Source: a bacterium (lineage in GTDB: Bacteria > Oederibacteriota > PGYV01). From it: a stretch of DNA of 58,136 nucleotides. The notes beneath the pieces are model-generated. The model was not told the DNA's origin and searched no databases. It was given only the letters and a program-made list of their open reading frames with translations. The stretch spans positions 1 through 58,136 of the forward strand of contig JAKQNO010000102.1 in the NCBI GenBank assembly GCA_029565735.1, given 5' to 3'. The translations under genes and the position numbers were made by a program. Of the stretch, positions 1-58,136 are shown piece by piece (the first letter of the stretch is position 1; each line of letters opens with the position of its first letter).

Positions 1-62
1 CCGGCTTCCGCCTCTTTTAAAATCCCAAAAATCTGTGCTTCCGTGAACCTGCTTCTCTTCAT
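1..62 (-). CDS. IS3-family transposase OrfA, N-terminal fragment
   Basis: The minus strand reads MKRSRFTEAQIFGILKEA and a few more residues to the window edge. This is the characteristic start of IS3-family OrfA, the helix-turn-helix protein (Tnp_1 / HTH_Tnp) that binds the element's ends and is fused to OrfB by programmed -1 frameshifting. The ATG at 60-62 is preceded by a strong AGGAGG seven bases upstream. Only about 20 codons lie in the window; the remainder is outside. The matching OrfB C-terminus at 58056-58136 is on the same strand and could belong to another copy of the same element. Confidence 0.85.
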   Translation of the reverse strand, partial: MKRSRFTEAQIFGILKEAEA

Positions 63-121
63 GTCCAAACCTCCTGATACTGGTAGTTTTAACACTTAAT
101 CACTCCAGTTTCAAGTGGTCC
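1..121 (-). mobile_element. IS3-family insertion sequence, left-hand end (partial)
   Basis: The element continues beyond the window start. It contains the N-terminus of OrfA and about 50-60 bp of non-coding end. The likely terminus is near 119-122: read inward it begins ACCACTTGAAA (109-119, minus strand), which resembles ACCAATTTAAGG at 58033-58044, the outer end of the IS fragment at the other edge of the window. The match is imperfect, so the exact boundary is an inference. The element probably cut the lipoprotein gene beside it. Confidence 0.7.
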
Positions 122-407
122 AGTTTTTGGGGGTAAGCTCATCCGTACTATCAGCGATATTGAAAACAATCAAATTATTACCCTTAATTCCCAATACTTC
201 ATTATTTCCATAACCCCAATCAATAAAAATTATCTCTTTACCCTCTCCAACTTTCACAATTTCTTCAACATCAATTATACCCGCAAAATCCCGAGTCATT
301 TTATAAACCTTTGGAGTTTGAGCTGGTTCTTTTATTCGACTACGCTCGTTATCATTAGCACAAGAAACAATTATTAAACTAATAATCAGAATAAGTATTT
401 TTTTCAT
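111..407 (-). CDS. small lipoprotein, 3' end probably truncated by the IS
   Basis: About 98 residues. It has a lipoprotein signal (MKKILILIISLIIVSC) with the lipobox Cys directly after IVS, so the mature protein would be lipidated and membrane-anchored. I take the second Met (405-407) as start because GGAGG lies eight bases upstream; the Met at 411-413 overlaps that site. The last residues W-T-T and the TGA stop (111-122) coincide with the presumed IS terminus, so the original C-terminus is probably lost. No family recognised. The sequence is clearly AT-richer than the housekeeping genes, as in the two genes upstream. Confidence 0.7.
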   Translation of the reverse strand: MKKILILIISLIIVSCANDNERSRIKEPAQTPKVYKMTRDFAGIIDVEEIVKVGEGKEIIFIDWGYGNNEVLGIKGNNLIVFNIADSTDELTPKNWTT

Positions 408-461
408 AATCATTTCCTCCCGTTATATTCTTGCATTAATAACGTATAGTTATAATCGTTT

Positions 462-1289
462 TTAATTCAACTTTCCGTTTATATACTTATCAATCTCTTC
501 CCCATACTGATTTGTATTAATGCTTTCAGTTATTTCATTCCATATATTTGAGTTTTTTATAGTAAGGTTATAGAACTCAAAAGCTGAATCTTTATTTCCA
601 CTATAAATTAAATCAAAGATATATTGTAAAGCTTCGGACAATTCAGGTTTTGAATTATACCCGTTTACTTTTTGCTGCATTTCCTCTTTTGATGGAGGTT
701 TTTTCTTCATAAATTTTCCTGATAAATGATATTCACCGTCAACAAATTCCAATGTCAATTTTGGGGCCGGCGCAAGAGCACAGGCAACCCATCTGCACCC
801 ATAACTTTTATCGGTTCCTATTATCTCTTTACTGGCATTTCCATCCAAATCTATAACCTGCAAATCCTTGAAGCCTTCCTTAAAATAAAAACGACCGATA
901 GTTTTAAATTCTTTCCCCAGTGAAAAAATCGTATATTGATAATCCCTTGGTGCATACTCATACAAAACATCCGGAATGCCGTCGCCGGTTATATCTTTGC
1001 CAACAATATGCACTCTGCATGTCTGAGTATTTGGATTTTTAACATCCCTATTATGGTCAAAAACAAGATTGTCATTGTGCCAGATTTGTAATTGAACATC
1101 GCCGTTTCCATGCGTATCACGCCAATGCTTGATGGTGTAGTTTCCTTCTATTTTTACAGTCCTCTCCCACACCATTTCGGATTCCGCTACATTATCATCT
1201 GATATTACAAAATCCTGTTTTTTTAAATCAGTATTCCCACCACATCCAAAAAAGAATAAAGCAGCAATTATAACCAATATTTTTTTCAT
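462..1289 (-). CDS. lipoprotein with FG-GAP/VCBS-like Asp-rich repeats
   Basis: About 275 residues. The start is placed at the internal Met of MKKILVIIAALFFFGC, which follows an AAAGGAAA ribosome site and gives a clean lipoprotein signal with lipobox FFGC. An upstream in-frame Met exists (1337) but would bury the signal and overlap the neighbouring gene. Residues around 105-115 (DITGDGIPD) and 145-155 (DLDGNASKE) look like the Asp/Asn/Gly calcium-binding loops of FG-GAP/VCBS repeats, seen in extracellular and periplasmic proteins. Function unknown. It lies in the AT-rich accessory cluster with another lipoprotein and two membrane proteins on the same strand. Confidence 0.7.
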   Translation of the reverse strand: MKKILVIIAALFFFGCGGNTDLKKQDFVISDDNVAESEMVWERTVKIEGNYTIKHWRDTHGNGDVQLQIWHNDNLVFDHNRDVKNPNTQTCRVHIVGKDITGDGIPDVLYEYAPRDYQYTIFSLGKEFKTIGRFYFKEGFKDLQVIDLDGNASKEIIGTDKSYGCRWVACALAPAPKLTLEFVDGEYHLSGKFMKKKPPSKEEMQQKVNGYNSKPELSEALQYIFDLIYSGNKDSAFEFYNLTIKNSNIWNEITESINTNQYGEEIDKYINGKLN

Positions 1290-1312
1290 CCGTTTTCCTT
1301 TTAATACTATTG

Positions 1313-2071
1313 TCATTCCGCGAAAGAGCTTCCACATTCACCGCAAAATTTACTGCTGCTACTGTTTATTAAGCCACATTGTTTACAGATATTGTTTAAG
1401 ATCCCTGCTTTAATGGCAAAATACAAATAAGGCAAATTGTGTTTGTTGTATATCATGTACTTATTATCAGTATTAGCAGTACTAATAAAAATACGCGCAG
1501 AATCATATTTTTCACAGCCATACTTTAGTTCTTTGATATTCTTATACTCAATATTCAATTTTTGCCATCCGTTTTCAAGTATCAATCCATTATTATTAAT
1601 CTCAACATATGAAAACCCATTTCGATTAAAAGACATTGCTTTTCTTTCTTTAATACCAGACTGTATAGGAACTTTTACCAACTTTGGAATTAAACTAGCT
1701 CTATTGAATATTTCATTAACCAATTCGTCATACTGCCTCATTTGATAATCAACAAACATAAGTCTTTTCTTATTTTCATCAAGCAAATCAATACGCCTCA
1801 TGGAAATATTTTCACGCAGATGCTTGATCTGGCTCCATTTAAAAGTTTGTTTTTTTCCTAATGCACCATGAAATTCAATCGTGTCTTGATCGATAAAAAC
1901 TCTTCTTCTGGAAAGAAATAAACCCCATATTAAAAAAGCTGACATAATTACACATATAAATTTTACTTCTTCTAAATCAATTTTTTCCCTCACTAACACC
2001 ATTAACGCTAACATAATCAAAATACCATTTAAAATAATTTTAACACTGAATTTATATATTTTCTTTTGCAT
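1313..2071 (-). CDS. membrane protein with PH-like domain and C-terminal zinc ribbon
   Basis: About 252 residues. Two membrane segments near the N-terminus (around residues 10-30 and 35-55) are followed by a strand-rich region beginning RRRVFIDQDTIEFHGAL, which resembles bacterial PH-like (bPH) domains. The C-terminus is a compact zinc ribbon, CKQCG...CGECG, with two CxxC pairs. The start chosen is MQKKIYKF (2071), preceded by GGGAGC; the ORF extends six codons further upstream. The role is unknown; the combination suggests a small envelope or regulatory protein. It is followed after 23 bp by the lipoprotein gene at 462-1289, probably in one transcript. Confidence 0.65.
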   Translation of the reverse strand: MQKKIYKFSVKIILNGILIMLALMVLVREKIDLEEVKFICVIMSAFLIWGLFLSRRRVFIDQDTIEFHGALGKKQTFKWSQIKHLRENISMRRIDLLDENKKRLMFVDYQMRQYDELVNEIFNRASLIPKLVKVPIQSGIKERKAMSFNRNGFSYVEINNNGLILENGWQKLNIEYKNIKELKYGCEKYDSARIFISTANTDNKYMIYNKHNLPYLYFAIKAGILNNICKQCGLINSSSSKFCGECGSSFAE

Positions 2072-2131
2072 TAAGCGCTCCCATATCAAAACAAATTATT
2101 TATTTTCTCTCTTTAAAATACTCCCATACTG

Positions 2132-2593
2132 CTATTTATAAGGATCTGCTGCAAAGCAGATAAAAAAAATTAAAACTATTATGGCCGCTCCTAATATATA
2201 TAGGTTACCGGTTTCAGAGAACTTAAAAAATAAAAGACCTATTACAGCAAATGACAACCCTAAAAGCAGTCTATTGCCTGGGTTATATGACCCATTGTGT
2301 GATATCTTAACACTCTTAGATAAAACATTTGTCCACGTGCCTTTAAAATAGAACGCATCAAATACAAATCTTTTCTTATCAAATTGAATTACGTATGTGT
2401 ATGCAGGACCGCCAAATGCGTCTTTATAACTTCTTACAGCAACCTTATTTGATCTAAGCGAGTATGTTTTAAATAACCCACTTAATACAATATCATTTTT
2501 ACGTATTTCTATTTTTTTAATAAAATAAGGCGGTGCAAACAACGCACGTAAAAAAAACGCCTTGAATTCATTTTTGTTGCTTTTTCTAACCAT
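2132..2593 (-). CDS. small membrane protein, PH-like N-terminal part
   Basis: 153 residues. The first 100 residues are strand-rich (IEIRKNDIVLSGLFKTYSL and VIQFDKKRFVFDAFYFKG), similar in style to the PH-like part of the gene just downstream. Two closely spaced hydrophobic segments form the C-terminal third (about 105-122 and 128-147). The ATG start overlaps the last 8 bp of the upstream acetyltransferase gene, with GGGGGAG just before it, so translation is probably coupled. No named family recognised. It could be a paralogue of the 1313-2071 product, inferred from layout only. Confidence 0.65.
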   Translation of the reverse strand: MVRKSNKNEFKAFFLRALFAPPYFIKKIEIRKNDIVLSGLFKTYSLRSNKVAVRSYKDAFGGPAYTYVIQFDKKRFVFDAFYFKGTWTNVLSKSVKISHNGSYNPGNRLLLGLSFAVIGLLFFKFSETGNLYILGAAIIVLIFFICFAADPYK

Positions 2594-3146
2594 TAAAATA
2601 CTCCCCCGCCAGTATCGCGTAGCTTTTCATGTCCCTGAACTGGCCTCTTATAAAAACATACTGCCGCAGGATGCCTTCAAATTTCATCCCGCATTTTTCC
2701 AGAAGCCGCGACGACGCTTCGTTTTCCGCGTCGCAGACCGCCTCTATCCTGTTAAGCTTCAGCTCATTAAACCCGAATTCAATGCTTTTATTGACAGCTT
2801 CCGTCATATAGCCCTTGCGCCAGTGTTCTTTTCTTATGGCAAAGGCTATCTCTCCCCTTTTATTCGCGGCAAAGGCGGAGACAAACCCGCATGTGCCTAT
2901 AAGCTGATTGCTGCTTTTTAAAATAACCGCCCAGTTGGAAGGCTTGTTACCGGCGTAACGCTTTGTAATAAACCTTACCAGCACTTTTGAATCTTCAATT
3001 GTTTTATGAACATCCCACGAAGTGTATTTGGCCACATCAGGGTCGGACGCGAATTCAAAAACCGCTTTATAATCTTCGGCCTGCACAGGGCGCAGTATAA
3101 GGTTTTTGGTTTCCAAAACCGGAAGATTTACAAAATGTTTTTTCAT
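2586..3146 (-). CDS. GNAT N-acetyltransferase, RimJ/RimL type
   Basis: 186 residues from the Met of MKKHFVNLPVLETKNLILRP, a typical RimJ/RimL opening; GGGGAAAA lies just upstream. The ORF is open for 24 more codons but those run into the palindromic repeats at 3193-3264 and are not protein-like. The acetyl-CoA loop is visible as RKEHWRKGYMTEA, followed by RIEAVCDAENEASSRLLEKC and GMKFEGILR, the classic C-terminal motif of this family. These cytosolic enzymes acetylate protein N-termini, ribosomal proteins or small amines; the substrate here cannot be read from sequence. Confidence 0.9.
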   Translation of the reverse strand: MKKHFVNLPVLETKNLILRPVQAEDYKAVFEFASDPDVAKYTSWDVHKTIEDSKVLVRFITKRYAGNKPSNWAVILKSSNQLIGTCGFVSAFAANKRGEIAFAIRKEHWRKGYMTEAVNKSIEFGFNELKLNRIEAVCDAENEASSRLLEKCGMKFEGILRQYVFIRGQFRDMKSYAILAGEYFNG

Positions 3147-3192
3147 TTTTCCCCGTCCCGATAATTTAGTTAAAAACCGCGTCCTAAAACCA

Positions 3193-3217
3193 CGCACCCT
3201 GAAGGGTGCGGCTACCA
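3193..3217 (+). repeat. REP-like palindrome, family A copy 1
   Basis: Stem CGCACCCT / AGGGTGCG around a GA loop, followed by GCTACCA. First of six family A copies in the window. Confidence 0.85.
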
Positions 3218-3237
3218 CTACAATTACACTTCAACTA

Positions 3238-3264
3238 CCGCGGGCTAAAGACCCGCGTCTACCA
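3238..3264 (+). repeat. REP-like palindrome, family B copy 1
   Basis: Stem CGCGGG / CCCGCG around loop CTAAAGA, followed by TCTACCA. Twenty bases after the family A copy; the A-B pair recurs at 3350-3421. Confidence 0.85.
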
Positions 3265-3296
3265 AGTCTAAACCAAACGCCTGGCCGCAGCCTTAC

Positions 3297-3323
3297 CGCT
3301 TATGCTTAATTGCTTATAGCTTA
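3297..3323 (+). repeat. CTTA-word repeat, family C copy 1
   Basis: Reads CCGCTTATGCTTAATTGC then TTATAGCTTA. Near-identical words occur at 41286-41324, 45410-45447 (reverse complement), 48211-48237 (reverse complement) and 48262-48344. Confidence 0.7.
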
Positions 3324-3349
3324 AATTTGCTGTCTTTTAAAGCAACTGC

Positions 3350-3421
3350 CGCACCCTAAAGGGTGCGCCTACCACTGCAATTCCACTTCAACTGCCGCGG
3401 GCTAAAGACCCGCGTCTACCA
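3350..3421 (+). repeat. REP-like palindromes, A copy 2 followed by B copy 2
   Basis: Family A at 3350-3374 (AA loop) and family B at 3395-3421, both with the CTACCA tail. Together with copies at 3193-3264 they fill most of the 295-bp gap between the acetyltransferase and radical SAM genes. Confidence 0.85.
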
Positions 3422-3441
3422 ATGCACTCAAAAAACAAATT

Positions 3442-4908
3442 CTAATAATCCTTTGTATGCCCCATAAGCGATTTAACTCCTCGGAAAGCCAGGGCAATTT
3501 CCCGCGGGCTGCGCATTGATAATAAACTCTTTATTAAAAATAACGGGTGCTTGTGAATGTTCCACATCTTTTTGCACCAGTATTCATTGTCATAATTTGA
3601 CTTTAAAATATTATGCTCCATGTCCATCTTATCATAATCTCTGCCGTCCTGCGTAAGCCACCCGTTGTTTTCCGCGTCTTTATAAAGAGGGGTCCCCGGA
3701 TACGGCATAATTATTGACGCCTGCATTGAATCCCCAAAGTGTGTCTTATAAAGCATAAGTTCTTTTGCGGCGGCGTATGTCTTTTTCACGGCGTCTTCAT
3801 TTTCCCACGGGTAGCCCACCATCATTGTAAGCATCACTTTAAACCCGTACCGTTTTGCCCTTTTTACGTTTTCAATTATGTCTTCTATTTTTTCAAGCTT
3901 GCCTATCCTGTGAAGCGTGGCTGTATCGCCTGATTCAAGGCCCACTTTTAATAACCTGTACCCAATCTTTTTCATAAGCGCGCATTTTTCTTCTGTTAAA
4001 TTTTCGGCGCGCGCGTTGGAGCTTATTACAAATTTTCCCTTAATCCCGCGCTTTTCAATTTCAACAAGAAATTCCTGCATCCACGCCGTGTTCCACACAG
4101 CGCCGGATTCGTTGTCGTCAAATATCTCGTACACCCCGTATTTTTTAACCAGAATTTCCACTTCACCCGCCACGTTGGCGGCGGAGCGCAGCCGCGCTTT
4201 TCTTGCCCAGAACGCGTGCTGCCAGATACAAAACGTGCATACGCCGCCTGTGTCTTTGCCTTCGCGGCCGCAGCCGCGCCCGGTTAAAATATACGCGCAC
4301 GGCCGTAAAAGATAGGCTTCGCCGTAAGTTTTCCAGTTTGTCAAATCGCGGTCAATATACGGCAATTCGTCAAGGTTATCATACAGTTTAAACCTGCCGG
4401 AATTTTTTATTTCCCCGTTTTCCCTGTAATAAACGCCCGCGGGCATTTCTTCTTTTCCTGACAGGTGCCGCGCAAGTTTAAGCGCCAGAATATCGTAATC
4501 GCCGCCGGTTAAAATATAATCCGCCGGGCAGTTCTGCATGGTCTCTTCCGGAAAATACGTCACGTGATCGCCGCACAGGACAACCCTGCACGCGGGATAT
4601 TTTTTCTTAAAGTTTTTCACCCATTCCCAGTGATATTTTATTATGGGCGTTTTTGTTTCAAGCAGAACAGTGTCAGGCGAAAAAGCGTCAAGCCGTTCGT
4701 CAAACCCTTCCTGCGTCATGCCTTCGTTTATTCCGTCAAGAAAAAGAGTTTCGTAACCCGCCTGCTTTAAATTTGTGGCGGCGTGCGCCGGTATAAGCGG
4801 ATAGATTTTAATCTGTTTTGAATGGGTGAACTTAAACTGCCTGTTCTGCCCTAAAAGGGGGATTTTTCCGCCGCGGTAAACAGGCGGGTAGATTATTGCA
4901 AAACGCAT
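3442..4908 (-). CDS. B12-binding domain radical SAM protein with unusual Cys spacing
   Basis: 488 residues. Residues 1-150 look like a cobalamin-binding Rossmann domain (FAIIYPPVYRGGKIPLLG; later YILTGGDYD). Residues about 200-430 are the radical SAM barrel. The cluster cysteines appear to be C213, C224 and C227 in GRGCGREGKDTGGVCTFC, a CX10CX2C spacing where the family norm is CX3CX2C. After the barrel comes a helical tail. Such proteins methylate or rearrange unreactive carbons in lipids, cofactors or peptides; no substrate can be assigned. It begins 25 bp after the M23 peptidase gene and is probably cotranscribed, so an envelope-related role is possible but unproven. Confidence 0.85.
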   Translation of the reverse strand: MRFAIIYPPVYRGGKIPLLGQNRQFKFTHSKQIKIYPLIPAHAATNLKQAGYETLFLDGINEGMTQEGFDERLDAFSPDTVLLETKTPIIKYHWEWVKNFKKKYPACRVVLCGDHVTYFPEETMQNCPADYILTGGDYDILALKLARHLSGKEEMPAGVYYRENGEIKNSGRFKLYDNLDELPYIDRDLTNWKTYGEAYLLRPCAYILTGRGCGREGKDTGGVCTFCIWQHAFWARKARLRSAANVAGEVEILVKKYGVYEIFDDNESGAVWNTAWMQEFLVEIEKRGIKGKFVISSNARAENLTEEKCALMKKIGYRLLKVGLESGDTATLHRIGKLEKIEDIIENVKRAKRYGFKVMLTMMVGYPWENEDAVKKTYAAAKELMLYKTHFGDSMQASIIMPYPGTPLYKDAENNGWLTQDGRDYDKMDMEHNILKSNYDNEYWCKKMWNIHKHPLFLIKSLLSMRSPREIALAFRGVKSLMGHTKDY

Positions 4909-4933
4909 TATCAGCTTCTTTTCGCGGTAATTT

Positions 4934-5956
4934 CTACCACAGATAATCCAGCGGGTTTTTCACGGCGCCGTTTCTGAAAATTGAAAAATGAAGGTGCGGC
5001 CCTGTGGTGCGCCCGGTGTTGCCGGACTTGGCAATTAACTGCCCTGCCTTTACGCGCTGCCCCTGTTTTACGTGTATCTTGCTTAAGTGGCCGTATAACG
5101 TAGAATAACCGTTATCATGCTGAATGCGAATGTAATACCCGTACCCGTTGCCAAAACCGGCCTCTGTAACCGTGCCGGCGGCCGCGGCGCCCACCCAGGT
5201 TCCTATCTTGGCGCGGATGTCCACACCGTTATGCATTTTAGTCACGCCCTGAATTAACGGGTCGTTTCTTGTTCCTATAAGGGATGTGTATTCACCGGCA
5301 AGAGGCGACCTGAAAAGGCGCCTTGTGGCAAAAAGTTTTGCCATATCTTCATTTAAAAATACCGGCTTTTTTCCCTGAATAAAAAGTATGTCGCCTGTCT
5401 TAAGCCTGAACCCTATGCTGTTATACTGCTTAATGTAGTCCTCTGTGACATTATACGCTTCGGCAATTTCTTTTAATGTTTCGCCGGCCTTTACCTGATG
5501 AATCGTCCCGCCCACGCTTGGAATAATTACCTGTTCGCCAAGGCTTGCGGTTAAGTTCTGAAACTGTGGGTTGCACCCGACTATTGTGTCTATTGTATAA
5601 TTTCTTTTCTTGGCTAAGCCCCAGAAGTTTTCCCCGTTTTTTACGGTATGAACGGAAAACTTTGCCCCTTTGGCAAGCGATTTTTTATTAAGGTAAACAA
5701 GGGCAAGTTCCATATCGCGGCTGCATACATCCGCGTAACTGTCGTTCATTAATTCGGAATAGTCCTGTTTGCTGTCCGCAAGCAGCGTATTGCCGGATGC
5801 TTTGGGTTTTAAAGGCGCGTTGGCAGCGCTGTCGCCGGCGCTTAATAATATGCCCGCGAAAGTTGTAAGCACAACAAACGCAATAAAAGCAAAAAGCACC
5901 GCCACCCTTTGCAGCGATACATTTTTAAGGTGTTTCTTTATAAAACTGTCAAGCAT
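4934..5956 (-). CDS. LysM-domain M23 metallopeptidase (murein endopeptidase-like)
   Basis: 340 residues. One membrane segment at 17-39, two LysM domains (about 102-147, HTVKNGENFWGLAKK; 152-195, HQVKAGETLKEIAEA) and a C-terminal M23 domain (about 220-340). Zinc ligands are visible as H242 and D246 (HNGVD) and H323 (HLHF); H290 (YGH) is the conserved catalytic His. All active-site residues are present, so it should be an active periplasmic peptidoglycan endopeptidase rather than a degenerate NlpD/EnvC activator. ATG start is supported by AGGAAG upstream. It heads a two-gene unit with the radical SAM gene and is divergent from the TCA operon. Confidence 0.93.
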   Translation of the reverse strand: MLDSFIKKHLKNVSLQRVAVLFAFIAFVVLTTFAGILLSAGDSAANAPLKPKASGNTLLADSKQDYSELMNDSYADVCSRDMELALVYLNKKSLAKGAKFSVHTVKNGENFWGLAKKRNYTIDTIVGCNPQFQNLTASLGEQVIIPSVGGTIHQVKAGETLKEIAEAYNVTEDYIKQYNSIGFRLKTGDILFIQGKKPVFLNEDMAKLFATRRLFRSPLAGEYTSLIGTRNDPLIQGVTKMHNGVDIRAKIGTWVGAAAAGTVTEAGFGNGYGYYIRIQHDNGYSTLYGHLSKIHVKQGQRVKAGQLIAKSGNTGRTTGPHLHFSIFRNGAVKNPLDYLW

Positions 5957-6035
5957 TATGCACTTCCTTGGCTGTTTTTATTTCCTGCATAAAAATATAT
6001 AGCATAACAGGGGGGAAATCAAGGGGAAAAAACCG

Positions 6036-6215
6036 AAGGTCGGAAGGTCAGAGGGACAGAGGGACAGAGGGACAGAAGGACAGAAGGACAGAAGGACAGA
6101 AGGACAGAAGGACGGAGGGACAGAAGGTCGGAAGGTCGGAGGGAGCGACGAGCATACGGAGAAAGTTTGAAGATTTTGCAGTTCTTCCGTCCCTCTGTCC
6201 CTCTGTGCATCCGTC
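6036..6215. repeat. GGACAGA tandem word block with inverted end (family D)
   Basis: The 349-bp gap between the divergent genes holds a degenerate tandem array of 8-10 bp units (GGGACAGA, AGGACAGA, GGTCGGAA). The array is followed at 6182-6220 by its reverse complement (CCGTCCCTCTGTCCCTCTGT), so the block could fold on itself. The same words recur at 16341-16376, 45350-45385 and 45536-45580. ORFs crossing it are low-complexity and not credible genes. Confidence 0.8.
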
Positions 6216-6231
6216 CCTCACGTTCTACTCA

Positions 6232-6260
6232 TTGACGGGGGGTATTAAATAGGTTATAAT
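6232..6260 (+). promoter_or_regulatory. sigma-70 promoter of the TCA operon
   Basis: TTGACG at 6232-6237, 17-bp spacer, TATAAT at 6255-6260. The leader to the GTG start at 6306 is about 40 nt and contains AGGAGG. Confidence 0.8.
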
Positions 6261-6305
6261 TTCAAGACTTAATTTGCAGTTTATGCCTTATCAGGAGGTT
6301 TTATA

Positions 6306-7706
6306 GTGCTGCGTTATAATAAAACAAGGAAACTTTTTGAAGAAGAGTTCTATCATTACGAACTTCAGGACGTCAAAGAACCCCAGCTTTACAGGGACTT
6401 CTTTCCTTATGATGATGTTCCCAAAATAGTCTTTAACAACAGGGTCATGCCCATGGACCCGCCGGAAGATATCTGGATAACAGATACCACCTTCCGCGAC
6501 GGGCAGCAGTCGCTTCCGCCTTTTGAAGTTGACGACATTGTCCACATTTTTGACCTTATGCACAAACTTGACGGCAACACCGGCCTTATCCGCCAGACAG
6601 AGTTCTTTTTATACACAGACAGGGACCGCGCCGCCATTGAAAAATGCCTTGCGCGCGGTTATAAATACCCGGAAATAACGGGCTGGATACGCGCAGTTGA
6701 AAATGATTTTAAACTTGTAAAGGCAATGGGGCTTAAAGAGACAGGGATACTTACATCCGTTTCCGACTATCACATTTTCCTTAAACTTAAATGGACGCGC
6801 AGGCAGGCAATGGACAATTACTTAAAGATAGTAAAAACCGCGCTTGATAACGGCATAATTCCCCGCTGCCATTTTGAAGACATCACAAGGGCGGATATTT
6901 ACGGTTTTGTCGTGCCCTTTGCAAGCGAACTTATGAAACTTGCGCAGCAGTATAAGATGCCGGTTAAAATAAGGATGTGCGACACCATGGGCTACGGCAT
7001 TGCAATGCCCGGCGCCGCGCTTCCGCGCAATGTCAACGGCATTGTTTACAACCTGCACCATTTTGCAGGCGTGCCTTCCGAATGGCTTGAATGGCACGGG
7101 CATAACGATTTTTACCGCGGCCTTACAAACGGCATATACGCGTGGATGTACGGCGCGTGTTCCGTTAACGCGGCGTGGCTTGGAATAGGCGAAAGGACGG
7201 GCAATACGCCAATTGAAGCCTTAATCATGGAATATATTTCCCTTCGCGGCCGCGACGGCAAGGAAACCCTTGACACCACAATAATCACGGAAATTGCGCG
7301 CTACATGAGCCAGAAAATGGGCGTGGAAATAGCGGCCAAGCAGCCCCTTGTAGGCAAAAACTTTAACGTAACCAAGGCCGGCATTCACGCCGACGGGCTT
7401 ATGAAGAACGAGGAAATATACAACATATTTGACACGAAAAAAGTTTTAAACAGGCCGATAATGGTCGGAATAACGGATAAATCAGGCGTGTCGGGCATTG
7501 CGTTCTGGATAAACGCCTTTTTTGAAATACCTGACGGGGAAAAACTTGCAAAGGATAATCCCGGAGTCGTAAAAATAAAGGATATCGTGGACAAGCAGTA
7601 CGTTGACGGCAGAATTATAGGAATAGCGGACGAGGAAATGATAACATGGGTGAAGGAATATCTTCCTGAAATCTACAAAAAATTCGGACAAAACGCGGGA
7701 GTGTAA
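6306..7706 (+). CDS. Re-type citrate synthase (HMGL-like family)
   Basis: 466 residues. Makes citrate from oxaloacetate and acetyl-CoA with Re stereochemistry in anaerobes. It belongs to the DRE-TIM/HMGL fold shared with isopropylmalate and homocitrate synthases: [10 protein letters not shown] (59-68) and metal-binding EWHGHND (262-268, H264 and H266). Long blocks such as [19 protein letters not shown] and [14 protein letters not shown] match my memory of clostridial and Syntrophus Re-citrate synthases rather than LeuA. Context is decisive: isocitrate dehydrogenase follows after 2 bp, then malate dehydrogenase and fumarase, and no Si-citrate synthase is present. Start is GTG with AGGAGG seven bases upstream. 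The alternative, homocitrate synthase, is less likely here. Confidence 0.85.
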
Positions 7707-7708
7707 AC

Positions 7709-8932
7709 ATGGCGGAAAAAATTACGGTTAACGACAAACACGAACTTAACGTACCTGACAACCCGATTATATGTTTTATTGAAGGGGACGGAATAGGGCC
7801 CGATATCTGGCGCGCCACAAAATCTGTCGTGGACGCGGCTGTTGAAATTGCCTACAACGGCGCAAGAAAGATAGAATGGAAAGAGATACTTGCGGGCGAA
7901 AAGGCAAAAAACGCGGTTGATTCATACCTTCCGGAAGAGACAATAGACGCAATAAAAGAATACACGGTTGCGATAAAAGGGCCGCTTACAACGCCCATCG
8001 GCGGCGGCATACGCAGCATTAACGTGACTTTAAGGCAGCGCCTTGACCTGTTTGCCTGCATAAGGCCTGTAAGGTATTTTCAGGGAGTTGACTCCCCTGT
8101 TAAAAAGCCGCAGGAATTAAATGTTGTTATTTACCGCGAGAACACGGAAGACGTGTATTCCGGAATTGAATGGGAAGCCGGAAGCGAAGACGCGAAAAAA
8201 GTTATTTCTTTTATCAACAACACCTTTAACAAGACCATCCTTTCCGAAAGCGGAATAGGCATAAAGCCCATGAGCGAATTCGGCACAAGGCGCCTGATGC
8301 GCATGGCGATACAGCACGCGTTAAAGAACAATAAAAAATCAATCACCATAGTGCACAAAGGCAATATCATGAAATTTACGGAAGGCGCTTTTGCAAAATG
8401 GTGCTACCGCGAAGCAGAGGAAAACTTCAAAGATGTGATTGTAAAAGAATCAGATGTTTCTGCCGGCGCTTCAACAGACGGCAAGATACTGATAAAAGAC
8501 AGGATAGCGGACGCTATGTTCCAGCAGATTCTGTTAAGGCCTTCGGAATATGACATTATCATCACTCCCAACTTAAACGGCGATTACCTGTCAGACGCGG
8601 CAGCCGCTCAGGTGGGCGGCCTTGGAATGGCTCCCGGCGCCAATATCGGCAAATACGCGGTATTTGAAGCAACACACGGAACCGCGCCAAAGTATACGAA
8701 TCTGGATAAAGTAAACCCCGGTTCGCTTATGCTGTCGGCAGTAATGATGCTTGAACACATTGGCTGGCCCGAAGCAGGCAAACTTACCATTGACGGAATT
8801 GAACGCACCATTTCAAATAAGACGGTCACATACGACCTTGCGCGCCAGATGGAAGGCGCAACAGAACTTAAATGCTCTGAATACGGAAATAAAATAATAG
8901 AAAACATGAAGCTGATTTCACAGGGACATTAA
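7709..8932 (+). CDS. icd: isocitrate dehydrogenase (NADP+)
   Basis: 407 residues, close to the E. coli Icd length. Oxidative decarboxylation of isocitrate to 2-oxoglutarate, cytosolic. The substrate loop [20 protein letters not shown] (91-110) contains S103, equivalent to the Ser phosphorylated by AceK in enterics. NADP-specific residues appear conserved: HGTAPKY, DKVNPG, and the Tyr and Arg of VTYDLAR. It starts 2 bp after the citrate synthase stop and is surely cotranscribed. A 170-bp word-repeat block separates it from mdh. Confidence 0.95.
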
Positions 8933-8936
8933 TAAC

Positions 8937-9112
8937 AACTGACAAGTAACAAATAACAAGTGACAAGTTGCAAGTTGCAACTTACAAGTTACAAGTTAAA
9001 AATAACAAGTTACAAGTATCAGGTTAAAGTACAAGTTTTCAGCTGCAACTTGTTAGCTGTTAGCTGTCAGTTGTCAACTGTAACCTGTCAGCTGTAACCT
9101 GTTACTTATCTT
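8937..9112. repeat. ACAAGTT / AACTTGT word block between icd and mdh (family F)
   Basis: First half (about 8938-9010) is a run of words such as GACAAGTAACAA and CAAGTTACAAGTT. Second half (about 9040-9112) is built of the opposite-strand words (AACTTGTTAGCTGTTAGC, CTGTAACCTGT). The two halves are imperfect reverse complements and could form a long irregular hairpin in the middle of the TCA transcript. No ORF or RNA family recognised. Confidence 0.75.
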
Positions 9113-9133
9113 AAATACGGAGGATTTATCATT

Positions 9134-10066
9134 ATGAAACCAAAAATAGGAATTGTTGGCGCCGGCAACGTGGGCGCGTCAGTGGCGCATATATCGCTTA
9201 TGAGAAACCTTGGCGATATTTACCTGCTGGACCTTTACGCCGACCTTGCAAAAGGCAAAGCAATAGACTTAAACCAGAGCAAGTTTCTGCTTGGTTCTGA
9301 CTGCGCCGTTGAAGGCGGCGGCGACTACGCGAAAATAGCGGGCTGCGACTATGTTGTTGTGACGGCCGGCCTTGCAAGAAAACCCGGAATGTCGCGCGAC
9401 GACCTTCTTTTTGCCAACTTTGACATAATAAAGGGCGTTGCAAACGAACTTAAAAAATCAAAAAAGAACCCCATTGTAATAGTTGTTTCCAACCCGCTTG
9501 ATGTTATGGCTTACACCATGCAGAAAGTAACGGGCTTCCCCAAAGAACGCGTTATAGGCATGGCGGGCGTGCTTGACACATACAGGTTCCTTCACTTTAT
9601 ACAGGGCGCAACCGGTGCCGCAGCTGACAATATGCAGTCAATGATACTTGGAAGCCACGGCGATACAATGGTTCCGCTTTTATCGCATACTTTTGTAAAC
9701 GGCGAAGCGCTTGATGCCATAATGCCGGCTGCAGACGCGGCCGCGCTTGCGGATAAAGCCGCAAACGGCGGCGCCGAAATAGTGGCGCTGTTAAAGACAG
9801 GCAGCGCGTATTACGCGCCCGCGGCGTCTGTCGTTAAGATGCTGGAATCCATTATTCAGGACAAAAAAACCGTTATTCCCTGTTCTGTTTCTGCTGACGG
9901 CAATTACGGCATTAACGGGATTTATGTGGGATTGCCCGCCGTGCTTGGCAAAAACGGCGTTGAAAAAATAGCGCAGTTAAAAATAAGCGCGGCCGAAACG
10001 GAAAAACTTAAAAAATCAGCATCTGCAATTAAAGAACAGATTGACAAGATAGAATCCCGTTTTTAA
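9134..10066 (+). CDS. mdh: malate dehydrogenase, LDH-like type (NAD+)
   Basis: 310 residues. Interconverts malate and oxaloacetate. Rossmann motif GIVGAGNVG (6-14) with D33 at the end of the second strand, indicating NAD. Active-site residues are visible: R82 and R88 (ARKPGMSR) for the carboxylates, D148 and R151 (GVLDTYRF), and the proton-relay H175 (GSHGD). Arg rather than Gln at the substrate position marks malate rather than lactate dehydrogenase. ATG with GGAGG upstream. Follows icd across the repeat block and precedes the fumarase genes by 11 bp. Confidence 0.95.
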   Translation: MKPKIGIVGAGNVGASVAHISLMRNLGDIYLLDLYADLAKGKAIDLNQSKFLLGSDCAVEGGGDYAKIAGCDYVVVTAGLARKPGMSRDDLLFANFDIIKGVANELKKSKKNPIVIVVSNPLDVMAYTMQKVTGFPKERVIGMAGVLDTYRFLHFIQGATGAAADNMQSMILGSHGDTMVPLLSHTFVNGEALDAIMPAADAAALADKAANGGAEIVALLKTGSAYYAPAASVVKMLESIIQDKKTVIPCSVSADGNYGINGIYVGLPAVLGKNGVEKIAQLKISAAETEKLKKSASAIKEQIDKIESRF

Positions 10067-10077
10067 AGGATGTTAAA

Positions 10078-10914
10078 TTGAGGCTTATACGTTCGGAAAA
10101 GATTTCAGAGGCGGTTGAACAGCTTGTAATTGACGCCAATTACTTTCTGCCTTACGACATTGTCTCCGCGGTGAAAGAAGCTGCCGGCGAAGAAAAAGAA
10201 AGAAAGGCAAAAAACGTCCTTTATAAAATCGTGGAAAATTACAAGACCGCCAAAAAAGGCGAATACCCGCTTTGCCAGGACACAGGCATTGTGGTCGCCT
10301 TTCTGGAAGTCGGCAACGACGTAAAAATAGAGGGCGATGTCTATAAAGCCGTAAACCGCGGGGTGGAAAACGGCTATAAAAAAGGGTTCTTAAGAAAATC
10401 AGTCGCCGACCCTTTGACAAGAAAAAACACCGGCACCAACACGCCCTGCGTTGTGCATACTGAAATTAAACCCGGCAACACGCTTAAGATTACAATTATG
10501 ACAAAAGGCGCGGGCGCTGAAAACAAATCAGCGGTAAAAATGCTTACGCCCGCCGACGGCGAAGAAGGAATAATAAACTTTGTGACCGAAACAGTTAAAA
10601 AGGCCGGCGCTTCCGCCTGCCCGCCTTATATAATAGGAATAGGCATCGGCGGCAACCTGGAACGCGCGCCTTACCTTGCAAAAAAAGCGCTTCTGCGCGA
10701 AATAGGCTCTGCAAACACAAACAAGGAAGCCGCGGCGCTGGAAAAAAAGATATTTAAACTTTTAAACAAGCTTAACATAGGGCCGCTTGGTTTTGGCGGA
10801 ATGACCACCGCGTTATCCGTAATGGTGGAAACATTCCCCTGCCATATAGCAAGTTTGCCCGTTGCGGTTAATGTCCAGTGCCATTCATCAAGGCATAAAT
10901 CTATAACAATATAG
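10078..10914 (+). CDS. class I fumarate hydratase, alpha subunit
   Basis: 278 residues. N-terminal catalytic half of the [4Fe-4S] fumarase (FumA/TtdA family), here a separate subunit. The three expected cluster ligands are visible: C66 (PLCQDTG), C181 (ACPPYIIG) and C268 (VQCHSSRH). Such enzymes are oxygen-sensitive, which agrees with an anaerobic lifestyle. The start is TTG at 10078 behind AAAGGA; no ATG fits. The beta subunit follows after 18 bp. It could in principle be an L(+)-tartrate dehydratase, but the malate dehydrogenase next door favours fumarase. Confidence 0.92.
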   Translation: MRLIRSEKISEAVEQLVIDANYFLPYDIVSAVKEAAGEEKERKAKNVLYKIVENYKTAKKGEYPLCQDTGIVVAFLEVGNDVKIEGDVYKAVNRGVENGYKKGFLRKSVADPLTRKNTGTNTPCVVHTEIKPGNTLKITIMTKGAGAENKSAVKMLTPADGEEGIINFVTETVKKAGASACPPYIIGIGIGGNLERAPYLAKKALLREIGSANTNKEAAALEKKIFKLLNKLNIGPLGFGGMTTALSVMVETFPCHIASLPVAVNVQCHSSRHKSITI

Positions 10915-10932
10915 TTTTCACCGGAGGATGTT

Positions 10933-11469
10933 TTGAAAAAGATTAACGCGCCGCTTGACGCGGAGACAATAGACGACTTAACAGCGGGAGACGAAGTCCT
11001 TATCTCCGGCACCATATACACCATGCGCGACGCGGCGCACGCCAGAATAGCGGAAATGCTGGCAAAAAAGGAAAAACTGCCGCTTGATTTTAAGAATCAG
11101 GTGATATATTACTGCGGCCCTACGCCTGCCCGCGAAGGCAATGCCATAGGCTCGTGCGGCCCCACCACTTCATCAAGGATGGATAAATTTACGCCTATGC
11201 TTCTGGAACTTGGCATCAAGGGAATGATAGGCAAAGGCGAACGCTCCACCGTTGTTAAAGACGCCATCGCAAAAAATAAAGCGGTTTATTTCTCGGCACT
11301 GGGCGGCCTTGGCGCGGAATACGCCAGGTCGGTTGAAAAATCAGAAATTATCGCTTTTCCGGAGCTTGGCCCCGAAGCAATATATAAACTGGAAGTTGAG
11401 GATTTTTACGCGGTTGTAATAGATGATATTAAAGGAAACGATTTATACTCCATGTTTCACTTCAGCTGA
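10933..11469 (+). CDS. class I fumarate hydratase, beta subunit
   Basis: 178 residues. Corresponds to the C-terminal half of single-chain class I fumarases. The opening (INAPLDAETIDDLTAGDEVL) and the signatures YYCGPTP, GSCGPTTSSRMD and GKGERS are typical. TTG start with GGAGG five bases upstream; an ATG inside the ribosome site is out of frame. Together with the alpha subunit it should hydrate fumarate to malate. The stop overlaps, tail to tail by 8 bp, the convergent YkgJ-like gene. Confidence 0.92.
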   Translation: MKKINAPLDAETIDDLTAGDEVLISGTIYTMRDAAHARIAEMLAKKEKLPLDFKNQVIYYCGPTPAREGNAIGSCGPTTSSRMDKFTPMLLELGIKGMIGKGERSTVVKDAIAKNKAVYFSALGGLGAEYARSVEKSEIIAFPELGPEAIYKLEVEDFYAVVIDDIKGNDLYSMFHFS

Positions 11470-11839
11470 TTATTATTTCGCCCATCTCCCTGCACCCTTT
11501 ACAGTAACTTTTCGCGTATTCCCATTCGTCATTATCACCGGTTATCATGTCCCAGTACGGGAAAGAACTGCACTGGACCGGCCTTGCCTGATAAATTCCG
11601 CATTTGCCGTTCTTTAAAAAGATACAGGAGCTGTTAACGCCCGAGGGCAGCACTCTTCCTATATTATGCACCCACCGCACGTATTTGTCCCTGAACTGTT
11701 TTTCCGTCATTTTAAGGTGCCGGCTTATATTTTTGATGTCAGTATTGCTGACGTGAATGTAACCTTCCACCTTGCAGCACTTGCCGCAGGCTTTGCATTT
11801 GAAATTCTTATTGAACTTTCTTCTTTTAACTTTCTTCAT
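11462..11839 (-). CDS. YkgJ-family cysteine-cluster protein
   Basis: 125 residues from MKKVKRRKFN. The N-terminal CKACGKCCK, the central CIFLKNGKCGIY, and the later RPVQCSSFP and YCKGC reproduce the Cys pattern of the YkgJ/UPF0153 family, which probably binds a zinc or iron-sulfur cluster; the biochemical role is unknown. The ORF opens 11 codons earlier at a GTG, but the only good ribosome site (AGGAGG) lies inside that stretch, favouring the ATG at 11839 with an 11-nt spacing. Confidence 0.85.
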   Translation of the reverse strand: MKKVKRRKFNKNFKCKACGKCCKVEGYIHVSNTDIKNISRHLKMTEKQFRDKYVRWVHNIGRVLPSGVNSSCIFLKNGKCGIYQARPVQCSSFPYWDMITGDNDEWEYAKSYCKGCREMGEIIIS

Positions 11840-11934
11840 AAACAGCAAATCCTCCTGAATGATATTATCCACAATATCACAGGGAGGATTTAAAAGTACA
11901 GAGGGATTTTTATATTGTTTTGTTTTTATCGTGG

Positions 11935-11996
11935 AGACGCATCATGATGCGTCTAAGGTTTCCTGTTTTTAAAAACAAGGCACAATACATTGCGCC
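11935..11996. repeat. two short palindromes in the 11884-12024 gap
   Basis: 11935-11954 is the perfect 20-bp palindrome AGACGCATCATGATGCGTCT. It is followed at 11979-11996 by an imperfect one (GGCACAATA / CATTGCGCC). Both resemble the REP-like stems of families A and B in size and in beginning with a GC-rich arm, but they lack the CTACCA tail. Confidence 0.7.
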
Positions 11997-12027
11997 TCTG
12001 TATTAAAATACACATACTGACAATAAA

Positions 12028-12063
12028 AAAACCGCGGGCTCATGTATTGCTTATGCCGCGGCT
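12028..12063 (-). terminator. probable terminator of the 12115-12738 gene
   Basis: On the minus strand a stem with CCGCGG arms and a short inner CAT/ATG pairing is followed by TTTTTTATT. It lies about 50 bases after the stop codon. Confidence 0.55.
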
Positions 12064-12114
12064 TTCTTATTTACCCGCTCAACGCTTGTCTTACACACTC
12101 ACAGTCTGTCTGTA

Positions 12115-12738
12115 TTACATCAATACATTTATAAACCTGAATAAACCCGAGACAACCGGATTTTTTATGATTCTGCCGAAATACCCTTCTTTATACAGCC
12201 CGGATACCGCAAAGTACATAAAACCGGCAAACGCTGCAAAAAACGCGGCCCAAAGCACCCTGCATACTACTGTTAAAAAAAGCGCCCACTCCGGCAGCCT
12301 GTAATCTTTGCCTGATACCGATTTAATTACACTGCCCACAAATTCATCCGCCTGCCCGAATATTCTCCACGACCCTTCCGGCAAACTGCCGGACATTGCG
12401 CCGTCTTTTATGCGCGCCGCGCTTTTCATTATTTCATCAATGGCATTTTTATTTTCCGGCATTGCGGCTGCAAAATAAACAAGCGATTTTTCCACTTTAT
12501 CAAAACTTTCCCTGGCCGCGTCCGGCATTACCGGGCCTGCAGCCTGAATTGACGCCAGTTGGGATATGTTTTTTCTTAACATAATTGCTTCGGAATATAT
12601 TTTTTTATCCAGCGCCGCCTGATTGCTGATTTTATCTTCTTTCATTGATATAACAATATTTGATGCCGCGGAGAATAAAACTGCCGCCGTAAAAAACACC
12701 GCCAGAAATTTCAGTTTTTTTGTGTTCTTATTATCCAT
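12115..12738 (-). CDS. membrane protein of unknown function
   Basis: 207 residues. N-terminal membrane segment at about 10-30, an alpha-helical middle part of roughly 110 residues, and a second long hydrophobic stretch at about 150-182, followed by a short basic tail. This two-helix topology with a periplasmic helical domain is reminiscent of sensor or chemoreceptor ligand domains, but no HAMP or signalling domain follows, so no function is assigned. Start ATG with a GGAG-type site upstream. It stands alone between a palindrome-rich gap and an acetyltransferase on the same strand. Confidence 0.65.
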   Translation of the reverse strand: MDNKNTKKLKFLAVFFTAAVLFSAASNIVISMKEDKISNQAALDKKIYSEAIMLRKNISQLASIQAAGPVMPDAARESFDKVEKSLVYFAAAMPENKNAIDEIMKSAARIKDGAMSGSLPEGSWRIFGQADEFVGSVIKSVSGKDYRLPEWALFLTVVCRVLWAAFFAAFAGFMYFAVSGLYKEGYFGRIIKNPVVSGLFRFINVLM

Positions 12739-12917
12739 GTTTACTCCTCCATATTTGCCGTATACATGGATATAAGCATTATTTATGCCGAAATTTTTGC
12801 CTGATTTTAAAGGGTTTTCAGAAGTTAAATTATTACCTTTTGTCTTAATTTCTGTAAATACTGTCCTGATTTTATGACACTTATTTCGTTTTCTGTATTT
12901 AAAAAAAGCCGAGATTA

Positions 12918-13424
12918 TTAAATAAATTTCTCCATAATATAATCATCCATAATAAACCCGCCGCCTATCTCTTTTATTACTTCACGGACTTTCATGTATC
13001 CCATTTTTTCATACGCTTTTATGGAATTTTTATTGTTTTTGTGAACGTTTAAAAATATCCTTGTAAGGCCCAGCTCTGCCGCCCTTTTTTCCGCGAACTC
13101 ATTCATGAATTTGCCGTAACCCTTATTCCTTAATCTGTTCACGACATACAGCTTGCTTAAATACATCGCCTCTTTTTTATTATCAAGCGCAAGATATCCC
13201 GCGTCAGAGCCGTTGACCGAAAGAATGTAGTATTCAACGCCGTCCTGAATTTCTTTGGTTATCTGCGCTTCGGACTGATAGGTTTCAAGCATGTACTTAA
13301 CCTGCGCTTCGCCGATTATGGGAGTGTAATGTTCCGGCCATATATCATTAATAAGGGCTATAATCCTGCCTGTGTGTTCTTTGCCTTTCGCCCTTATCAG
13401 TGTCGGTTTTCCGCTGCCGGACAT
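12918..13424 (-). CDS. GNAT N-acetyltransferase
   Basis: 168 residues. The acetyl-CoA pyrophosphate loop is visible as RLRNKGYGKFM, and NVHKNNKNSIKAYEKMGY is the typical final motif of GNAT enzymes. The substrate is unknown. Its ATG shares one base with the stop of glgB (TAATG), so translation is probably coupled to the branching enzyme. The pairing with glgB may be incidental operon packing. Confidence 0.9.
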   Translation of the reverse strand: MSGSGKPTLIRAKGKEHTGRIIALINDIWPEHYTPIIGEAQVKYMLETYQSEAQITKEIQDGVEYYILSVNGSDAGYLALDNKKEAMYLSKLYVVNRLRNKGYGKFMNEFAEKRAAELGLTRIFLNVHKNNKNSIKAYEKMGYMKVREVIKEIGGGFIMDDYIMEKFI

Positions 13425-15346
13425 TACGGCCTGCGTTTAAACGCCACCACGCCCAAAGGCGGCAAAGTGACAGAAAGGGATTTTCCCATGCCGTTCCACG
13501 GCATGTCCTGCGAATGTACACCCCCCATATTGCCCTGATTGCTTCCCCAGTATTCATGCGAATCAGAGTTAAAAATCTCCTCCCAGAATCCGCCGTCAGG
13601 GACGCCTACAATATAGTTTGACCTTAAAACAGGGGTCAGATTGCATATGACCACAATGGAATCGTCAATAAACAGTTCATTTTTTCTTACAAAAGACAAA
13701 ACAGAATCTTCGTAATTTCCGCAGTCCAGCCACTGAAAGCCAGTCCAGTCGTGTTCGTGTTTATTTAACGCCGGCTCGCTTACATAAAGTTCATTAAGCC
13801 GTTTTACCATTTTTTTCACGCCGTCGTGGTTATAATAGCCGGCAGCGTTCCAGTTTAAACTTACGTTCACGTTCCATTCTTCCCACTGTCCGAATTCATC
13901 GCCCATAAACAGCATCTTTTTCCCGGGATGGAACCACATGTATGATAAAAGCGCGCGCAGGTTGGCGAATTTCTGCCAGTCATCGCCGGGCATTTTTCTT
14001 ATAAGCGAACCCTTCATATGCACCACTTCATCGTGTGACAGCGGCAGCATGAAATTTTCCGTAAACGCGTACATCATTGAAAATGTAAGGCTGTTCTGGT
14101 GCCATTTTCTGTAAACAGGGTCCTTTGAAAAATATGAAAGCGTGTCGTTCATCCACCCCATGTTCCATTTAAAGCCGAACCCCAGCCCTCCCGAATAAAG
14201 CGGCCTTGTTACCATGGGCCAGGATGTTGATTCTTCGGCTATCGTCTGCACGTCCGGGTACTCTTTATAAACGGTTTCGTTGAATTTCTTTAAGAAATCA
14301 ATTGCTTCTATGTTTTCCCTGCCGCCAAATTTATTGGGTATCCATTCCCCTTCCTTGCGCGAATAATCAAGATAAAGCATTGAAGCAACCGCGTCAACGC
14401 GCAGGCCGTCCACATGATATTTGTCCAGCCAGAACAGGGCGTTTGAAATTAAAAAGTTTTTAACTTCGTGCCTGCCGTAATTGAATATGGCGGAGCCCCA
14501 GTCGGGATGAAAGCCCTGGCGCGGGTCCGCGTGTTCATACAGGTGCGTGCCGTCAAAATACATAAGGCCGTATTCATCAGACGGAAAGTGCGAAGGCACC
14601 CAGTCAAGAATAACGCCGATGCCGTTTTTGTGCATATATTCCACAAAATACATAAAATCCTGCGGGGTGCCGTAGCGCGAAGTCGGCGCGTAAAAACCAA
14701 CCACCTGATATCCCCATGACCCGAAGAACGGGTGTTCCATGACAGGCATAAGTTCCACGTGGGTAAAACCCATGTATTTGCAGTAATCGGCCAGCTGATG
14801 CGCGGTTTCTTTGTAACCAAGCGATTCGGCCCCGTCCCCTGTCTTGCGCCAGCTTCCAAGGTGAACTTCGTAAATTGACATGGGAGAATTTAACCCGTTA
14901 TTTTTATGCCGGTTCTTCATCCATTCATCATCCGACCATTCATAATCCGTATCCCATATAACGGAAGCCGTCTTGGGCGCTATTTCCCAGGACAGGCCAA
15001 ACGGATCGCCCTTGTCCGCGCGGTAATCATTATGATGGCTTACAATGTGATATTTATAAATTTCTCCTTTGCCTATGCCCGGAATAAAGCCTTCCCAGAT
15101 GCCGGAATTGTCCCAGCGCATTGTAAGGGGGTGCTGTGTGGAATCCCATCCGTTAAAATTGCCAATGACAGAAACGTGTTTGGCGTTGGGAGCCCATACG
15201 GCAAAACTGACTCCGGTTTCCCCGTTTACAGTTCTGACATGGGACCCCATCTTTTCATAAAGGCGGAAATGATTGCCTTCCTTATAAAGGTACACGTCGT
15301 GTTCCGTAAATTCTGAAACTCCGTGAACTACTTTTCCGGCGGCCAT
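13424..15346 (-). CDS. glgB: 1,4-alpha-glucan branching enzyme
   Basis: 640 residues. Forms alpha-1,6 branches in glycogen. An N-terminal CBM48 region (about 40-130, [20 protein letters not shown]) precedes the GH13 barrel (about 155-540) and a C-terminal beta domain. Catalytic residues can be seen: nucleophile D318 (GLRVDAV), acid/base E371 (IAEEST), transition-state D439 (LSHDEV). The length matches the shorter GlgB class without the extra N-terminal module. AAGGAG lies upstream of the ATG. No other glycogen gene is in the window, so synthesis and breakdown must be encoded elsewhere. Confidence 0.96.
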
Positions 15347-15417
15347 ATGAAACTCCTTGAGGTGATATATTTAAATATTATACTTATTATACAACACCTT
15401 AAACGGATGTTAAACAT

Positions 15418-15455
15418 AAAAAGCCGCGGCAGAAATATTTCCGCCGCGGCTTTTT
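15418..15455 (-). terminator. rho-independent terminator after the 15467-16270 gene
   Basis: Stem GCCGCGGC / GCCGCGGC (15423-15430 and 15443-15450) with a 12-base loop, flanked by A5 and T5. It can act in both directions. The identical stem is used in the terminator at 29653-29693. Confidence 0.85.
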
Positions 15456-15466
15456 AATTTAACGGT

Positions 15467-16270
15467 TTACTTTATGCCCAGTTCCTTCACCCTTGCTTCA
15501 CACATCCCTTTTGTCTTTAAGTCCTGCCAGTACAACTCCGCGGAAACCGGAGCGGCAAGCACCTCTTTAAATAATACTGCCGCCTTCTCTTTTTCATTTG
15601 TGTCATTCATTGCATCTGCAAGAAAAAACTTTGCTATCATGGAATTTTCAAGTTTTAACGCTTCCGCAAGCAGTTCTTTTGCCTTGTTTTTGTCAGGCCA
15701 TGTAATTACAAAAGGAATGTTCGGGGCTTTCCAGTGAAGCCTTCCCAGAACAAGCAAAGCCGCGCTTTTATTTGGGCCGTCAAATTTTATCGCTTTTTCG
15801 CTGTACTTTTTTATCTTGTCAGCCATGCCGTTTGAAGCTGATTCAAAAAGGTCGGATATGTCGCCTTTTCTTGCCCACATAAGCGCAAGGCAGTAATTGT
15901 AAACCTCTGATTTTTCCGGGTCAAGACCGCTTTTTTCTATAAGCGTTATGACATCCGCGTAAGCCTTCTTCTTTTCATCCACGGTTCCTATATCCATATG
16001 ATGGTACTTATAGTTGGCGTATTGTGCCAGCTGATAATAAACATTTTCGGGCAGGCCTTCTTTACCCGCAGTTTCAGCCGCCTTTTTGTACATGGCATAA
16101 GCGGAATCAAGCAGTTTTACGGCTTCTTTAACATCTGTTACGGAATTAATTTTTGCCACTATCGCATCCGCCTGTGAAACAGGATCCACAGCCGCATCTT
16201 TCGCATAAGCATTAAACGCAGACAGTAAAAACATTACCGCAAGGACAATAACCGTTCCTGTTTTTTTCAT
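15467..16270 (-). CDS. exported helical-repeat protein, unknown function
   Basis: 267 residues from MKKTGTVIVLAVMFLLSAFN, a clear signal peptide ending AYA; AGGAGG lies just upstream, so the 13 preceding in-frame codons are ignored. The mature part is entirely alpha-helical with TPR-like spacing (for example EAVKLLDSAYAMYKKAAETA and KNKAKELLAEALKLENS). It resembles the periplasmic TatT-type helical subunits of some TRAP transporters, but no transporter genes are nearby, so that is only a suggestion. Single-gene unit, bounded by a terminator on its 3' side. Confidence 0.7.
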   Translation of the reverse strand: MKKTGTVIVLAVMFLLSAFNAYAKDAAVDPVSQADAIVAKINSVTDVKEAVKLLDSAYAMYKKAAETAGKEGLPENVYYQLAQYANYKYHHMDIGTVDEKKKAYADVITLIEKSGLDPEKSEVYNYCLALMWARKGDISDLFESASNGMADKIKKYSEKAIKFDGPNKSAALLVLGRLHWKAPNIPFVITWPDKNKAKELLAEALKLENSMIAKFFLADAMNDTNEKEKAAVLFKEVLAAPVSAELYWQDLKTKGMCEARVKELGIK

Positions 16271-16340
16271 AAAGCCTCCTGTGTGTTTTACACATTTTAC
16301 CCGCTTCATCCGGCAAAATCAAGCAGGAGGAATAAAAGCT

Positions 16341-16376
16341 GAGGGACGGATGCACGGAGGGACAGATGGACGGAAG
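16341..16376. repeat. GGACGGA word block (family D)
   Basis: GAGGGACGGATGCACGGA and following words. Almost the same string opens the block at 45350, and its reverse complement ends the block at 45580. Confidence 0.7.
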
Positions 16377-16423
16377 TAACGACCGCTATCGAAGATTCGA
16401 AATTTGAAAATTAAATAAAACCT

Positions 16424-16605
16424 ACAGGGGTTGGATGTGTTTTTTCAGCGTGTGCCGCGCAGGCAAAATACATATACGGCAGGGGCGCTTTAATGCCGCG
16501 CCGGTTGGAGCGAGCCTGCGAAGCGGAAATCCCCGGGCTTGCGCGAGTCTACGAGCGCAAGTGTTAGGGGACAGCTCGCGCTGAAAAAACACACCCAACC
16601 CCTGT
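16424..16605. repeat. 182-bp inverted-repeat element with 27-bp arms (MITE-like or structured RNA)
   Basis: Left arm 16424-16450 and right arm 16579-16605 are reverse complements at 26 of 27 positions by eye. The 128-bp interior is GC-rich and itself contains paired segments (GCCGCGC near 16455 against GCCGCGCC near 16495), plus the 66-bp element G at 16505-16570. No ORF is convincing inside. It fills much of the 444-bp gap between two leftward genes; the remainder holds family D, E and A repeats. I find no clear target duplication at the ends. Confidence 0.75.
16505..16570 (+). repeat. 66-bp element G, copy 1
   Basis: Starts TTGGAGCGAGCCTGCGAAGC and ends TTAGGGG. Contains a 7-bp stem CTTGCGC / GCGCAAG with a 10-base loop. 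The second copy, of equal length, is at 41101-41166 and about 58 of 66 bases agree. Confidence 0.8.
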
Positions 16606-16613
16606 GATGTCAG

Positions 16614-16683
16614 ACGCTTGGATGCTTAGAAACTTAGTAAAATTCCAAATCAACTGCCGCGCCCTAAAGGGACGCGCCTACCA
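16614..16683 (+). repeat. family E words followed by REP-like family A copy 3
   Basis: GACGCTTGGATGCTTAGA (family E, also at 24312-24350) is followed at 16658-16683 by an A-type palindrome with one arm changed (GCGCCCT / AGGGACGC) and the usual CTACCA tail. Confidence 0.7.
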
Positions 16684-16714
16684 CTGCGAAAACCTTAAAA
16701 AATACGGATTAAAA

Positions 16715-17104
16715 TCAGTTGTCTACCTTGTTCAGCTTTATGCGCCTTATTCCCAGCGGCACTTTCCATTCTATAATATCGTTTTCACTGTAGCCTATGA
16801 CCGCTGTTCCTATCGGCGCCAGCACCGAAACCTTTTCGCCTTCGGCGTCCGCCTCTGCGGGAAGCACCAGCTTAAAAACGGTTTTTTCCCCTGTATCTTC
16901 ATCAATCATTTCCACTGTTGAACCTATCCTTACAAGCCCTTTGCGCTGTTCCTGCCCGTTCTTTATAACCTTTGCCCTGCTTATTTCCTTTAACAGCTGG
17001 TCAAAATATTTTCTGTTGCTGCCGTTTATTCCGGCATTGCCGGACGTAAGCCTTTTTATTGCGTTAACGTCATCTTCATACACATAAATCTCTTTGGTTT
17101 CCAT
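16715..17104 (-). CDS. Rnk-like GreA/GreB-family protein
   Basis: 129 residues, close to the 136 of E. coli Rnk. The C-terminal half carries the GreA/B FKBP-like fold (VRIGSTVEMIDEDTGEKTVF, VLAPIGTAVIGYSENDIIEW). The N-terminal half is only a short helical region without the acidic-tipped coiled coil of true Gre factors, as in Rnk, which binds RNA polymerase without stimulating cleavage. A role in transcription is therefore likely, the detail unknown. Monocistronic; a strong hairpin separates it from the antiporter unit upstream. Confidence 0.85.
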   Translation of the reverse strand: METKEIYVYEDDVNAIKRLTSGNAGINGSNRKYFDQLLKEISRAKVIKNGQEQRKGLVRIGSTVEMIDEDTGEKTVFKLVLPAEADAEGEKVSVLAPIGTAVIGYSENDIIEWKVPLGIRRIKLNKVDN

Positions 17105-17130
17105 GTTTTCTCTCCTTTGTTTATAAAATA

Positions 17131-17176
17131 AAAAATCCGGAATCCATAAACCTTTGGTTTATAAATCCCGGATTAC
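17131..17176 (-). terminator. terminator of the antiporter/MpsC-like unit
   Basis: Long stem (AATCCGG plus ATAAACC arms around TTT, 17134-17174). On the minus strand it is followed by TTTTTTATTTTAT. Lies about 120 bases after the stop at 17296. Confidence 0.85.
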
Positions 17177-17295
17177 TTTTCAATTAGTCCGCGGTTTCCC
17201 GCTTACTCTTTGCCCAGTCTTCCTTATGTTAACTTTATCGGCTTTCGCGTCCTGTAAACATATTTTACAATAACATTAAAATAAAGTCAAACCGG

Positions 17296-17655
17296 CTAAA
17301 AACCCGCTTCAACAACTTTATCCATTTCAAGCACAAAAATTCTTCCGCCTGTTTTTCCGCTTATGTCAGTGTGAACAGACATCACCTTTGCCTTTAACGC
17401 CTCTTCAACCTCTTTTACAAGCGCAGCGCGGGAAATATCAAGCTGTTTTGCCCTTAATGTTTTAATTTCATGCCTTCCGTCTTTTGATTCCGAAAGTGCT
17501 TTTTCCTGATGAGTAAGCACGCCTTTAAGCCGCACATAAACCGTGTCTTTTATGAAATACGCTTTTACTTCAGAAGCCCCTATGCCGGTATCCAGTTTTT
17601 CAAATTTTACAAAAATTTCCCCTATTTTTGCCTCTGCCTGCCCTTTTGTCATCAT
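17296..17655 (-). CDS. MpsC-like protein (DUF2294 family)
   Basis: 119 residues, soluble. The pattern VYVRLKGVLTHQEKALSES in the middle and VMSVHTDISGKTGGRIFVLE near the end match my memory of DUF2294, the family that includes MpsC of the staphylococcal MpsABC cation-translocating system. The ATG overlaps the stop of the antiporter gene (ATGA), so the two are translationally coupled and probably work together. No MpsA or MpsB homologue lies in the window, so the family's known partners are absent here. It may regulate or assist the CPA1 antiporter; that is inference. Confidence 0.75.
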   Translation of the reverse strand: MMTKGQAEAKIGEIFVKFEKLDTGIGASEVKAYFIKDTVYVRLKGVLTHQEKALSESKDGRHEIKTLRAKQLDISRAALVKEVEEALKAKVMSVHTDISGKTGGRIFVLEMDKVVEAGF

Positions 17656-19154
17656 TCAGCGCCTCCGCCTTTTTCTTTTTCCTCTGCTGCCGGTTTTTTG
17701 ACGAAAACATTGCGTTCTATCGTCTTAACAGCCGCTTTGTCCGCCATTACAAGCATAACGTCTCCCGATTCCAGAACCGTGCCGCCATCAGGTATTATAA
17801 ACTGCTCATCCCTTGATATCAGTGTAACAAGCGCGCCTTTGGGTATGCCTATTTCAAAAAGCCTTTTTCCGACCGCGTCAGAACCAAAAGGTATCATGAC
17901 TTCATTTAAATCAGCGTTGACACCCGCCATGGAATCAATTTCAATAGGGGCTTTCTTCCTGTTTATGATGGGCTCTTCAAGGCCAAGCCAGCGCGACACA
18001 ACCGCAATTGTACTGCCCTGAAAAAGCGCGGACAGCAGTACGATAAAAAATACAATATTGAATATTTTTTCCGCACCCGGAACTCCGGCGGTAAGCGGAA
18101 ATATTGCAAGAATTACCGGAACAGCGCCCCTTAACCCCACCCATGAAATCATCACTTTTTCTTTAAATGAAAGTTTTGAAAATGACAGACACGCGAAAAC
18201 CGCGGCCGGCCTTGCGATAAATATTAAAACAAGCCCGGCTATTATACCCTGCCCCGCCACAGGTATGACTTTTGACGGAAACACAAGCAATCCAAGCATA
18301 AGGAATATGACAATCTGCATGAGCCACGCCACGCCGTCATGAAAACGTATAATGTTTTTCTTGTGTATAAACGTGCTGTTTCCAAGGGTGATTCCGGCGA
18401 CATATACGCTTAAGTACCCGTTTCCTTTAAGCTGTGTTGTTACCATAAAAATAATTATGACAAGCGCCATTGTAAGCACGGGATACAAACCGTCATATTC
18501 AAGATTTATTCTGTTTATAAATTTCACCATAAGCTTTCCCAAAATAAAACCGGCGGCAAGGCCTATTAACATTTCAACAAAGAAAGCGGGTATTAAACTT
18601 AATGCCGATGTGCCGCTTGCTGTTATTACCCCTATTATTCCGACGGTTAAAAATACGGCCATAGGGTCATTACTGCCGGATTCAAGCTCTAAAAGCGGTT
18701 TTAAGTTGCCTTTCAGATTAATACCTTTTGAACGCAGAATTGAAAAAACCGCGGCCGCGTCGGTTGAAGACACTATAGCGCCAAGAAGAAGGGCCTCTAT
18801 GACCGGTATTTTCAGCAGAATATGCACCGCATACCCCGTAATTCCGGCAGTGGCAACAACGCCAAGAGTCGCAAGTACAACCCCTTCTTTAATTACGGGT
18901 TTTATCATTACCCATTTAGTGTCAGTTCCGCCGTAAAACAGAATCATTGACAAAGCCAAAATACCTATCCCTTTTGCGATTTCGTTGTCATCAAAGTGTA
19001 TTCCAAACACCCCTTCGGAACCCGCTATCATTCCTATCACCATAAATATTATAAGCGTCGGAAGCCCGAATTTTTCCGAAGCTTTACTTAATACAACGCT
19101 TACAAGCAGCAGCAAAGCCGCCACAAAAAATAGTGATTCATATGAGTACTGCAT
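17652..19154 (-). CDS. CPA1-family K+(Na+)/H+ antiporter, NhaP2/CvrA type
   Basis: 500 residues. About 12 membrane segments in residues 1-385, then a cytoplasmic RCK_C (TrkA-C) domain at about 410-485 (SDAVGKRLFEIGIPKGALVT). The ion-binding region shows SSTDAAAVF (129-137, T131-D132) and ELESGSNDPMAVF (156-168), the CPA1 signature. Such proteins expel K+ or Na+ in exchange for protons, and the RCK_C domain suggests gating by a nucleotide or other ligand. First gene of a two-gene unit with an MpsC-like partner; promoter at 19184-19212 and terminator at 17131-17176 define it. Confidence 0.93.
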   Translation of the reverse strand: MQYSYESLFFVAALLLLVSVVLSKASEKFGLPTLIIFMVIGMIAGSEGVFGIHFDDNEIAKGIGILALSMILFYGGTDTKWVMIKPVIKEGVVLATLGVVATAGITGYAVHILLKIPVIEALLLGAIVSSTDAAAVFSILRSKGINLKGNLKPLLELESGSNDPMAVFLTVGIIGVITASGTSALSLIPAFFVEMLIGLAAGFILGKLMVKFINRINLEYDGLYPVLTMALVIIIFMVTTQLKGNGYLSVYVAGITLGNSTFIHKKNIIRFHDGVAWLMQIVIFLMLGLLVFPSKVIPVAGQGIIAGLVLIFIARPAAVFACLSFSKLSFKEKVMISWVGLRGAVPVILAIFPLTAGVPGAEKIFNIVFFIVLLSALFQGSTIAVVSRWLGLEEPIINRKKAPIEIDSMAGVNADLNEVMIPFGSDAVGKRLFEIGIPKGALVTLISRDEQFIIPDGGTVLESGDVMLVMADKAAVKTIERNVFVKKPAAEEKEKGGGAE

Positions 19155-19183
19155 GAGCCTCTCCTCGGTTTTATTATATTTTC

Positions 19184-19212
19184 ATTGTAATCCGACACGG
19201 TGTTTTTGTCAA
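19184..19212 (-). promoter_or_regulatory. sigma-70 promoter of the antiporter unit
   Basis: Minus strand TTGACA (19207-19212), 17-bp spacer, TACAAT (19184-19189). The leader to the ATG at 19154 is about 25 nt. Confidence 0.75.
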
Positions 19213-19311
19213 TTAATCGAAATTCAGCCTTTTATTATTTTACATTTACTTTTGCCGTAAAATCCTTTATATTGATTAAACTTTAACTTTACTTTTCAGG
19301 AGGATATTATA

Positions 19312-21243
19312 ATGAAAGGCACAATCACGGAAAAAATATTTTCAGCACACCTGGTGTCAGGCTCCCTTAAAACAGGCGAAGAAATAGGAATAAAGATAGA
19401 CCAGACCTTAACCCAGGACGCCACAGGCACCATGGCTTACCTTGAATTTTTAAACTTCAATGTTTCCGCAGTCAGGACCAGACTGTCAGTCAGTTATGTT
19501 GACCATAACACCCTGCAGAGCGGGTTTGAAAACGCGGATGACCACGCGTTTTTGCAGTCAGTGGCTGAAAAATACGGGCTTTGGTTTTCCAAACCCGGAA
19601 ACGGAATTTGCCACCAGGTGCACCTGGAAAAATTCGGGCGGCCTGGCTGGACGCTTGTAGGTTCCGACTCCCACACCCCCACCGCAGGCGGGCTTGGAAT
19701 GCTGGCAATAGGAGTGGGCGGCCTTGACGTTGCCGCGTCGCTTGCAGGTTACCCCTTTAATTTAAAATGTCCGGAAGTTATAGGAATTAAACTTTCAGGC
19801 CGGCTGAAACCATGGTCTTCGGCAAAAGATGTTATCCTGCTTATACTTCAGATGCTGACCGTAAAAGGCGGCGTCGGAAAAGTATTTGAATATTTCGGCG
19901 ACGGCGTAAAATCGCTTTCCGTGCCGGAACGCGCAGTTATAACAAATATGGGCGCGGAGCTTGGCGCCACCACTTCCATCTTCCCTTCAGACGCAAATAC
20001 AAAAGCGTTCCTTGCCGCGTTTGGCAGGGCAAAAGATTTTAAACAGCTGTTGCCGGATAAAGGCGCGCAGTATTCAAAAGTTATAGAGATAGACCTTGCC
20101 AAAGTGGAACCCATGATTGCGCAGCCGCACATGCCTGACAACGTGAAAAAAGTAAAAGAAATTAAGGATAAAAAAGTTAATCAGGTAATTCTTGGCAGCT
20201 GCACCAACAGTTCCTATAAAGATTTGATGACAGCCGCAGCGATATTAAAAGGTAAAAAGGTTGACAAGAATGTATCTTTTGTAATTGCCCCCGGTTCCAA
20301 GACTATCATGGACGCCATGATTAAAAACGGCGCTTTTGCCATATTCCTGGAAGCGGGCGCGCGTATCATTGAATCTGCCTGCGGGCCGTGCATTGGAATG
20401 GGACAGGCGCCTTCAAGCGGCGCGGTTTCTGTCAGGACTTTCAACCGCAACTTTAAAGGGCGCTCCGGCACCAATGACGCGGAAATATACCTTGCAAGCG
20501 TGGAAACAGCAGTGGCAGCAGCACTTACGGGTAAAATTACAGACCCCGTAAAACTTGGCAAATACCCGGCAGTTAAACCGCTTATTAAGTTCCCTATAAA
20601 TAATTCACTTTTATTAAAGCCGCTGTCCCCTGCAAAAAGAAAATCAGTAAAAATTGTCATGGGGCCAAACATTAAACCGCTTCCTGAATCATCCCCTCTT
20701 GCGCAGTCATTAAAGGCAAAGGTAATTGCCGCGTTCGGCGATAACATCACCACAGACGACATAATGCCGGCCGGAGCCAAGATACTTCCGTTAAGGAGCA
20801 ATATTCCTGAAATTTCAAAACACGTCTTTGTCAAACTTGATGCGAAATTTTATGAAAAAGCGCTTGCCAATAAACCCGGTGTGATAATCGGCGGGGAAAA
20901 TTACGGCCAGGGAAGCTCGCGCGAGCACGCCGCCCTTGCCCCTATGTACCTTGGCATAAAAGCGGTTATCGTGAAATCATTTGCCCGCATACACAAGGCA
21001 AACCTTATAAACTTTGGCATTTTGCCCCTTACTTTTAAAAATCCGGAAGATTACGCAAAATGCAAAGAAGGCATTGTTATAAACTTTGAAAACCTTGCAT
21101 CATCCGTTAAAAACGGAAATGACATAGAAGCGGTATTGGAAAACGGGATTAAAATAACGCTAACTTATTCACTGTCAGAACGCGACCGCGATATTCTTCT
21201 TGCCGGCGGGACGATAGATTATATTAAGAGACAGATCAAATAA
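19312..21243 (+). CDS. aconitate hydratase (short bacterial type)
   Basis: 643 residues. Isomerises citrate to isocitrate, linking the Re-citrate synthase and Icd encoded at 6306-8932. The [4Fe-4S] ligands are C297 (GSCTNSS), C357 and C360 (SACGPCIG). The swivel domain occupies about 470-643 (GDNITTDDIMPAG, GENYGQGSSREHAA). The length of about 640, rather than 890 as in AcnA, matches the putative aconitase family known from Aquifex and anaerobes. AGGAGG precedes the ATG. It is monocistronic and separated from the other TCA genes by about 8 kb. Confidence 0.94.
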   Translation: MKGTITEKIFSAHLVSGSLKTGEEIGIKIDQTLTQDATGTMAYLEFLNFNVSAVRTRLSVSYVDHNTLQSGFENADDHAFLQSVAEKYGLWFSKPGNGICHQVHLEKFGRPGWTLVGSDSHTPTAGGLGMLAIGVGGLDVAASLAGYPFNLKCPEVIGIKLSGRLKPWSSAKDVILLILQMLTVKGGVGKVFEYFGDGVKSLSVPERAVITNMGAELGATTSIFPSDANTKAFLAAFGRAKDFKQLLPDKGAQYSKVIEIDLAKVEPMIAQPHMPDNVKKVKEIKDKKVNQVILGSCTNSSYKDLMTAAAILKGKKVDKNVSFVIAPGSKTIMDAMIKNGAFAIFLEAGARIIESACGPCIGMGQAPSSGAVSVRTFNRNFKGRSGTNDAEIYLASVETAVAAALTGKITDPVKLGKYPAVKPLIKFPINNSLLLKPLSPAKRKSVKIVMGPNIKPLPESSPLAQSLKAKVIAAFGDNITTDDIMPAGAKILPLRSNIPEISKHVFVKLDAKFYEKALANKPGVIIGGENYGQGSSREHAALAPMYLGIKAVIVKSFARIHKANLINFGILPLTFKNPEDYAKCKEGIVINFENLASSVKNGNDIEAVLENGIKITLTYSLSERDRDILLAGGTIDYIKRQIK

Positions 21244-21347
21244 TGCAGCTCGGAAGTTTAGCAGCTCGGCAGCTAGGTTAAGACTAACCCGAGAACATAA
21301 GCGGTCCGGCGGCTTGGTTAAAATTAAATTGTGAAAGTTTATAGGTT
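21244..21347. repeat. GCAGCTCGG / GGTTAA word block
   Basis: First part of the 309-bp gap after the aconitase gene. Degenerate words (GCAGCTCGG, CAGCTCGGCAGC, GGTTAAGACTAACCC). GGTTAAGACTAACC at 21276-21289 is a short near-palindrome. No gene seen. Confidence 0.5.
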
Positions 21348-21436
21348 TGGTAGCCGCACCCTTTAGGGTGCGTGTTCTTTTAATTAAAATACCAATTACA
21401 AAATCAACTGCCGCACCCTGAAGGGTGCGCCTACCA
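21348..21436. repeat. REP-like palindromes, family A copies 4 and 5, inverted pair
   Basis: Copy 4 (21348-21372) is on the minus strand and copy 5 (21412-21436) on the plus strand. Their tails point outward and the pair could form one larger hairpin. Confidence 0.85.
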
Positions 21437-21484
21437 ATACAAAACCTGACTGATTCTTTTATTTTTAAGATAACGCTTTATGAA

Positions 21485-21542
21485 TTAAGCCTTTACCAAG
21501 CATCCAAGCCTCTACGCATCCAAGCCTCTGCTATTATTTATG
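21485..21542. repeat. CATCCAAGC words and family C flank
   Basis: ACCAAGCATCCAAGCCTC is the reverse complement of the family E words at 24312. It is followed by GCTATTATTTATG, which also stands at 41318-41331, in both places directly before the end of a leftward gene. Confidence 0.6.
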
Positions 21543-21552
21543 GGATAAGTTT

Positions 21553-22116
21553 TCAGTCTTTATATATCACTTCATATATCGTATAAAGTTTGTGCTTTTT
21601 TCTTGAGGTTTCCACGCAGACTTTTATGTCCTTCTTTTTTTTCAGCTCAAGAAGCACTTCTATTACTCCGGCAAAATGTTCAGCCGCGGCGCCCTGCGTG
21701 CCGTCAAGGCCAAGGATGGAATAAACCCAGTGCCCTTTATCGTGTTTGATTGTTTTGACATCAACTATCCTGTAGTGGGAGTGAAGATTAGGTATAAGAA
21801 ATTTATCCGCCAGGAAAGATATCGGCATAATCCTGACAAACAGCCCTGTTAACCCCGAAAACCATTTTTTTGTGTCATACTTTGAATATTCCCTGCAGCC
21901 TGAAATATCGCCGTCATAGAACATCTCGCACATTTTAAGGGATGGTTTTACAAAGTAATCGTCGGAATCATACCATTCTGATTCAAATTTTCCGTAAGAA
22001 TACAGGTCAGCTGCTGTTTTGGGAATTTTTTTCAGCCATAACTGAAAGTTTTCTTCGCCGAAATTTTTTCTGATAAATTCCGGCATTAACGCCATCATTT
22101 TCCTGTTTATTTCCAT
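21553..22116 (-). CDS. hypothetical cytoplasmic protein
   Basis: 187 residues from MEINRKMMALMPEFIRKNFG. The longer ORF begins with a GTG at 22155 that overlaps the -10 box of a good promoter, so the ATG at 22116 (GGGCGGTG upstream, expected leader about 25 nt) is more likely. No membrane segment or signal. The middle (FESEWYDSDDYFVKPSLKMC) and C-terminal part (VCVETSRKKHKLYTIYEVIY) read like a small ligand-binding domain of the V4R/heme-NO-binding or TIGR02265 kind, but this is only an impression; function unknown. Confidence 0.65.
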   Translation of the reverse strand: MEINRKMMALMPEFIRKNFGEENFQLWLKKIPKTAADLYSYGKFESEWYDSDDYFVKPSLKMCEMFYDGDISGCREYSKYDTKKWFSGLTGLFVRIMPISFLADKFLIPNLHSHYRIVDVKTIKHDKGHWVYSILGLDGTQGAAAEHFAGVIEVLLELKKKKDIKVCVETSRKKHKLYTIYEVIYKD

Positions 22117-22146
22117 TTGCACCGCCCGTTTCTTTAATTCATTTCT

Positions 22147-22175
22147 ATTATACACTTAAAAAAACGTTTTTTCAA
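22147..22175 (-). promoter_or_regulatory. sigma-70 promoter of the 21553-22116 gene
   Basis: Minus strand TTGAAA (22170-22175), 17-bp spacer, TATAAT (22147-22152). It overlaps the alternative GTG start and so decides for the internal ATG. Confidence 0.75.
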
Positions 22176-22188
22176 ATGGCTGCGGTTT

Positions 22189-22518
22189 CTACCACTCTTT
22201 AAATATCACGAATACCGCAAGAATTATCAGCGCAAAACCCGCAGCGTGGTTCCATCTCATCGGCTCTTTAAGATAAAAAATTGAGAAAACTCCAAAAACT
22301 ATCAGCGTTATGACTTCCTGAATGGTTTTAAGCTCCGCGGCCGAAAACTGGCCGTGGCCTATCCTGTTTGCCGGCACCTGAAAGCAGTATTCAACAAAAG
22401 CAATTATCCAGCTGATAAGTATCACCTTAAACAAAGGATGATCCTTGAATTTAAGGTGTCCGTACCACGCGAAGGTCATAAAAATATTTGAAATAACAAG
22501 CAGAAGCACTGTTTTCAT
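22189..22518 (-). CDS. DUF486 membrane protein (DMT-like)
   Basis: 109 residues with four hydrophobic segments. The sequence pattern (IFMTFAWYGHLKF near the start, QVPANRIGHGQFSAAELKTI in the middle, YLKEPMRWNHAAGFALI near the end) is that of PF04342/DUF486, small proteins related to half-size drug/metabolite transporters and likely to dimerise. Transport substrate unknown. Its ATG overlaps the stop of the upstream lipoprotein gene by 4 bp, so translation is coupled. Confidence 0.88.
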   Translation of the reverse strand: MKTVLLLVISNIFMTFAWYGHLKFKDHPLFKVILISWIIAFVEYCFQVPANRIGHGQFSAAELKTIQEVITLIVFGVFSIFYLKEPMRWNHAAGFALIILAVFVIFKEW

Positions 22519-22886
22519 GGTATTGGTTCGCCCTGTTCTTCTTCCAGTTCTTTCGGCGCGGTAACCGCGGACGGAGTGGGTTGTGAATCAATTTTTTCAA
22601 GGCCTTCTTCAGACGCGCCTTCAATATCGGCGGATTCAATCTCCTGCTGCGCTTCATTCATGCCGGTATCATCATCCGCAAAAACTTCTTCTTCCGCGGC
22701 TGTTGAAGACACCGGCTGATAGCCGCTGTTTTCGACTTCGGGCAGGTTATTGGTATCAAGCACAGCTTCTTCCGCGGCAGTGTCCTGCCCGGATGTTATT
22801 TCAAAAAGGGCGCAGGAAGAGATAAAACAAAACGCCGACGCTAAAAGTGCCAAAAAAAACATTTTACTGTTTTTAATCACTGACAT
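22515..22886 (-). CDS. acidic low-complexity lipoprotein
   Basis: 123 residues. Signal MFFLALLASAFCFISSC with the lipobox Cys at about residue 25. The mature part is disordered, rich in Glu, Ala, Ser and Pro (EEEVFADDDTGMNEAQQEIE), with no recognisable domain. It lies between purA and the DUF486 gene in the same direction; a 29-bp gap to purA suggests a shared transcript. Function unknown. Confidence 0.7.
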   Translation of the reverse strand: MSVIKNSKMFFLALLASAFCFISSCALFEITSGQDTAAEEAVLDTNNLPEVENSGYQPVSSTAAEEEVFADDDTGMNEAQQEIESADIEGASEEGLEKIDSQPTPSAVTAPKELEEEQGEPIP

Positions 22887-22915
22887 AAACCGCCGCTTAT
22901 TATTTTAGGCCCTCT

Positions 22916-24196
22916 TTATCTTTTTATTATCTGTTCCCTTTCCGGCCCCACTGAAACTATTGATACTTTTACGCCGGTGTAATCTTCAATAAATTTAATA
23001 TATCTTTTTACATCCGCAGGCATCTGCGCGTACTTTCTTATCTTTGACAGGTCGGCGCCCCACCCTTTAAGGGTTTTATAAACGGGTTTCGCGGAATACA
23101 GCTCTTCGCCGTCAGCCACAAAAGACCTTGTTTTTTTGGATTTATACATGTATTCCGTGCATACCTTGATTTCGTCAAATATTGAAAGAACATCTATCTT
23201 TGTCAGAATTATATCCGTAAGGCCGTTTAATTCGCATACATATTTTAAAGCCACAAGGTCAAGCCAGCCGCAGCGCCTTGGCCTTCCGGTTGTGGCGCCG
23301 AATTCGCCGCCTTCTTTTCTTGTCGCTTCGCCTGTCTTTTCATCCATCTCTGTCGGCATCGGCCCGTTGCCGACCCTTGTCTGGTATGCTTTTGTGATGC
23401 CCCAGACTTTATTGATAACTTTATGCGATACTCCCGCGCCTGTCATGACGCCGCCGATTGTGGGATTGCTGGAAGTGACAAACGGATATGTACCGAAATC
23501 AATATCCAGAAGCGCGCCCTGCGCGCCTTCAAAAAGGATTTTTTTGCCTTTCTTATTCGCCTCATTTATTACCGCGGAAGTGCTGCCCACAAAAGGCTTA
23601 ATTATTTTGCTTAACTTTTCAAGTTCATCCATAACCGTCTTTTTTGAAACAGGTTCAGCCCCGTAAAATTCCTTTAACAGGAAATTCTTTTCGTCAAGGT
23701 TTTCCGTGATTTTTTCTTCAAGGGTCTTTGCTTTAAATAAATCCCTTACCCTTATGCCGGTCCTGGTGTATTTATCCGTGTAAGCGGGCCCGATTCCGCG
23801 GCCTGTCGTGCCTATTTTCTTCTCGCCTGTCTTTTTGCCTTCCCTTGCCTTGTCTATCGCCTTGTGGTACGGCAGTACAACATGTGCGTTATCGCTTATG
23901 ATAAGGTTCTTTGACGTGATTTTTATCCCCTGCGCTTTAAGGCCGTTTATCTCATCCACAAGCGCGTTTAAATCAAGCACAACGCTGTTGCCTATAATAT
24001 TTAATTTGTCCGGGTGCAGAATTCCCGAAGGAAGAAGGTGCATAACATATTTTTTATCCCCTATTATAACCGTGTGTCCGGCGTTGGCGCCGCCCTGATA
24101 ACGCACTATAACGTCATATTTTTCGGAAAAAAGGTCTACTATTTTTCCTTTTCCTTCATCTCCCCACTGCGAACCTATTATCACGTCTGCCGGCAT
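22916..24196 (-). CDS. purA: adenylosuccinate synthetase
   Basis: 426 residues from MPADVIIGSQWGDEGKGKIV. Joins IMP and aspartate using GTP, the first committed step to AMP. The N-terminal GDEGKGK loop with the catalytic Asp, the later NAGHT His, and the C-terminal nucleotide motif are present; the length is typical. The ORF extends 23 codons upstream, but AAGGAG stands just before the chosen ATG and those extra codons lie in the leader of the promoter at 24254-24281. Confidence 0.96.
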   Translation of the reverse strand: MPADVIIGSQWGDEGKGKIVDLFSEKYDVIVRYQGGANAGHTVIIGDKKYVMHLLPSGILHPDKLNIIGNSVVLDLNALVDEINGLKAQGIKITSKNLIISDNAHVVLPYHKAIDKAREGKKTGEKKIGTTGRGIGPAYTDKYTRTGIRVRDLFKAKTLEEKITENLDEKNFLLKEFYGAEPVSKKTVMDELEKLSKIIKPFVGSTSAVINEANKKGKKILFEGAQGALLDIDFGTYPFVTSSNPTIGGVMTGAGVSHKVINKVWGITKAYQTRVGNGPMPTEMDEKTGEATRKEGGEFGATTGRPRRCGWLDLVALKYVCELNGLTDIILTKIDVLSIFDEIKVCTEYMYKSKKTRSFVADGEELYSAKPVYKTLKGWGADLSKIRKYAQMPADVKRYIKFIEDYTGVKVSIVSVGPEREQIIKR

Positions 24197-24253
24197 ATCA
24201 ATACTCCTTGTATATAATATTCGCGCTTTTAAAAACGCGCACAAACCTTTCAT

Positions 24254-24281
24254 ATTATATATCAATTATCCCCGCATGCAA
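24254..24281 (-). promoter_or_regulatory. probable promoter of purA
   Basis: Minus strand TTGCAT (24276-24281), 16-bp spacer, TATAAT (24254-24259). The leader to purA is about 50 nt. The -35 box is weak. Confidence 0.55.
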
Positions 24282-24311
24282 GAATAATTTAGAGGGAGGG
24301 CAATAGTACCG

Positions 24312-24382
24312 GATGCTTAGACGCTTGGATGCTTGGATGCTTGGAAGGTTAGATCTGGTAGACGCGGGTCTTCAGCCCGCGG
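24312..24382. repeat. family E words followed by REP-like family B copy 3
   Basis: GATGCTTGGATGCTTGGA tandem words (24312-24350) are followed at 24356-24382 by a minus-strand B palindrome (GAAG variant of the loop). Confidence 0.8.
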
Positions 24383-24448
24383 CAGTTGTTTTTTATTTTT
24401 TTCAGCGGAAATGTTTTCGCATTGGCGGTTATAACAGGTCATTTCGTC

Positions 24449-25183
24449 TTAAATTCCTTCTACTATCTCCCCAATTTCAAGAAATATAAGATTATTAAAA
24501 GCATTTTTCTCAGCCCATTTTTTAACATTCTCCGTAACACAAAAGAACTCTCCCATTAAATGTCTTTTCATGTCATCCCGTAAAACAACTTCAAAAAAAT
24601 CATAACCCTTAACCGATGATCCGGGTACATAAATACCTTTATTTTCTTTTCTTTTTGTAATCACATTAACAAATTCACTCCCGTTCCACTCAGCAGTAAT
24701 ACCTGACAATTCCATTAAACCGCTATAAGAAAATCTATGGCATTTTTTGCAATTTTCTATAACCTTTACTGTCGTTCTTGTTAAATCAGCTTTTACTATA
24801 TGTTCACAACCTCCAATTGCCAGAAGCTTTTCACCTTCGTATGGCAGCCAGATTCTTTTCTTTGTCCTTCCGTCTATATGTTTTGGTTTTTTAACCTTTT
24901 TATCCTGAATCATCTCTACCGGCCAGGTTAATATACCTTTAAAGGTTTTCTGCATTTCTAACATAATACTTTCTTTTACAATTAAATGACCTAAAAACGC
25001 ATAAGTAAAATCGGCAATAACATCAGAACCCGGCTCCCATTCAATTATTAACGGCGGTAAAAGGCAAATATCAGGATATTCCTGACATAACAAACACTTT
25101 TTGCTTGATTGCCACGTACCTCGGATACCCGCTTTGGCAAAAACATTCTCTCTAAAAGTTCTCATTTCATAAATTTTATTCAT
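24449..25183 (-). CDS. double-CxxC protein, possible SitI6-like immunity protein
   Basis: 244 residues, cytoplasmic. Two CxxC pairs, CLLC (about 31-34) and CKKC (about 145-148), frame a middle region, and the end has a DFFEVVLRDDMKR...FCVTENVKKWAEK...FLEIGEIVEG layout. This resembles the double-CXXCG family described in Myxococcus as immunity proteins paired with Sit toxins, but identity is low by eye and no toxin gene is adjacent. The gene is noticeably AT-rich compared with purA and serA on either side and is bordered by repeat blocks, which suggests acquisition. ATG with AGAGGG upstream. Confidence 0.6.
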   Translation of the reverse strand: MNKIYEMRTFRENVFAKAGIRGTWQSSKKCLLCQEYPDICLLPPLIIEWEPGSDVIADFTYAFLGHLIVKESIMLEMQKTFKGILTWPVEMIQDKKVKKPKHIDGRTKKRIWLPYEGEKLLAIGGCEHIVKADLTRTTVKVIENCKKCHRFSYSGLMELSGITAEWNGSEFVNVITKRKENKGIYVPGSSVKGYDFFEVVLRDDMKRHLMGEFFCVTENVKKWAEKNAFNNLIFLEIGEIVEGI

Positions 25184-25333
25184 CTGCTAAACCCTCTTTT
25201 ATTTACCAACATCCTCAACCCCTAAATAAATTGTCTTCCCATAATCTGTGAGTTAAGTTTAACAAAACAACGGTGTTTGAACAAACGGAATTTTATGGGA
25301 ATTCAGGGCAAGAATGAAAAAATACTGCTAAAA

Positions 25334-25469
25334 CCGCGGGCTAAAGACCCGCGTCTACCAGAACAAAATAAAATCCAAACCAACTACAACTACCGCGGGC
25401 TGAAGACCCGCGTCTACCATAACCATAACGCAAATCTAAAAAACGCGCCCTAAAGGGACGCGGCTACCA
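25334..25469 (+). repeat. REP-like palindromes: B copy 4, B copy 5, A copy 6
   Basis: B at 25334-25360 and 25393-25419, A at 25444-25469 (arm variant GCGCCCT / AGGGACGC), all in the same orientation with tails CTACCA. They occupy the middle of the 396-bp gap between the 24449 gene and serA; outside them and the serA terminator I see nothing. Confidence 0.85.
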
Positions 25470-25525
25470 GAACAAGAAAAATCAAACATCAAAAACAAAA
25501 CATAAATACAGCAAACAAAATAAAT

Positions 25526-25559
25526 AAAAAAAGCGCGGGCAATTGCCCGCGCTTTTTTT
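25526..25559 (-). terminator. terminator of the serA operon
   Basis: Perfect stem GCGCGGGC / GCCCGCGC with an AATT loop, flanked by A7 and T7. Lies 20 bases after the serA stop. Confidence 0.9.
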
Positions 25560-25579
25560 ATATTACTTAATTATTCAGC

Positions 25580-27163
25580 TTATAAAACTACTGACTTTAT
25601 CTCCAGGATATCCGCCACGTTTTTTATGCTTTCAACAACATCTTTGGGGACGTCGCTGTCAACGGTGATTATACCCATTGCCACTTTGTCTTCCCTGCAA
25701 CGGCCTACGTCAAACGACGCGATGTTTACACCTTTTTCGCCAAGTATGGTCCCCACGCGGCCGATAATGCCCGGCTTGTCAACGTTCTTGTAGATAAGCA
25801 TGTTCTTTTCCGGCGTGATTTCCATTTCAAAATTGTCAACCTTGACAATCCTGGCTTCTTTATTAATGGACAGTACGCCGAACACTTTTCTTTTTTCCTT
25901 GTCCGTTTCAATTGTAACGCTTATCATATTGGGAAAATCGCTCTTAATATCCGTTGTCTTCTGCACAACTTCAATGCCGCGGCCTTTGGCAAGGATGTTG
26001 GCATTAACGTAGTTGACGCCTTCGCTTGCCGCGGGCATCAGCACGCCTTTTATGGCGGCTATTGTCATAATCTTAAGGTCATATCCGGTGACGCTTCCGC
26101 TGTATTCAACGGTCATGGATTTTATATTGCCTTCAACTATCTGCGCCACAAAACTTCCAAGTTTTTCATTCAGGTTAAGATACGGCTGCATCTCTTTTAA
26201 CAGTTCAGGGTCAATTGCAGGAATATTAACCGCGTTTCTTACCATCCCGCCTTTTAACGCTTCAACCACCTGTTCAATTATCCCTGTACCCACTTTTTCC
26301 TGCGCTTCAACCGTGGACGCGCCAAGGTGCGGGGTAAGCACTATGTTGTCAAGTTCAAGAAGCGGGCTGTCAAACGGCGGTTCCTTGTCAAACACGTCAA
26401 GGGCGGCTTTCTGCACCCTTCCTGATTTTAACGCCTCATACAGCGCCTGTTCGTTGATTATTCCGCCGCGCGCGCAGTTAATAAGAATAACGTTCTTTTT
26501 CATTGTGTCTATCTGAGCCTTGCCTATTAAATCCTTAGTGTCCTTTGTTTTAGGAACATGAATGGTTATGATATCCGCCTGTTTAAAAAGTTCGGCCAGT
26601 TCCATCACTTCAATTCCCATTGATTCAGCCTTTTCTTTTGTGACAAACGGGTCATAACCTATTATCTTCATGCCGAAAGACGCCATTCTTTTTGCCACTT
26701 CCGCGCCTATCCTGCCAAGGCCCACAACGCCAAGGGTCTTGCCGTAAAGTTCAATGCCGGTAAGCTTGCTGCGGTCCCATTTTTTCGCCTTAAGCGACAT
26801 ATACGCCTGCGGCGTGTTTCTTGCGGTTGCCATGATAAGAGCTATTGTCTGCTCGCACGTTGAAAGGGTATTGGCATCAGGGGTATTCATTACTATTATG
26901 CCCTTCTGGCTTGCCGTCTGAATATCAACGTTGTCAACGCCCACTCCGGCGCGGCCGATGATTTTCAGCCGTGTTGTCTTTGAAAGGACTTTTGGCGTAA
27001 CGGTTGTCCCGCTTCTTATTATTAACGCGTCGTAATTTTTAAGTTCTTCCGCAAGGTCATCTTCGGAAAGTCCGGGCTTCATTGTGTATTCCACCCCTTT
27101 TTCATTTTCAAGGAGTTTTAAGGCGTCATCGCTTAATTTATCGCTTATAAAAATTTTCTGCAT
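25580..27163 (-). CDS. serA: D-3-phosphoglycerate dehydrogenase
   Basis: 527 residues, the long form with a substrate domain, NAD domain, intervening domain and C-terminal ACT domain (about 453-527), so feedback by serine is possible. First step of serine synthesis. NAD loop VVGLGRIG (147-153); catalytic R232 (CARGG), E261 (DKEPP) and H279 (TPHLGAST). Follows the aminotransferase gene by 17 bp, which supports joint function in the serine pathway. Confidence 0.96.
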   Translation of the reverse strand: MQKIFISDKLSDDALKLLENEKGVEYTMKPGLSEDDLAEELKNYDALIIRSGTTVTPKVLSKTTRLKIIGRAGVGVDNVDIQTASQKGIIVMNTPDANTLSTCEQTIALIMATARNTPQAYMSLKAKKWDRSKLTGIELYGKTLGVVGLGRIGAEVAKRMASFGMKIIGYDPFVTKEKAESMGIEVMELAELFKQADIITIHVPKTKDTKDLIGKAQIDTMKKNVILINCARGGIINEQALYEALKSGRVQKAALDVFDKEPPFDSPLLELDNIVLTPHLGASTVEAQEKVGTGIIEQVVEALKGGMVRNAVNIPAIDPELLKEMQPYLNLNEKLGSFVAQIVEGNIKSMTVEYSGSVTGYDLKIMTIAAIKGVLMPAASEGVNYVNANILAKGRGIEVVQKTTDIKSDFPNMISVTIETDKEKRKVFGVLSINKEARIVKVDNFEMEITPEKNMLIYKNVDKPGIIGRVGTILGEKGVNIASFDVGRCREDKVAMGIITVDSDVPKDVVESIKNVADILEIKSVVL

Positions 27164-27180
27164 AATATTTTCCCTCCGTA

Positions 27181-28335
27181 TCAGTATTTTTCTTCCATAA
27201 GAACTTCCATCGTCCTTTTAACGCCTTTGCCGACCTCTATCTTTGCGCCCATATCTTTAAGCGCCATCTCAGCCGCGGCCACGCCCATAACAGCGTCAAA
27301 CCTGTCAGTGTATCCAAGTGTGCCTATTCTTAATAATTTGCCTTCCATCTTTCCCTGGCCGCCGGCCATTGAAATTCCGTATTCATCGCGTATCTTTTTC
27401 ATAAGCGCTTTGCCGTCTATTCCTTCAGGCACAACCACAGAGCAAAGCACAACAGCGGGATTTTCCTTTGCAAACAGTTCAAGGCCCAGGGCTTTAATAC
27501 CTTCGCGCACAGCTTTGGAAAGTTTTTCGTGGCGTTCCCATACCTTTTCAATTCCCTCTTCCTTTATAAGCTTAAGCGCAGCCGCCTGCTGGCATACCAA
27601 AGACACCGCAGATGTGAAAGGGGTGTCAGGCATTTTTTCCTTTGTGGCCGCTTTTTCATATTTTTTCATGTCAAAATAGAATTTTGGGGATTTGCAGTTT
27701 TCAATAACAGCCCACGCCTTTTTGCTTGCAGCTATATAAGCAAGCCCCGGCGGTATCATAAGACCTTTCTGCGAACCTACGGCTATTATGTCCACGTTCC
27801 ATTTATCCATATAAAACGGCTGCGCGCCTATTCCGCTTATTCCGTCCACAACAAGGATAGCTTTATGATTTACAGTAAGTTTTCCAAAAGCTTCAATGTC
27901 ATTATAAACACCGGTGGAAGTTTCATTAAGGGTTGTGAAAACCGCAACCGCATCCGGATTTTCATCCAGCGCTTTTTTCAGTTCCGCGGGCTTTACGGCA
28001 GTGCCCCATTCAGCTGCAATCTTGACTACATTGGCTCCGTATACTTTTGCTATTGCCTCCCACCTGTCGCCGAATACGCCGATGGAAGCCACTATTACTT
28101 TATCACCGGCATTAACCGTGTTGGCAACTGACATTTCCATCGCGCCTGTTCCGCTTGCGCCTATTACAAAAACATTATTCTCGGTTCCCAGTACGTATTT
28201 CATTCCGTCAACCACTTCTGTCAGGATTTTACGGTACTGAGGGGTTCTGTGATGAATTACCGGTTTTGCCGCTTCTACAAGGACTTCTGCCGGAACTTCG
28301 GTCGGGCCTGGTGCCATAATGTACTTTTTTCTCAT
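27181..28335 (-). CDS. class V aminotransferase, probable phosphoserine aminotransferase role
   Basis: 384 residues. PLP enzyme of the serine-pyruvate/alanine-glyoxylate group: opening MAPGPTEVP, HHRTPQY, VDGISGIGAQPF, and the PLP-binding lysine in VGSQKGL. This group supplies phosphoserine aminotransferase activity in several lineages lacking classical SerC. Being first in an operon with serA makes that role likely here; serine-glyoxylate transamination is the alternative. AGGAGG precedes the ATG. A sigma-70-like promoter and two CRP-like sites lie upstream. Confidence 0.9.
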   Translation of the reverse strand: MRKKYIMAPGPTEVPAEVLVEAAKPVIHHRTPQYRKILTEVVDGMKYVLGTENNVFVIGASGTGAMEMSVANTVNAGDKVIVASIGVFGDRWEAIAKVYGANVVKIAAEWGTAVKPAELKKALDENPDAVAVFTTLNETSTGVYNDIEAFGKLTVNHKAILVVDGISGIGAQPFYMDKWNVDIIAVGSQKGLMIPPGLAYIAASKKAWAVIENCKSPKFYFDMKKYEKAATKEKMPDTPFTSAVSLVCQQAAALKLIKEEGIEKVWERHEKLSKAVREGIKALGLELFAKENPAVVLCSVVVPEGIDGKALMKKIRDEYGISMAGGQGKMEGKLLRIGTLGYTDRFDAVMGVAAAEMALKDMGAKIEVGKGVKRTMEVLMEEKY

Positions 28336-28362
28336 TTTTATTACCTCCTATATGAAATCTGT

Positions 28363-28376
28363 GTGATATATTTCAC
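28363..28376 (-). promoter_or_regulatory. CRP/FNR-superfamily-like operator, promoter-proximal
   Basis: GTGA-N6-TCAC dyad, 14 bp. It sits about +8 to +21 from the predicted start of the serine operon, a repressing position. It differs at one base from the second site at 28450-28463. Confidence 0.6.
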
Positions 28377-28390
28377 TAACTTGTGATTAA

Positions 28391-28419
28391 AGTATATAAA
28401 ATAAGTGTTTTATTGTCAA
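28391..28419 (-). promoter_or_regulatory. sigma-70 promoter of the aminotransferase-serA operon
   Basis: Minus strand TTGACA (28414-28419), 17-bp spacer, TATACT (28391-28396). The leader is about 50 nt. Confidence 0.8.
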
Positions 28420-28449
28420 GATTATTTTTAAGAAATTTATCCACAATTA

Positions 28450-28463
28450 GTGAAATAAATCAC
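28450..28463 (-). promoter_or_regulatory. CRP/FNR-superfamily-like operator, upstream
   Basis: GTGAAATAAATCAC. It is centred about 72 bp upstream of the predicted start, a class I activator position, and matches the promoter-proximal site at 13 of 14 bases. Confidence 0.6.
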
Positions 28464-28494
28464 AATGAAATATGACCTATAAGACATATAGGAC

Positions 28495-29226
28495 CTATTT
28501 TTTCATGACATAGAAGACGTAATCATAATAACCGCCGTAAGCTCTGTAAATGTCAATTTCTTCCTGCACAAGCGCGGCCGCTTTAAGCGCTTTTTCATTG
28601 CCGGCTTTTTCTTTTATATATTCCTTTACCCTTGCTTCAAGAGGATTATAGTAATTCTCCCATGCTTTTTTCCCAAGTTCAAACATTCCTTTAAGTTCCA
28701 TCCCGGTTCTTTTTACTGTTTCCGCGTTATCAAGCATTGTTGTCATCGCCGGATACTCTTTTGCCCAGAATTGTTTTAATTCTTCGGGCTGCCTGTTTTT
28801 TATCCATGCAATTTCAGTGACAGCCATGTATCCGCCTTTTTTTAGAAACCGGCTGAATACCTTTAAACCGTTTTCAAAACCTATGTTATATATTGCGCCT
28901 TCGCACCAGATAAGGTCAAAACTCTCTTTTGGAAAATCAGGCGATGCCATATCACTGTTTATTACTGATATACTTCCTGACACCCCTTTTTGCCTGACTT
29001 TAACCCTTAACTCGTTTAAAAACTTGTCATAATTATCCGCCGCGGTTATCTGACATTTTATTAATTGCGCCAGACACATAACTGAAGCGCCGCTTCCGCA
29101 GCCGATGTCAAGAATTTTGGGATTTTCCGGAAGGTTGCACAGGTTAAGCGCTCGTTTGGTTGATTCAATATCTCCCGGCCCGTATCTGTCAAGGCCGGTA
29201 TATATTTCAAGCATTGCCTCATCCAT
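28495..29226 (-). CDS. class I SAM-dependent methyltransferase
   Basis: 243 residues. The SAM-binding motif I is ILDIGCGSGASVMCL (about 38-52), with the acidic motif II residue in ITAADNYD and a post-motif FDLIWCEGAIYNIGF. The C-terminal third is helical. The substrate is unknown. Its ATG shares one base with the stop of dgkA (TAATG), so both are in one transcript; a lipid or small-molecule substrate is possible but not shown by sequence. Confidence 0.88.
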   Translation of the reverse strand: MDEAMLEIYTGLDRYGPGDIESTKRALNLCNLPENPKILDIGCGSGASVMCLAQLIKCQITAADNYDKFLNELRVKVRQKGVSGSISVINSDMASPDFPKESFDLIWCEGAIYNIGFENGLKVFSRFLKKGGYMAVTEIAWIKNRQPEELKQFWAKEYPAMTTMLDNAETVKRTGMELKGMFELGKKAWENYYNPLEARVKEYIKEKAGNEKALKAAALVQEEIDIYRAYGGYYDYVFYVMKK

Positions 29227-29621
29227 TACATTATACCTTTATTAAATACTTCCGCTATCTTTGATGTAAACGGCTCCCATAAGAGTATTGCGGAAACAAC
29301 AGCCGCTGTGATTGATGCCACAACCACGGCTCCTGCTGATATGTCTTTTGCCATGCCAAGGCCCCTGTTATATTTCGGATACAAAACGTCAATTACTTTT
29401 TCTATAGCTGTATTTATCACTTCCGCAACAATAATCATAAGGCAGGAAAAAAGTATTATAACAGCCCTTATTACATCAACATCAAAATACCACATAACAA
29501 ATATGTAGATAAAAAGCACAATCAGGGTTGTTATCATATTTTTACGGGTATAGAAGCCGTACCAAAGCCCCCTTAATCCGTACATTGTGCTTCTGATTAA
29601 TTTGTTTATCAGTTCAAACAT
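29226..29621 (-). CDS. dgkA: diacylglycerol/undecaprenol kinase family protein
   Basis: 131 residues with three membrane segments. The family signature is clear: AEVINTAIEKVIDVLYPKYN with the catalytic Glu and the NTAIE metal ligands, followed by AKDISAGAVVVASI. Phosphorylates diacylglycerol or undecaprenol in the inner membrane, feeding lipid or cell-wall carrier recycling. An N-terminal amphipathic stretch (FELINKLIRSTMYGLRGLWY) is typical. First gene of a unit with the methyltransferase. Confidence 0.9.
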   Translation of the reverse strand: MFELINKLIRSTMYGLRGLWYGFYTRKNMITTLIVLFIYIFVMWYFDVDVIRAVIILFSCLMIIVAEVINTAIEKVIDVLYPKYNRGLGMAKDISAGAVVVASITAAVVSAILLWEPFTSKIAEVFNKGIM

Positions 29622-29652
29622 ATGCCCTCCGCCGCCGGTTTGTTATAAAAAC

Positions 29653-29693
29653 AAAAAAGCCGCGGCATATGCACAGATACGCCGCGGCTTTTT
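29653..29693 (-). terminator. terminator after the response regulator gene
   Basis: Stem GCCGCGGC / GCCGCGGC (29659-29666, 29681-29688) flanked by A6 and T5. Same stem as at 15418-15455. Confidence 0.88.
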
Positions 29694-29705
29694 AACTCAT
29701 TTATA

Positions 29706-30119
29706 TTAAGATTTCTTTTTATCCTCAATAATCTTTTTTCTCATCTGAACCTTTTCAAATATTTCTTCCACTTTTTCCATAAGCCTGGCCGGCGAGAAGG
29801 GCTTTACAACATACGCGTCAGCGCCGGACTTAAAACCTTTTTCTATATCCGTAATCTGCCCTTTCGCGGTTAAAAGTATAACCGGCACTCCCTTTGTGGC
29901 GCTGTCTTTTTTTAATACCTTACACGCTTCCAGCCCGTCCATTTCCGGCATCATAACGTCCAGTATCGCAAGATCCGGCATTGTTTTGGCCACAAGCGCA
30001 ACAGCTTCTTTTCCGTTTGAAGCGGAAAAAACCGCGTATTCATCTGACAGCGTATCCTGAAGAGCGGATAATATAAACGGTTCGTCATCGGCAATTACTA
30101 TCTTCTTTTTTTCAGACAT
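29706..30119 (-). CDS. single-domain response regulator (CheY-like)
   Basis: 137 residues, receiver domain only. Acidic pocket D11-D12 (IADDEP), phosphoacceptor D54 (ILDVMMPEMDG), T84 (LLTAKG) and K106 (VKPF) are all present. There is no output domain, so it acts through protein contacts or as a phosphorelay step. It lies 51 bp downstream of the histidine kinase gene at 30171 on the same strand and is almost certainly its partner. A basic, Lys-rich tail follows the receiver fold. Confidence 0.92.
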   Translation of the reverse strand: MSEKKKIVIADDEPFILSALQDTLSDEYAVFSASNGKEAVALVAKTMPDLAILDVMMPEMDGLEACKVLKKDSATKGVPVILLTAKGQITDIEKGFKSGADAYVVKPFSPARLMEKVEEIFEKVQMRKKIIEDKKKS

Positions 30120-30170
30120 TTAAACCCTCCTTGATTTTCTTAAAAGCCGTTGAAACGGCCTGTAACTTTT

Positions 30171-32306
30171 TTATTTTACCTTTGGAATGTAAAACTTAAA
30201 TTCGCTTCCTTTGCCTTCTTCGCTTATCACTTCAATATCCCCGTTATGCAGTTCAAGTATGTATTTTACAATCGGCAGGCCTATTCCCGTGCCGCCTATT
30301 TTCTTTACTTTTTCGTTTTCAACCCTGTAGAATTTCTCAAAGATCTTGTCCAAATCTCCCTTTGCGACCCCAAGCCCTTCATCCTTTACGCTTACGTAAA
30401 CCCTGTCTTCGTTCTCTGTCATTGTTATATAGATGTTGCCGCCGTCCGGTGAATATTTTATGGCGTTTGACAGCAGATTGGACATTACCTGTATCATTTT
30501 GTTCCTGTCAGCCTTTATTTTCTCACTTTTATCCGGCATTGTCAAAATAATTTTATGTTTGGCGCTTGCGCTCCTGAATGTTTCATAAACGCTTGATAAA
30601 AACGACTTAAAATCAAATTCCTCTATTGCAAGGCTTAAACCTTTTCCGGATTCTATCCTGGACAGGTCAAGTAAATCACCTATAAGCGAACCAAGCCGCT
30701 GTGTCTCTTTATTTATAATGTCCGCGTATTTTTTCACCTTTTCCTCGCTTACGTTCCTTACAAGCATAAGCTCGCTGTATGCCTGGATGGGCGTAAGCGG
30801 GGTCCTTAATTCGTGCGAAACCATATTTAAGAATTCCGACTTCATCTTGTCAAGTTCCTTAATTTCAGTCACATCCCTTAAAACCCCTACGCCGCCGGCA
30901 TATTCGCCCCTGTCATCAAGTATGGGGGCAAAAACAGCGGCAAAAATGTGCTCTTTATTTCCCCTTTTTATCTTCACTTCGTTTTTCGCGGTTGATTTTA
31001 GCGCGGTAACAACCTTATAATTTTCCAGTATTGACCTGTCTTTAATGACGTCAGCCAGAGGTTTGCCATATGAATTTGCCGCCGTTATTCCAAAAATATC
31101 TTCCGCCACCCTGTTTAACATAACTATCTTGCCTTCCCTGTCGGCCGCAACAACCGCGTCATCCATGGACTTTATCATTGACTCAATACGCATCTTTTCA
31201 AATCCAAGTTTGTCCATGGCGTCTTTTAACTCTTTATTCAGCATTTCCGCGCGCTCTTCAAGATGTTCGTACAGGTTGGTGTTTTCTATGGCGATGGCGG
31301 CCTGCGAAGCAAGGGCTTCAAGGAATTTTATTTCCGACTTGTTGAATGTCCCGCCGCCTATCCTGTTTAATACCTGAACCACGCCTATTATCTGGTTGCG
31401 CACCCTTAAAGGCACGCAGATTACCGATTTTGTTATGAATCTTGTTTTTTCATCCACTCTCTTTGCAAAACGCGGATCCTGCGATGCGTCCGGAACAAGA
31501 AGCGATTCACCAGTATACGCGACCCATCCTGCAATTCCTTCCCCCATTTTCAGCCTTAATTTTTTTACCTCTTCTTCCTTGGGGCCGGTGGCCATTTCAA
31601 AATACAGTTCATTGCTGCTGCTGTCTATAAGGAACACGGAAGATGCCTCTGCCTGCATTACTTTTTCCGCGGACTGCATTATTATCCTTAAAAGCTGGTC
31701 AAGGTTCCTTGTGGAATTAATAATAACGCTTGCTTCCATAAGCGCGGCCATCTTTGCTATTTCTTCTTCCTTTGCTTTATTTGCGCTCTGCGTTATGTGT
31801 TCCTGTACGGAAAGCTCCACGACGATATTAAAAAGGTCTACAATAAGGTCGGAAAGTTTGGATATTTTTTCATCCGGTACAACCTCAATGGCTTCATATG
31901 CCTTTAAAAGTTCTTCATATTTCAGCCCTGTGGATTCGCTTATTTCGGAAAGCAAAGGCTGTGGTTTTTCGCTTTTGCCGGTGACGCCCACAATTATGTT
32001 GAATTTTTTTCCGTAAAAGTACGTGGAAGAAAAAAGATATTTCAGGCCGGCATATACTTTTACCTCTTTTTCGGCGTCTTTCAGTTCTTCAGGCTTAATT
32101 TCCAGAACCTGACGCCCTTTTTCAGATGCGTGTAAATATCTGAAAAAATCGGAAAAATTTGTTTCGTCGGTGATAACAGAACCGTCTTCGCTGATGACCT
32201 TTACCGCTATGCCAAGCACGCTGGAAAGTTTGTATTGTATGCCTTCCCAGACTCTAAGGTTGAAAACTTTGGCTGTGTCAAGCTGCTGCGTCCTGTTTTC
32301 TTCCAT
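30171..32306 (-). CDS. cytoplasmic sensor histidine kinase (PocR-like, GAF, PAS)
   Basis: 711 residues without membrane segments. Order: an N-terminal sensory region (about 20-150) similar to PocR domains but lacking their Cys residues (IQYKLSSVLGIAVKVISEDG), GAF (about 190-345, VGVVQVLNR-type core), a coiled coil, PAS (about 375-485), HisKA with H498 (FLNMVSHELRTPL), and HATPase (about 600-711, NLLSNAIKYSPDGG and GTGIGLPIVKYI). The signal is probably intracellular, small-molecule or redox related; the ligand cannot be inferred. Paired with the response regulator downstream. GGGGAAAA precedes the ATG. Confidence 0.93.
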   Translation of the reverse strand: MEENRTQQLDTAKVFNLRVWEGIQYKLSSVLGIAVKVISEDGSVITDETNFSDFFRYLHASEKGRQVLEIKPEELKDAEKEVKVYAGLKYLFSSTYFYGKKFNIIVGVTGKSEKPQPLLSEISESTGLKYEELLKAYEAIEVVPDEKISKLSDLIVDLFNIVVELSVQEHITQSANKAKEEEIAKMAALMEASVIINSTRNLDQLLRIIMQSAEKVMQAEASSVFLIDSSSNELYFEMATGPKEEEVKKLRLKMGEGIAGWVAYTGESLLVPDASQDPRFAKRVDEKTRFITKSVICVPLRVRNQIIGVVQVLNRIGGGTFNKSEIKFLEALASQAAIAIENTNLYEHLEERAEMLNKELKDAMDKLGFEKMRIESMIKSMDDAVVAADREGKIVMLNRVAEDIFGITAANSYGKPLADVIKDRSILENYKVVTALKSTAKNEVKIKRGNKEHIFAAVFAPILDDRGEYAGGVGVLRDVTEIKELDKMKSEFLNMVSHELRTPLTPIQAYSELMLVRNVSEEKVKKYADIINKETQRLGSLIGDLLDLSRIESGKGLSLAIEEFDFKSFLSSVYETFRSASAKHKIILTMPDKSEKIKADRNKMIQVMSNLLSNAIKYSPDGGNIYITMTENEDRVYVSVKDEGLGVAKGDLDKIFEKFYRVENEKVKKIGGTGIGLPIVKYILELHNGDIEVISEEGKGSEFKFYIPKVK

Positions 32307-32453
32307 GCCTGTTTTTCCCCTTTAAAACCAAAATCAAAAAAACGTTTAAAATGCAGCTCCGGATTTATTCCGGCGCTGTAATCATTAATTCATTTTACAC
32401 TTTCAAACTTCAAACTTCAACATATTAAGGAAACTCTGGAAACTTGTATGCGG

Positions 32454-33263
32454 CTACTCTGAAAGCCTTACTATCATCCCTGTTTTCCTGGCGCGTAAAA
32501 GCGCGGTTTCTATCAGAAAGAAAAGAACTGCGATATAAAGGAATGATAGCCCGTATCCTTTAATAAGCGGGTGCGCAAAATTCAAGGGAAATCCGTATCC
32601 GGTCCTGAAATATTCCAGAAAATATGTAAGCGGTATAAGTTTGGCGATAAACGCCACCCCTGAAGGCAGCATTGTAACCGGATAGTAGATGCCGCATATA
32701 AGCATCATAAGCACCGAAATCATCCATGCCACCACGTCTATCCTTGAACCGAATATTACAAGAAAAAATATCACGCTCATGCCCACTATCAGCCCGCTTA
32801 GCATGACGCCGCCAAAAGAAAGTATAAAAATAAACGGCGGCGGAAGATAGAACTTAAACCACCACAGCGAAAGAAGGCTTAGAAACACAAAAGCAGCGGT
32901 TCCTTTAATCATGGAAAACAGCCACGGGCCTATGACATATTCAAATGATGACACCGGCGACATCAGCGTCTGCTTTAAACTTTTTGACCACACGTCATAA
33001 AGGAAACCAAACGCGACATCCAGCTGCACAACCTGAAGCACGCCGGACATTATGGCTCCTGTCAGCAGGAAAGCCAGCATCTGTTCATTTACTTTAAGGA
33101 AAGAACCCATCATTCCGATGCTTACAATGCCTATTACGGGCCAGAAAAGCACTTCCATAACCGCGGAAATGTTCCTGATTGAAAAAACATAATTGCGATA
33201 CGCAAGCGCGAATATTCTTCCGAATACAGCGGGTATTTTTCTATTCTTCGGCTGCAAGCTCAA
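32454..33263 (-). CDS. ABC-2 type transporter permease
   Basis: 269 residues with six membrane segments typical of ABC-2 permeases (ALAYRNYVFSIRNISAVMEV at the N-terminal interface helix). It starts with TTG at 33263 inside the 3' end of the ATPase gene, 23 bp before that gene's stop; AGGAGG six bases before the TTG supports this. Partners the ATPase encoded just upstream to form an exporter; the substrate is unknown (drugs, lipids or polysaccharides are typical for the family). Confidence 0.9.
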   Translation of the reverse strand: MSLQPKNRKIPAVFGRIFALAYRNYVFSIRNISAVMEVLFWPVIGIVSIGMMGSFLKVNEQMLAFLLTGAIMSGVLQVVQLDVAFGFLYDVWSKSLKQTLMSPVSSFEYVIGPWLFSMIKGTAAFVFLSLLSLWWFKFYLPPPFIFILSFGGVMLSGLIVGMSVIFFLVIFGSRIDVVAWMISVLMMLICGIYYPVTMLPSGVAFIAKLIPLTYFLEYFRTGYGFPLNFAHPLIKGYGLSFLYIAVLFFLIETALLRARKTGMIVRLSE

Positions 33264-34005
33264 TGAAAGCCTCCTCCATATCTCTGGCGTTTACCATTGT
33301 CTGAAGCTCTTCTTTTGTGCCAAGCGCGCGTATGGCTCCGCCTTTTATAAACGCTATCCTTCCGCACAGTTCTTCGGCTTCTTTCATGTAATGTGTCGTA
33401 AGCAGGACAGTAATGCCTCTGTTTTTATTTATATCCTTTATCATCGCCCTTATTTTGGCGGAAATATCAGGATCCATCCCTGTTGTGGGTTCATCCAGCA
33501 GCAGAAGTTCCGGGGAGTTAATAAGCGATTTTGCAAGCGCAAGTTTTTGTTTATTCCCTGTTGACAGTTCGTCAAAACGCCTGTCTTTGTACTGTTCAAG
33601 CGATACAAATTCCATAAGTTCATCGGCTTTTTTTGAAAGCTTTGCCCCGCCCATTCCGTAAAGCATTCCGTAAAAAATTATGTTTTCCCTGACTGTAAGA
33701 GACCACGGAAAATTGGCATTGCCGGAGCTCATGTTCATCCTCATTTTTAACCTTTCAGGGAATGAACGCGCTATTTGCTCTCCCAATATTAAAAGCGTGC
33801 CGGAGTCACGTCCAAGTATGCCCATGATAATGTTAAGAAAGGTGGTTTTACCGGCACCGTTTGGTCCAAGTATGCCGAAAAGTTCGCCTTTACGCACTTC
33901 CAGGTCAATGCCTAAAAGGGCTTTTGTCTCCCTTTTTTTAAAAATTCCGGACCTGTATGTCTTTATTATTCCCTGTGCTTTTACCGCTGTTTCATCCATA
34001 TACAA
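33241..34005 (-). CDS. ABC transporter ATP-binding protein (ABC-2 exporter)
   Basis: 254 residues. Walker A GPNGAGKTT, Q-loop region, signature LSTGNKQKL, Walker B LLLLDEPTTG and the switch His (LLTTHY) are complete. The sequence following Walker A resembles multidrug/NatA-type ATPases. Its 3' end overlaps the permease gene by 23 bp, with the permease ribosome site inside this reading frame, so synthesis of the two is coupled. Confidence 0.95.
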   Translation of the reverse strand: MYMDETAVKAQGIIKTYRSGIFKKRETKALLGIDLEVRKGELFGILGPNGAGKTTFLNIIMGILGRDSGTLLILGEQIARSFPERLKMRMNMSSGNANFPWSLTVRENIIFYGMLYGMGGAKLSKKADELMEFVSLEQYKDRRFDELSTGNKQKLALAKSLINSPELLLLDEPTTGMDPDISAKIRAMIKDINKNRGITVLLTTHYMKEAEELCGRIAFIKGGAIRALGTKEELQTMVNARDMEEAFIELAAEE

Positions 34006-34055
34006 TCTCCGTTAAGAAAATCCGAATTTTGGCTCAGTTACAAATAAAAAACTTT

Positions 34056-34967
34056 TTAACGCAGGTAAACCATATGTTTTTCAACCATATGGTGGGGATA
34101 GTATGACAATTTTGCCTTTCTTAAACCTTCAACACCCACGTCCTGCTCCCTGTTTACAAATTCAAAACCATCCAGCATTTCAGTTACAAAAGTATTATTT
34201 ATGACCTGGTAAATGCCTTTATAATTTGCATTGGCCTTTTCAATATGCACTAAAGCAGTATCCTTATTAAGCCTGCTTGCCACGGTAATCCCCTGAATTT
34301 CCCCGCCTATCCTTAACGCTCCGCCGGTACAGGAAAGGCGGCTGTAATTTTTAAGCACTTCCATAACCCCCGTGCTTTCCTCATTTAACGACAAATCATC
34401 CGGACAGTTTCTTACCTTGCACCAGTGCTCCTGAAAAATTATGCACTCTTCTATATTTGCGCCGGTAATTTTCTCAAAACTGAAAGAATTTGCCTCTTTA
34501 AACTTTTTTATCAGGTTTCTTTTTCCGTCATATTTTCTGCCTTCAAGGCGCGCAAGGTCATCCCTTAAATAGACATAATCAAACTGGTCCCTTAACGGCT
34601 CCTTTATGAATTCTTCCGAATCCACGCCAAACTTTTCAAATTCTTCCGGAACAAGGGCGTAAAGCCCGCATTTAATACTTTTATCCCTGAAGTAACCAAG
34701 CACTTTCTTTATTACAGACGGCACTCCTTCGCTGCCCAAAGGCAGGTGCATAAAATACGCATCCCCTGATTTTCCCGATATTATAAAACAGTTATCCATA
34801 AATGACAGGCTCAATTGCCTGCTGTCCTTCCACATAAAAATTTCAGTAAAATTATGTTCAGATACCTCCGGCTGCCTTTTTTCAAGCGCTTGTTCAATAA
34901 TTTCCCTGTGTTCTATTGACAGGGGCACTGTTTCGGGAAATACCGGTATTTTATTCTGTGACATCAT
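34056..34967 (-). CDS. DUF2156 protein (phosphatidylglycerol lysyltransferase C-terminal-like)
   Basis: 303 residues, soluble. Two GNAT-like halves. Recognisable DUF2156 features are SEHNFTEIFMWKDS near residue 40, YVYLRDDLARLEGRKYDGKR near 150 and AKLSYYPHHMVEKHMVYL at the end. The family resembles the catalytic domain of MprF, which uses aminoacyl-tRNA to modify lipids, but without the MprF membrane part the acceptor is unknown. It is divergent from aroQ and separated by about 55 bp from the ABC genes on the same strand. Confidence 0.88.
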   Translation of the reverse strand: MMSQNKIPVFPETVPLSIEHREIIEQALEKRQPEVSEHNFTEIFMWKDSRQLSLSFMDNCFIISGKSGDAYFMHLPLGSEGVPSVIKKVLGYFRDKSIKCGLYALVPEEFEKFGVDSEEFIKEPLRDQFDYVYLRDDLARLEGRKYDGKRNLIKKFKEANSFSFEKITGANIEECIIFQEHWCKVRNCPDDLSLNEESTGVMEVLKNYSRLSCTGGALRIGGEIQGITVASRLNKDTALVHIEKANANYKGIYQVINNTFVTEMLDGFEFVNREQDVGVEGLRKAKLSYYPHHMVEKHMVYLR

Positions 34968-35032
34968 TTTGATAATCTGCCTTTCCTATAATATAAGTTC
35001 AAAATACCGTGTAATTATATCAAATTTTGATA

Positions 35033-35060
35033 TTGAATTCACTCAAACTTTTGATATACT
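35033..35060 (+). promoter_or_regulatory. sigma-70 promoter of the aroQ operon
   Basis: TTGAAT (35033-35038), 16-bp spacer, TATACT (35055-35060). The leader to the ATG at 35117 is about 50 nt. Confidence 0.7.
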
Positions 35061-35116
35061 GTAAAAAATCCCGCATTTTGCTTTATAAAACGGCAGCGGG
35101 TAAAAAGGGAGCACAA

Positions 35117-35551
35117 ATGAAAAAAATTCTTGTAATACACGGGCCTAACCTTAACCTTCTGGGACAGAGAGAGCCTGATGTTTACGGCAATGTAAAACTG
35201 TCGGACATAAATGATAATCTTTCCAGAATTGCAGCGGAAACCGGAATAGAGCTTAAAATAGTCCAGAGCAACCATGAAGGCGAAATTGTTGACGCCATAC
35301 ACCAGGCCATAAACTGGGCGCAGTGCATAATAATAAATCCGGCCGCCTACACGCACACTTCAGTGGCCATAAGGGACGCCCTTGCATCAGTTTCCATACC
35401 GGCAATTGAAGTTCATCTTTCCAATATTTATAAAAGAGAGGACTTCAGGCAGAAATCATTTGTGGCGCAGGTGGTAGCGGGCCAGATCAGCGGATTCGGC
35501 GCTGAAAGCTACTACCTTGCCCTTGAAGCGGCCTCCAAGCTTATACAATGA
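35117..35551 (+). CDS. aroQ: type II 3-dehydroquinate dehydratase
   Basis: 144 residues from [20 protein letters not shown]. Third step of the shikimate pathway; forms dodecamers. The N-terminal loop with the catalytic Tyr (YGN), [17 protein letters not shown] and [17 protein letters not shown] are diagnostic. The ORF is open for 30 codons upstream, but AAAGGGAG lies right before this ATG and the promoter lies inside the extension. Its stop overlaps the next gene's start (ATGA), a surprising pairing with an envelope polymerase. Confidence 0.95.
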
Positions 35552-38500
35552 ACGAAAGGATAATACGCTATACCGATGCCGCAATACTGTCGCTGATTGC
35601 AGCCGTTCTTGTCCTTTCCGTAATATTCCCGGCTTACCTTTTTCCCGAAGCCGCCATTTTTTATAAAACAGGGATTGTGCTTTGTTCATTTATCTACATT
35701 ATGGCGTCCAAATTTTTCAGGACATCTCAGGAACCGCTTGAAACGCCCATAGACGGCGCCGTTTTTATACTTTTCATCTGGCTTTGGATATCCGTCCCGT
35801 TATCGCAAAACCACGCGTTATCCTTAAATGCCGTGGTATCCTTCTGCACCTTTCTTTTGTTTTATTACCTGATGTATGTTTATTCCCGAAGGTATTTCAA
35901 ATACGTGACCGCGTTTTTATTTGTTGTGGCCGGGGTGGCCTGCCTTTACGGTTTGTACCAGTATTTCTTCAGCTTCGGTGAGGACTTAAAAAACCTTTCC
36001 GCGGCGGCTCCGGGATTTGAAGCAATAAAATCAAGGCTGGAAAGCGGAAGAATATTTTCATTTTTCATCTATCCCAATACTTTTGCCGGATATCTTATTC
36101 TGCTGATACCGCCGGCATTCGGCTTTGTCAGGACAGAAAGAAAATACCGTTTTGTATTTTTAGTTATTTCCCTGCTTATGCTTGTCTGCCTTGCCCTTAC
36201 GCAGTCCGCGGGAGCCATGATATCGCTTTTTGCAGCCCTTGCCGTATCTTTCTTTTTCAGGGACCCTCACCTTAAGGGTTACAGGACGCTTGCCGGTGTT
36301 TTTCTTGCTTTATGCGCGGCCGCGCTGATTTTTATCCTGTATTCAAGGGGCTTTGACAGCATTAATTCAAGCCTTTCAGGCAAATTTGAAAGTTTTACAT
36401 ACATGCTGTCGCTGATAAAAGACAGGTTTGTTTTCGGATACGGGCCGGGAATGTTTGAATCGGTTTACAATCACCTTCGCCCCGAGAATATTTCATATCT
36501 GAAGTTCGCGCACAGCGCCCCGCTTCAGATGGCGATAGAAACAGGCGTTATAGGGCTTTCCGTTTTTCTTTATATTATTTTCAGGGCTTACCGCTCAATC
36601 ATTAAAAACTTTTATTTTTTACGCACGCCCAAAACCAAAACCCACGTGCTTGCTTTCCTTACGGGTATCACGGCTTCACTTATACATAACCTTGCGGATT
36701 TTGACATATATAACCTTGAAATCACCCTTCTTTTTACCGCAATGTGCGCGGCGCTTATGAGCCAGATAAAAATAGGCCATCTTGAACTGCGCAAATTTAA
36801 AATGTCATATCTGCTGGGCATAAATCCCGGGCTAAGGCGCGATATCATTTTTGCATTCATAATCGCAATCATTGTCCTGTGCGGAATAACCGGTTTAAAG
36901 CACCCTTACGCTTATTCCGCGGCGGGAATACTGGTGGCGGGCGGTTTTGGGCTCTGGATAATAAGCAAGGAAGATTTTAAAATTACCGGCCTGGAAATAC
37001 CCGCCGGCGTGCTTGTAATCCTTTCGCTCTTTTCAATTCTGTACACGCCGGACATACAGTCAGGGATAAATTCGCTTAAAATAATACTCTCAGCCGTTAC
37101 AATATTTTATCTGTGTTCCCAGTTCCTGCGCAGGTCAGATTACAGGATAATACTGTCAAACATTCTTGTATGGACAGGAATCTGCCTTGGCGCGGCCGCG
37201 TGGGGCCAGTTGATTTACTCCGTCATCTCCGGAAAACAGGCTGTCATGAACGGTTTTTTTCCGAATCAGAACCTTTTGGCCGGATACCTGATAATTTCCT
37301 TTTCACTGCTTTTAAGCAGGCTGCTGTTGGAGAAAAAAATCAACAATCTTCCCTTTAAAGTCGCGGGGCTTGCGTTTATCTTAATTACCGTGGCGGCGCT
37401 GCGCTCAAAAGGCGGCATGCTTTCAATGCTTTTCATTTTCTTCGCCACCTGGCTGTATTACTATTTCAGCCGCGAAAACGTCAAGGACACGCCGGCAAGG
37501 GAATCTTTTAAGGCAAAACTGCTTGGCATTACGGCCGTTGTGCTTATTCTGGCTTCATTCACCGGAATTTCACCGTCCGGCAATAAGATAATATCCGTCA
37601 AAGAGGACCCTTTCTATTTTAACAGGCTTGGCATTTTTGCTTCCGCGGCCGGTATGGCCATTGACCGTCCCCTGCTGGGATACGGAATAGGAAGTTTTGG
37701 CAGCGTGTTTCCTGCGTATAACTTCCCCATTGAAGCCCCTGCCCGCTACCAGATGCAGGCGGATTTCGCGCATAACGAATATCTTCAGGCCGCGGCGGAG
37801 CTGGGTATTCCGGGATTTGTAGCGCTTTTAGTGCTTTTATTCTTTATTTTCCGGAACATTCCCAAGAACAGGGAGCACAAAAAGAACTGGGCGGCGGAAA
37901 CCGGCGCGTACTTTGCGTTATGCGGGATAGCCCTGCATTCCATGGTGGATTTTAACCTGCACCTTCCGGGTATATTTTTTACCGCTGCCGCTCTTGCTTC
38001 AATCGCGGTGCCTGAAAAAGGCTCCATAAGCACCCTTTCCAAAGAGGCGCTTGTATTTACAAAGGTTCACTATTTTCCGGCCCTGATTCTTACCGCGGTT
38101 ATCTTCAGCATGGCGATAAGGCCCGCGGTTTCTTATTACGCAAAACATAAGTGGCAGAAGACAGCGGGTATCTCGCTTCTTGACATGGCAATTCTTACGG
38201 AACCCTTCAACGCCGATACGCTTTACCAAAAAGGCATATACGAAGAAAAAACCGGAAATTTTAAAGCAGCCCTGTCCTGTTTTGAAAAAGCCTCTGTTTA
38301 TTCCAAATACCACACCCTTTCACTGCTGCACGCGGCGCGTACCGGCGCAAAACTTAACAAACCGGAGCTTGCCGAAGAATATTACCGCCTTGCTTTAAAA
38401 TCAAATCCTTACAGGGCTTTCACTTTATTTGAATATTCAGGTTTTCTGATTGATAAAACCGGCGGTTATGACGCGGCAGAAACCATGCTTAAAACAGCTT

Positions 38501-38817
38501 TGGAATATGAACCAAACTACGCGTCAGCAAGGCACAACCTTGCCCTTATTTACAGGGCAAAAGGAAAGCCGGAAGACGCCTTAAAGGAATTAAATCAGGT
38601 GGAATTTACCCTTAACAGCGTCATACCGCGCACCGACTATGAAACCGAACTGTTAAACTTTCCGGATATTCATGTGCTTTATTTTAACAAAGCGCTTATT
38701 TTAAACCAGCTTGGAAAAAAAGACGAGGCCTGTGATTATTTAAAGGAAGCGGTTCACCTTAACAACAACCCCGAATTCATAAAGAAAGTGCCTTTAATAT
38801 GCGGAAAGGCAAGATAA
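35548..38817 (+). CDS. tandem double O-antigen ligase/polymerase-like membrane protein with TPR tail
   Basis: 1089 residues. Two complete Wzy_C/O-antigen-ligase modules follow each other in one chain. Module 1 (about 1-410): [13 protein letters not shown] (173-185), [11 protein letters not shown] (296-306), [17 protein letters not shown] (320-336), [10 protein letters not shown] (380-389). Module 2 (about 430-825) repeats them in the same order: [13 protein letters not shown] (571-583), [10 protein letters not shown] (711-720), [17 protein letters not shown] (740-756), [10 protein letters not shown] (797-806). Residues about 885-1089 are TPR repeats. Single modules normally have about 400-450 residues and 10-12 helices. 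Likely joins glycan units on the periplasmic side. ATG overlaps the aroQ stop; the YfhO-like gene follows without a gap. Confidence 0.88.
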
Positions 38818-41031
38818 ATGCGAAAACAAACCGTTATACCTGACAATTTACTGCCGTTTATAATGATTGCCGGCGCTGTCACCCTTTATTTTTCATCCAT
38901 CCTTTTTACGAATAATACTTTCTTTGTCGGGGACCTTTACACCCAGTTTTATCCGTGGAAGGATTTCGCGAAAAACTCCCTGCAGTCAGGAACCGTCCCT
39001 TTCTGGAATCCGTATGTTTTTTCCGGAGTGCCTTTTATAGCCGATGTTCAAAAAGGAATATTATATCCCCCGGGAATAGTTTTCCTGCTTTTTGATTTTC
39101 CGGCTGCCTTAAAAATATACCTGATGCTTCACTTTATTTTAGCCGGCTTCTCGGTTTATGTGCTTGCAAAATCCCTGGGCTGCGATCCGGCTCCGGCTTT
39201 CGCGGCTTCGCTTATTTTTATTTTTAACTCCTTCTTTGCATCCAAAGTCAACAATCTGGCCGCCCTTGGTTCCGCGGCCTTTTTGCCCGCAATTCTTTAC
39301 ACTTTTAAACTTTTTATTGACAGAAAAAAAGCGACTTTTTTTATTTTAGGCTGCGCCCTTTTGTCGCTGTCTTTCCTTGCCGGGCACTTCAGGACTTTTA
39401 TAAACAGCCTTTTTTTCTGCCTGCTTTTTTCAGCGTTCTACATTTCATTTTTCGGAGCCGGGTTCAGAATTTCACGGATGATAAAACTTCTTATAGCTTC
39501 CGCGGCGGCGCTTATCATAACGCTCGGGCTGACAATGCCGCAGTCCGGCCTGTTTGCCGAGCTGCTTTTTAATTCCGCTATATCCATAGTTTCCGACTAC
39601 GTTTCATTTAATGTAAATTCCATGGATTTTCTTAACTTTTTCAGCCTGACAGCGCCTCCTGACGCCGGCTACGCATCACTTTCGGGATGGAACGATTATT
39701 CAAAAGGTATCAATGTATTTTTTTCCGCCACCTTTATCTTTCTGTTTATCGCGTCTTTATTCAGGAAAAAAAACAGCCTTTATTACTTCTCTCTTGTTAT
39801 ATTCATCCTTGCTTTGCTGATAGCCCTTGGGAAAAATACGCCCGTGCATTCTTTTTTCCTGAAATTTCTGCCCTTCCTGGCAGAACCAAAATTTCCGGGT
39901 ACAGCGCTTTCCCTTTTAATACTTCCGGCATCTTTCATCGCAGCCTGTTCAATGGCATCCTTATCCGGCCCTTCAGATGGCAGAATACCCGAAAAGTCAT
40001 TGCTTCTTTGGCTTCTGTACGCGATGCTTCCCGTTCCCGCGCTTATTGCGTTTTTTAACAAAAACCTGTCTTCTGTTTTCGGGCTTGACAATGAAACACT
40101 TATAGCGCTGATAAAAGGCACCTCCTTTTTCATACTCATGTACGTTTTGAATTATGTATTATATCTTTTAAAAGAAAAACAACATATCAAACCCGCTTTT
40201 TATCAAGCCATTATTATCGCGCTTATCTTTTCCGAACTTTACACTTTCATGGCTCGGACCAATCCCACCGCGGAACAGAATGCTGTTTACGGGAAAAATA
40301 ACACCCCGGAAACCGCACAGTTGATGCGGACGTCATCCTATAAGTTCGGGCACATCGGGCTTCCGGAAAAAGGATCCGTTTACCTTCTTGATTACATAAC
40401 AAGGTCAGAACGCAATTTTTTCCTTTCAATACCTTCGTGCTCAGGCATGTCATACGGTTTGTTTGACGCTTTTGGCCATAACGATTTAAAACTTTTAAAT
40501 TATTCCAGATTCACAAGCAGGATGAATACGCCCGAAGGATACAACAGGGATATAATAAACCTGCTTAACCTTAAATATATTATTTCAGGAAGCAGCCTTG
40601 ACAAATATTTGTATGAAGAATTATTTGACAAGTATTCGGTTAAAATCTATAAAAACGAAGCCGCTTATCCGCTTTTTTTCATGTCAGAGAATATCCGTAT
40701 TCCAAAAATGCTTATATCACAGGTTTCATGGACCAGAAAAAACGAATATGAATTCGGCAATCTGCGCGTTAATATTTCAAACGAACAGCAGGGATGGCTT
40801 ATTTTCTGCAACAGTTTTTACCCCGGCTGGACGGCATATGTCGACAATATGTCGGAAAAAATACAGCAGTGTTTTGGCTTATATATGGGTGTAAGCCTGC
40901 CTCCCGGCACCCACGAAATTATTTTTAATTATACCCCCGAGAATTACATCTATTACAAAATTATTTTTGCCCTGGCATTTATATTTTTCCTTGTGCTTGG
41001 CGCGGTTAAGCTTATATCCCTGAAAAAATAA
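38818..41031 (+). CDS. YfhO-family multi-spanning membrane protein
   Basis: 737 residues with about 12 or more membrane segments and a C-terminal soluble region. The first loop (GDLYTQFYPWKDFAKNSLQ, PFWNPYVFSGVPF) is characteristic of YfhO/GT-C-like proteins, which are linked to glycosylation of lipoteichoic acids or other envelope glycans from lipid-linked sugars. The C-terminal part (GWLIFCNSFYPGWTAYVDN) is the family's conserved periplasmic domain. Starts directly after the ligase-like gene (TAAATG), so the two probably build or decorate the same surface glycan. Confidence 0.88.
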   Translation: MRKQTVIPDNLLPFIMIAGAVTLYFSSILFTNNTFFVGDLYTQFYPWKDFAKNSLQSGTVPFWNPYVFSGVPFIADVQKGILYPPGIVFLLFDFPAALKIYLMLHFILAGFSVYVLAKSLGCDPAPAFAASLIFIFNSFFASKVNNLAALGSAAFLPAILYTFKLFIDRKKATFFILGCALLSLSFLAGHFRTFINSLFFCLLFSAFYISFFGAGFRISRMIKLLIASAAALIITLGLTMPQSGLFAELLFNSAISIVSDYVSFNVNSMDFLNFFSLTAPPDAGYASLSGWNDYSKGINVFFSATFIFLFIASLFRKKNSLYYFSLVIFILALLIALGKNTPVHSFFLKFLPFLAEPKFPGTALSLLILPASFIAACSMASLSGPSDGRIPEKSLLLWLLYAMLPVPALIAFFNKNLSSVFGLDNETLIALIKGTSFFILMYVLNYVLYLLKEKQHIKPAFYQAIIIALIFSELYTFMARTNPTAEQNAVYGKNNTPETAQLMRTSSYKFGHIGLPEKGSVYLLDYITRSERNFFLSIPSCSGMSYGLFDAFGHNDLKLLNYSRFTSRMNTPEGYNRDIINLLNLKYIISGSSLDKYLYEELFDKYSVKIYKNEAAYPLFFMSENIRIPKMLISQVSWTRKNEYEFGNLRVNISNEQQGWLIFCNSFYPGWTAYVDNMSEKIQQCFGLYMGVSLPPGTHEIIFNYTPENYIYYKIIFALAFIFFLVLGAVKLISLKK

Positions 41032-41100
41032 ATTAACTTTATCCCATAAACTGATATCCAATATCCCATAGATAAAAGACAGGAAAGGCCGGAAGGTCAG

Positions 41101-41166
41101 TTGGAGCGAGCCTGCGAAGCGGAAATCCACGGGATTACGCAAGTTTACGAGCGTGAGTATTAGGGG
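41101..41166 (+). repeat. 66-bp element G, copy 2
   Basis: Same first 28 bases and same length as copy 1 (16505-16570). The stem is changed but kept (TTACGC / GCGTGA instead of TTGCGC / GCGCAA). Here it lacks the 27-bp outer arms and is flanked on both sides by GGCCGGAAG. Confidence 0.8.
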
Positions 41167-41204
41167 AAGGGCCGGAAGTAAAAACAACCATCAAATACAA
41201 AAAC

Positions 41205-41331
41205 GCGCGGGCTAAAGACCCGCGTCTGCCGGATCTAAACCAAATTTCCGGGCAGCCGGGCTGCCCGGCTTCGTTATTTATCTTTCCGCTTATGCTTAAC
41301 TGCCTATAGCTTAATCCGCTATTATTTATGA
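41205..41331. repeat. B copy 6, CCGGGCAGC hairpin and family C copy 2
   Basis: Remainder of the 301-bp gap between the convergent YfhO-like and trxB genes. A B-type palindrome with altered tail (TCTGCCG) at 41205-41231; a perfect 9-bp stem CCGGGCAGC / GCTGCCCGG with CGG loop at 41248-41268; and family C words at 41286-41324 ending in GCTATTATTTATG. Confidence 0.75.
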
Positions 41332-41332
41332 T

Positions 41333-42322
41333 TTAAACATACTCCGTGCCTTCAAGCTTTTCAATATAATGTTCCGCCGAATACGCGGCCGCTGCGCCGT
41401 CTCCCGCCGCTGTAATTGCCTGCCTTAATTTCTTGCTTACACAGTCCCCGCACGCGAAAATGCCCTCAACGCTTGTTTTCATATCCGCGTCAGTTTTTAT
41501 ATAACCCTGCCCGTCCATTTCAAGCGTGCCTTTTAAAAATTCCGTTCCCGGCACCAGCCCGATAAAAACAAAAACGCCTGATACTTTAAGGTCTGATTCG
41601 GCGCCTGTCTTTACGTTTTTAACTTTAACTCCGTCCACTCCTTTGGAACCAAAAATACCGGTTACAACAGAATCATAAATAAAACTTATTTTGGGATTTT
41701 TAAAAGCCCTCTCCTGGATAATCTTAGCGGCCCTTAACCTGTCGCGCCTGTGAATAATATGTACTTTGGACGCGAATTTTGTAAGATAGATGCCCTCTTC
41801 CACGGCTGTATCCCCTCCGCCTACCACCGCGACTTCCAGATTACGGTAAAAAGCGCCGTCACATGTGGCGCAGTTTGAAACTCCGCGCCCTCTGAATTCG
41901 GTTTCCCCGGGTACGCCTATATCCCTGTATCTGGCTCCTGTGGCTGCTATTATTACCTTTGATTCATATACCGCGCCGGAAGCGCAATGAACTTTTTTAA
42001 CGCCTTTTTCAGCGCTTTCTATTTTAAGCACCTCGTCAAAGACCTTTATCAGCCCGAAATTGTCAGCCTGTTTTTCCATTTTTTGAATCAGTTCAGGGCC
42101 TGAAATATTTTCATAACCCGGATAATTCTCAATTTCAGCCGTTAAAAATATCTGGCCTCCGACAGCCATTTTTTCAATCATCATTACTTTAAGGCCTGCC
42201 CTGCAGTTATAAATTGCGGCTGTCAGCCCTGCCGGACCGCCGCCTATAATAATAACATCAGCTTTATTCGGAACGCTTTCACCGGCGGAATTTCCAAGGT
42301 TTATGATGATGCCCGTGTCCAT
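41333..42322 (-). CDS. trxB: thioredoxin reductase
   Basis: 329 residues. FAD motif IIIGGGPAGLTAA (24-36), redox pair C151-C154 (CATCDG), NADP-domain motif VVGGGDTAVEEG, and C-terminal GDCVSKKLRQAITAAGDG. Uses NAD(P)H to reduce thioredoxin; the partner is most likely encoded by the next gene upstream. A 20-residue N-terminal extension precedes the FAD domain; AGGGAGAAG supports the ATG used. Third gene of the ArsR operon, 18 bp after the fusion gene. Confidence 0.93.
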   Translation of the reverse strand: MDTGIIINLGNSAGESVPNKADVIIIGGGPAGLTAAIYNCRAGLKVMMIEKMAVGGQIFLTAEIENYPGYENISGPELIQKMEKQADNFGLIKVFDEVLKIESAEKGVKKVHCASGAVYESKVIIAATGARYRDIGVPGETEFRGRGVSNCATCDGAFYRNLEVAVVGGGDTAVEEGIYLTKFASKVHIIHRRDRLRAAKIIQERAFKNPKISFIYDSVVTGIFGSKGVDGVKVKNVKTGAESDLKVSGVFVFIGLVPGTEFLKGTLEMDGQGYIKTDADMKTSVEGIFACGDCVSKKLRQAITAAGDGAAAAYSAEHYIEKLEGTEYV

Positions 42323-42340
42323 ATTCTTCTCCCTTTATTT

Positions 42341-43405
42341 TTATTTTAAAAGTTCCTGTATCCTGCTTAAAAGCATGGGCTTTGGCTGCACACCCACAAT
42401 ATCGCCCGTTTTAACGCCGTTTTTAAATACCATAACGGTGGGTATTGACCTTATGCCGAATTTTTCCGCTGTCTCATGGTTCTCATCCACATTCAGCTTT
42501 GCAAAGACAATTTTTCCGGCCTCTTCCGCGGCAAGCTGGTCAATTGAAGGGGAAAGCATCCTGCACGGCATACACCATTCCGCCCAGCAGTCAACCACAA
42601 GCGCCGGGTATTTGGCAAGCGCCCTGTCAAAATTACCGTCAGTGACATACACGGTTTCCTTTGGATTGTCCGTAAGCTTTTCTTTTTGTTCCTTAATCTT
42701 TTTTAATTCTTCCTCAAGTGCCGCCGCTTTTTCCGGCGCGCTGTACTTTAACACCTGCATTATCATCATTCTGTCAGGCAGGGCGCCGACCGTTATTGAA
42801 GAAGGATCTGAATTAATCACCTGCTGCGGCACGGAACCGACGTTAAATTTTTCAGAGAGCTGCTGATTTTCCATGGATTCAACGCATTCCGCCGTTATTT
42901 TGCCCTTTGTTTCAACAGCTATCTTTGCCGCAAGAATTACTGATTTGGGGCAATACGGGCAGGTGGGCGTTACAAAAACCTGTATCTTTGCGTCTTTATC
43001 CGCGTTTTTAAGAAGCATTTTATCGTCTTCGGATAATCCCGTCCGCCCTCCTGAAACCATGCACAAAATTTCAATCAGGCTTGTGGCTTCATGCCCAAGC
43101 GGGGCCCCGTTAAAAATAATCCTGTATCCCTTTTTTAATCCGACTGAAATACTGGGAGAGGTGGAAATTCCGTTTGCTTTTGCTTCAGCGGAATCCACGG
43201 ATTTTTCCTCAACTTCAACCTTTGCGTCAATTTCAGACAATTCCTTTAAAAATTTCCTTGTAAAATCCACAAGCTGCTTTTCCTGTTCACTTACGTCCCC
43301 TGCTCTCTGATTGCTGTAAATAATAACGTCCGTCGGGCCCGCAAGCTCCGCGTCAAATTTGGCCTTTATCTCTTTTATAGACTCACCGTCAATAAGCCTG
43401 TCCAT
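42341..43405 (-). CDS. PDO-like (glutaredoxin-fold pair) and thioredoxin fusion protein
   Basis: 354 residues with three thioredoxin folds. Residues 1-120: fold without CxxC (SNQRAG where the site should be). Residues about 140-222: fold with C149-P-Y-C152 and cis-Pro P193 (SVPQQ). These two together are the layout of protein disulfide oxidoreductase (PDO). Residues about 250-354: a classical thioredoxin with WAEWC278-M-P-C281 and SIPTV; Met replaces the usual Gly. A Lys/Glu helix (228-245) links the parts. It should shuttle electrons from the TrxB downstream to substrates, perhaps internally from one site to the other. It starts 2 bp after the arsR stop. Confidence 0.9.
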   Translation of the reverse strand: MDRLIDGESIKEIKAKFDAELAGPTDVIIYSNQRAGDVSEQEKQLVDFTRKFLKELSEIDAKVEVEEKSVDSAEAKANGISTSPSISVGLKKGYRIIFNGAPLGHEATSLIEILCMVSGGRTGLSEDDKMLLKNADKDAKIQVFVTPTCPYCPKSVILAAKIAVETKGKITAECVESMENQQLSEKFNVGSVPQQVINSDPSSITVGALPDRMMIMQVLKYSAPEKAAALEEELKKIKEQKEKLTDNPKETVYVTDGNFDRALAKYPALVVDCWAEWCMPCRMLSPSIDQLAAEEAGKIVFAKLNVDENHETAEKFGIRSIPTVMVFKNGVKTGDIVGVQPKPMLLSRIQELLK

Positions 43406-43406
43406 A

Positions 43407-43730
43407 TTATTTCGCCCCCTTTTTATTTTTTATTTCCGTTGCAGAATCAAGCACTCTCTTTTTTGCAATTTCGCCCGCGGCCTCTATCATTTTAAATACC
43501 TGCGGCGAACTTGCTTTATAACACGTTTTTGTCCCCTTTTTTTCGCAGATTAGCAGGCCGGCTTTTTTTAACGCGTTTAAGTGCCTGGAAGTCTGCGGCT
43601 GGGGTTCTCCGCACAATTTCGCAAGGTTTGTGACACAGCAGTTATTTTCGCTCAGCACGCGTATAATTTTAACCCGTAAAGGGTGCGATAAAGCCTTAAA
43701 CTGTTCCGCCTGCATTTCATACATTGTCAT
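43407..43730 (-). CDS. ArsR-family transcriptional repressor with Cys-rich recognition region
   Basis: 107 residues from MTMYEMQAEQFKALSHPLRV; GGAGG lies six bases upstream, whereas the longer ORF would read through the operator. Winged helix-turn-helix with recognition helix PQPQTSRHLNALKKAGL. C31 and C32 (ENNCCVTNLAKLC40) lie where metal sensors of the ArsR type carry their ELCVCDL site, and C62 and C70 are in the wing region, so metal or thiol-redox sensing is likely. A perfect inverted repeat overlapping the promoter indicates autoregulation of the whole redox operon. Confidence 0.92.
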   Translation of the reverse strand: MTMYEMQAEQFKALSHPLRVKIIRVLSENNCCVTNLAKLCGEPQPQTSRHLNALKKAGLLICEKKGTKTCYKASSPQVFKMIEAAGEIAKKRVLDSATEIKNKKGAK

Positions 43731-43755
43731 AACAAACCTCCGTTTGAGATATATA

Positions 43756-43786
43756 ACAATTATACAGATAACTGTATAATTGTCAA
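43756..43786 (-). promoter_or_regulatory. promoter with embedded perfect ArsR operator
   Basis: TTGACA (43781-43786), 16-bp spacer, TATAAT (43759-43764) on the minus strand. Perfect inverted repeat: arms ACAATTATACAG and CTGTATAATTGT (43756-43767 and 43772-43783) with a 4-bp centre. It covers the -10, the spacer and half of the -35 box. Confidence 0.85.
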
Positions 43787-43832
43787 GCCGACTTATTAAA
43801 CCAAACATTTTTGTATTATTACCTATAAACCA

Positions 43833-43860
43833 TTGAACTTTTTTTCCTATAGTATATAAT
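43833..43860 (+). promoter_or_regulatory. sigma-70 promoter of def-fmt
   Basis: TTGAAC (43833-43838), 16-bp spacer, TATAAT (43855-43860), about 30 bp before the ATG of def. Confidence 0.75.
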
Positions 43861-43889
43861 TATTACATAAAATTAAAGGAAGGTTTCAG

Positions 43890-44414
43890 ATGACATACGA
43901 AATAAAGAAATATGGAGAACAGGTATTAAAGAAAAAAGCGGAGCCTGTAACGGAATTCGGCGAAGGGTTAAAAAAGATATTTGATGACATGCTGGAGACC
44001 ATGTACTCTTTTAACGGCGTGGGGCTTGCGGCAAATCAGGTTGGAATCCTTAAACAGATGATAGTCATTGACACCGCCAAGGAGGAAAACCGTGTTATTC
44101 TGCGCCTTGCCAACCCTGTTGTTACATCCGTCTCAAAGGAAAAAGTAACTTATGAGGAGGGCTGCTTAAGCTTTCCGGGAATATTTGAAAAAATAGACAG
44201 GCCGTCCAAAATAACGGTTGAAGCGCAGGACCCCGAAGGCAATAAAATAAAGATTGAAGCCGAAGATTTTCTTGCGATAGTATTGCAGCATGAAATAGAC
44301 CATTTAAACGGCGTAGTTTTCATTGACCGTATGTCGCCGGCAAGGCGCATAATGCACGGCAAAGAACTTAAAGAATTAAAAACAGAGACAAAAAACAGGA
44401 TAAAAGATAAATGA
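43890..44414 (+). CDS. def: peptide deformylase
   Basis: 174 residues. Removes the formyl group from nascent proteins. The three signature motifs are intact: GVGLAANQVG (43-52), EEGCLSFPG with metal ligand C92, and QHEIDHLNG with H134, E135 and H138. AGGAAGG precedes the ATG. Coupled to fmt by a 4-bp ATGA overlap, the classical arrangement of formylation and deformylation. Confidence 0.96.
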   Translation: MTYEIKKYGEQVLKKKAEPVTEFGEGLKKIFDDMLETMYSFNGVGLAANQVGILKQMIVIDTAKEENRVILRLANPVVTSVSKEKVTYEEGCLSFPGIFEKIDRPSKITVEAQDPEGNKIKIEAEDFLAIVLQHEIDHLNGVVFIDRMSPARRIMHGKELKELKTETKNRIKDK

Positions 44415-45343
44415 ACATTGTTTTTTTCGGCACGCCTGAATTCGCGGTTTTATCATTAAAAGCCGCCGCCGCTGCCGGCCATAGTATAATATGTGCCGTG
44501 TCCCAGCCGGACAGGCCGTCAGGCAGAAAACAGGAAGTCCTTCCCACCCCCGTCAAAAAAGCGGCAATGGAACTTTCAATACCCGTGTATCAGCCCGAAA
44601 AAGTAAAATCTCCGGAATTTATGGATGCTTATTTAAAGTTAAAACCTGACCTTAACCTTATCGCGGCTTACGGCCAGATAATCCCCGAAGAAATCATATA
44701 CCACCCGAAGTTCCACAGCATCAATATTCACGCTTCAATTCTTCCAAGATGGCGCGGCGCGGCGCCCATTAACGCCGCCATACTTGCCGGCGACAGGGAA
44801 ACAGGCGTCACTTATCAGTTCATAGACAAGCGCCTTGACTGCGGCGATATCCTTCACGCGGAAAAAATGGAAATAACAGATGAAGATGATTCTGTAACTT
44901 TGTATTCTAAACTTTCTAAACTTGCGGCCGATTCAGTACCGCGTGTTTTAAAAATGGTTGAATCCGGGGTTTATACAAGGATTAAACAGGATGACAGCAC
45001 CGCGACTGTTGTAAAAACGCTTAAAAAAGAAGACGGCAAAATAGATTTTACCAGGTCAAACAGGGACATTTTCAATATGGTGCGCGGGCTGCTTCCATGG
45101 CCCGTGGCATATTGCACGCTTGACGGGGCAACACTTAAAATATTCCGCGCTGAATGTGTTGATACCGCGGAAGTTCACGCTCCCGGAACCGTTTATGGCA
45201 TTGAAAAAGGGTCGGGATTTTTTGTAGCTTCCGGAAAAGGCGGACTGCTGATAAAAGAAGTTCAGGCAGAGGGAAAAAAAAGAATGCCGGCGTCAGATTT
45301 CATCGCCGGCCATCATGACATTATGGGAAAAGTGTTGGGATAG
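44411..45343 (+). CDS. fmt: methionyl-tRNA formyltransferase
   Basis: 310 residues. Formylates initiator Met-tRNA. The N-terminal Rossmann domain carries the folate-site signature (NIHASILPRWRGAAPIN, with catalytic Asn and His) and the later Asp motif (TYQFIDKRLDCGDIL); the C-terminal OB domain binds tRNA (about 205-310). The ATG overlaps the def stop. Confidence 0.96.
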   Translation: MNIVFFGTPEFAVLSLKAAAAAGHSIICAVSQPDRPSGRKQEVLPTPVKKAAMELSIPVYQPEKVKSPEFMDAYLKLKPDLNLIAAYGQIIPEEIIYHPKFHSINIHASILPRWRGAAPINAAILAGDRETGVTYQFIDKRLDCGDILHAEKMEITDEDDSVTLYSKLSKLAADSVPRVLKMVESGVYTRIKQDDSTATVVKTLKKEDGKIDFTRSNRDIFNMVRGLLPWPVAYCTLDGATLKIFRAECVDTAEVHAPGTVYGIEKGSGFFVASGKGGLLIKEVQAEGKKRMPASDFIAGHHDIMGKVLG

Positions 45344-45349
45344 AATACT

Positions 45350-45580
45350 GACGAGGGACGGATGCACAGAGGGTCAGATGTTCGGAAGTAAAAACAAAAT
45401 CATAAGGACAAGCAGTTAAGCATTAGGCAGATAAGCAGAAGCGTAAGAAGAAAAACCGTAAAAATCTAATTCAACTACCGCGGGCTAAAGACCCGCGTCT
45501 ACCAGATCAAAAAATAAACCTACAAACTGCCGTTTTTTCTTCCATCCCTCCGTGCATCCGTCCCTCTGTCCCTCTGCCTT
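45350..45580. repeat. composite repeat block: D, reversed C, B copy 7, reversed D
   Basis: Fills the gap between the convergent fmt and ridA genes. GAGGGACGGATGCACAGAGG (from 45351) and the reverse-complement words at 45536-45580 (CCCTCCGTGCATCCGTCCCT) could pair. Between them are reversed family C words (45410-45447) and a B palindrome (45478-45504). Confidence 0.75.
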
Positions 45581-45960
45581 TATATCTCCGCGACCGCCTC
45601 TATTTCTATATTCGCGCCTTTTGGCAGGGCCGCCACCTGAACAGTGCTTCTTGCGGGAAGATTAACGCCGCACTTTTCTTCCATTACTTCGTTTACAAAT
45701 TTAAAATCATCAAGGTTCGTCATAAAGATATTCACCTTTACCAGCTTTTCAACGGAGCTTCCGGCAGCCTTTAAAACAGCTTCCATGTTATCAAAAATAA
45801 GCCTTGTTTCTTTGTGTATACCCTCTGTGGAAAGATGGCCGGTTTCAGGGACAATAGGCAGCTGGCCTGATAAAAAAATCAGGTTTCCGCATTTAATTGC
45901 CTGTGAATACGGCCCGACAGGTTTTGGCGCCTTATCCGTAAAAATAACCTCTTTTGCCAT
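45580..45960 (-). CDS. ridA: RidA-family enamine/imine deaminase
   Basis: 126 residues, the usual length. Hydrolyses reactive 2-aminoacrylate released by PLP enzymes. Signature features: PVGPYSQAIKCGNLIFLSGQ at the N-terminus and PARSTVQVAALPKGANIEIE with the catalytic Arg. GGGAGG precedes the ATG. Single gene between the repeat block and the BatD-like gene on the same strand. Confidence 0.93.
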   Translation of the reverse strand: MAKEVIFTDKAPKPVGPYSQAIKCGNLIFLSGQLPIVPETGHLSTEGIHKETRLIFDNMEAVLKAAGSSVEKLVKVNIFMTNLDDFKFVNEVMEEKCGVNLPARSTVQVAALPKGANIEIEAVAEI

Positions 45961-46020
45961 GTGACCCTCCCTGTTTTACTTTTTTATAATTATACCACAT
46001 AAATTTATCCCTGCCGGGCT

Positions 46021-46965
46021 TTACCGGCTGATTAAAGCCTTTACTTTATCGTACATATCAACCGCTTCTTCAATTTCCGGCTTGTAATCCGCGAATTTCA
46101 CAAGGTCACAGTTCTGCAGTATTTCCTTTATTGACTGCATCTCCTTTTTCGCGGCTCCGGCTGTTTCAAGTTTTTTTATTATTTCCTGTGTTGTCAGTTC
46201 ATCAAACGAGGTGCTGTGCCTGATTGAAAGCAGCATTCTTATAACTTCATAAACTTCAAAATAAAACTCTTTGGGGTCTGTCTTGATAAGGTCAGCGGCG
46301 CTGTCAAGCTTCTGCAGCATGACATTTTTGTAATCAACAGGCTGTGATGCCGCGGGTTCTGTAACCTTTTTTTTCCTGAACTTTCTTATTATGAAAAATG
46401 CCGCCGTTATAAGCACGGCCAGCAGGATAAGGTAAGGCAGGTATTTTTCCGGCCTGAAATCAAGGCTTAACCGTATTTCCTTTATTGTGCTCTGCGGTAT
46501 TGCCTGCGTGGGCACAACCACAACGGGCGTTGCCGCCGCTGGCTGCTGCTGCGTTTTTCCGCCTGATACGGTTATTACAACAGGTTTGGTTTCTATTGTC
46601 TCATAGGCCTTTGTATCGGGATTCATAAACGTTACCTTTGCGGGTTTTATAGTTACCTGCCCGCTTTTAACGGCAACAAGCGCGAACTGCATGGAAGTCC
46701 CTATGGAAGCCTGCCCGTTGACTATATTAATCCTGCTTGATGACTGGCTTCCCGACATTCTGAAACCTTCAAAATCAGGAGGCATAATCCTTGGGCTCTG
46801 CGAAGCGTCGCCCGTGCGGTTTACCGAAACCGTATAAATAATGGTGTCCCCCAGCACGGCTGTTTTTTTATCCGTATCAGCCAAAGCTTCAACCGTAACA
46901 GCCGCGAAAGCCGCGGCTGAAAACATTAAAACCATGAATATGATAAAAATTATTTTCTTTTTCAA
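46021..46965 (-). CDS. BatD-like exported membrane protein with DUF4381-type cytoplasmic tail
   Basis: 314 residues. Signal peptide (about 1-21), a beta-rich domain (about 22-140) with the BatD hallmark DFEGFRMSGSQSSSRINIVN, a Pro/Ala/Thr-rich linker, one membrane helix (about 177-197), and a helical cytoplasmic domain similar to DUF4381. BatD proteins usually belong to Bat/MoxR operons with VWA proteins; none is visible here, so this is an isolated or minimal version. It follows the DUF362 gene by 15 bp. Confidence 0.78.
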   Translation of the reverse strand: MKKKIIFIIFMVLMFSAAAFAAVTVEALADTDKKTAVLGDTIIYTVSVNRTGDASQSPRIMPPDFEGFRMSGSQSSSRINIVNGQASIGTSMQFALVAVKSGQVTIKPAKVTFMNPDTKAYETIETKPVVITVSGGKTQQQPAAATPVVVVPTQAIPQSTIKEIRLSLDFRPEKYLPYLILLAVLITAAFFIIRKFRKKKVTEPAASQPVDYKNVMLQKLDSAADLIKTDPKEFYFEVYEVIRMLLSIRHSTSFDELTTQEIIKKLETAGAAKKEMQSIKEILQNCDLVKFADYKPEIEEAVDMYDKVKALISR

Positions 46966-46980
46966 TTTTCCCTCCGTGTT

Positions 46981-48123
46981 TTAAAACCTGAATTTTTCTA
47001 TAAAGCATGAAATTAACGGCCTGCTTGTCTTTATCGCGTTATCCGGGCACATTTCATGGCAGCAATAGCACCGTATGCATTTTTTATAATCACATACCAC
47101 CCCTTTTTCCGCGCCTGTATATTTTAACGCATTTACCGGGCAGTGTGTCACACAAATTTTGCAGCCCGTACATAATTTGACGTTAAAAACAGGCTTTGGG
47201 GTTCCATGGTCCCTTACAAAATTGATAAGCAGCCTGAACGCGGAGCCTTTTGGCTCTCCCGGCGGCGTCTTTATCTTATGAAAAACATCCTTTATTGCAT
47301 CGCCTTTAACTGTGAATTCAATATCCCTGCCGTTGTTGATGAATTCTTTATACACATAATTGGTGTAAATTCTGTAAGGGTCAACGCCCACGGCCCGCGC
47401 CGCGGCCGCATCAAGGGCAAAACCGTCACTCGACATCGCAACCAGCCCCATATCAAAGGGCTCGCCGTCAGTACCGGGTCCGTTTCCCTGCATTGCCCGT
47501 ATGCCGTCAAGTATGTTTATCGCGGGCTGTTTTACCCTGAACAAATCAACAAGCATCTTTGCAAAAAGATACTTGTCCTTTTCAGCTTTCGCGTGGTATT
47601 CAAGTTTTTTTAAGCCGGAAATCAGGCCGAACATATTCTTAACAGACATTGTCATGTACATAAGCATATGGGTTTTAAGCTTTGGAAGGTTGATTATTTT
47701 ATCGGCTTTCATTACCCTTGAATCTATCATGAAATTTCCGTATAAAAGCTGCCCGCCGGCCACATCCGCGCGCGTGTCGGGCTTAAACTCTATTATTTCC
47801 GCCCCTTCTTCATCGCACACCTTTTTCATGCCGTTTCTTGCCGCTGTCCCCAGAAAACTGCCGTAACCCGGGCTGTCGCCCACAATTATTTTACCAGCCA
47901 AAGGTTTTATCACCCTTATGACCGCGCGTATAAATTCGGGATGCGTGGAAATAGCCGCTTCGGGCGGCGCATACGACAGGCAGTTGGGTTTGATAAGCAC
48001 TGTGTCGCCTTTATTAATGAAGTTTTCAATACCGCCCAGCTCTTTGAACCCTTCTTCTATAACGCCTGTCAGCCTTGCAAGGCTGTAATCTTCGCATTTT
48101 TTCAGGTACACTAACGGCGGCAT
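46981..48123 (-). CDS. DUF362 protein with C-terminal 2[4Fe-4S] ferredoxin domain
   Basis: 380 residues, soluble. Residues 1-290 are DUF362 (LIKPNCLSYAPPEAAISTHP, GDSPGYGSFLGTAARNGM, NLPKLKTHMLMYMTMSVKNM). Residues about 315-365 carry two four-cysteine clusters, CTGCKICVTHCP and CIRCYCCHEMCP. The family is common in anaerobes and has been linked to electron transfer and cofactor handling, without a firmly known reaction. First gene of a pair with the BatD-like protein. Confidence 0.92.
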   Translation of the reverse strand: MPPLVYLKKCEDYSLARLTGVIEEGFKELGGIENFINKGDTVLIKPNCLSYAPPEAAISTHPEFIRAVIRVIKPLAGKIIVGDSPGYGSFLGTAARNGMKKVCDEEGAEIIEFKPDTRADVAGGQLLYGNFMIDSRVMKADKIINLPKLKTHMLMYMTMSVKNMFGLISGLKKLEYHAKAEKDKYLFAKMLVDLFRVKQPAINILDGIRAMQGNGPGTDGEPFDMGLVAMSSDGFALDAAAARAVGVDPYRIYTNYVYKEFINNGRDIEFTVKGDAIKDVFHKIKTPPGEPKGSAFRLLINFVRDHGTPKPVFNVKLCTGCKICVTHCPVNALKYTGAEKGVVCDYKKCIRCYCCHEMCPDNAIKTSRPLISCFIEKFRF

Positions 48124-48210
48124 TTTTCCTCCGGATATTAAGTTTAATAAGATAAATTATCACGAAGGCCGGGATTTGTAAATTGATAAAAAAATACAAG
48201 GATGGCAGTT

Positions 48211-48344
48211 TAAGCTATAGGCAATTAAGCATAAGCGAAAGATAAAAACATTCTTCTAACTGTCGCTATAGCTTAACTGCTTAAAACGCTATATTTTATT
48301 GTTATCGCTTATGCTTAATTGCTTATCTGCCTATTGCTTATAAT
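48211..48344. repeat. family C words, one reversed and two direct copies
   Basis: 48211-48237 is the reverse complement of the words at 3297-3323. 48262-48290 and 48303-48344 run forward (ATCGCTTATGCTTAATTGC). The inverted halves could pair over about 25 bp with a loop of about 60. No gene seen. Confidence 0.75.
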
Positions 48345-48353
48345 TTAAATTTT

Positions 48354-48677
48354 TCAGTGAAACCTTGGTTCCGCGTGGGTGTCAATCTGGTCCTTAATCC
48401 CGGCAAGGATTTCATTCATTTCATAAATGTTTTCCCTGTCGCTTTTCCCCGCTACAGTGATGTGCATCCTTGTCCAGTAATCAGCCGCGTAAACCGCCGC
48501 TTTTTTGAATTCCATGTCATTGTTGTAGTATTCGTGGGTGGGAAATTCTTCCGGGCCGCCGAATTTCAGGTCAACTTCATACCCTTTTTCCACGGCTTCA
48601 TTCACGCTTTTTTTGATTGCATCGGCAAACTTTTTAGGCTCGCTTACATTCAGCGCTACTTCTTTTTCGGCATTCAT
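48354..48677 (-). CDS. small hypothetical protein
   Basis: 107 residues from MNAEKEVALNVSEPKKFADA; GGAGG lies eight bases upstream, so the GTG three codons earlier, which overlaps that site, is rejected. Predicted alpha/beta, acidic, no signal. The core pattern YEVDLKFGGPEEFPTHEYYN and YAADYWTRMHITVAGKS is not one I recognise. It is the last gene of the leftward series that includes yraN and rnhB, 69 bp after yraN. Confidence 0.6.
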   Translation of the reverse strand: MNAEKEVALNVSEPKKFADAIKKSVNEAVEKGYEVDLKFGGPEEFPTHEYYNNDMEFKKAAVYAADYWTRMHITVAGKSDRENIYEMNEILAGIKDQIDTHAEPRFH

Positions 48678-48746
48678 GGCTTTCACCTCCGCCTTTTTTA
48701 GCGGTTCTTATACAAATGATAGCCGTAAAAAACGCCCAAAGCAAGG

Positions 48747-49115
48747 CTATTCCTGAAAAGCGTCCCTAATAATCTGAATTGTTTCGCCGCCTTTGCCGTC
48801 GGGAAAAACGCCGGCAACGTCAAACCTGATATAGTTTTTATGCAGGTTTTTTTCAAGGATATACTGTTTTGCCCCCATAATAATCCTTTTCTGTTTTTTC
48901 CTGTCAACGGCGCCGAACGGGCTTATGCCGGTTGACTGCCTGCGCGCTTTCACTTCCACAAAAACAATCATATCGCCTTTTTTCGCGATAAGGTCAAGCT
49001 CGGCGCCTTTGGCAAAATAATTCATCCCCAGTATTTCATATCCTTCATTTTTCATCTTTTCCGCTGTTTTCTTTTCGTAATAATTCCCCTGAACCCTAAG
49101 GTTGATCCCCTCCAC
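48747..49115 (-). CDS. YraN/UPF0102 endonuclease-like protein
   Basis: 122 residues. The core is GNYYEKKTAEKMKNEGYEIL, then GAELDLIAKKGDMIVFVEVK, the PD-(D/E)xK-like Asp, Glu and Lys of the family. A Holliday-junction-resolvase-like fold; the biological role is poorly known. GTG start with AAGGGGG upstream. Next to rnhB, as in very many bacteria. Confidence 0.92.
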   Translation of the reverse strand: MEGINLRVQGNYYEKKTAEKMKNEGYEILGMNYFAKGAELDLIAKKGDMIVFVEVKARRQSTGISPFGAVDRKKQKRIIMGAKQYILEKNLHKNYIRFDVAGVFPDGKGGETIQIIRDAFQE

Positions 49116-49133
49116 AACAACCCCCTTTTTAAT

Positions 49134-49751
49134 TTAACCCTGTTTTTTTGCCGCTATCTCCGCCACAGGTTTATAGCTTAACCTGTGTATGCCGCATGTC
49201 CCAAGCCTGTTCAGCGCGTCCATGTGTTCTTTTGTGCCGTAACCTTTATGCGACGCGAAACCATATCCCGGATACAGTTTGTCATAATTTCTCATTATCC
49301 TGTCCCTGTAAACCTTTGCAAGTATGGATGCTGCCGCAATTGAAAGGCTTTTTGCGTCCCCGTCCACCACGGTAATTACATTATAACCGGCAAGCGCCGG
49401 CGCTTTGTTGCCGTCAACAAGCACCACATCAGGCTTCTGCGAAAGTTTTTCCGTGCAGCTTTTCATTGCGTTTAATGTGGAGGACAAAATGTCGGACCTG
49501 TCTATTATTTTCGCGGATATTTCAGCTATTGCATATGTAAGGCAGGCGTTTATGACAACCTGAAAAAGCCCTTCCCTTTTTTTTTCGGATATTTTCTTGG
49601 AATCGTCAACTTCGCCAAGCATTGACACTTTTTCCGGATCCAGTATAACCGCAGCCGCAACCACAGGCCCTGCCCAAGGCCCCCGTCCCGCTTCATCCAC
49701 CCCGCATATAATCCCCTTATACTGCCTGTCAAATTCCAGAAGGCTGTTCAA
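49134..49751 (-). CDS. rnhB: ribonuclease HII
   Basis: About 205 residues. Removes RNA from RNA-DNA hybrids and single ribonucleotides from DNA. The N-terminal GVDEAGRGPWAGPV holds the first Asp-Glu pair; further acidic ligands lie in VVLVDGNKA and VVDGDAKS. I place the start at a TTG (49751) with TTGGAG upstream; a TTG four codons earlier (49763) has no ribosome site. It is followed after 18 bp by yraN. Confidence 0.94.
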   Translation of the reverse strand: MNSLLEFDRQYKGIICGVDEAGRGPWAGPVVAAAVILDPEKVSMLGEVDDSKKISEKKREGLFQVVINACLTYAIAEISAKIIDRSDILSSTLNAMKSCTEKLSQKPDVVLVDGNKAPALAGYNVITVVDGDAKSLSIAAASILAKVYRDRIMRNYDKLYPGYGFASHKGYGTKEHMDALNRLGTCGIHRLSYKPVAEIAAKKQG

Positions 49752-49791
49752 AATTCGCTCCAATTATTGCCGGCCTGCACTTTTATACCGG

Positions 49792-50067
49792 TCAGTGCTT
49801 CTTTTTTCCCGGATCAGGCTCCATGTCCGTGTATGCCTGCACCGTATCAACCGGCGCCGGCGCGTCATCCTGTATATCTTCAAAGTCGTCATACAGGTAC
49901 ATTTCTTCCCTTATTCCGTCCGCTTCAAGTTTTTCCATTACGGCTTCTTCTATGAATTTTCCGGGGTCTATTTTATGCTCCGCGCAGTATTCCTTAAGAA
50001 TGGCAATTATCCTGTCGTCTATTTTTATAATTTTTGCCGCCGCGGTCTTCTTTTTCTTGGCGCCCAT
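49792..50067 (-). CDS. small ribbon-helix-helix-like protein
   Basis: 91 residues from MGAKKKKTAAAKIIKIDD. A Lys-rich start, a segment IIKIDDRIIAILKEYCAEHK and a following helix (PGKFIEEAVMEKLEADG) fit the strand-helix-helix pattern of CopG/RHH DNA-binding proteins; the C-terminal 35 residues are acidic and Pro-rich. The ATG shares one base with the rsfS stop (TGATG); the longer ORF start at 50118 lies inside rsfS and is unlikely. DNA binding is inferred only from this pattern. Confidence 0.65.
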   Translation of the reverse strand: MGAKKKKTAAAKIIKIDDRIIAILKEYCAEHKIDPGKFIEEAVMEKLEADGIREEMYLYDDFEDIQDDAPAPVDTVQAYTDMEPDPGKKKH

Positions 50068-50432
50068 CACTTGATTTCCTTTTTGCTTTTTTTGCCGAAA
50101 ATTTCTTTTTCTCCCCATAATTTTTCCAGCGAATAATACAGCCTTGTTTCATTGTCAAAAATGTGGACAAGCACATCGGCTGTATCAATAAGCATCCAGT
50201 TTGCATCGCCGCCTTTTTCCTTATGGGCAATGATTCCGCCGGCTTTCTGAACTTCATCTTCGGTGTTTTTAAAAAGGGCCGAAACATGGGTCTTTGAAGT
50301 TCCGGTGGCTATAATAAAATAGTCCCAGAAAGGGGAAACATCGCTTACGTCAAACACCCTTACATCCATTGCTTTTTTATCTTCAAGGCCCTTTAAAGCC
50401 GCGTCAACATTTACAACTCCAAATTTGTTCAT
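50067..50432 (-). CDS. rsfS: ribosome silencing factor RsfS
   Basis: 121 residues. Binds L14 of the large ribosomal subunit and blocks subunit joining when nutrients are scarce. Family features: AMDVRVFDVSDVSPFWDYFI, ATGTSKTHVSAL and ANWMLIDTADVLVHIFDNET, then YYSLEKLW. Usually found behind nadD; here it is coupled by a 4-bp overlap to a TonB gene instead, which is unusual. Confidence 0.95.
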   Translation of the reverse strand: MNKFGVVNVDAALKGLEDKKAMDVRVFDVSDVSPFWDYFIIATGTSKTHVSALFKNTEDEVQKAGGIIAHKEKGGDANWMLIDTADVLVHIFDNETRLYYSLEKLWGEKEIFGKKSKKEIK

Positions 50433-51148
50433 CTTTGCGCTCCAAACTTGAACAGCAGAATCCCCAGCTGGTCTTCCTGAACAGAGCCGGCCGGAAGCGG
50501 TTCAAATGATAGTTTTCTTGCCTGAGATACCGCCTGCCTGTCAAGGTCAGGATAACCGGATGTCCTTATAAGCTTTACGCTTCTTATGACACCGGAAGGC
50601 ATTACAATAAGTTCCACCGCAAGTTCGGATTCTTCCGGAAGGTTTGCCGGAAACCGCCAGTCTATCTTTGCGTATTTTCTTGCCGACAGCGCGCCTGTGA
50701 CTTCCGGATCGCCGCCCGCAACCGTTTCGCCTTCATACGCCTCTTCTTCGCGGCCTTCAGCGTTATCCGCGGAAACCGCGGATGTCCTTAATTTATCCCT
50801 TGAAATCCCCATATCAAGCGCTGATTTTTCACGCTCTATTTTTTTTAAAAGTTCCTTAACGTCAGGCTGGCTCTGCGCGGGCTTTGCCTGCTGCTGAGGT
50901 TTTTTCACAGGCTGCGGCTTTGCTGTTTCCGCGGTTTTTTCCTGTTTTTCCGCCGCCCCAACCGCTGCTTTTTCTTCCATACCTTTTATGCCGGCATCCC
51001 TTCCAAGGTCAATAAGGGTTACATCCGTGATAAGCGCCACTTTTTTTGCGGGCTGCTGAACCATTATCATGGTCATTATAATAACCACTATGGCATGCAG
51101 CATCATTGATATGCCTGCGGAAACTAAATCAGTGCGGTCAAAATTCAT
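50429..51148 (-). CDS. TonB/TolA-type energy transducer
   Basis: 239 residues. One N-terminal membrane helix (about 13-30), a Lys/Glu/Pro/Gln-rich periplasmic spacer (about 55-130, QPVKKPQQQAKPAQSQP), and a C-terminal TonB-like domain (about 165-239, VIRSVKLIRTSGYPDLDRQA). With ExbB and ExbD encoded just upstream it should transmit proton-motive force to the outer membrane. The partner is probably the barrel protein at 52225-53904. Overlaps exbD and rsfS by 4 bp each. Confidence 0.9.
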   Translation of the reverse strand: MNFDRTDLVSAGISMMLHAIVVIIMTMIMVQQPAKKVALITDVTLIDLGRDAGIKGMEEKAAVGAAEKQEKTAETAKPQPVKKPQQQAKPAQSQPDVKELLKKIEREKSALDMGISRDKLRTSAVSADNAEGREEEAYEGETVAGGDPEVTGALSARKYAKIDWRFPANLPEESELAVELIVMPSGVIRSVKLIRTSGYPDLDRQAVSQARKLSFEPLPAGSVQEDQLGILLFKFGAQR

Positions 51149-51576
51149 TGAACTTCCTGTATTTTCTTGTCTTCAGGAATGGTTGAAACCGCAAGCTTTT
51201 CAGCCCCGGCTTCCCTTGCGGCTCCCATAGCCGCGACAATAGAACCGTGCCTTGCGTATTTGTCGCCTTCAATAATTACCCTGGTATTCCCGGTTTCCTG
51301 TATTAAAACCTTCAGTTGTTGTGTAAGTTCGCTTTCATCGGCAGCCCTGTTCCCGTTTAAAAAAAACTCGCCCTGCTCTGACACTCCGATTATTATATTT
51401 TTATCCGGAAGTTCGTCAGATACGGCGTTCGCGGAAGGAAGGTTTATCTTTATGCTTCCCTGCATTATAAACGGCGTTGTCACCATAAATATTATCAGCA
51501 GGACCATCATTATGTCCACCAGCGGCACGACGTTAATTTCCGTATTAAGCTTTTCGCGTTCCCTTTTTTTCAGCAT
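51145..51576 (-). CDS. ExbD/TolR-family proton channel subunit
   Basis: 143 residues. One membrane helix carrying the conserved Asp (NVVPLVDIMMVLLIIFMVTT) and a periplasmic domain (IIIGVSEQGEFFLNGNRAAD). Acts with ExbB to harvest proton flow. Its stop overlaps the TonB start. ExbD and TolR cannot be separated by sequence here; the TonB and barrel neighbours favour ExbD. Confidence 0.93.
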   Translation of the reverse strand: MLKKREREKLNTEINVVPLVDIMMVLLIIFMVTTPFIMQGSIKINLPSANAVSDELPDKNIIIGVSEQGEFFLNGNRAADESELTQQLKVLIQETGNTRVIIEGDKYARHGSIVAAMGAAREAGAEKLAVSTIPEDKKIQEVQ

Positions 51577-51585
51577 GTTTTTTCC

Positions 51586-52200
51586 CTAATCCAGAAGGTC
51601 CGCAAGTTCGGACGCGGCGTTTATTGTTTCGGTCTCCAGGTTGTCAATTGCGCGGACAAACAGGTTGTAAGCCACAACCGCCGGGATTGCCACAAAAATA
51701 CCCATTGCTGTGGCCACAAGCGCTTCGGCTATGCCGTTGGCCACAACAGAAGGCCCGCCGCCCTGCGACATTGCAAGGTCCCGAAACGCCTTTATTATTC
51801 CAAGTATTGTTCCAAAAAGCCCGATAAAGGGGGATACGCTTCCTATTGTTCCAAGCACCCCAAGGAATTTCTGCATCCTTCCGGCTTCATAGTTCAGCGT
51901 CCTCTGCATGGCCGCTTCCATTTTTTCCCTGCCGCCTTCAGACGCGTCCATGCCGGAGCGGATGACTGCGCTTAAAGGGCCGGGAGTGGTCTGGCAAAGT
52001 GTCAGAACACCCTGCCTGTCTTTTTTAGCCAGCATTTTTTTAACCCTGTCCATGAAATCCTGAGTATTTACTTTTATCCTTGAAAAACATATTGCCCTGT
52101 CAATTATTATCCACCAGGACAAAACTGATACGCCAAGCAGAAAAAATACAGCAGCCCCGCCTTTCATGAAAAGCTGCCAGAACGTGGTTTCTCCGAACAT
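51586..52200 (-). CDS. ExbB/TolQ (MotA family) proton channel subunit
   Basis: 204 residues, three membrane segments. The long third helix region SVSPFIGLFGTILGIIKAFR and VANGIAEALVATAMGIFVAIP are the MotA/TolQ/ExbB signatures. AGGAGG precedes the ATG. Nine bp before exbD; the barrel gene is 24 bp upstream. Confidence 0.94.
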   Translation of the reverse strand: MFGETTFWQLFMKGGAAVFFLLGVSVLSWWIIIDRAICFSRIKVNTQDFMDRVKKMLAKKDRQGVLTLCQTTPGPLSAVIRSGMDASEGGREKMEAAMQRTLNYEAGRMQKFLGVLGTIGSVSPFIGLFGTILGIIKAFRDLAMSQGGGPSVVANGIAEALVATAMGIFVAIPAVVAYNLFVRAIDNLETETINAASELADLLD

Positions 52201-52224
52201 TTGTTCCTCCTGAAAAGATGTGCT

Positions 52225-53904
52225 TTAAAATTCAGCCTTTACTCCAAGCCCAAGATTCAGACCCGGTTCTTTATAATAATACAATACATAATAAGGGTTA
52301 TTCAACAGATTATTTACGTAGCCGAATACCTTAAAATTATCCGTCAGCTTTTTTGAAAGCCCCAGGTTTACCGCGCAGTGTGCCGGCACTTTGCCGTCTT
52401 TTTTTCCGTACGAAGACGTGCTTCCGGAAATTTCAGCAGAAACTTCCCATCCGGATTTTTCATAATCCGCTTTAAGCGAAAAAACATTGTTTGCAAAACC
52501 ATTTATATTCATTGATGATTTTATTATGTGGCTGTATGTATACCCGGCGTTTATGCTTAAATTTTCCGCTTTTAAGGTCTGTATGTTAATACCCGCGTAT
52601 GTGTAATCAAAATCCGAATTAACCGGTATAAAGGCGCCTTTTTGGGCCGACTCTTCATAGAATCCGTAATCATCAACGCTTTTCATCCCGAAAAATACGT
52701 CAGTATACACTTCAAAAAGGTTTATTGTGCCGCCGGCTTTTAAACTTAAATTTTCCGAAGGCATACGAAAGTCCCTGCTTATAAAGGTAAAATCCGGCGC
52801 TTCTGAATAATCCGGCGGAATCATCTTTGGGTCAAATATAAAATACAGTTCCGCGAAAGGAAGCACCGGATAATTGACGTTAAGATACGGGCTTACCCTC
52901 ATTGTGTTTATAACCAGCGAATCATCCTGCAGCCTTATTCCAAGCGTAACTGACAGCGGGTCAAAATTGAAAACCCCCTTTACCGCCAGGTCCATATTAA
53001 AAGCGCTGTTATAATTTTCTCCGGCGGAAAAAATATTTGAAAGCCTTGACTTGAAAGCGGCAAAAGCCCTTACCCTGCGCCCCCGGTCCATTTCAAAATC
53101 TTTTTCCGCGTCAATATAAACAGACCCCCTGTTTTCGCGGTACACTCCGCCGCTGCTTACTGATGATATATTTTCATGGCTGTATTTTAACCCGGCGTCA
53201 AACAGGTACCCCGAAAGGGCTCCTGAAAACAACGCTGAAATATAGGCGCTTCCGCGGTTCATTCCGCTTCCAAAAAGGTTATCCGGAAAAGGATTCAGCC
53301 TTGCGTTAAATCCGCCGCCTGCCGTATAGTAAGCGTCCACATCCCCGTATTTTGCGGAATACGACAAATCCAGGGCGTTGTTGTTTAACCACGTCTTCCT
53401 GTCATTTACAGTTTCATTATCCCTGTTAAAATGAAAAAGCCTTGCCGTCACCGCGGAACCGGTTTCAAGATTAAGCCCTGCCATCGCGTCAAAAAAGAAT
53501 GTGCTCATGGATCCTGCATAAGTTTTTATCATTCCGGCAAAATTGCTTTCAGTTTCGCGCAGCCCGTGAATACTTAAAAGGTCATCCCTGAGATAATATT
53601 CCGGGATTCCCACTTTTTCTTTTTCATAAAGGATATTTTTTACATCCTGAAGGTTTTCAAGGGCCCTCATCTCCCTTTTTACCGTTATCTTCGTGTCAAT
53701 CTTTCCTTTTATAAGAATCTCCGGCGCTTTAAAATCAAAACCCTGCCCTTTTGTCACGGCAGGCCCCGGTTCATCGGTTCCGGCTTTATACTGCCCGTCC
53801 TTGAACTGCCCGGTCTGTTCTCCCGGGTCTTCAATTGTTTCTTCAGCCGCCGCCAGGAATACAGGCAATAAAAGCGCCATTAACAGAATCAGCATTTTTT
53901 TCAT
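52225..53904 (-). CDS. outer-membrane beta-barrel, TonB-receptor-like without a clear plug
   Basis: 559 residues. Signal peptide (MKKMLILLMALLLPVFLAAA), a short periplasmic region with APEILIKGKIDTKITVKRE, then an aromatic, alternating-strand barrel ending in GLGVKAEF with the terminal Phe that directs assembly by Bam. The last strands (DNFKVFGYVNNLLNNPYYVL) are TonB-receptor-like. The region before the barrel (about 70-130 residues) seems too short for a normal plug domain. Sits between the TPR protein (4-bp overlap) and exbB, so it is presumably the outer-membrane client of this ExbBD-TonB set. The cargo is unknown. Confidence 0.85.
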   Translation of the reverse strand: MKKMLILLMALLLPVFLAAAEETIEDPGEQTGQFKDGQYKAGTDEPGPAVTKGQGFDFKAPEILIKGKIDTKITVKREMRALENLQDVKNILYEKEKVGIPEYYLRDDLLSIHGLRETESNFAGMIKTYAGSMSTFFFDAMAGLNLETGSAVTARLFHFNRDNETVNDRKTWLNNNALDLSYSAKYGDVDAYYTAGGGFNARLNPFPDNLFGSGMNRGSAYISALFSGALSGYLFDAGLKYSHENISSVSSGGVYRENRGSVYIDAEKDFEMDRGRRVRAFAAFKSRLSNIFSAGENYNSAFNMDLAVKGVFNFDPLSVTLGIRLQDDSLVINTMRVSPYLNVNYPVLPFAELYFIFDPKMIPPDYSEAPDFTFISRDFRMPSENLSLKAGGTINLFEVYTDVFFGMKSVDDYGFYEESAQKGAFIPVNSDFDYTYAGINIQTLKAENLSINAGYTYSHIIKSSMNINGFANNVFSLKADYEKSGWEVSAEISGSTSSYGKKDGKVPAHCAVNLGLSKKLTDNFKVFGYVNNLLNNPYYVLYYYKEPGLNLGLGVKAEF

Positions 53905-56873
53905 TTTGCCACCCCTGCGGGTTTTACCGCGGGCGCCGGATTCATAAGTTTATACTGTTCTTCCAGCAGCGCGGCTTTCTTTTTTGCCACATCGGTATAT
54001 TTCGGGTCTTTTGCCGACTTTATAATTTTTTTGTACGCGGCTATTGCGGATTTTAAGTCGCCCTGTTTTTCATAAATTTTGCCGGCGGCGTCAAGGGCCG
54101 GTACAAACCACGTTTCTTCCCCCGGAAAATTATCATACACCCTGGTAAACGCGGCTGCCGCTTTTGTATCATCACCCTGCGCCTGATAAATATCGCCTAT
54201 CCAGAACAGCGCTTCCGCCGCTTTTTTGCCTTTTTCAGAAGCTATTTTTTCAAATAACTTTATTGCTTCGCTGTACTCTTTTAAATCCTGATGAAGGTAG
54301 GCCAGGTTCATCTGCGCCCTTTCATACAGCTTGCAGCCCTGCATTTTCTCAATCAACCCAAGATACATTTTCTTGGCGTTATCCATATCCTCCATCCTTT
54401 TATAGGACATGGCGGCGTTGAAATACGATTCGCATATGTTTTCCGATTGCGGGTACTTACCGATAAAAAGCGCGTAATTTTCCGCCGCGCTTCTGTAATC
54501 GTGAAGCTTATAATATGAATTCGCCGCCCTGAAAAGCGCCTTATCCACAAACGACGAGGAAGGAAATTTTGCCATTATCACCTTAAAATCATTTATGGAC
54601 TGCTGATATTTTCCCGCATTATAGTTTGAAACGCCGCTGAAATACCACGCGTTGTCAGCCAGCTCGTGCGAAGGATTCTTGGATATGAATTTGGAAAACT
54701 GTTCCGCCGCGGTGTCATATTTACCCGAATTGTAGTAATGCTCCGCCACCCTGTACATTATCTCCGGCGCGAACGGGCTGTTATTGTATTTTGTAAGAAA
54801 CTGGTTTGATACTTCAACCGCTTTTTCCGTGTCCCCAAGCTGGTAATATGACCACTGAATCCCGTAAAGCGCTTCAGGCACCCTGTAATGCTCCGGAAAC
54901 TTTTCCACAAGTTCCTTATAAACGTTTATCGCGGATAAATATTCGGCTTTATTGTAGTAACTGTCGCCTTTTTTAAGCAGGGCTTCCTGCAAAAGGTGCG
55001 TGTCTTTGTAATTATTTATTATTTCATCAAAATTTTTGACCGCGGAGTCAAAATCATTCTTTCTGAAATACGCCCAGCCTATCCTGTAATATGCCTCCGC
55101 CTTTTTTACCCTGTCGGAAGTTTTTCCAAGATACTCCCTCCACATTGAAGCCGCGGCGTCAAAATCTTCCTTCCTGTACCGGCAGAAAGCCGCGTAAAAA
55201 AGAGCTTCCTGCCTTATTTCCTCAGGGGCGTTTTTGGACTTCATTACATCGGAATATATTGAATAAGCGCGGTCAAATTCATATGCGCCGTAAAGCGAAT
55301 TCGCGCTCATAAAAAGGGCCCTTACCTTCAGTTCCTCATCGCCCGCAGATGCGGCTTCCCTTGCGGCCGCGTCAAATTCAGACCTTGCGGAATCAAACCT
55401 GTTGGCGGAATAATTTATCCAGCCAAGGCCGTAACGCGCTTCCGCTTTTATGCCTGCTATATCGTTAAATTCCTTTATCGCCGTTTCATAATATTTTGAA
55501 GCAAGCGCGGTGTTGTTTTTTTCAAAATAAAGGTCGCCAAGTTTAACCGTGCTTTTCGCCTTTAAATCTCTTCCGGATTTTTCATCCGATATTATTCCGT
55601 TGTAAACCGCTTCCGCGCCTTCAGTGTTGCCGTTGTTGGAATTGCACCACGCTTTCATAAACCTTGCGGTGTCCGCGTCTTCAGGGTACCTGCTTTCTAT
55701 CAGCGAATATGTCTGCGAAGCCTCGGAAAACCTGTTAAGCTTCGTATAAATTTCCGCTGTCATAAAATGGGAAGCCCTTACAAGTTCATCTATGTTGTAT
55801 TTGGCGATAATGCCGCTATAAAGGTTTAAAGCCCCGTAAAGGTCGCCCTGTTTCTGGTTAAGATAAGCCAGCGCGTATTCCGAATACGCGGCCGGAATTG
55901 TGTCCTGATAATCGGACATGACCTTTTCATACTGTGCCATAGCCGCTTTTAAATTGCCTTTTTCCTCGTGGCAAAGGCCTTTCTTGTATTCCGACCAGAT
56001 GGCAAGCATATCGCCCGGGTACTTTTTAATTATTGAATCAAACGCGGAATAAGCAGTGTCATATTGCGACAGCATAAAATAATTCCACGCGCGGAAATAT
56101 TCCAGCATTGCCGCAAATTTTTTATCGCCGCCGCCCTTTGCCAGAAGCGCGTCGCATATTCTGATTGCTTCTTTATACTCGCCAAGGGAATACAGCACGT
56201 TCGCGCGCCTGAATTCAGAATTGGGCATGACCGCGCTTTTTGGAAATTCATTTTTTACCCTGTCAAAAAATTTTAAGGACTCTTTTGCAAAATCATTTTT
56301 TTCCGCGCCGTTAGCCGCAAGAGATTTTTCGTAATATACCCTTCCGGCCAGATAGTAGGCATAGTCAAAATTTTTGTATTCGGTGTATTTTTCAAGCCTG
56401 CCAAGATAGGAAAGCGCCCCGTCATAATCGCCGGACAGAAAAAGGTTTTCCGCGGCAAGCAAACACGCGTCTTTGGCTATATATGTGTCGGGATAATCTT
56501 TAAGCACCATTTGGGCGTATTTGGCCGCTGATGTGTAATCCTTAAGGTTAAAATAACATTCCGCTATCCTGTAGTAAAGTTCCTTGCGGAACCTGTTTAC
56601 ATCCTGGGGATATTTTTCAGGTACGCTCATATACGCAGACAGCGCCTTTGCGTATTCGCCCTTTTTATAAAAAGCTTCCGCCCTTACAAAATACGCGCTT
56701 CCGGCCATGGAAGATTCCGGCCGCTGCATGGTGAAGTCTTTCAGAAGGTTTTCCGCTATTGTAAAGTTATTATTAAGAAAAAGCGAATACGCAAAATCGT
56801 AATCGTCTTTGTCCGCAGCGCAGAAAGCGGATGCCGCGAATAAAAAAGCGGCTGTAAGCAGTATTTTCTTCAA
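53901..56873 (-). CDS. large exported TPR-repeat protein
   Basis: 990 residues. Signal peptide (KKILLTAAFLFAASAFCA), then about 25 TPR-like helical pairs to the end (for example KKGEYAKALSAYMSVPEKYP, NAGKYQQSINDFKVIMAKFP), with a Lys/Ala-rich tail. It resembles an expanded version of periplasmic CpoB/YbgF or BamD-like scaffolds. TTG start at 56873 with AAAGGGA ten bases upstream; no ATG gives the signal peptide. First gene of the barrel-ExbB-ExbD-TonB operon. The likely role is a periplasmic scaffold that links the barrel to TonB or to peptidoglycan; inference. Confidence 0.9.
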   Translation of the reverse strand: MKKILLTAAFLFAASAFCAADKDDYDFAYSLFLNNNFTIAENLLKDFTMQRPESSMAGSAYFVRAEAFYKKGEYAKALSAYMSVPEKYPQDVNRFRKELYYRIAECYFNLKDYTSAAKYAQMVLKDYPDTYIAKDACLLAAENLFLSGDYDGALSYLGRLEKYTEYKNFDYAYYLAGRVYYEKSLAANGAEKNDFAKESLKFFDRVKNEFPKSAVMPNSEFRRANVLYSLGEYKEAIRICDALLAKGGGDKKFAAMLEYFRAWNYFMLSQYDTAYSAFDSIIKKYPGDMLAIWSEYKKGLCHEEKGNLKAAMAQYEKVMSDYQDTIPAAYSEYALAYLNQKQGDLYGALNLYSGIIAKYNIDELVRASHFMTAEIYTKLNRFSEASQTYSLIESRYPEDADTARFMKAWCNSNNGNTEGAEAVYNGIISDEKSGRDLKAKSTVKLGDLYFEKNNTALASKYYETAIKEFNDIAGIKAEARYGLGWINYSANRFDSARSEFDAAAREAASAGDEELKVRALFMSANSLYGAYEFDRAYSIYSDVMKSKNAPEEIRQEALFYAAFCRYRKEDFDAAASMWREYLGKTSDRVKKAEAYYRIGWAYFRKNDFDSAVKNFDEIINNYKDTHLLQEALLKKGDSYYNKAEYLSAINVYKELVEKFPEHYRVPEALYGIQWSYYQLGDTEKAVEVSNQFLTKYNNSPFAPEIMYRVAEHYYNSGKYDTAAEQFSKFISKNPSHELADNAWYFSGVSNYNAGKYQQSINDFKVIMAKFPSSSFVDKALFRAANSYYKLHDYRSAAENYALFIGKYPQSENICESYFNAAMSYKRMEDMDNAKKMYLGLIEKMQGCKLYERAQMNLAYLHQDLKEYSEAIKLFEKIASEKGKKAAEALFWIGDIYQAQGDDTKAAAAFTRVYDNFPGEETWFVPALDAAGKIYEKQGDLKSAIAAYKKIIKSAKDPKYTDVAKKKAALLEEQYKLMNPAPAVKPAGVAK

Positions 56874-56936
56874 TTTTTATACGTCCCTTTGGTTATTTTC
56901 AGCCGCGCTTATTTTTACATTTGCGGCTGTAAAAAG

Positions 56937-56977
56937 TAAAAAAGCCCCTATCTCACATGAAGATAGAGGCTTTTTTA
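56937..56977 (-). terminator. terminator of the LysM protein gene
   Basis: Stem GCCcCTATCT / AGATAGaGGC with a 7-base loop, flanked by A6 and T6. Lies about 15 bases after the stop at 56992. It separates this gene from the TPR operon. Confidence 0.88.
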
Positions 56978-56991
56978 TGTCAACTTCCGGA

Positions 56992-57747
56992 TTAATACTT
57001 TATAGGAAGCTTTTTCCTTGGTTCTGTGTGAGGTTCATAACGCGGTGTTTCTTTTGCTTTGCCGACCGCGTCATCTATAACATCATCGGAATAGTTCTGG
57101 TTAATTTCAAAGTTCTGCCTTGGGTAAATCAAATCCGGATCTTCAATAAGCGCCTTATTGGCTTTATAAATAAGGGGCCATTTAAATGAATCGCCGTAAA
57201 TTTTGCTTTTACCGGATATTCTCCAGAGGCTGTCGCCGTTGCTTACCTTATAATTTGAAAGCTTGCCCGATTTGCTGCTTGCAACCTTAACAGGAGCGGG
57301 AGCTTCTTCTTCCTCTTCTTCAACTTCTTCTTCAGCCACTTCTTCTTCAGCAGGAGGAGGAGGTACATCTTCGCTTGCTTCTTCTTCCGCAGGCGGAGGA
57401 ACATCGCCTTCAGCAAATTCATCCGGAGGAGGAACATCACCTTCTGCAAAATCATCTCCCGGAGGAGGCGGTATTTCATCCCCTCCAAAATCGTCAGACG
57501 GCGGAGGCGGCATATCACCTTCGGCCATTTCGTCTCCCGGCGGAGGAGGCATTTCTTCCCCTCCAAAATCATCTCCAGGCGGAGGCGGCATTTCTTCCCC
57601 TCCAAAGTCATCTCCCGGCGGCAGAAGTTCTTCGTCAGCATCCGGCGGAGGCGGCAGGTCAAAATCATCCGCTGCAACCAGAACCGTGTTTAAATTGAGC
57701 ATTACTAATAATGAAAACAGGAAAAACATAATTCCAAATCTTTTCAT
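56992..57747 (-). CDS. exported protein with acidic Pro-rich tandem repeats and LysM-like domain
   Basis: 251 residues. Signal peptide ([20 protein letters not shown]). Residues about 28-130 are seven or more degenerate 13-residue repeats of the type [13 protein letters not shown], then a Glu-rich stretch. Residues about 160-215 form a LysM-like domain ([20 protein letters not shown] ... LIYPRQNF), which binds peptidoglycan; a basic tail ends the protein. Similar LysM/SafA-like proteins act as wall-associated spacers. GGAGGGA precedes the ATG. It begins only 44 bp after tRNA-Gly with no terminator between. Confidence 0.85.
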
Positions 57748-57791
57748 AAATCTCCCTCCTCAAATTGTATTTTAAGGAATTTTTGAATTTA

Positions 57792-57866
<75 letters not shown>

Positions 57867-57887
57867 TCTTCAAAAAATTGTTCCGTT

Positions 57888-57916
57888 ATTATATATATTT
57901 TTAACTTTCTTGTCAA
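57888..57916 (-). promoter_or_regulatory. perfect-consensus promoter of tRNA-Gly
   Basis: Minus strand TTGACA (57911-57916), exactly 17 bp, TATAAT (57888-57893). The predicted start is about 15 bp before the tRNA. Confidence 0.9.
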
Positions 57917-57991
57917 ACGATTTTTGGCCGTTCCTGAAAACGTCTTATATATAAGATAAAAACCTAAAGCTGCCTTGTAAAAATACTCTTT

Positions 57992-58019
57992 ATCATACTA
58001 CGGTGGTACCGTATGTCAA
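57992..58019 (-). promoter_or_regulatory. second promoter with palindrome filling its spacer
   Basis: Minus strand TTGACA (58014-58019), 16-bp spacer, TATGAT (57992-57997). The spacer is occupied by the inverted repeat TACGGT-GGT-ACCGTA (57999-58013). It points toward tRNA-Gly; I see no ORF before that gene. Confidence 0.6.
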
Positions 58020-58030
58020 GACCGTTTTTA

Positions 58031-58136
58031 ATACCAATTTAAGGTGGTTTCCAAGTTAAGCAACCATCCTCCTTTCTTTGATTTTTGGCAAGTAAATCTC
58101 TGCCGGTGTCTTGTAATCAAGCCCTTGGTGAATCCG
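58031..58136 (-). mobile_element. IS3-family insertion sequence, right-hand end (partial)
   Basis: Carries the 3' end of OrfB and a short non-coding end finishing near 58031-58033 (ACCAATTTAAGG inward), which partly matches the end at 109-119. Same orientation as the fragment at the window start. Confidence 0.7.
58056..58136 (-). CDS. IS3-family transposase OrfB, C-terminal fragment
   Basis: The last 26 codons read RIHQGLDYKTPAEIYLPKIK and end in MVA before TAA. This is the typical end of the DDE integrase-core protein (rve_3 region, 'LxYKTPAEIY') of IS3-family elements. The catalytic core lies outside the window. The frame is open to the window edge. Confidence 0.9.
   Translation of the reverse strand, partial: RIHQGLDYKTPAEIYLPKIKERRMVA

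Follow-up and report, generated by a model that had tools for sequence, protein, structure and literature searches.

The 182-bp stretch at positions 16424-16605 of the window (the whole 58,136-nt stretch of DNA analyzed, contig JAKQNO010000102.1) is a rearranged, internally deleted copy of a repeat, here termed family A, which carries one copy of a second repeat, element G. Family A is a previously uncatalogued, genus-specific, dispersed non-coding hairpin repeat, situated between genes at about 40 copies per genome in three related uncultured bacteria. It constitutes a new family within a known kind of repeat, the ERIC/MITE/REP-like intergenic hairpin repeats, and is unusual in that its copies are locked to one strand and its arms covary.

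Identification and distribution of family A

The initial annotation had described the stretch as a non-coding, internally paired element bounded by 27-bp inverted repeats, and these properties were borne out. Of the 27 positions in the arms (16424-16450 and 16579-16605), 26 pair, and the arms can be extended without gaps to 32 nt at 91%, while no ORF of at least 80 aa lies within the stretch. Its folding energy is -103.2 kcal/mol, as compared to -66.2 +/- 4.0 for shuffled sequences (z -9.17; reached in 0 of 200 shuffles). The 182 bp are, on the other hand, no natural unit: the unit of the family is 205 bp, and the stretch is one rearranged copy holding another repeat.

By searching the 2.47-Mb genome of the window (G000) with a 24-mer of the arm and allowing at most three mismatches, we found 63 matches, as opposed to none for the reversed pattern, which served as a test against chance occurrence. 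A separate search of the same genome gave about 90 partial matches. In total, 86 full-frame copies were recovered with their flanks from G000 and two other genomes of the same genus (G001 and G002), four of which, namely the window copy and those at loci L002, L003 and L005, are rearranged forms of 179-182 bp. Intact units span 203-206 bp, are non-coding, have the arms ACAGGGGTTGGGTGTGTTTTTTCAG and CTGAAAAAATATACCCAA.CCCTGT, and contain the near-invariant internal motifs TTTAATGC, TGCCAATGA, GATTTCAA and ACCAATTTGCGGCGCG. A covariance model built from 26 diverse copies identified 46, 49 and 41 matches in the three genomes (both strands counted). Some copies are clustered as tandem pairs and triplets (contigs C97, C18 and C44). 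A lack of further copies and of conserved structure would have spoken against the initial annotation; instead, there are dozens of copies per genome and their arms covary.

When 42 genomes of the phylum from outside the genus were scanned with the covariance model, a single marginal match (E 0.003) and no convincing one appeared, and a sequence search of 38 other genomes of the order and phylum gave no A matches. The exact arm had no match in 84,980 species genomes or viral contigs, a collection from which records near the window's own were possibly left out. Rfam returned no match at E <= 1 for either the 182-nt stretch or family A.

The flank alignment revealed that the sequence surrounding A is also repeated among copies. 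The 40-bp left flanks (e.g. L042, L045 and L126) fall into a few repeated classes, i.e. TTCGAAATTCGAAAATT, a hairpin AACCCG..TGTGTTGCTGCGGGTTT, and REP, so that the intergenic regions appear to be pieced together from different families of repeats. Arrays built of 8-bp units (GGGACRGA/GGGACGGA) are likewise found repeatedly in intergenic DNA, in the window at 6016-6230, 16340-16378, 45353-45391 and 45530-45586, and mostly have the polarity of A when adjoining it. REP-like hairpins also occur in tandem groups, with CCGCGGGCTAAAGACCCGCGTCTACCA and CGCACCCTAAAGGGTGCG variants, at 24349-24400, 25289-25498 and 3182-3422 of the window. No target-site duplication is visible in the 86 flank pairs, in agreement with the initial annotation; the flanks are themselves repeats and the copies are old.

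Structure of the window locus and element G

All features of the locus are given on the plus strand. An array of 8-bp units (GAGGGACGGATGCACGGAGGGAC.., 16340-16378), of a type often adjoining A copies, is followed by a left-flank repeat (..ATCGAAGATTCGAAATTTGAAAATTAAATAAAACCT, 16388-16423) which is common to many A copies according to the alignment of the 86 flanks. The first 81 bp of the A element (A-left, 16424-16504), with the left arm ACAGGGGTTGGATGTGTTTTTTCAGCG at 16424-16450, are 84% identical to positions 2-82 of an intact 207-bp copy, and the covariance-model match covers 16424-16605. Nested in A lies element G (TTGGAGCGAGCC...GTTAGGGGA, 16505-16571), an independent repeat that the initial annotation had recognized as 66 bp and that is 67 bp long. 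The last 34 bp of the family (A-right, 16572-16605) contain the right arm CGCTGAAAAAACACACCCAACCCCTGT at 16579-16605, which also matches the A arm on the reverse strand at 94%. To the right of A follows a REP-like hairpin (16652-16683, TGGTAGGCGCGTCCCTTTAGGGCGCGGCAGTTG on the minus strand), of the same type as those flanking a RAYT gene in G000.

The orthologous site in the sister species G002 harbors a 108-bp short A without G. In G001 (C54:10207-10264, L124), A is missing, as are the neighboring greA-like gene and the whole repeat-bearing gap corresponding to window positions 16310-17104. The window copy has one of two origins: either G entered an A that had become shorter, or two G copies within a single A recombined. 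One locus, L004, does carry two G copies in the same A, and their recombination would produce the arrangement seen in the window copy and at L002, L003 and L005.

Element G was recovered at 49 places, with identical or near-identical copies alone, within the 8-bp arrays or within REP hairpins; a second, free-standing copy in the window is found at 41101-41167. Six copies have flanks that, once joined, correspond to unoccupied sites, with zero duplication. Five of these are in REPs (...GCGG^CAGTT..) and the sixth is in another repeat, GCAGTTAAG^CATAAGCG. Free-standing copies in arrays gave the same duplication-free reading by eye. Judging from these junctions, G appears to be an independent small mobile repeat which inserts without target duplication, often in REP hairpins.

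Orientation of the copies

Two or more copies are present on 21 contigs; there, 60 share the orientation of their own contig and one (G000 contig C44) is opposed, as counted by hand transcription from the covariance-model matches. Random orientation never matched this in 20,000 simulations, and an 80% gene-like bias did so with P about 1e-4. Gene orientation is looser, at 45:12 in the window, with about 80% of local genes pointing one way. Sites between convergent or divergent genes are informative since gene orientation cannot decide there; A keeps the contig polarity also at these, with the C44 copy as the one exception. Neighboring repeats follow the same polarity, namely REPs near A at 46:2 and 8-bp arrays beside A at 95:5.

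The GC skew of the A strand is negative in 71 of 77 loci, although these 3-kb skews are partly gene-driven. With replication direction deduced from GC skew and gene strand rather than from a mapped origin, the A strand, which forms the better stem, would be the leading-strand template. A role for the complement, A', as an mRNA element in 3' UTRs was considered as well, starting from the finding that about 90% of the genes to the right lie on the minus strand. It was dropped as the main explanation because about 80% of local genes are on the minus strand anyway, and because the orientation holds at convergent and divergent sites.

Covariation of the terminal stem

In the 26 diverse copies, 93.6% of the cells of the 32-pair terminal stem are paired, versus 89.9% after shuffling. 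Double changes affect 12 pairs (3.9 shuffled) and 25 cells (5.5 shuffled), with 0 of 500 shuffles reaching either value; these counts do not represent independent events, as the copies are related. When the stem alignment was slid, covariation was far lower. Of 81 copies, 60 have a G-U pair at arm position 14 and 65 have one at position 16, as read on the A strand; the remaining copies almost always have G-C or A-U (A-C at most once). The rest of the stem has a G-U:A-C ratio of 40:14. The A strand is more stable than its complement in 78 of the 81 copies, which together with the G-U pairs kept on it overturned A' as the carrier of the structure. When the arms are removed, the folding of the remaining interior is at chance level (z about -0.6 to -0.7).

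The terminal stem thus covaries, with homogenization of the arms as an alternative cause, since template switching between arms can mimic compensatory change (PMC8604942). The orthologous copies are of interest in this respect. About 13 of the 28 full-frame copies in G000 have an A counterpart at the corresponding site of another species, as judged by flank comparison. In the pair L143/L155, whose flanks are about 88-93% identical, the arms have changed together (CCGTGGTTTGGG/CCCAAACCCCGG versus ACATGGATTCAG/CTGAATCCATGT), and a second re-paired couple is formed by G001 C14:39200 and G002 C4:28873, where orthology is taken from similar flanks and spacing. The joint changes in both pairs reflect either compensatory change or template-switch homogenization. 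The persistence of the G-U pairs argues against the latter being frequent.

Possible origins of family A

A serious possibility, which we hold tentatively and consider to fall a little short of probable, is that A is a non-autonomous ERIC/REP-type hairpin repeat that is propagating, or was propagated in the past, through single strands in a strand-specific manner. Under the mechanism we infer, the single-stranded A hairpin would be recognized on one strand, probably at the lagging-strand template, which would give every copy the same orientation with respect to the fork. The leading candidate for the mobilizer would be an HUH enzyme (Y1/RAYT-type) acting in trans. The copies would then persist between genes, with the stem kept paired through selection or arm homogenization. 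Enzymes of the Y1/RAYT superfamily act on single strands at the lagging-strand template (PMC6006769), from which strand-locked and duplication-free insertions are expected.

Candidate enzymes are encoded in these genomes. A 154-aa protein in G000 (contig C128, L032:1399-1863, minus strand) matches the NCBIfam model for REP-associated tyrosine transposases, NF047646, with 95.1 bits (curated cut-off 80), and its gene lies between two inverted GTAG-type REPs, the same type being scattered in the window. Gene and REPs (L032:1329-1928) form a complete REPtron as described in PMC6006769. Both this and the 46:2 polarity of REPs near A speak for the single-strand route. Neither A nor G flanks the RAYT gene, its neighbors being REPs; in G001, a Y1 transposase gene has REPs on its flanks, one of them carrying a G. 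Another protein in G000 (contig C107, L031:1438-2445, plus strand; 335 aa) combines a Y1 transposase domain with a C-terminal stretch weakly resembling the C-terminal part of DnaA (25 bits, below cut-off). Such RAYT/Y1 enzymes may act on A, but several observations sit poorly with single-strand spread. The strand with the better stem is the leading-strand template, opposite to the one expected for IS200/IS605-type enzymes. A has no GTAG tag, no RAYT is found beside it, and no Y1/RAYT-type enzyme next to or inside it. Three orthologous gaps of G002 and the window site revealed neither an A insertion event nor a cleanly empty site, but held relics or other repeats. Furthermore, the strand lock could stem from selection after insertion, and hairpin transposition does not explain the 95:5 polarity of the arrays.

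Covariation above all shuffles and slides can also be taken to mean that A is a multicopy structured ncRNA of about 205 nt, made from the A strand, in which the terminal stem and internal motifs are conserved, its copies being genes or their recent descendants. The initial annotation had named a large structured RNA as one option; compensatory stem changes and one-strand G-U pairing support this part of it, as do the greater stability of the A strand, the near-invariant motifs, and the deeply diverged copies that are common to two species and have re-paired arms. We nevertheless regard an ncRNA as rather unlikely, given that Rfam offers no counterpart, no promoter or terminator was established, the interior folds at chance level without the arms, template switching can mimic the compensation, and RNA from the A strand would oppose most neighboring genes as well as the fork.

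The other option in the initial annotation, a MITE-like non-autonomous mobile element, agrees with the size, inverted repeats, copy number and intergenic position of A, while no transposon sharing the A ends was found. In its specific form, A would be the relic of a DDE-type MITE (e.g. IS630/Tc1-like, with TA target) which has lost its autonomous partner. A is short, non-coding and multicopy with long terminal inverted repeats and constant length, its ends often read T|ACAGGGG...CCCTGT|A, and Coxiella QMITE2 has a similar layout (TIR 23-29 bp, core 113-145 bp; PMC10969869). Such an origin is still improbable: only 47% of the left flanks have T and a duplication is not seen, none of the three genomes yielded a DDE_3 transposase (PF13358), G000 has no two arms spaced 0.6-5 kb from each other, and strand lock is unexpected for DDE elements.

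That A is an immobile, replication-polar DNA element, serving as a site for a chromosome-maintenance protein, accords with the strand lock, the conserved motifs and the positions shared in about half of the G000 copies, but is very unlikely, as tandem pairs and triplets together with absence from other genera of the order look like repeat proliferation.

Lastly, A could represent a new class of multicopy strand-locked hairpin whose stem re-pairs rapidly at fixed sites while its internal motifs are conserved, either as a mobile structured RNA family or as a replication-polar hairpin with its own single-strand propagation. We doubt this.

Relation to known systems

Hairpin repeats such as ERIC, Correia and REP are common, and for most of them spread and function are still open questions. 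With strand lock, covarying arms and orthologous copies in three genomes, family A lends itself naturally to distinguishing single-strand transposition from RNA function and from passive DNA processes. The nested element G adds another and cleaner example, from these genomes too, of insertion into hairpins without duplication.

Integron attC sites were rejected as a match: the box order is reversed in A (GTTGGGT left and ACCCAAC right, versus RYYYAAC left and GTTRRRY right), and the copies lie far apart among housekeeping genes.

ERIC/IRU elements are non-coding, intergenic and palindromic, occur in tens to hundreds of copies with conserved sequence, and have an uncertain mechanism of spread (PMC10969869). 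Compared by description rather than by sequence, A is likewise non-coding, intergenic, palindromic and multicopy, but measures 205 bp instead of 127 bp (PMC2759123), is confined to one genus of another phylum, and has a near-complete strand lock. The Correia/NEMIS, RUP and QMITE2 elements have terminal inverted repeats of about 25 bp, are 100-200 bp long, and are predicted to form one long hairpin as transcripts (PMC10969869). A resembles these MITEs in its terminal inverted repeats, size and long hairpin, and differs in its strand lock and in having no target-site duplication and no partner transposase found.

For the IS200/IS605 single-strand route, duplication-free insertion and lagging-strand polarity are predicted (PMC6006769). 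Element G shows the former, and A and the REPs would fit the latter, whereas for A the paired strand is the opposite one and no such enzyme was found beside or inside it. REPs measure 20-65 nt and bear a GTAG-type tag; A lacks the tag, extends over 205 bp and has ACAGGGG ends. G-T pairing in stems has been reported also for REPs (PMC3733652), and the GTAG REP/RAYT system (TnpA_REP) is represented in G000 by the REP-flanked RAYT, whose REPs share the polarity of A.

Follow-up and report, generated by a model that had tools for sequence, protein, structure and literature searches.

Element G, a short two-hairpin repeat that is in all likelihood mobile DNA, with clean insertions often found at the edges of REP hairpins

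Y1 transposons insert without duplicating their target, and non-autonomous elements of the IS200/IS605 type, for example the PATEs, end in hairpins; mini-elements made of REPs, the REPINs, are also already known. The Y1 transposons recognize hairpins, and the RAYTs that were tested have CT, or both CT and CA, as cut sites (PMC8266576). REPs themselves serve, at a fixed position, as landing sites for IS1397, ISPa11 and ISPpu9/10 (PMC1525189), and the mitochondria of sponges and fungi contain double hairpin elements, short intergenic invaders whose stems differ by a few complementary substitutions (PMC2800124).

Here we describe element G, our name for a repeated stretch of 64-67 bp of which two copies lie in the window, the whole stretch of 58,136 nucleotides that was analyzed. 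It shares with GTAG-tagged REPs the character of short extragenic hairpin DNA in many copies, with G-N-A-G just 5' of the hairpin and complementary stem swaps between copies, in a genus that has a RAYT; the REP tag proper, GTAG or similar forms such as GYAG and GTRG, stands there as GTAG in a minority of copies. It differs from them in having two hairpins instead of one, mostly GGAG as the tetranucleotide, no RAYT gene flanked by it, and REP edges as its target; in fact, its length and its two hairpin domains place it outside a definition of REPs as single palindromic hairpins of about 20-40 bp, and the REPs of the genus, with their TTTA-type loop, are a separate family. Like the non-autonomous IS200/IS605-type elements, element G lacks terminal inverted repeats and target-site duplication, carries subterminal hairpins on one strand, and has strand polarity and a 5' target motif; unlike them, it has conserved bases on both sides of the target, and no autonomous partner with the same ends was found. 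The mitochondrial elements are likewise double-hairpin intergenic repeats, whereas REP-edge targeting is particular to element G, and the insertion sequences that target REPs are full elements with a transposase gene, whereas element G, 67 bp in the window, uses both REP edges. In the literature searched, a 67-bp two-hairpin element entering the edges of REP hairpins without a scar was not found described, and exact 11-mers of element G gave scattered matches in papers.

Two copies in the window and their family

Two copies of equal length, given as 66 bp, had been reported in the initial annotation; both are present at the positions reported, with a true right end one base further. The inserted element is thus 67 bp long (TTGGAG...GGGGA), its bounds being set by the target comparisons, and with the flanking G the repeat covers 68 bp (16504-16571 and 41100-41167) at 88% identity. 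The first 29 bases of the two copies are identical, and two matches with at most three mismatches were obtained in 0 of 100 shuffles of the window. Copy 1 does lie inside a 182-bp element, between arms at 16424-16455 and 16574-16605. The surroundings are not quite as unrelated as had been proposed, because both copies stand in other repeat families and at the same kind of target site. The features of the two loci are as follows.

16424-16605, + strand: host of copy 1, a shortened form of a repeat of about 215 bp with imperfect terminal inverted repeats, from sequence comparison with the 215-bp units
16505-16571, + strand: copy 1 of element G, of subtype I and within the 182-bp host (covariance-model match 16505-16570, 93 bits)
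16510-16524, + strand: hairpin P1 of copy 1 (GCGAGC-CT-GCGAAGC), preceded by GGAG (helices 1 and 2 of the alignment)
16530-16534, + strand: 5' arm of outer stem P2, copy 1 (TCCCC; alignment-free counts)
16538-16561, + strand: inner stem P3, copy 1, with tandem G-A/A-G (fitted alignment and alignment-free counts)
16567-16571, + strand: 3' arm of P2, copy 1 (GGGGA), the right end of the element (alignment-free counts)
41085-41100, + strand: left half of the target tract of copy 2 (...GGTCAG); the joined flanks align with the uninterrupted tract of genome G001, locus L099
41101-41167, + strand: element G copy 2, subtype I, inserted in a tract of the 8-bp type and absent at the syntenic place in G001
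41106-41120, + strand: hairpin P1 of copy 2 (helices from the family alignment)
41126-41130, + strand: 5' arm of P2, copy 2 (TCCAC, one broken pair; alignment-free counts)
41134-41157, + strand: inner stem P3, copy 2, with an A-T exchange and a T-G wobble (sequence and alignment-free counts)
41163-41167, + strand: 3' arm of P2 and right end, copy 2 (alignment-free counts)
41168-41180, + strand: right half of the target tract of copy 2 (AGGGCCGGAAG...; same comparison with the G001 tract)

One strand of element G folds into two hairpins, the smaller, P1, on the 5' side and the larger, P2/P3, on the 3' side. P1 has the form GC-GA-GC-loop-GC-GA-(N)-GC and is placed after a GNAG tetranucleotide, which is found in 85 of 92 full-length copies (GGAG in 60, GAAG in 16, GTAG in 8 and GCAG in 1). 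P2 is the outer stem, TCCCN/N'GGGA, whose 3' arm finishes exactly where the element ends on the right; the inner stem, P3, has a short loop and conserved tandem G-A/A-G mismatches (68 and 66 of 75 copies). Taken singly, the window copies fold no better than their own shuffles as RNA (copy 1, z -1.16, 25 of 200 shuffles folding as well; copy 2, z +1.58, 192 of 200), and the same is true of their DNA folds. Moreover, two pairs are broken in copy 2: in the outer stem A29 faces a G, and at the base of the inner stem A34 does so too. The two copies are therefore a lead, and it is the family that proves the structure.

That family is large. The core of element G was found by BLAST at 44 places in the genome of the window (G000), and a covariance model, for which 51 distinct copies and a structure set by hand were used, detected 46, 44 and 22 copies in three genomes of the genus and no copy in a further 42 genomes of the phylum. 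The same three carriers were returned by a covariance-model search of 41 genomes and by a DNA search of 59 genomes, their own and those of relatives; the head pattern of element G had no match in a genome-contig collection from which near relatives are possibly excluded. Among the genomes examined, element G is confined to the genus. A phage origin was also considered, and viral contigs gave no exact match to the head pattern. The collection of further copies from the genome and its relatives, suggested in the initial annotation, yielded 111 distinct copies that were read, 92 of full length (37 in G000, 38 in G001 and 17 in G002) and 19 partial, in two subtypes, I and II, that differ by one base before the outer stem.

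Insertion sites and target preference

How element G came to its places was examined in four comparisons. At orthologous loci of G001 (L167) and G002 (L084), a 64-bp copy stands between GCCCGCGG and CAGTTGATT in the former, and the REP is unbroken in the latter; L084 reads as an intact REP followed by CAGTTGATTTTTTTGGTGC, L167 as the same REP, the copy and the same sequence, with no base gained or lost and with flanks that match on both sides. In locus L107, two REPs about 600 bp apart share the same 19 downstream bases, one with element G in between and one without. The syntenic place in G001 lacks window copy 2; it has an unbroken tract (...GGGTCAGAGGGTCC...) that matches the window flanks once these are joined. 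Insertion is therefore clean, with neither duplication nor deletion of the target. For copy 1, a counterpart of the 182-bp host without element G lies at the syntenic place in G002 (L102); its junction is not clean, and the pair may reflect imprecise loss rather than an empty site. All this makes it almost certain that element G is a mobile DNA element.

Two known kinds of element were set aside. A MITE of the terminal-inverted-repeat type needs inverted ends and a target duplication, and element G has neither (TTGGAG...GGGGA is not inverted); the left end, GTTGGAG, resembles the GTTRRRY box of integron attC sites, but the right end carries no inverted partner.

Element G inserts as TT...GGGA at RG^NR. 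By a strict stem test, 45 of the 92 full-length copies stand at the edge of a REP hairpin, 34 at the 3' edge (hairpin-GCGG^CAG) and 11 at the 5' edge (TGG^TAG-hairpin), against a background, by the same test, of 94 among the 5059 RG^HR sites of the window (1.9%). All 45 are on the GTAG strand and 0 of 92 on the other strand; by genome they amount to 7/37 in G000, 27/38 in G001 and 11/17 in G002. A looser REP pattern gave 41 + 14 of 92, and the loosest gave 61 but took in some copies of the 215-bp element, and the strict count was therefore used. The consensus does not come from REPs alone: the 21 copies outside both REPs and the 215-bp repeat show the same bases, with G at -1 in 19, a purine at -2 in 18 and a purine at +2 in 19.

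The REPs themselves (TGGTAGNCGC) number 139, 203 and 248 in the three genomes, compared with 22, 22 and 25 for a reversed control, and 15 other genomes show no clear excess. In the window, REP hairpins (TGGTAGNCGC-stem-TTTA-stem-GCGGCAGTTG) lie at 3208-3264, 3365-3421, 16674-16683, 21348-21436, 24356-24388, 25334-25419, 41205-41230 and 45474-45505. Their stems occur in several variants with complementary bases swapped, the TTTA-type loop and GTAG being constant. AT-rich hairpins of the ATATCGCATC...GATGCGATAT type sit in the TTTA loop of some REPs (L056, L026, L110), a second kind of nested insertion.

The main host in G000, with 13 of 37 copies, is the 215-bp repeat, which has imperfect inverted ends (CAGGGGTTGGGTGTGTTTTTTCAG) and conserved flanking tracts and occurs in many copies (for example L008, L025-L030 and L064-L069). 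In L008, on contig C61 of G000, a single unit holds two copies of element G about 150 bp apart (starts 50808 and 50957), and the 182-bp form of the window consists of the left arm, one element G and the right end. Judging from these sequences, the 182-bp form probably arose by recombination between two copies in one unit, with loss of the intervening DNA.

Other dispersed repeats were observed. Tandem tracts with an 8-bp period (GGGACAGA type) occur on both strands, often near the 215-bp repeat (window positions 6016-6230, 16322-16385, 45350-45397 and 45530-45581). A repeat built on GCTTATGCTTAATTGCTTATAGCTTAA, at 3292-3324, 41282-41314, 48202-48240 and 48301-48333, is a target of element G in L020, L029, L051 and L164. 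Copies with nearly the same flanks at different places or in different genomes were seen in L052/L088 (common left flank TGACATTATCTTGTTGTATTGG) and in L154/L155 (common right flank TATTCCATAGA), which suggests that element G lies there in larger blocks that are duplicated or shared.

Candidate enzymes

Element G contains no gene. Its hairpins, its strand polarity, its short target motif and its clean insertion, with no duplication of the target, together suggest the single-strand chemistry of HUH/Y1 enzymes, and movement of this kind is, in our estimate, fairly probable. As a gene-less, non-autonomous piece of mobile DNA, one strand of which folds as P1 and P2/P3, element G would be recognized through its hairpins by a Y1/HUH transposase and moved as single-stranded DNA. 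It enters between RG and NR, with target bases neither added nor removed and with a preference for the edges of REP hairpins on the GTAG strand. A RAYT that binds REPs would use them as landing sites and accept element G as a second substrate.

Two Y1 genes per genome were found by a Pfam scan in all three genomes. One encodes a short RAYT of 152-154 aa, located at L107:1441-1899 and L108:1399-1863, 64% identical between G000 and G001 and flanked by the same TGGTAG-type REPs that element G uses; in G002 only a remnant is left (37% identity, one stop), yet this genome has 22 copies of element G, which could have spread there earlier. The RAYT is favored by the REP edges, by GNAG before P1 and by the common distribution in two genomes. 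It is disfavored by the published cut sites (CT/CA), by its loss in G002 and by the absence of element G around its gene: the repeats flanking it are REPs, and the only RAYT or IS110 loci with element G, 2 of 30, are the same place (L107/L188), where element G itself is inside a REP. The target RG^NR is not CT or CA, and at REP 3' edges it falls two bases before the end of a CA. By the strict test, moreover, roughly half of all copies lie away from REP edges, and in G000 only 7/37 lie at edges. That the RAYT of this genus in particular moves element G is for these reasons a tentative assignment. Taking everything together, we lean slightly towards a non-autonomous element that a Y1/HUH transposase moves in single-stranded form, with the RAYT of the genus as the best single candidate. 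The more specific idea, that a domesticated RAYT has as second substrate a two-hairpin mini-element inserted at the foot of REP hairpins, we consider doubtful.

The same clean-inserting mini-element might instead be served by another enzyme, an extinct or unseen IS200/IS605-like transposase, or an IS110-type or other recombinase, with REP edges acting as good hairpin targets; this is possible, although we would not call it probable. Half of the copies are outside REPs, and REPs are targeted by several IS families, among which ISPa11, of the IS110 type, is described as lacking the usual direct repeats (PMC1525189). G000 and G001 contain an IS110-type gene, and a second Y1 transposase of about 330 aa, flanked by unrelated hairpins, is present in all three genomes. 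Against this, G002 has no IS110 match despite its 22 copies, and no element G was met at the IS110 or 330-aa Y1 loci examined. Recombination of the serine or IS110 type should leave a dinucleotide core at the junctions, and those of element G have no common core. Apart from the element G inside the L107 REP, no ends of element G were found at the Y1 loci examined, and no autonomous relative combining TnpA with such ends was met there. Beside the 330-aa Y1 gene, GCCCTGTCTGGGGTCTGACCCCAGACAGGGC palindromes were observed in L104 and L105 and other hairpins in L103 and L106.

Compensatory changes and what the insertions mean

The exchange from TTGCGC/GCGCAA in copy 1 to TTACGC/GCGTGA in copy 2, noted at the outset, is real and consists of G-C to A-T together with T-A to a T-G wobble. 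Exactly the first of these, A-T versus G-C at the same pair, separates the orthologous copies L081 of G001 and L072 of G002, whose right flanks are 90.8% identical. RNAalifold on a MAFFT alignment recovered only 6 pairs and no double changes, because of the one-base difference between the subtypes ahead of the outer stem; consequently, the structure was set by hand, the copies were realigned with the model, and alignment-free counts served as a check. These block counts used the 75 of 92 copies without length change, 17 being dropped for length.

In the 59-row alignment fitted to the structure model (59 distinct rows), cells with changes on both sides of a pair numbered 49, versus 17.0 in shuffles, and 0 of 500 shuffles were as high; the number of pairs with such changes was less striking (7 versus 5.2, 53 of 500 as high). 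The alignment-free counts agree. The fifth P2 pair is C-G in 45 copies, G-C in 23, T-A in 14 and A-T in 1, so that 83 of 92 are Watson-Crick and 9 are mismatched, none as G-T. Two upper P3 pairs show changes on both sides in both subtypes: one is G-C or A-T in 28 and 2 copies of subtype-I length and in 28 and 11 of subtype-II length, the other T-A or C-G in 30 and 1 and in 23 and 15, respectively. In the lower part of P3, by contrast, Watson-Crick pairing is mostly a feature of subtype I; subtype II has G-A, A-A and A-G mismatches there. The claim that the stem is kept while the sequence drifts is therefore supported, and the further copies do show an excess of compensatory changes.

The structure implied by the initial annotation stands, but its implied reading as a structured RNA, to be tested by covariation of the R-scape type, is not the main story. 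What the flanks and the empty sites reveal is mobile DNA that prefers certain targets. We regard it as very unlikely that element G is in the first place an RNA structure with a regulatory or ribozyme-like role, its stems being kept by selection on a transcript. Its compensatory changes exceed those of shuffles in both subtypes, and the conserved tandem G-A/A-G and linker are RNA-like. On the other hand, the copies lie in unrelated intergenic places and within other repeats, copy 2 is decayed, and there is no Rfam match at element G. As for known RNAs and ribozymes, an Rfam scan of the window at the gathering score returned only a tRNA, and a loose threshold on 4 loci gave nothing at element G. 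Among P2 and upper P3 pairs of the 75 copies, 633 of 675 cells are Watson-Crick, 14 G-T, 8 A-C and 20 other; selection on the RNA strand should favor G-T, and 14 against 8 indicates no clear strand preference and lends no support to an RNA strand. Furthermore, template switching in DNA hairpins during replication can change both arms at once, and so make compensatory pairs without selection (PMC8794818), and REP families contain subfamilies with alternative complementary stems (PMC3733652). Given the possibility of template switching and the lack of strand bias, covariation shows that the hairpin matters or repairs itself, not that RNA is made, and an RNA function for element G is not needed. 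Finally, element G might not itself move but be spread passively as repeat clusters (REPs, 8-bp tracts and 215-bp units) recombine or undergo gene conversion. This would suit the chimeric host L010, in which a 215-bp arm on the left is joined to an 8-bp tract on the right, and the 182-bp form, which fits recombination between two copies, but it is extremely improbable in view of identical left and right ends in at least four unrelated target families and of filled and empty sites that differ by exactly one element.

For those who search for RNAs, the family is a caution: a set of hairpins may show good compensatory changes and yet be mobile DNA. It is not settled how REPs spread; cutting by RAYTs has been observed in vitro, but small hairpin elements rarely offer exact filled and empty sites. 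Element G has exact, scar-free sites at both REP edges and orthologous empty sites in sister species, and so offers a concrete substrate, target and product for tests of RAYTs. If it is a second substrate of the RAYT, REPs would be standing landing pads, and the insertions of element G would be a fossil record of where a RAYT opens REPs in vivo; this site, RG^NR, would be unlike the RAYT cut sites described in PMC8266576.
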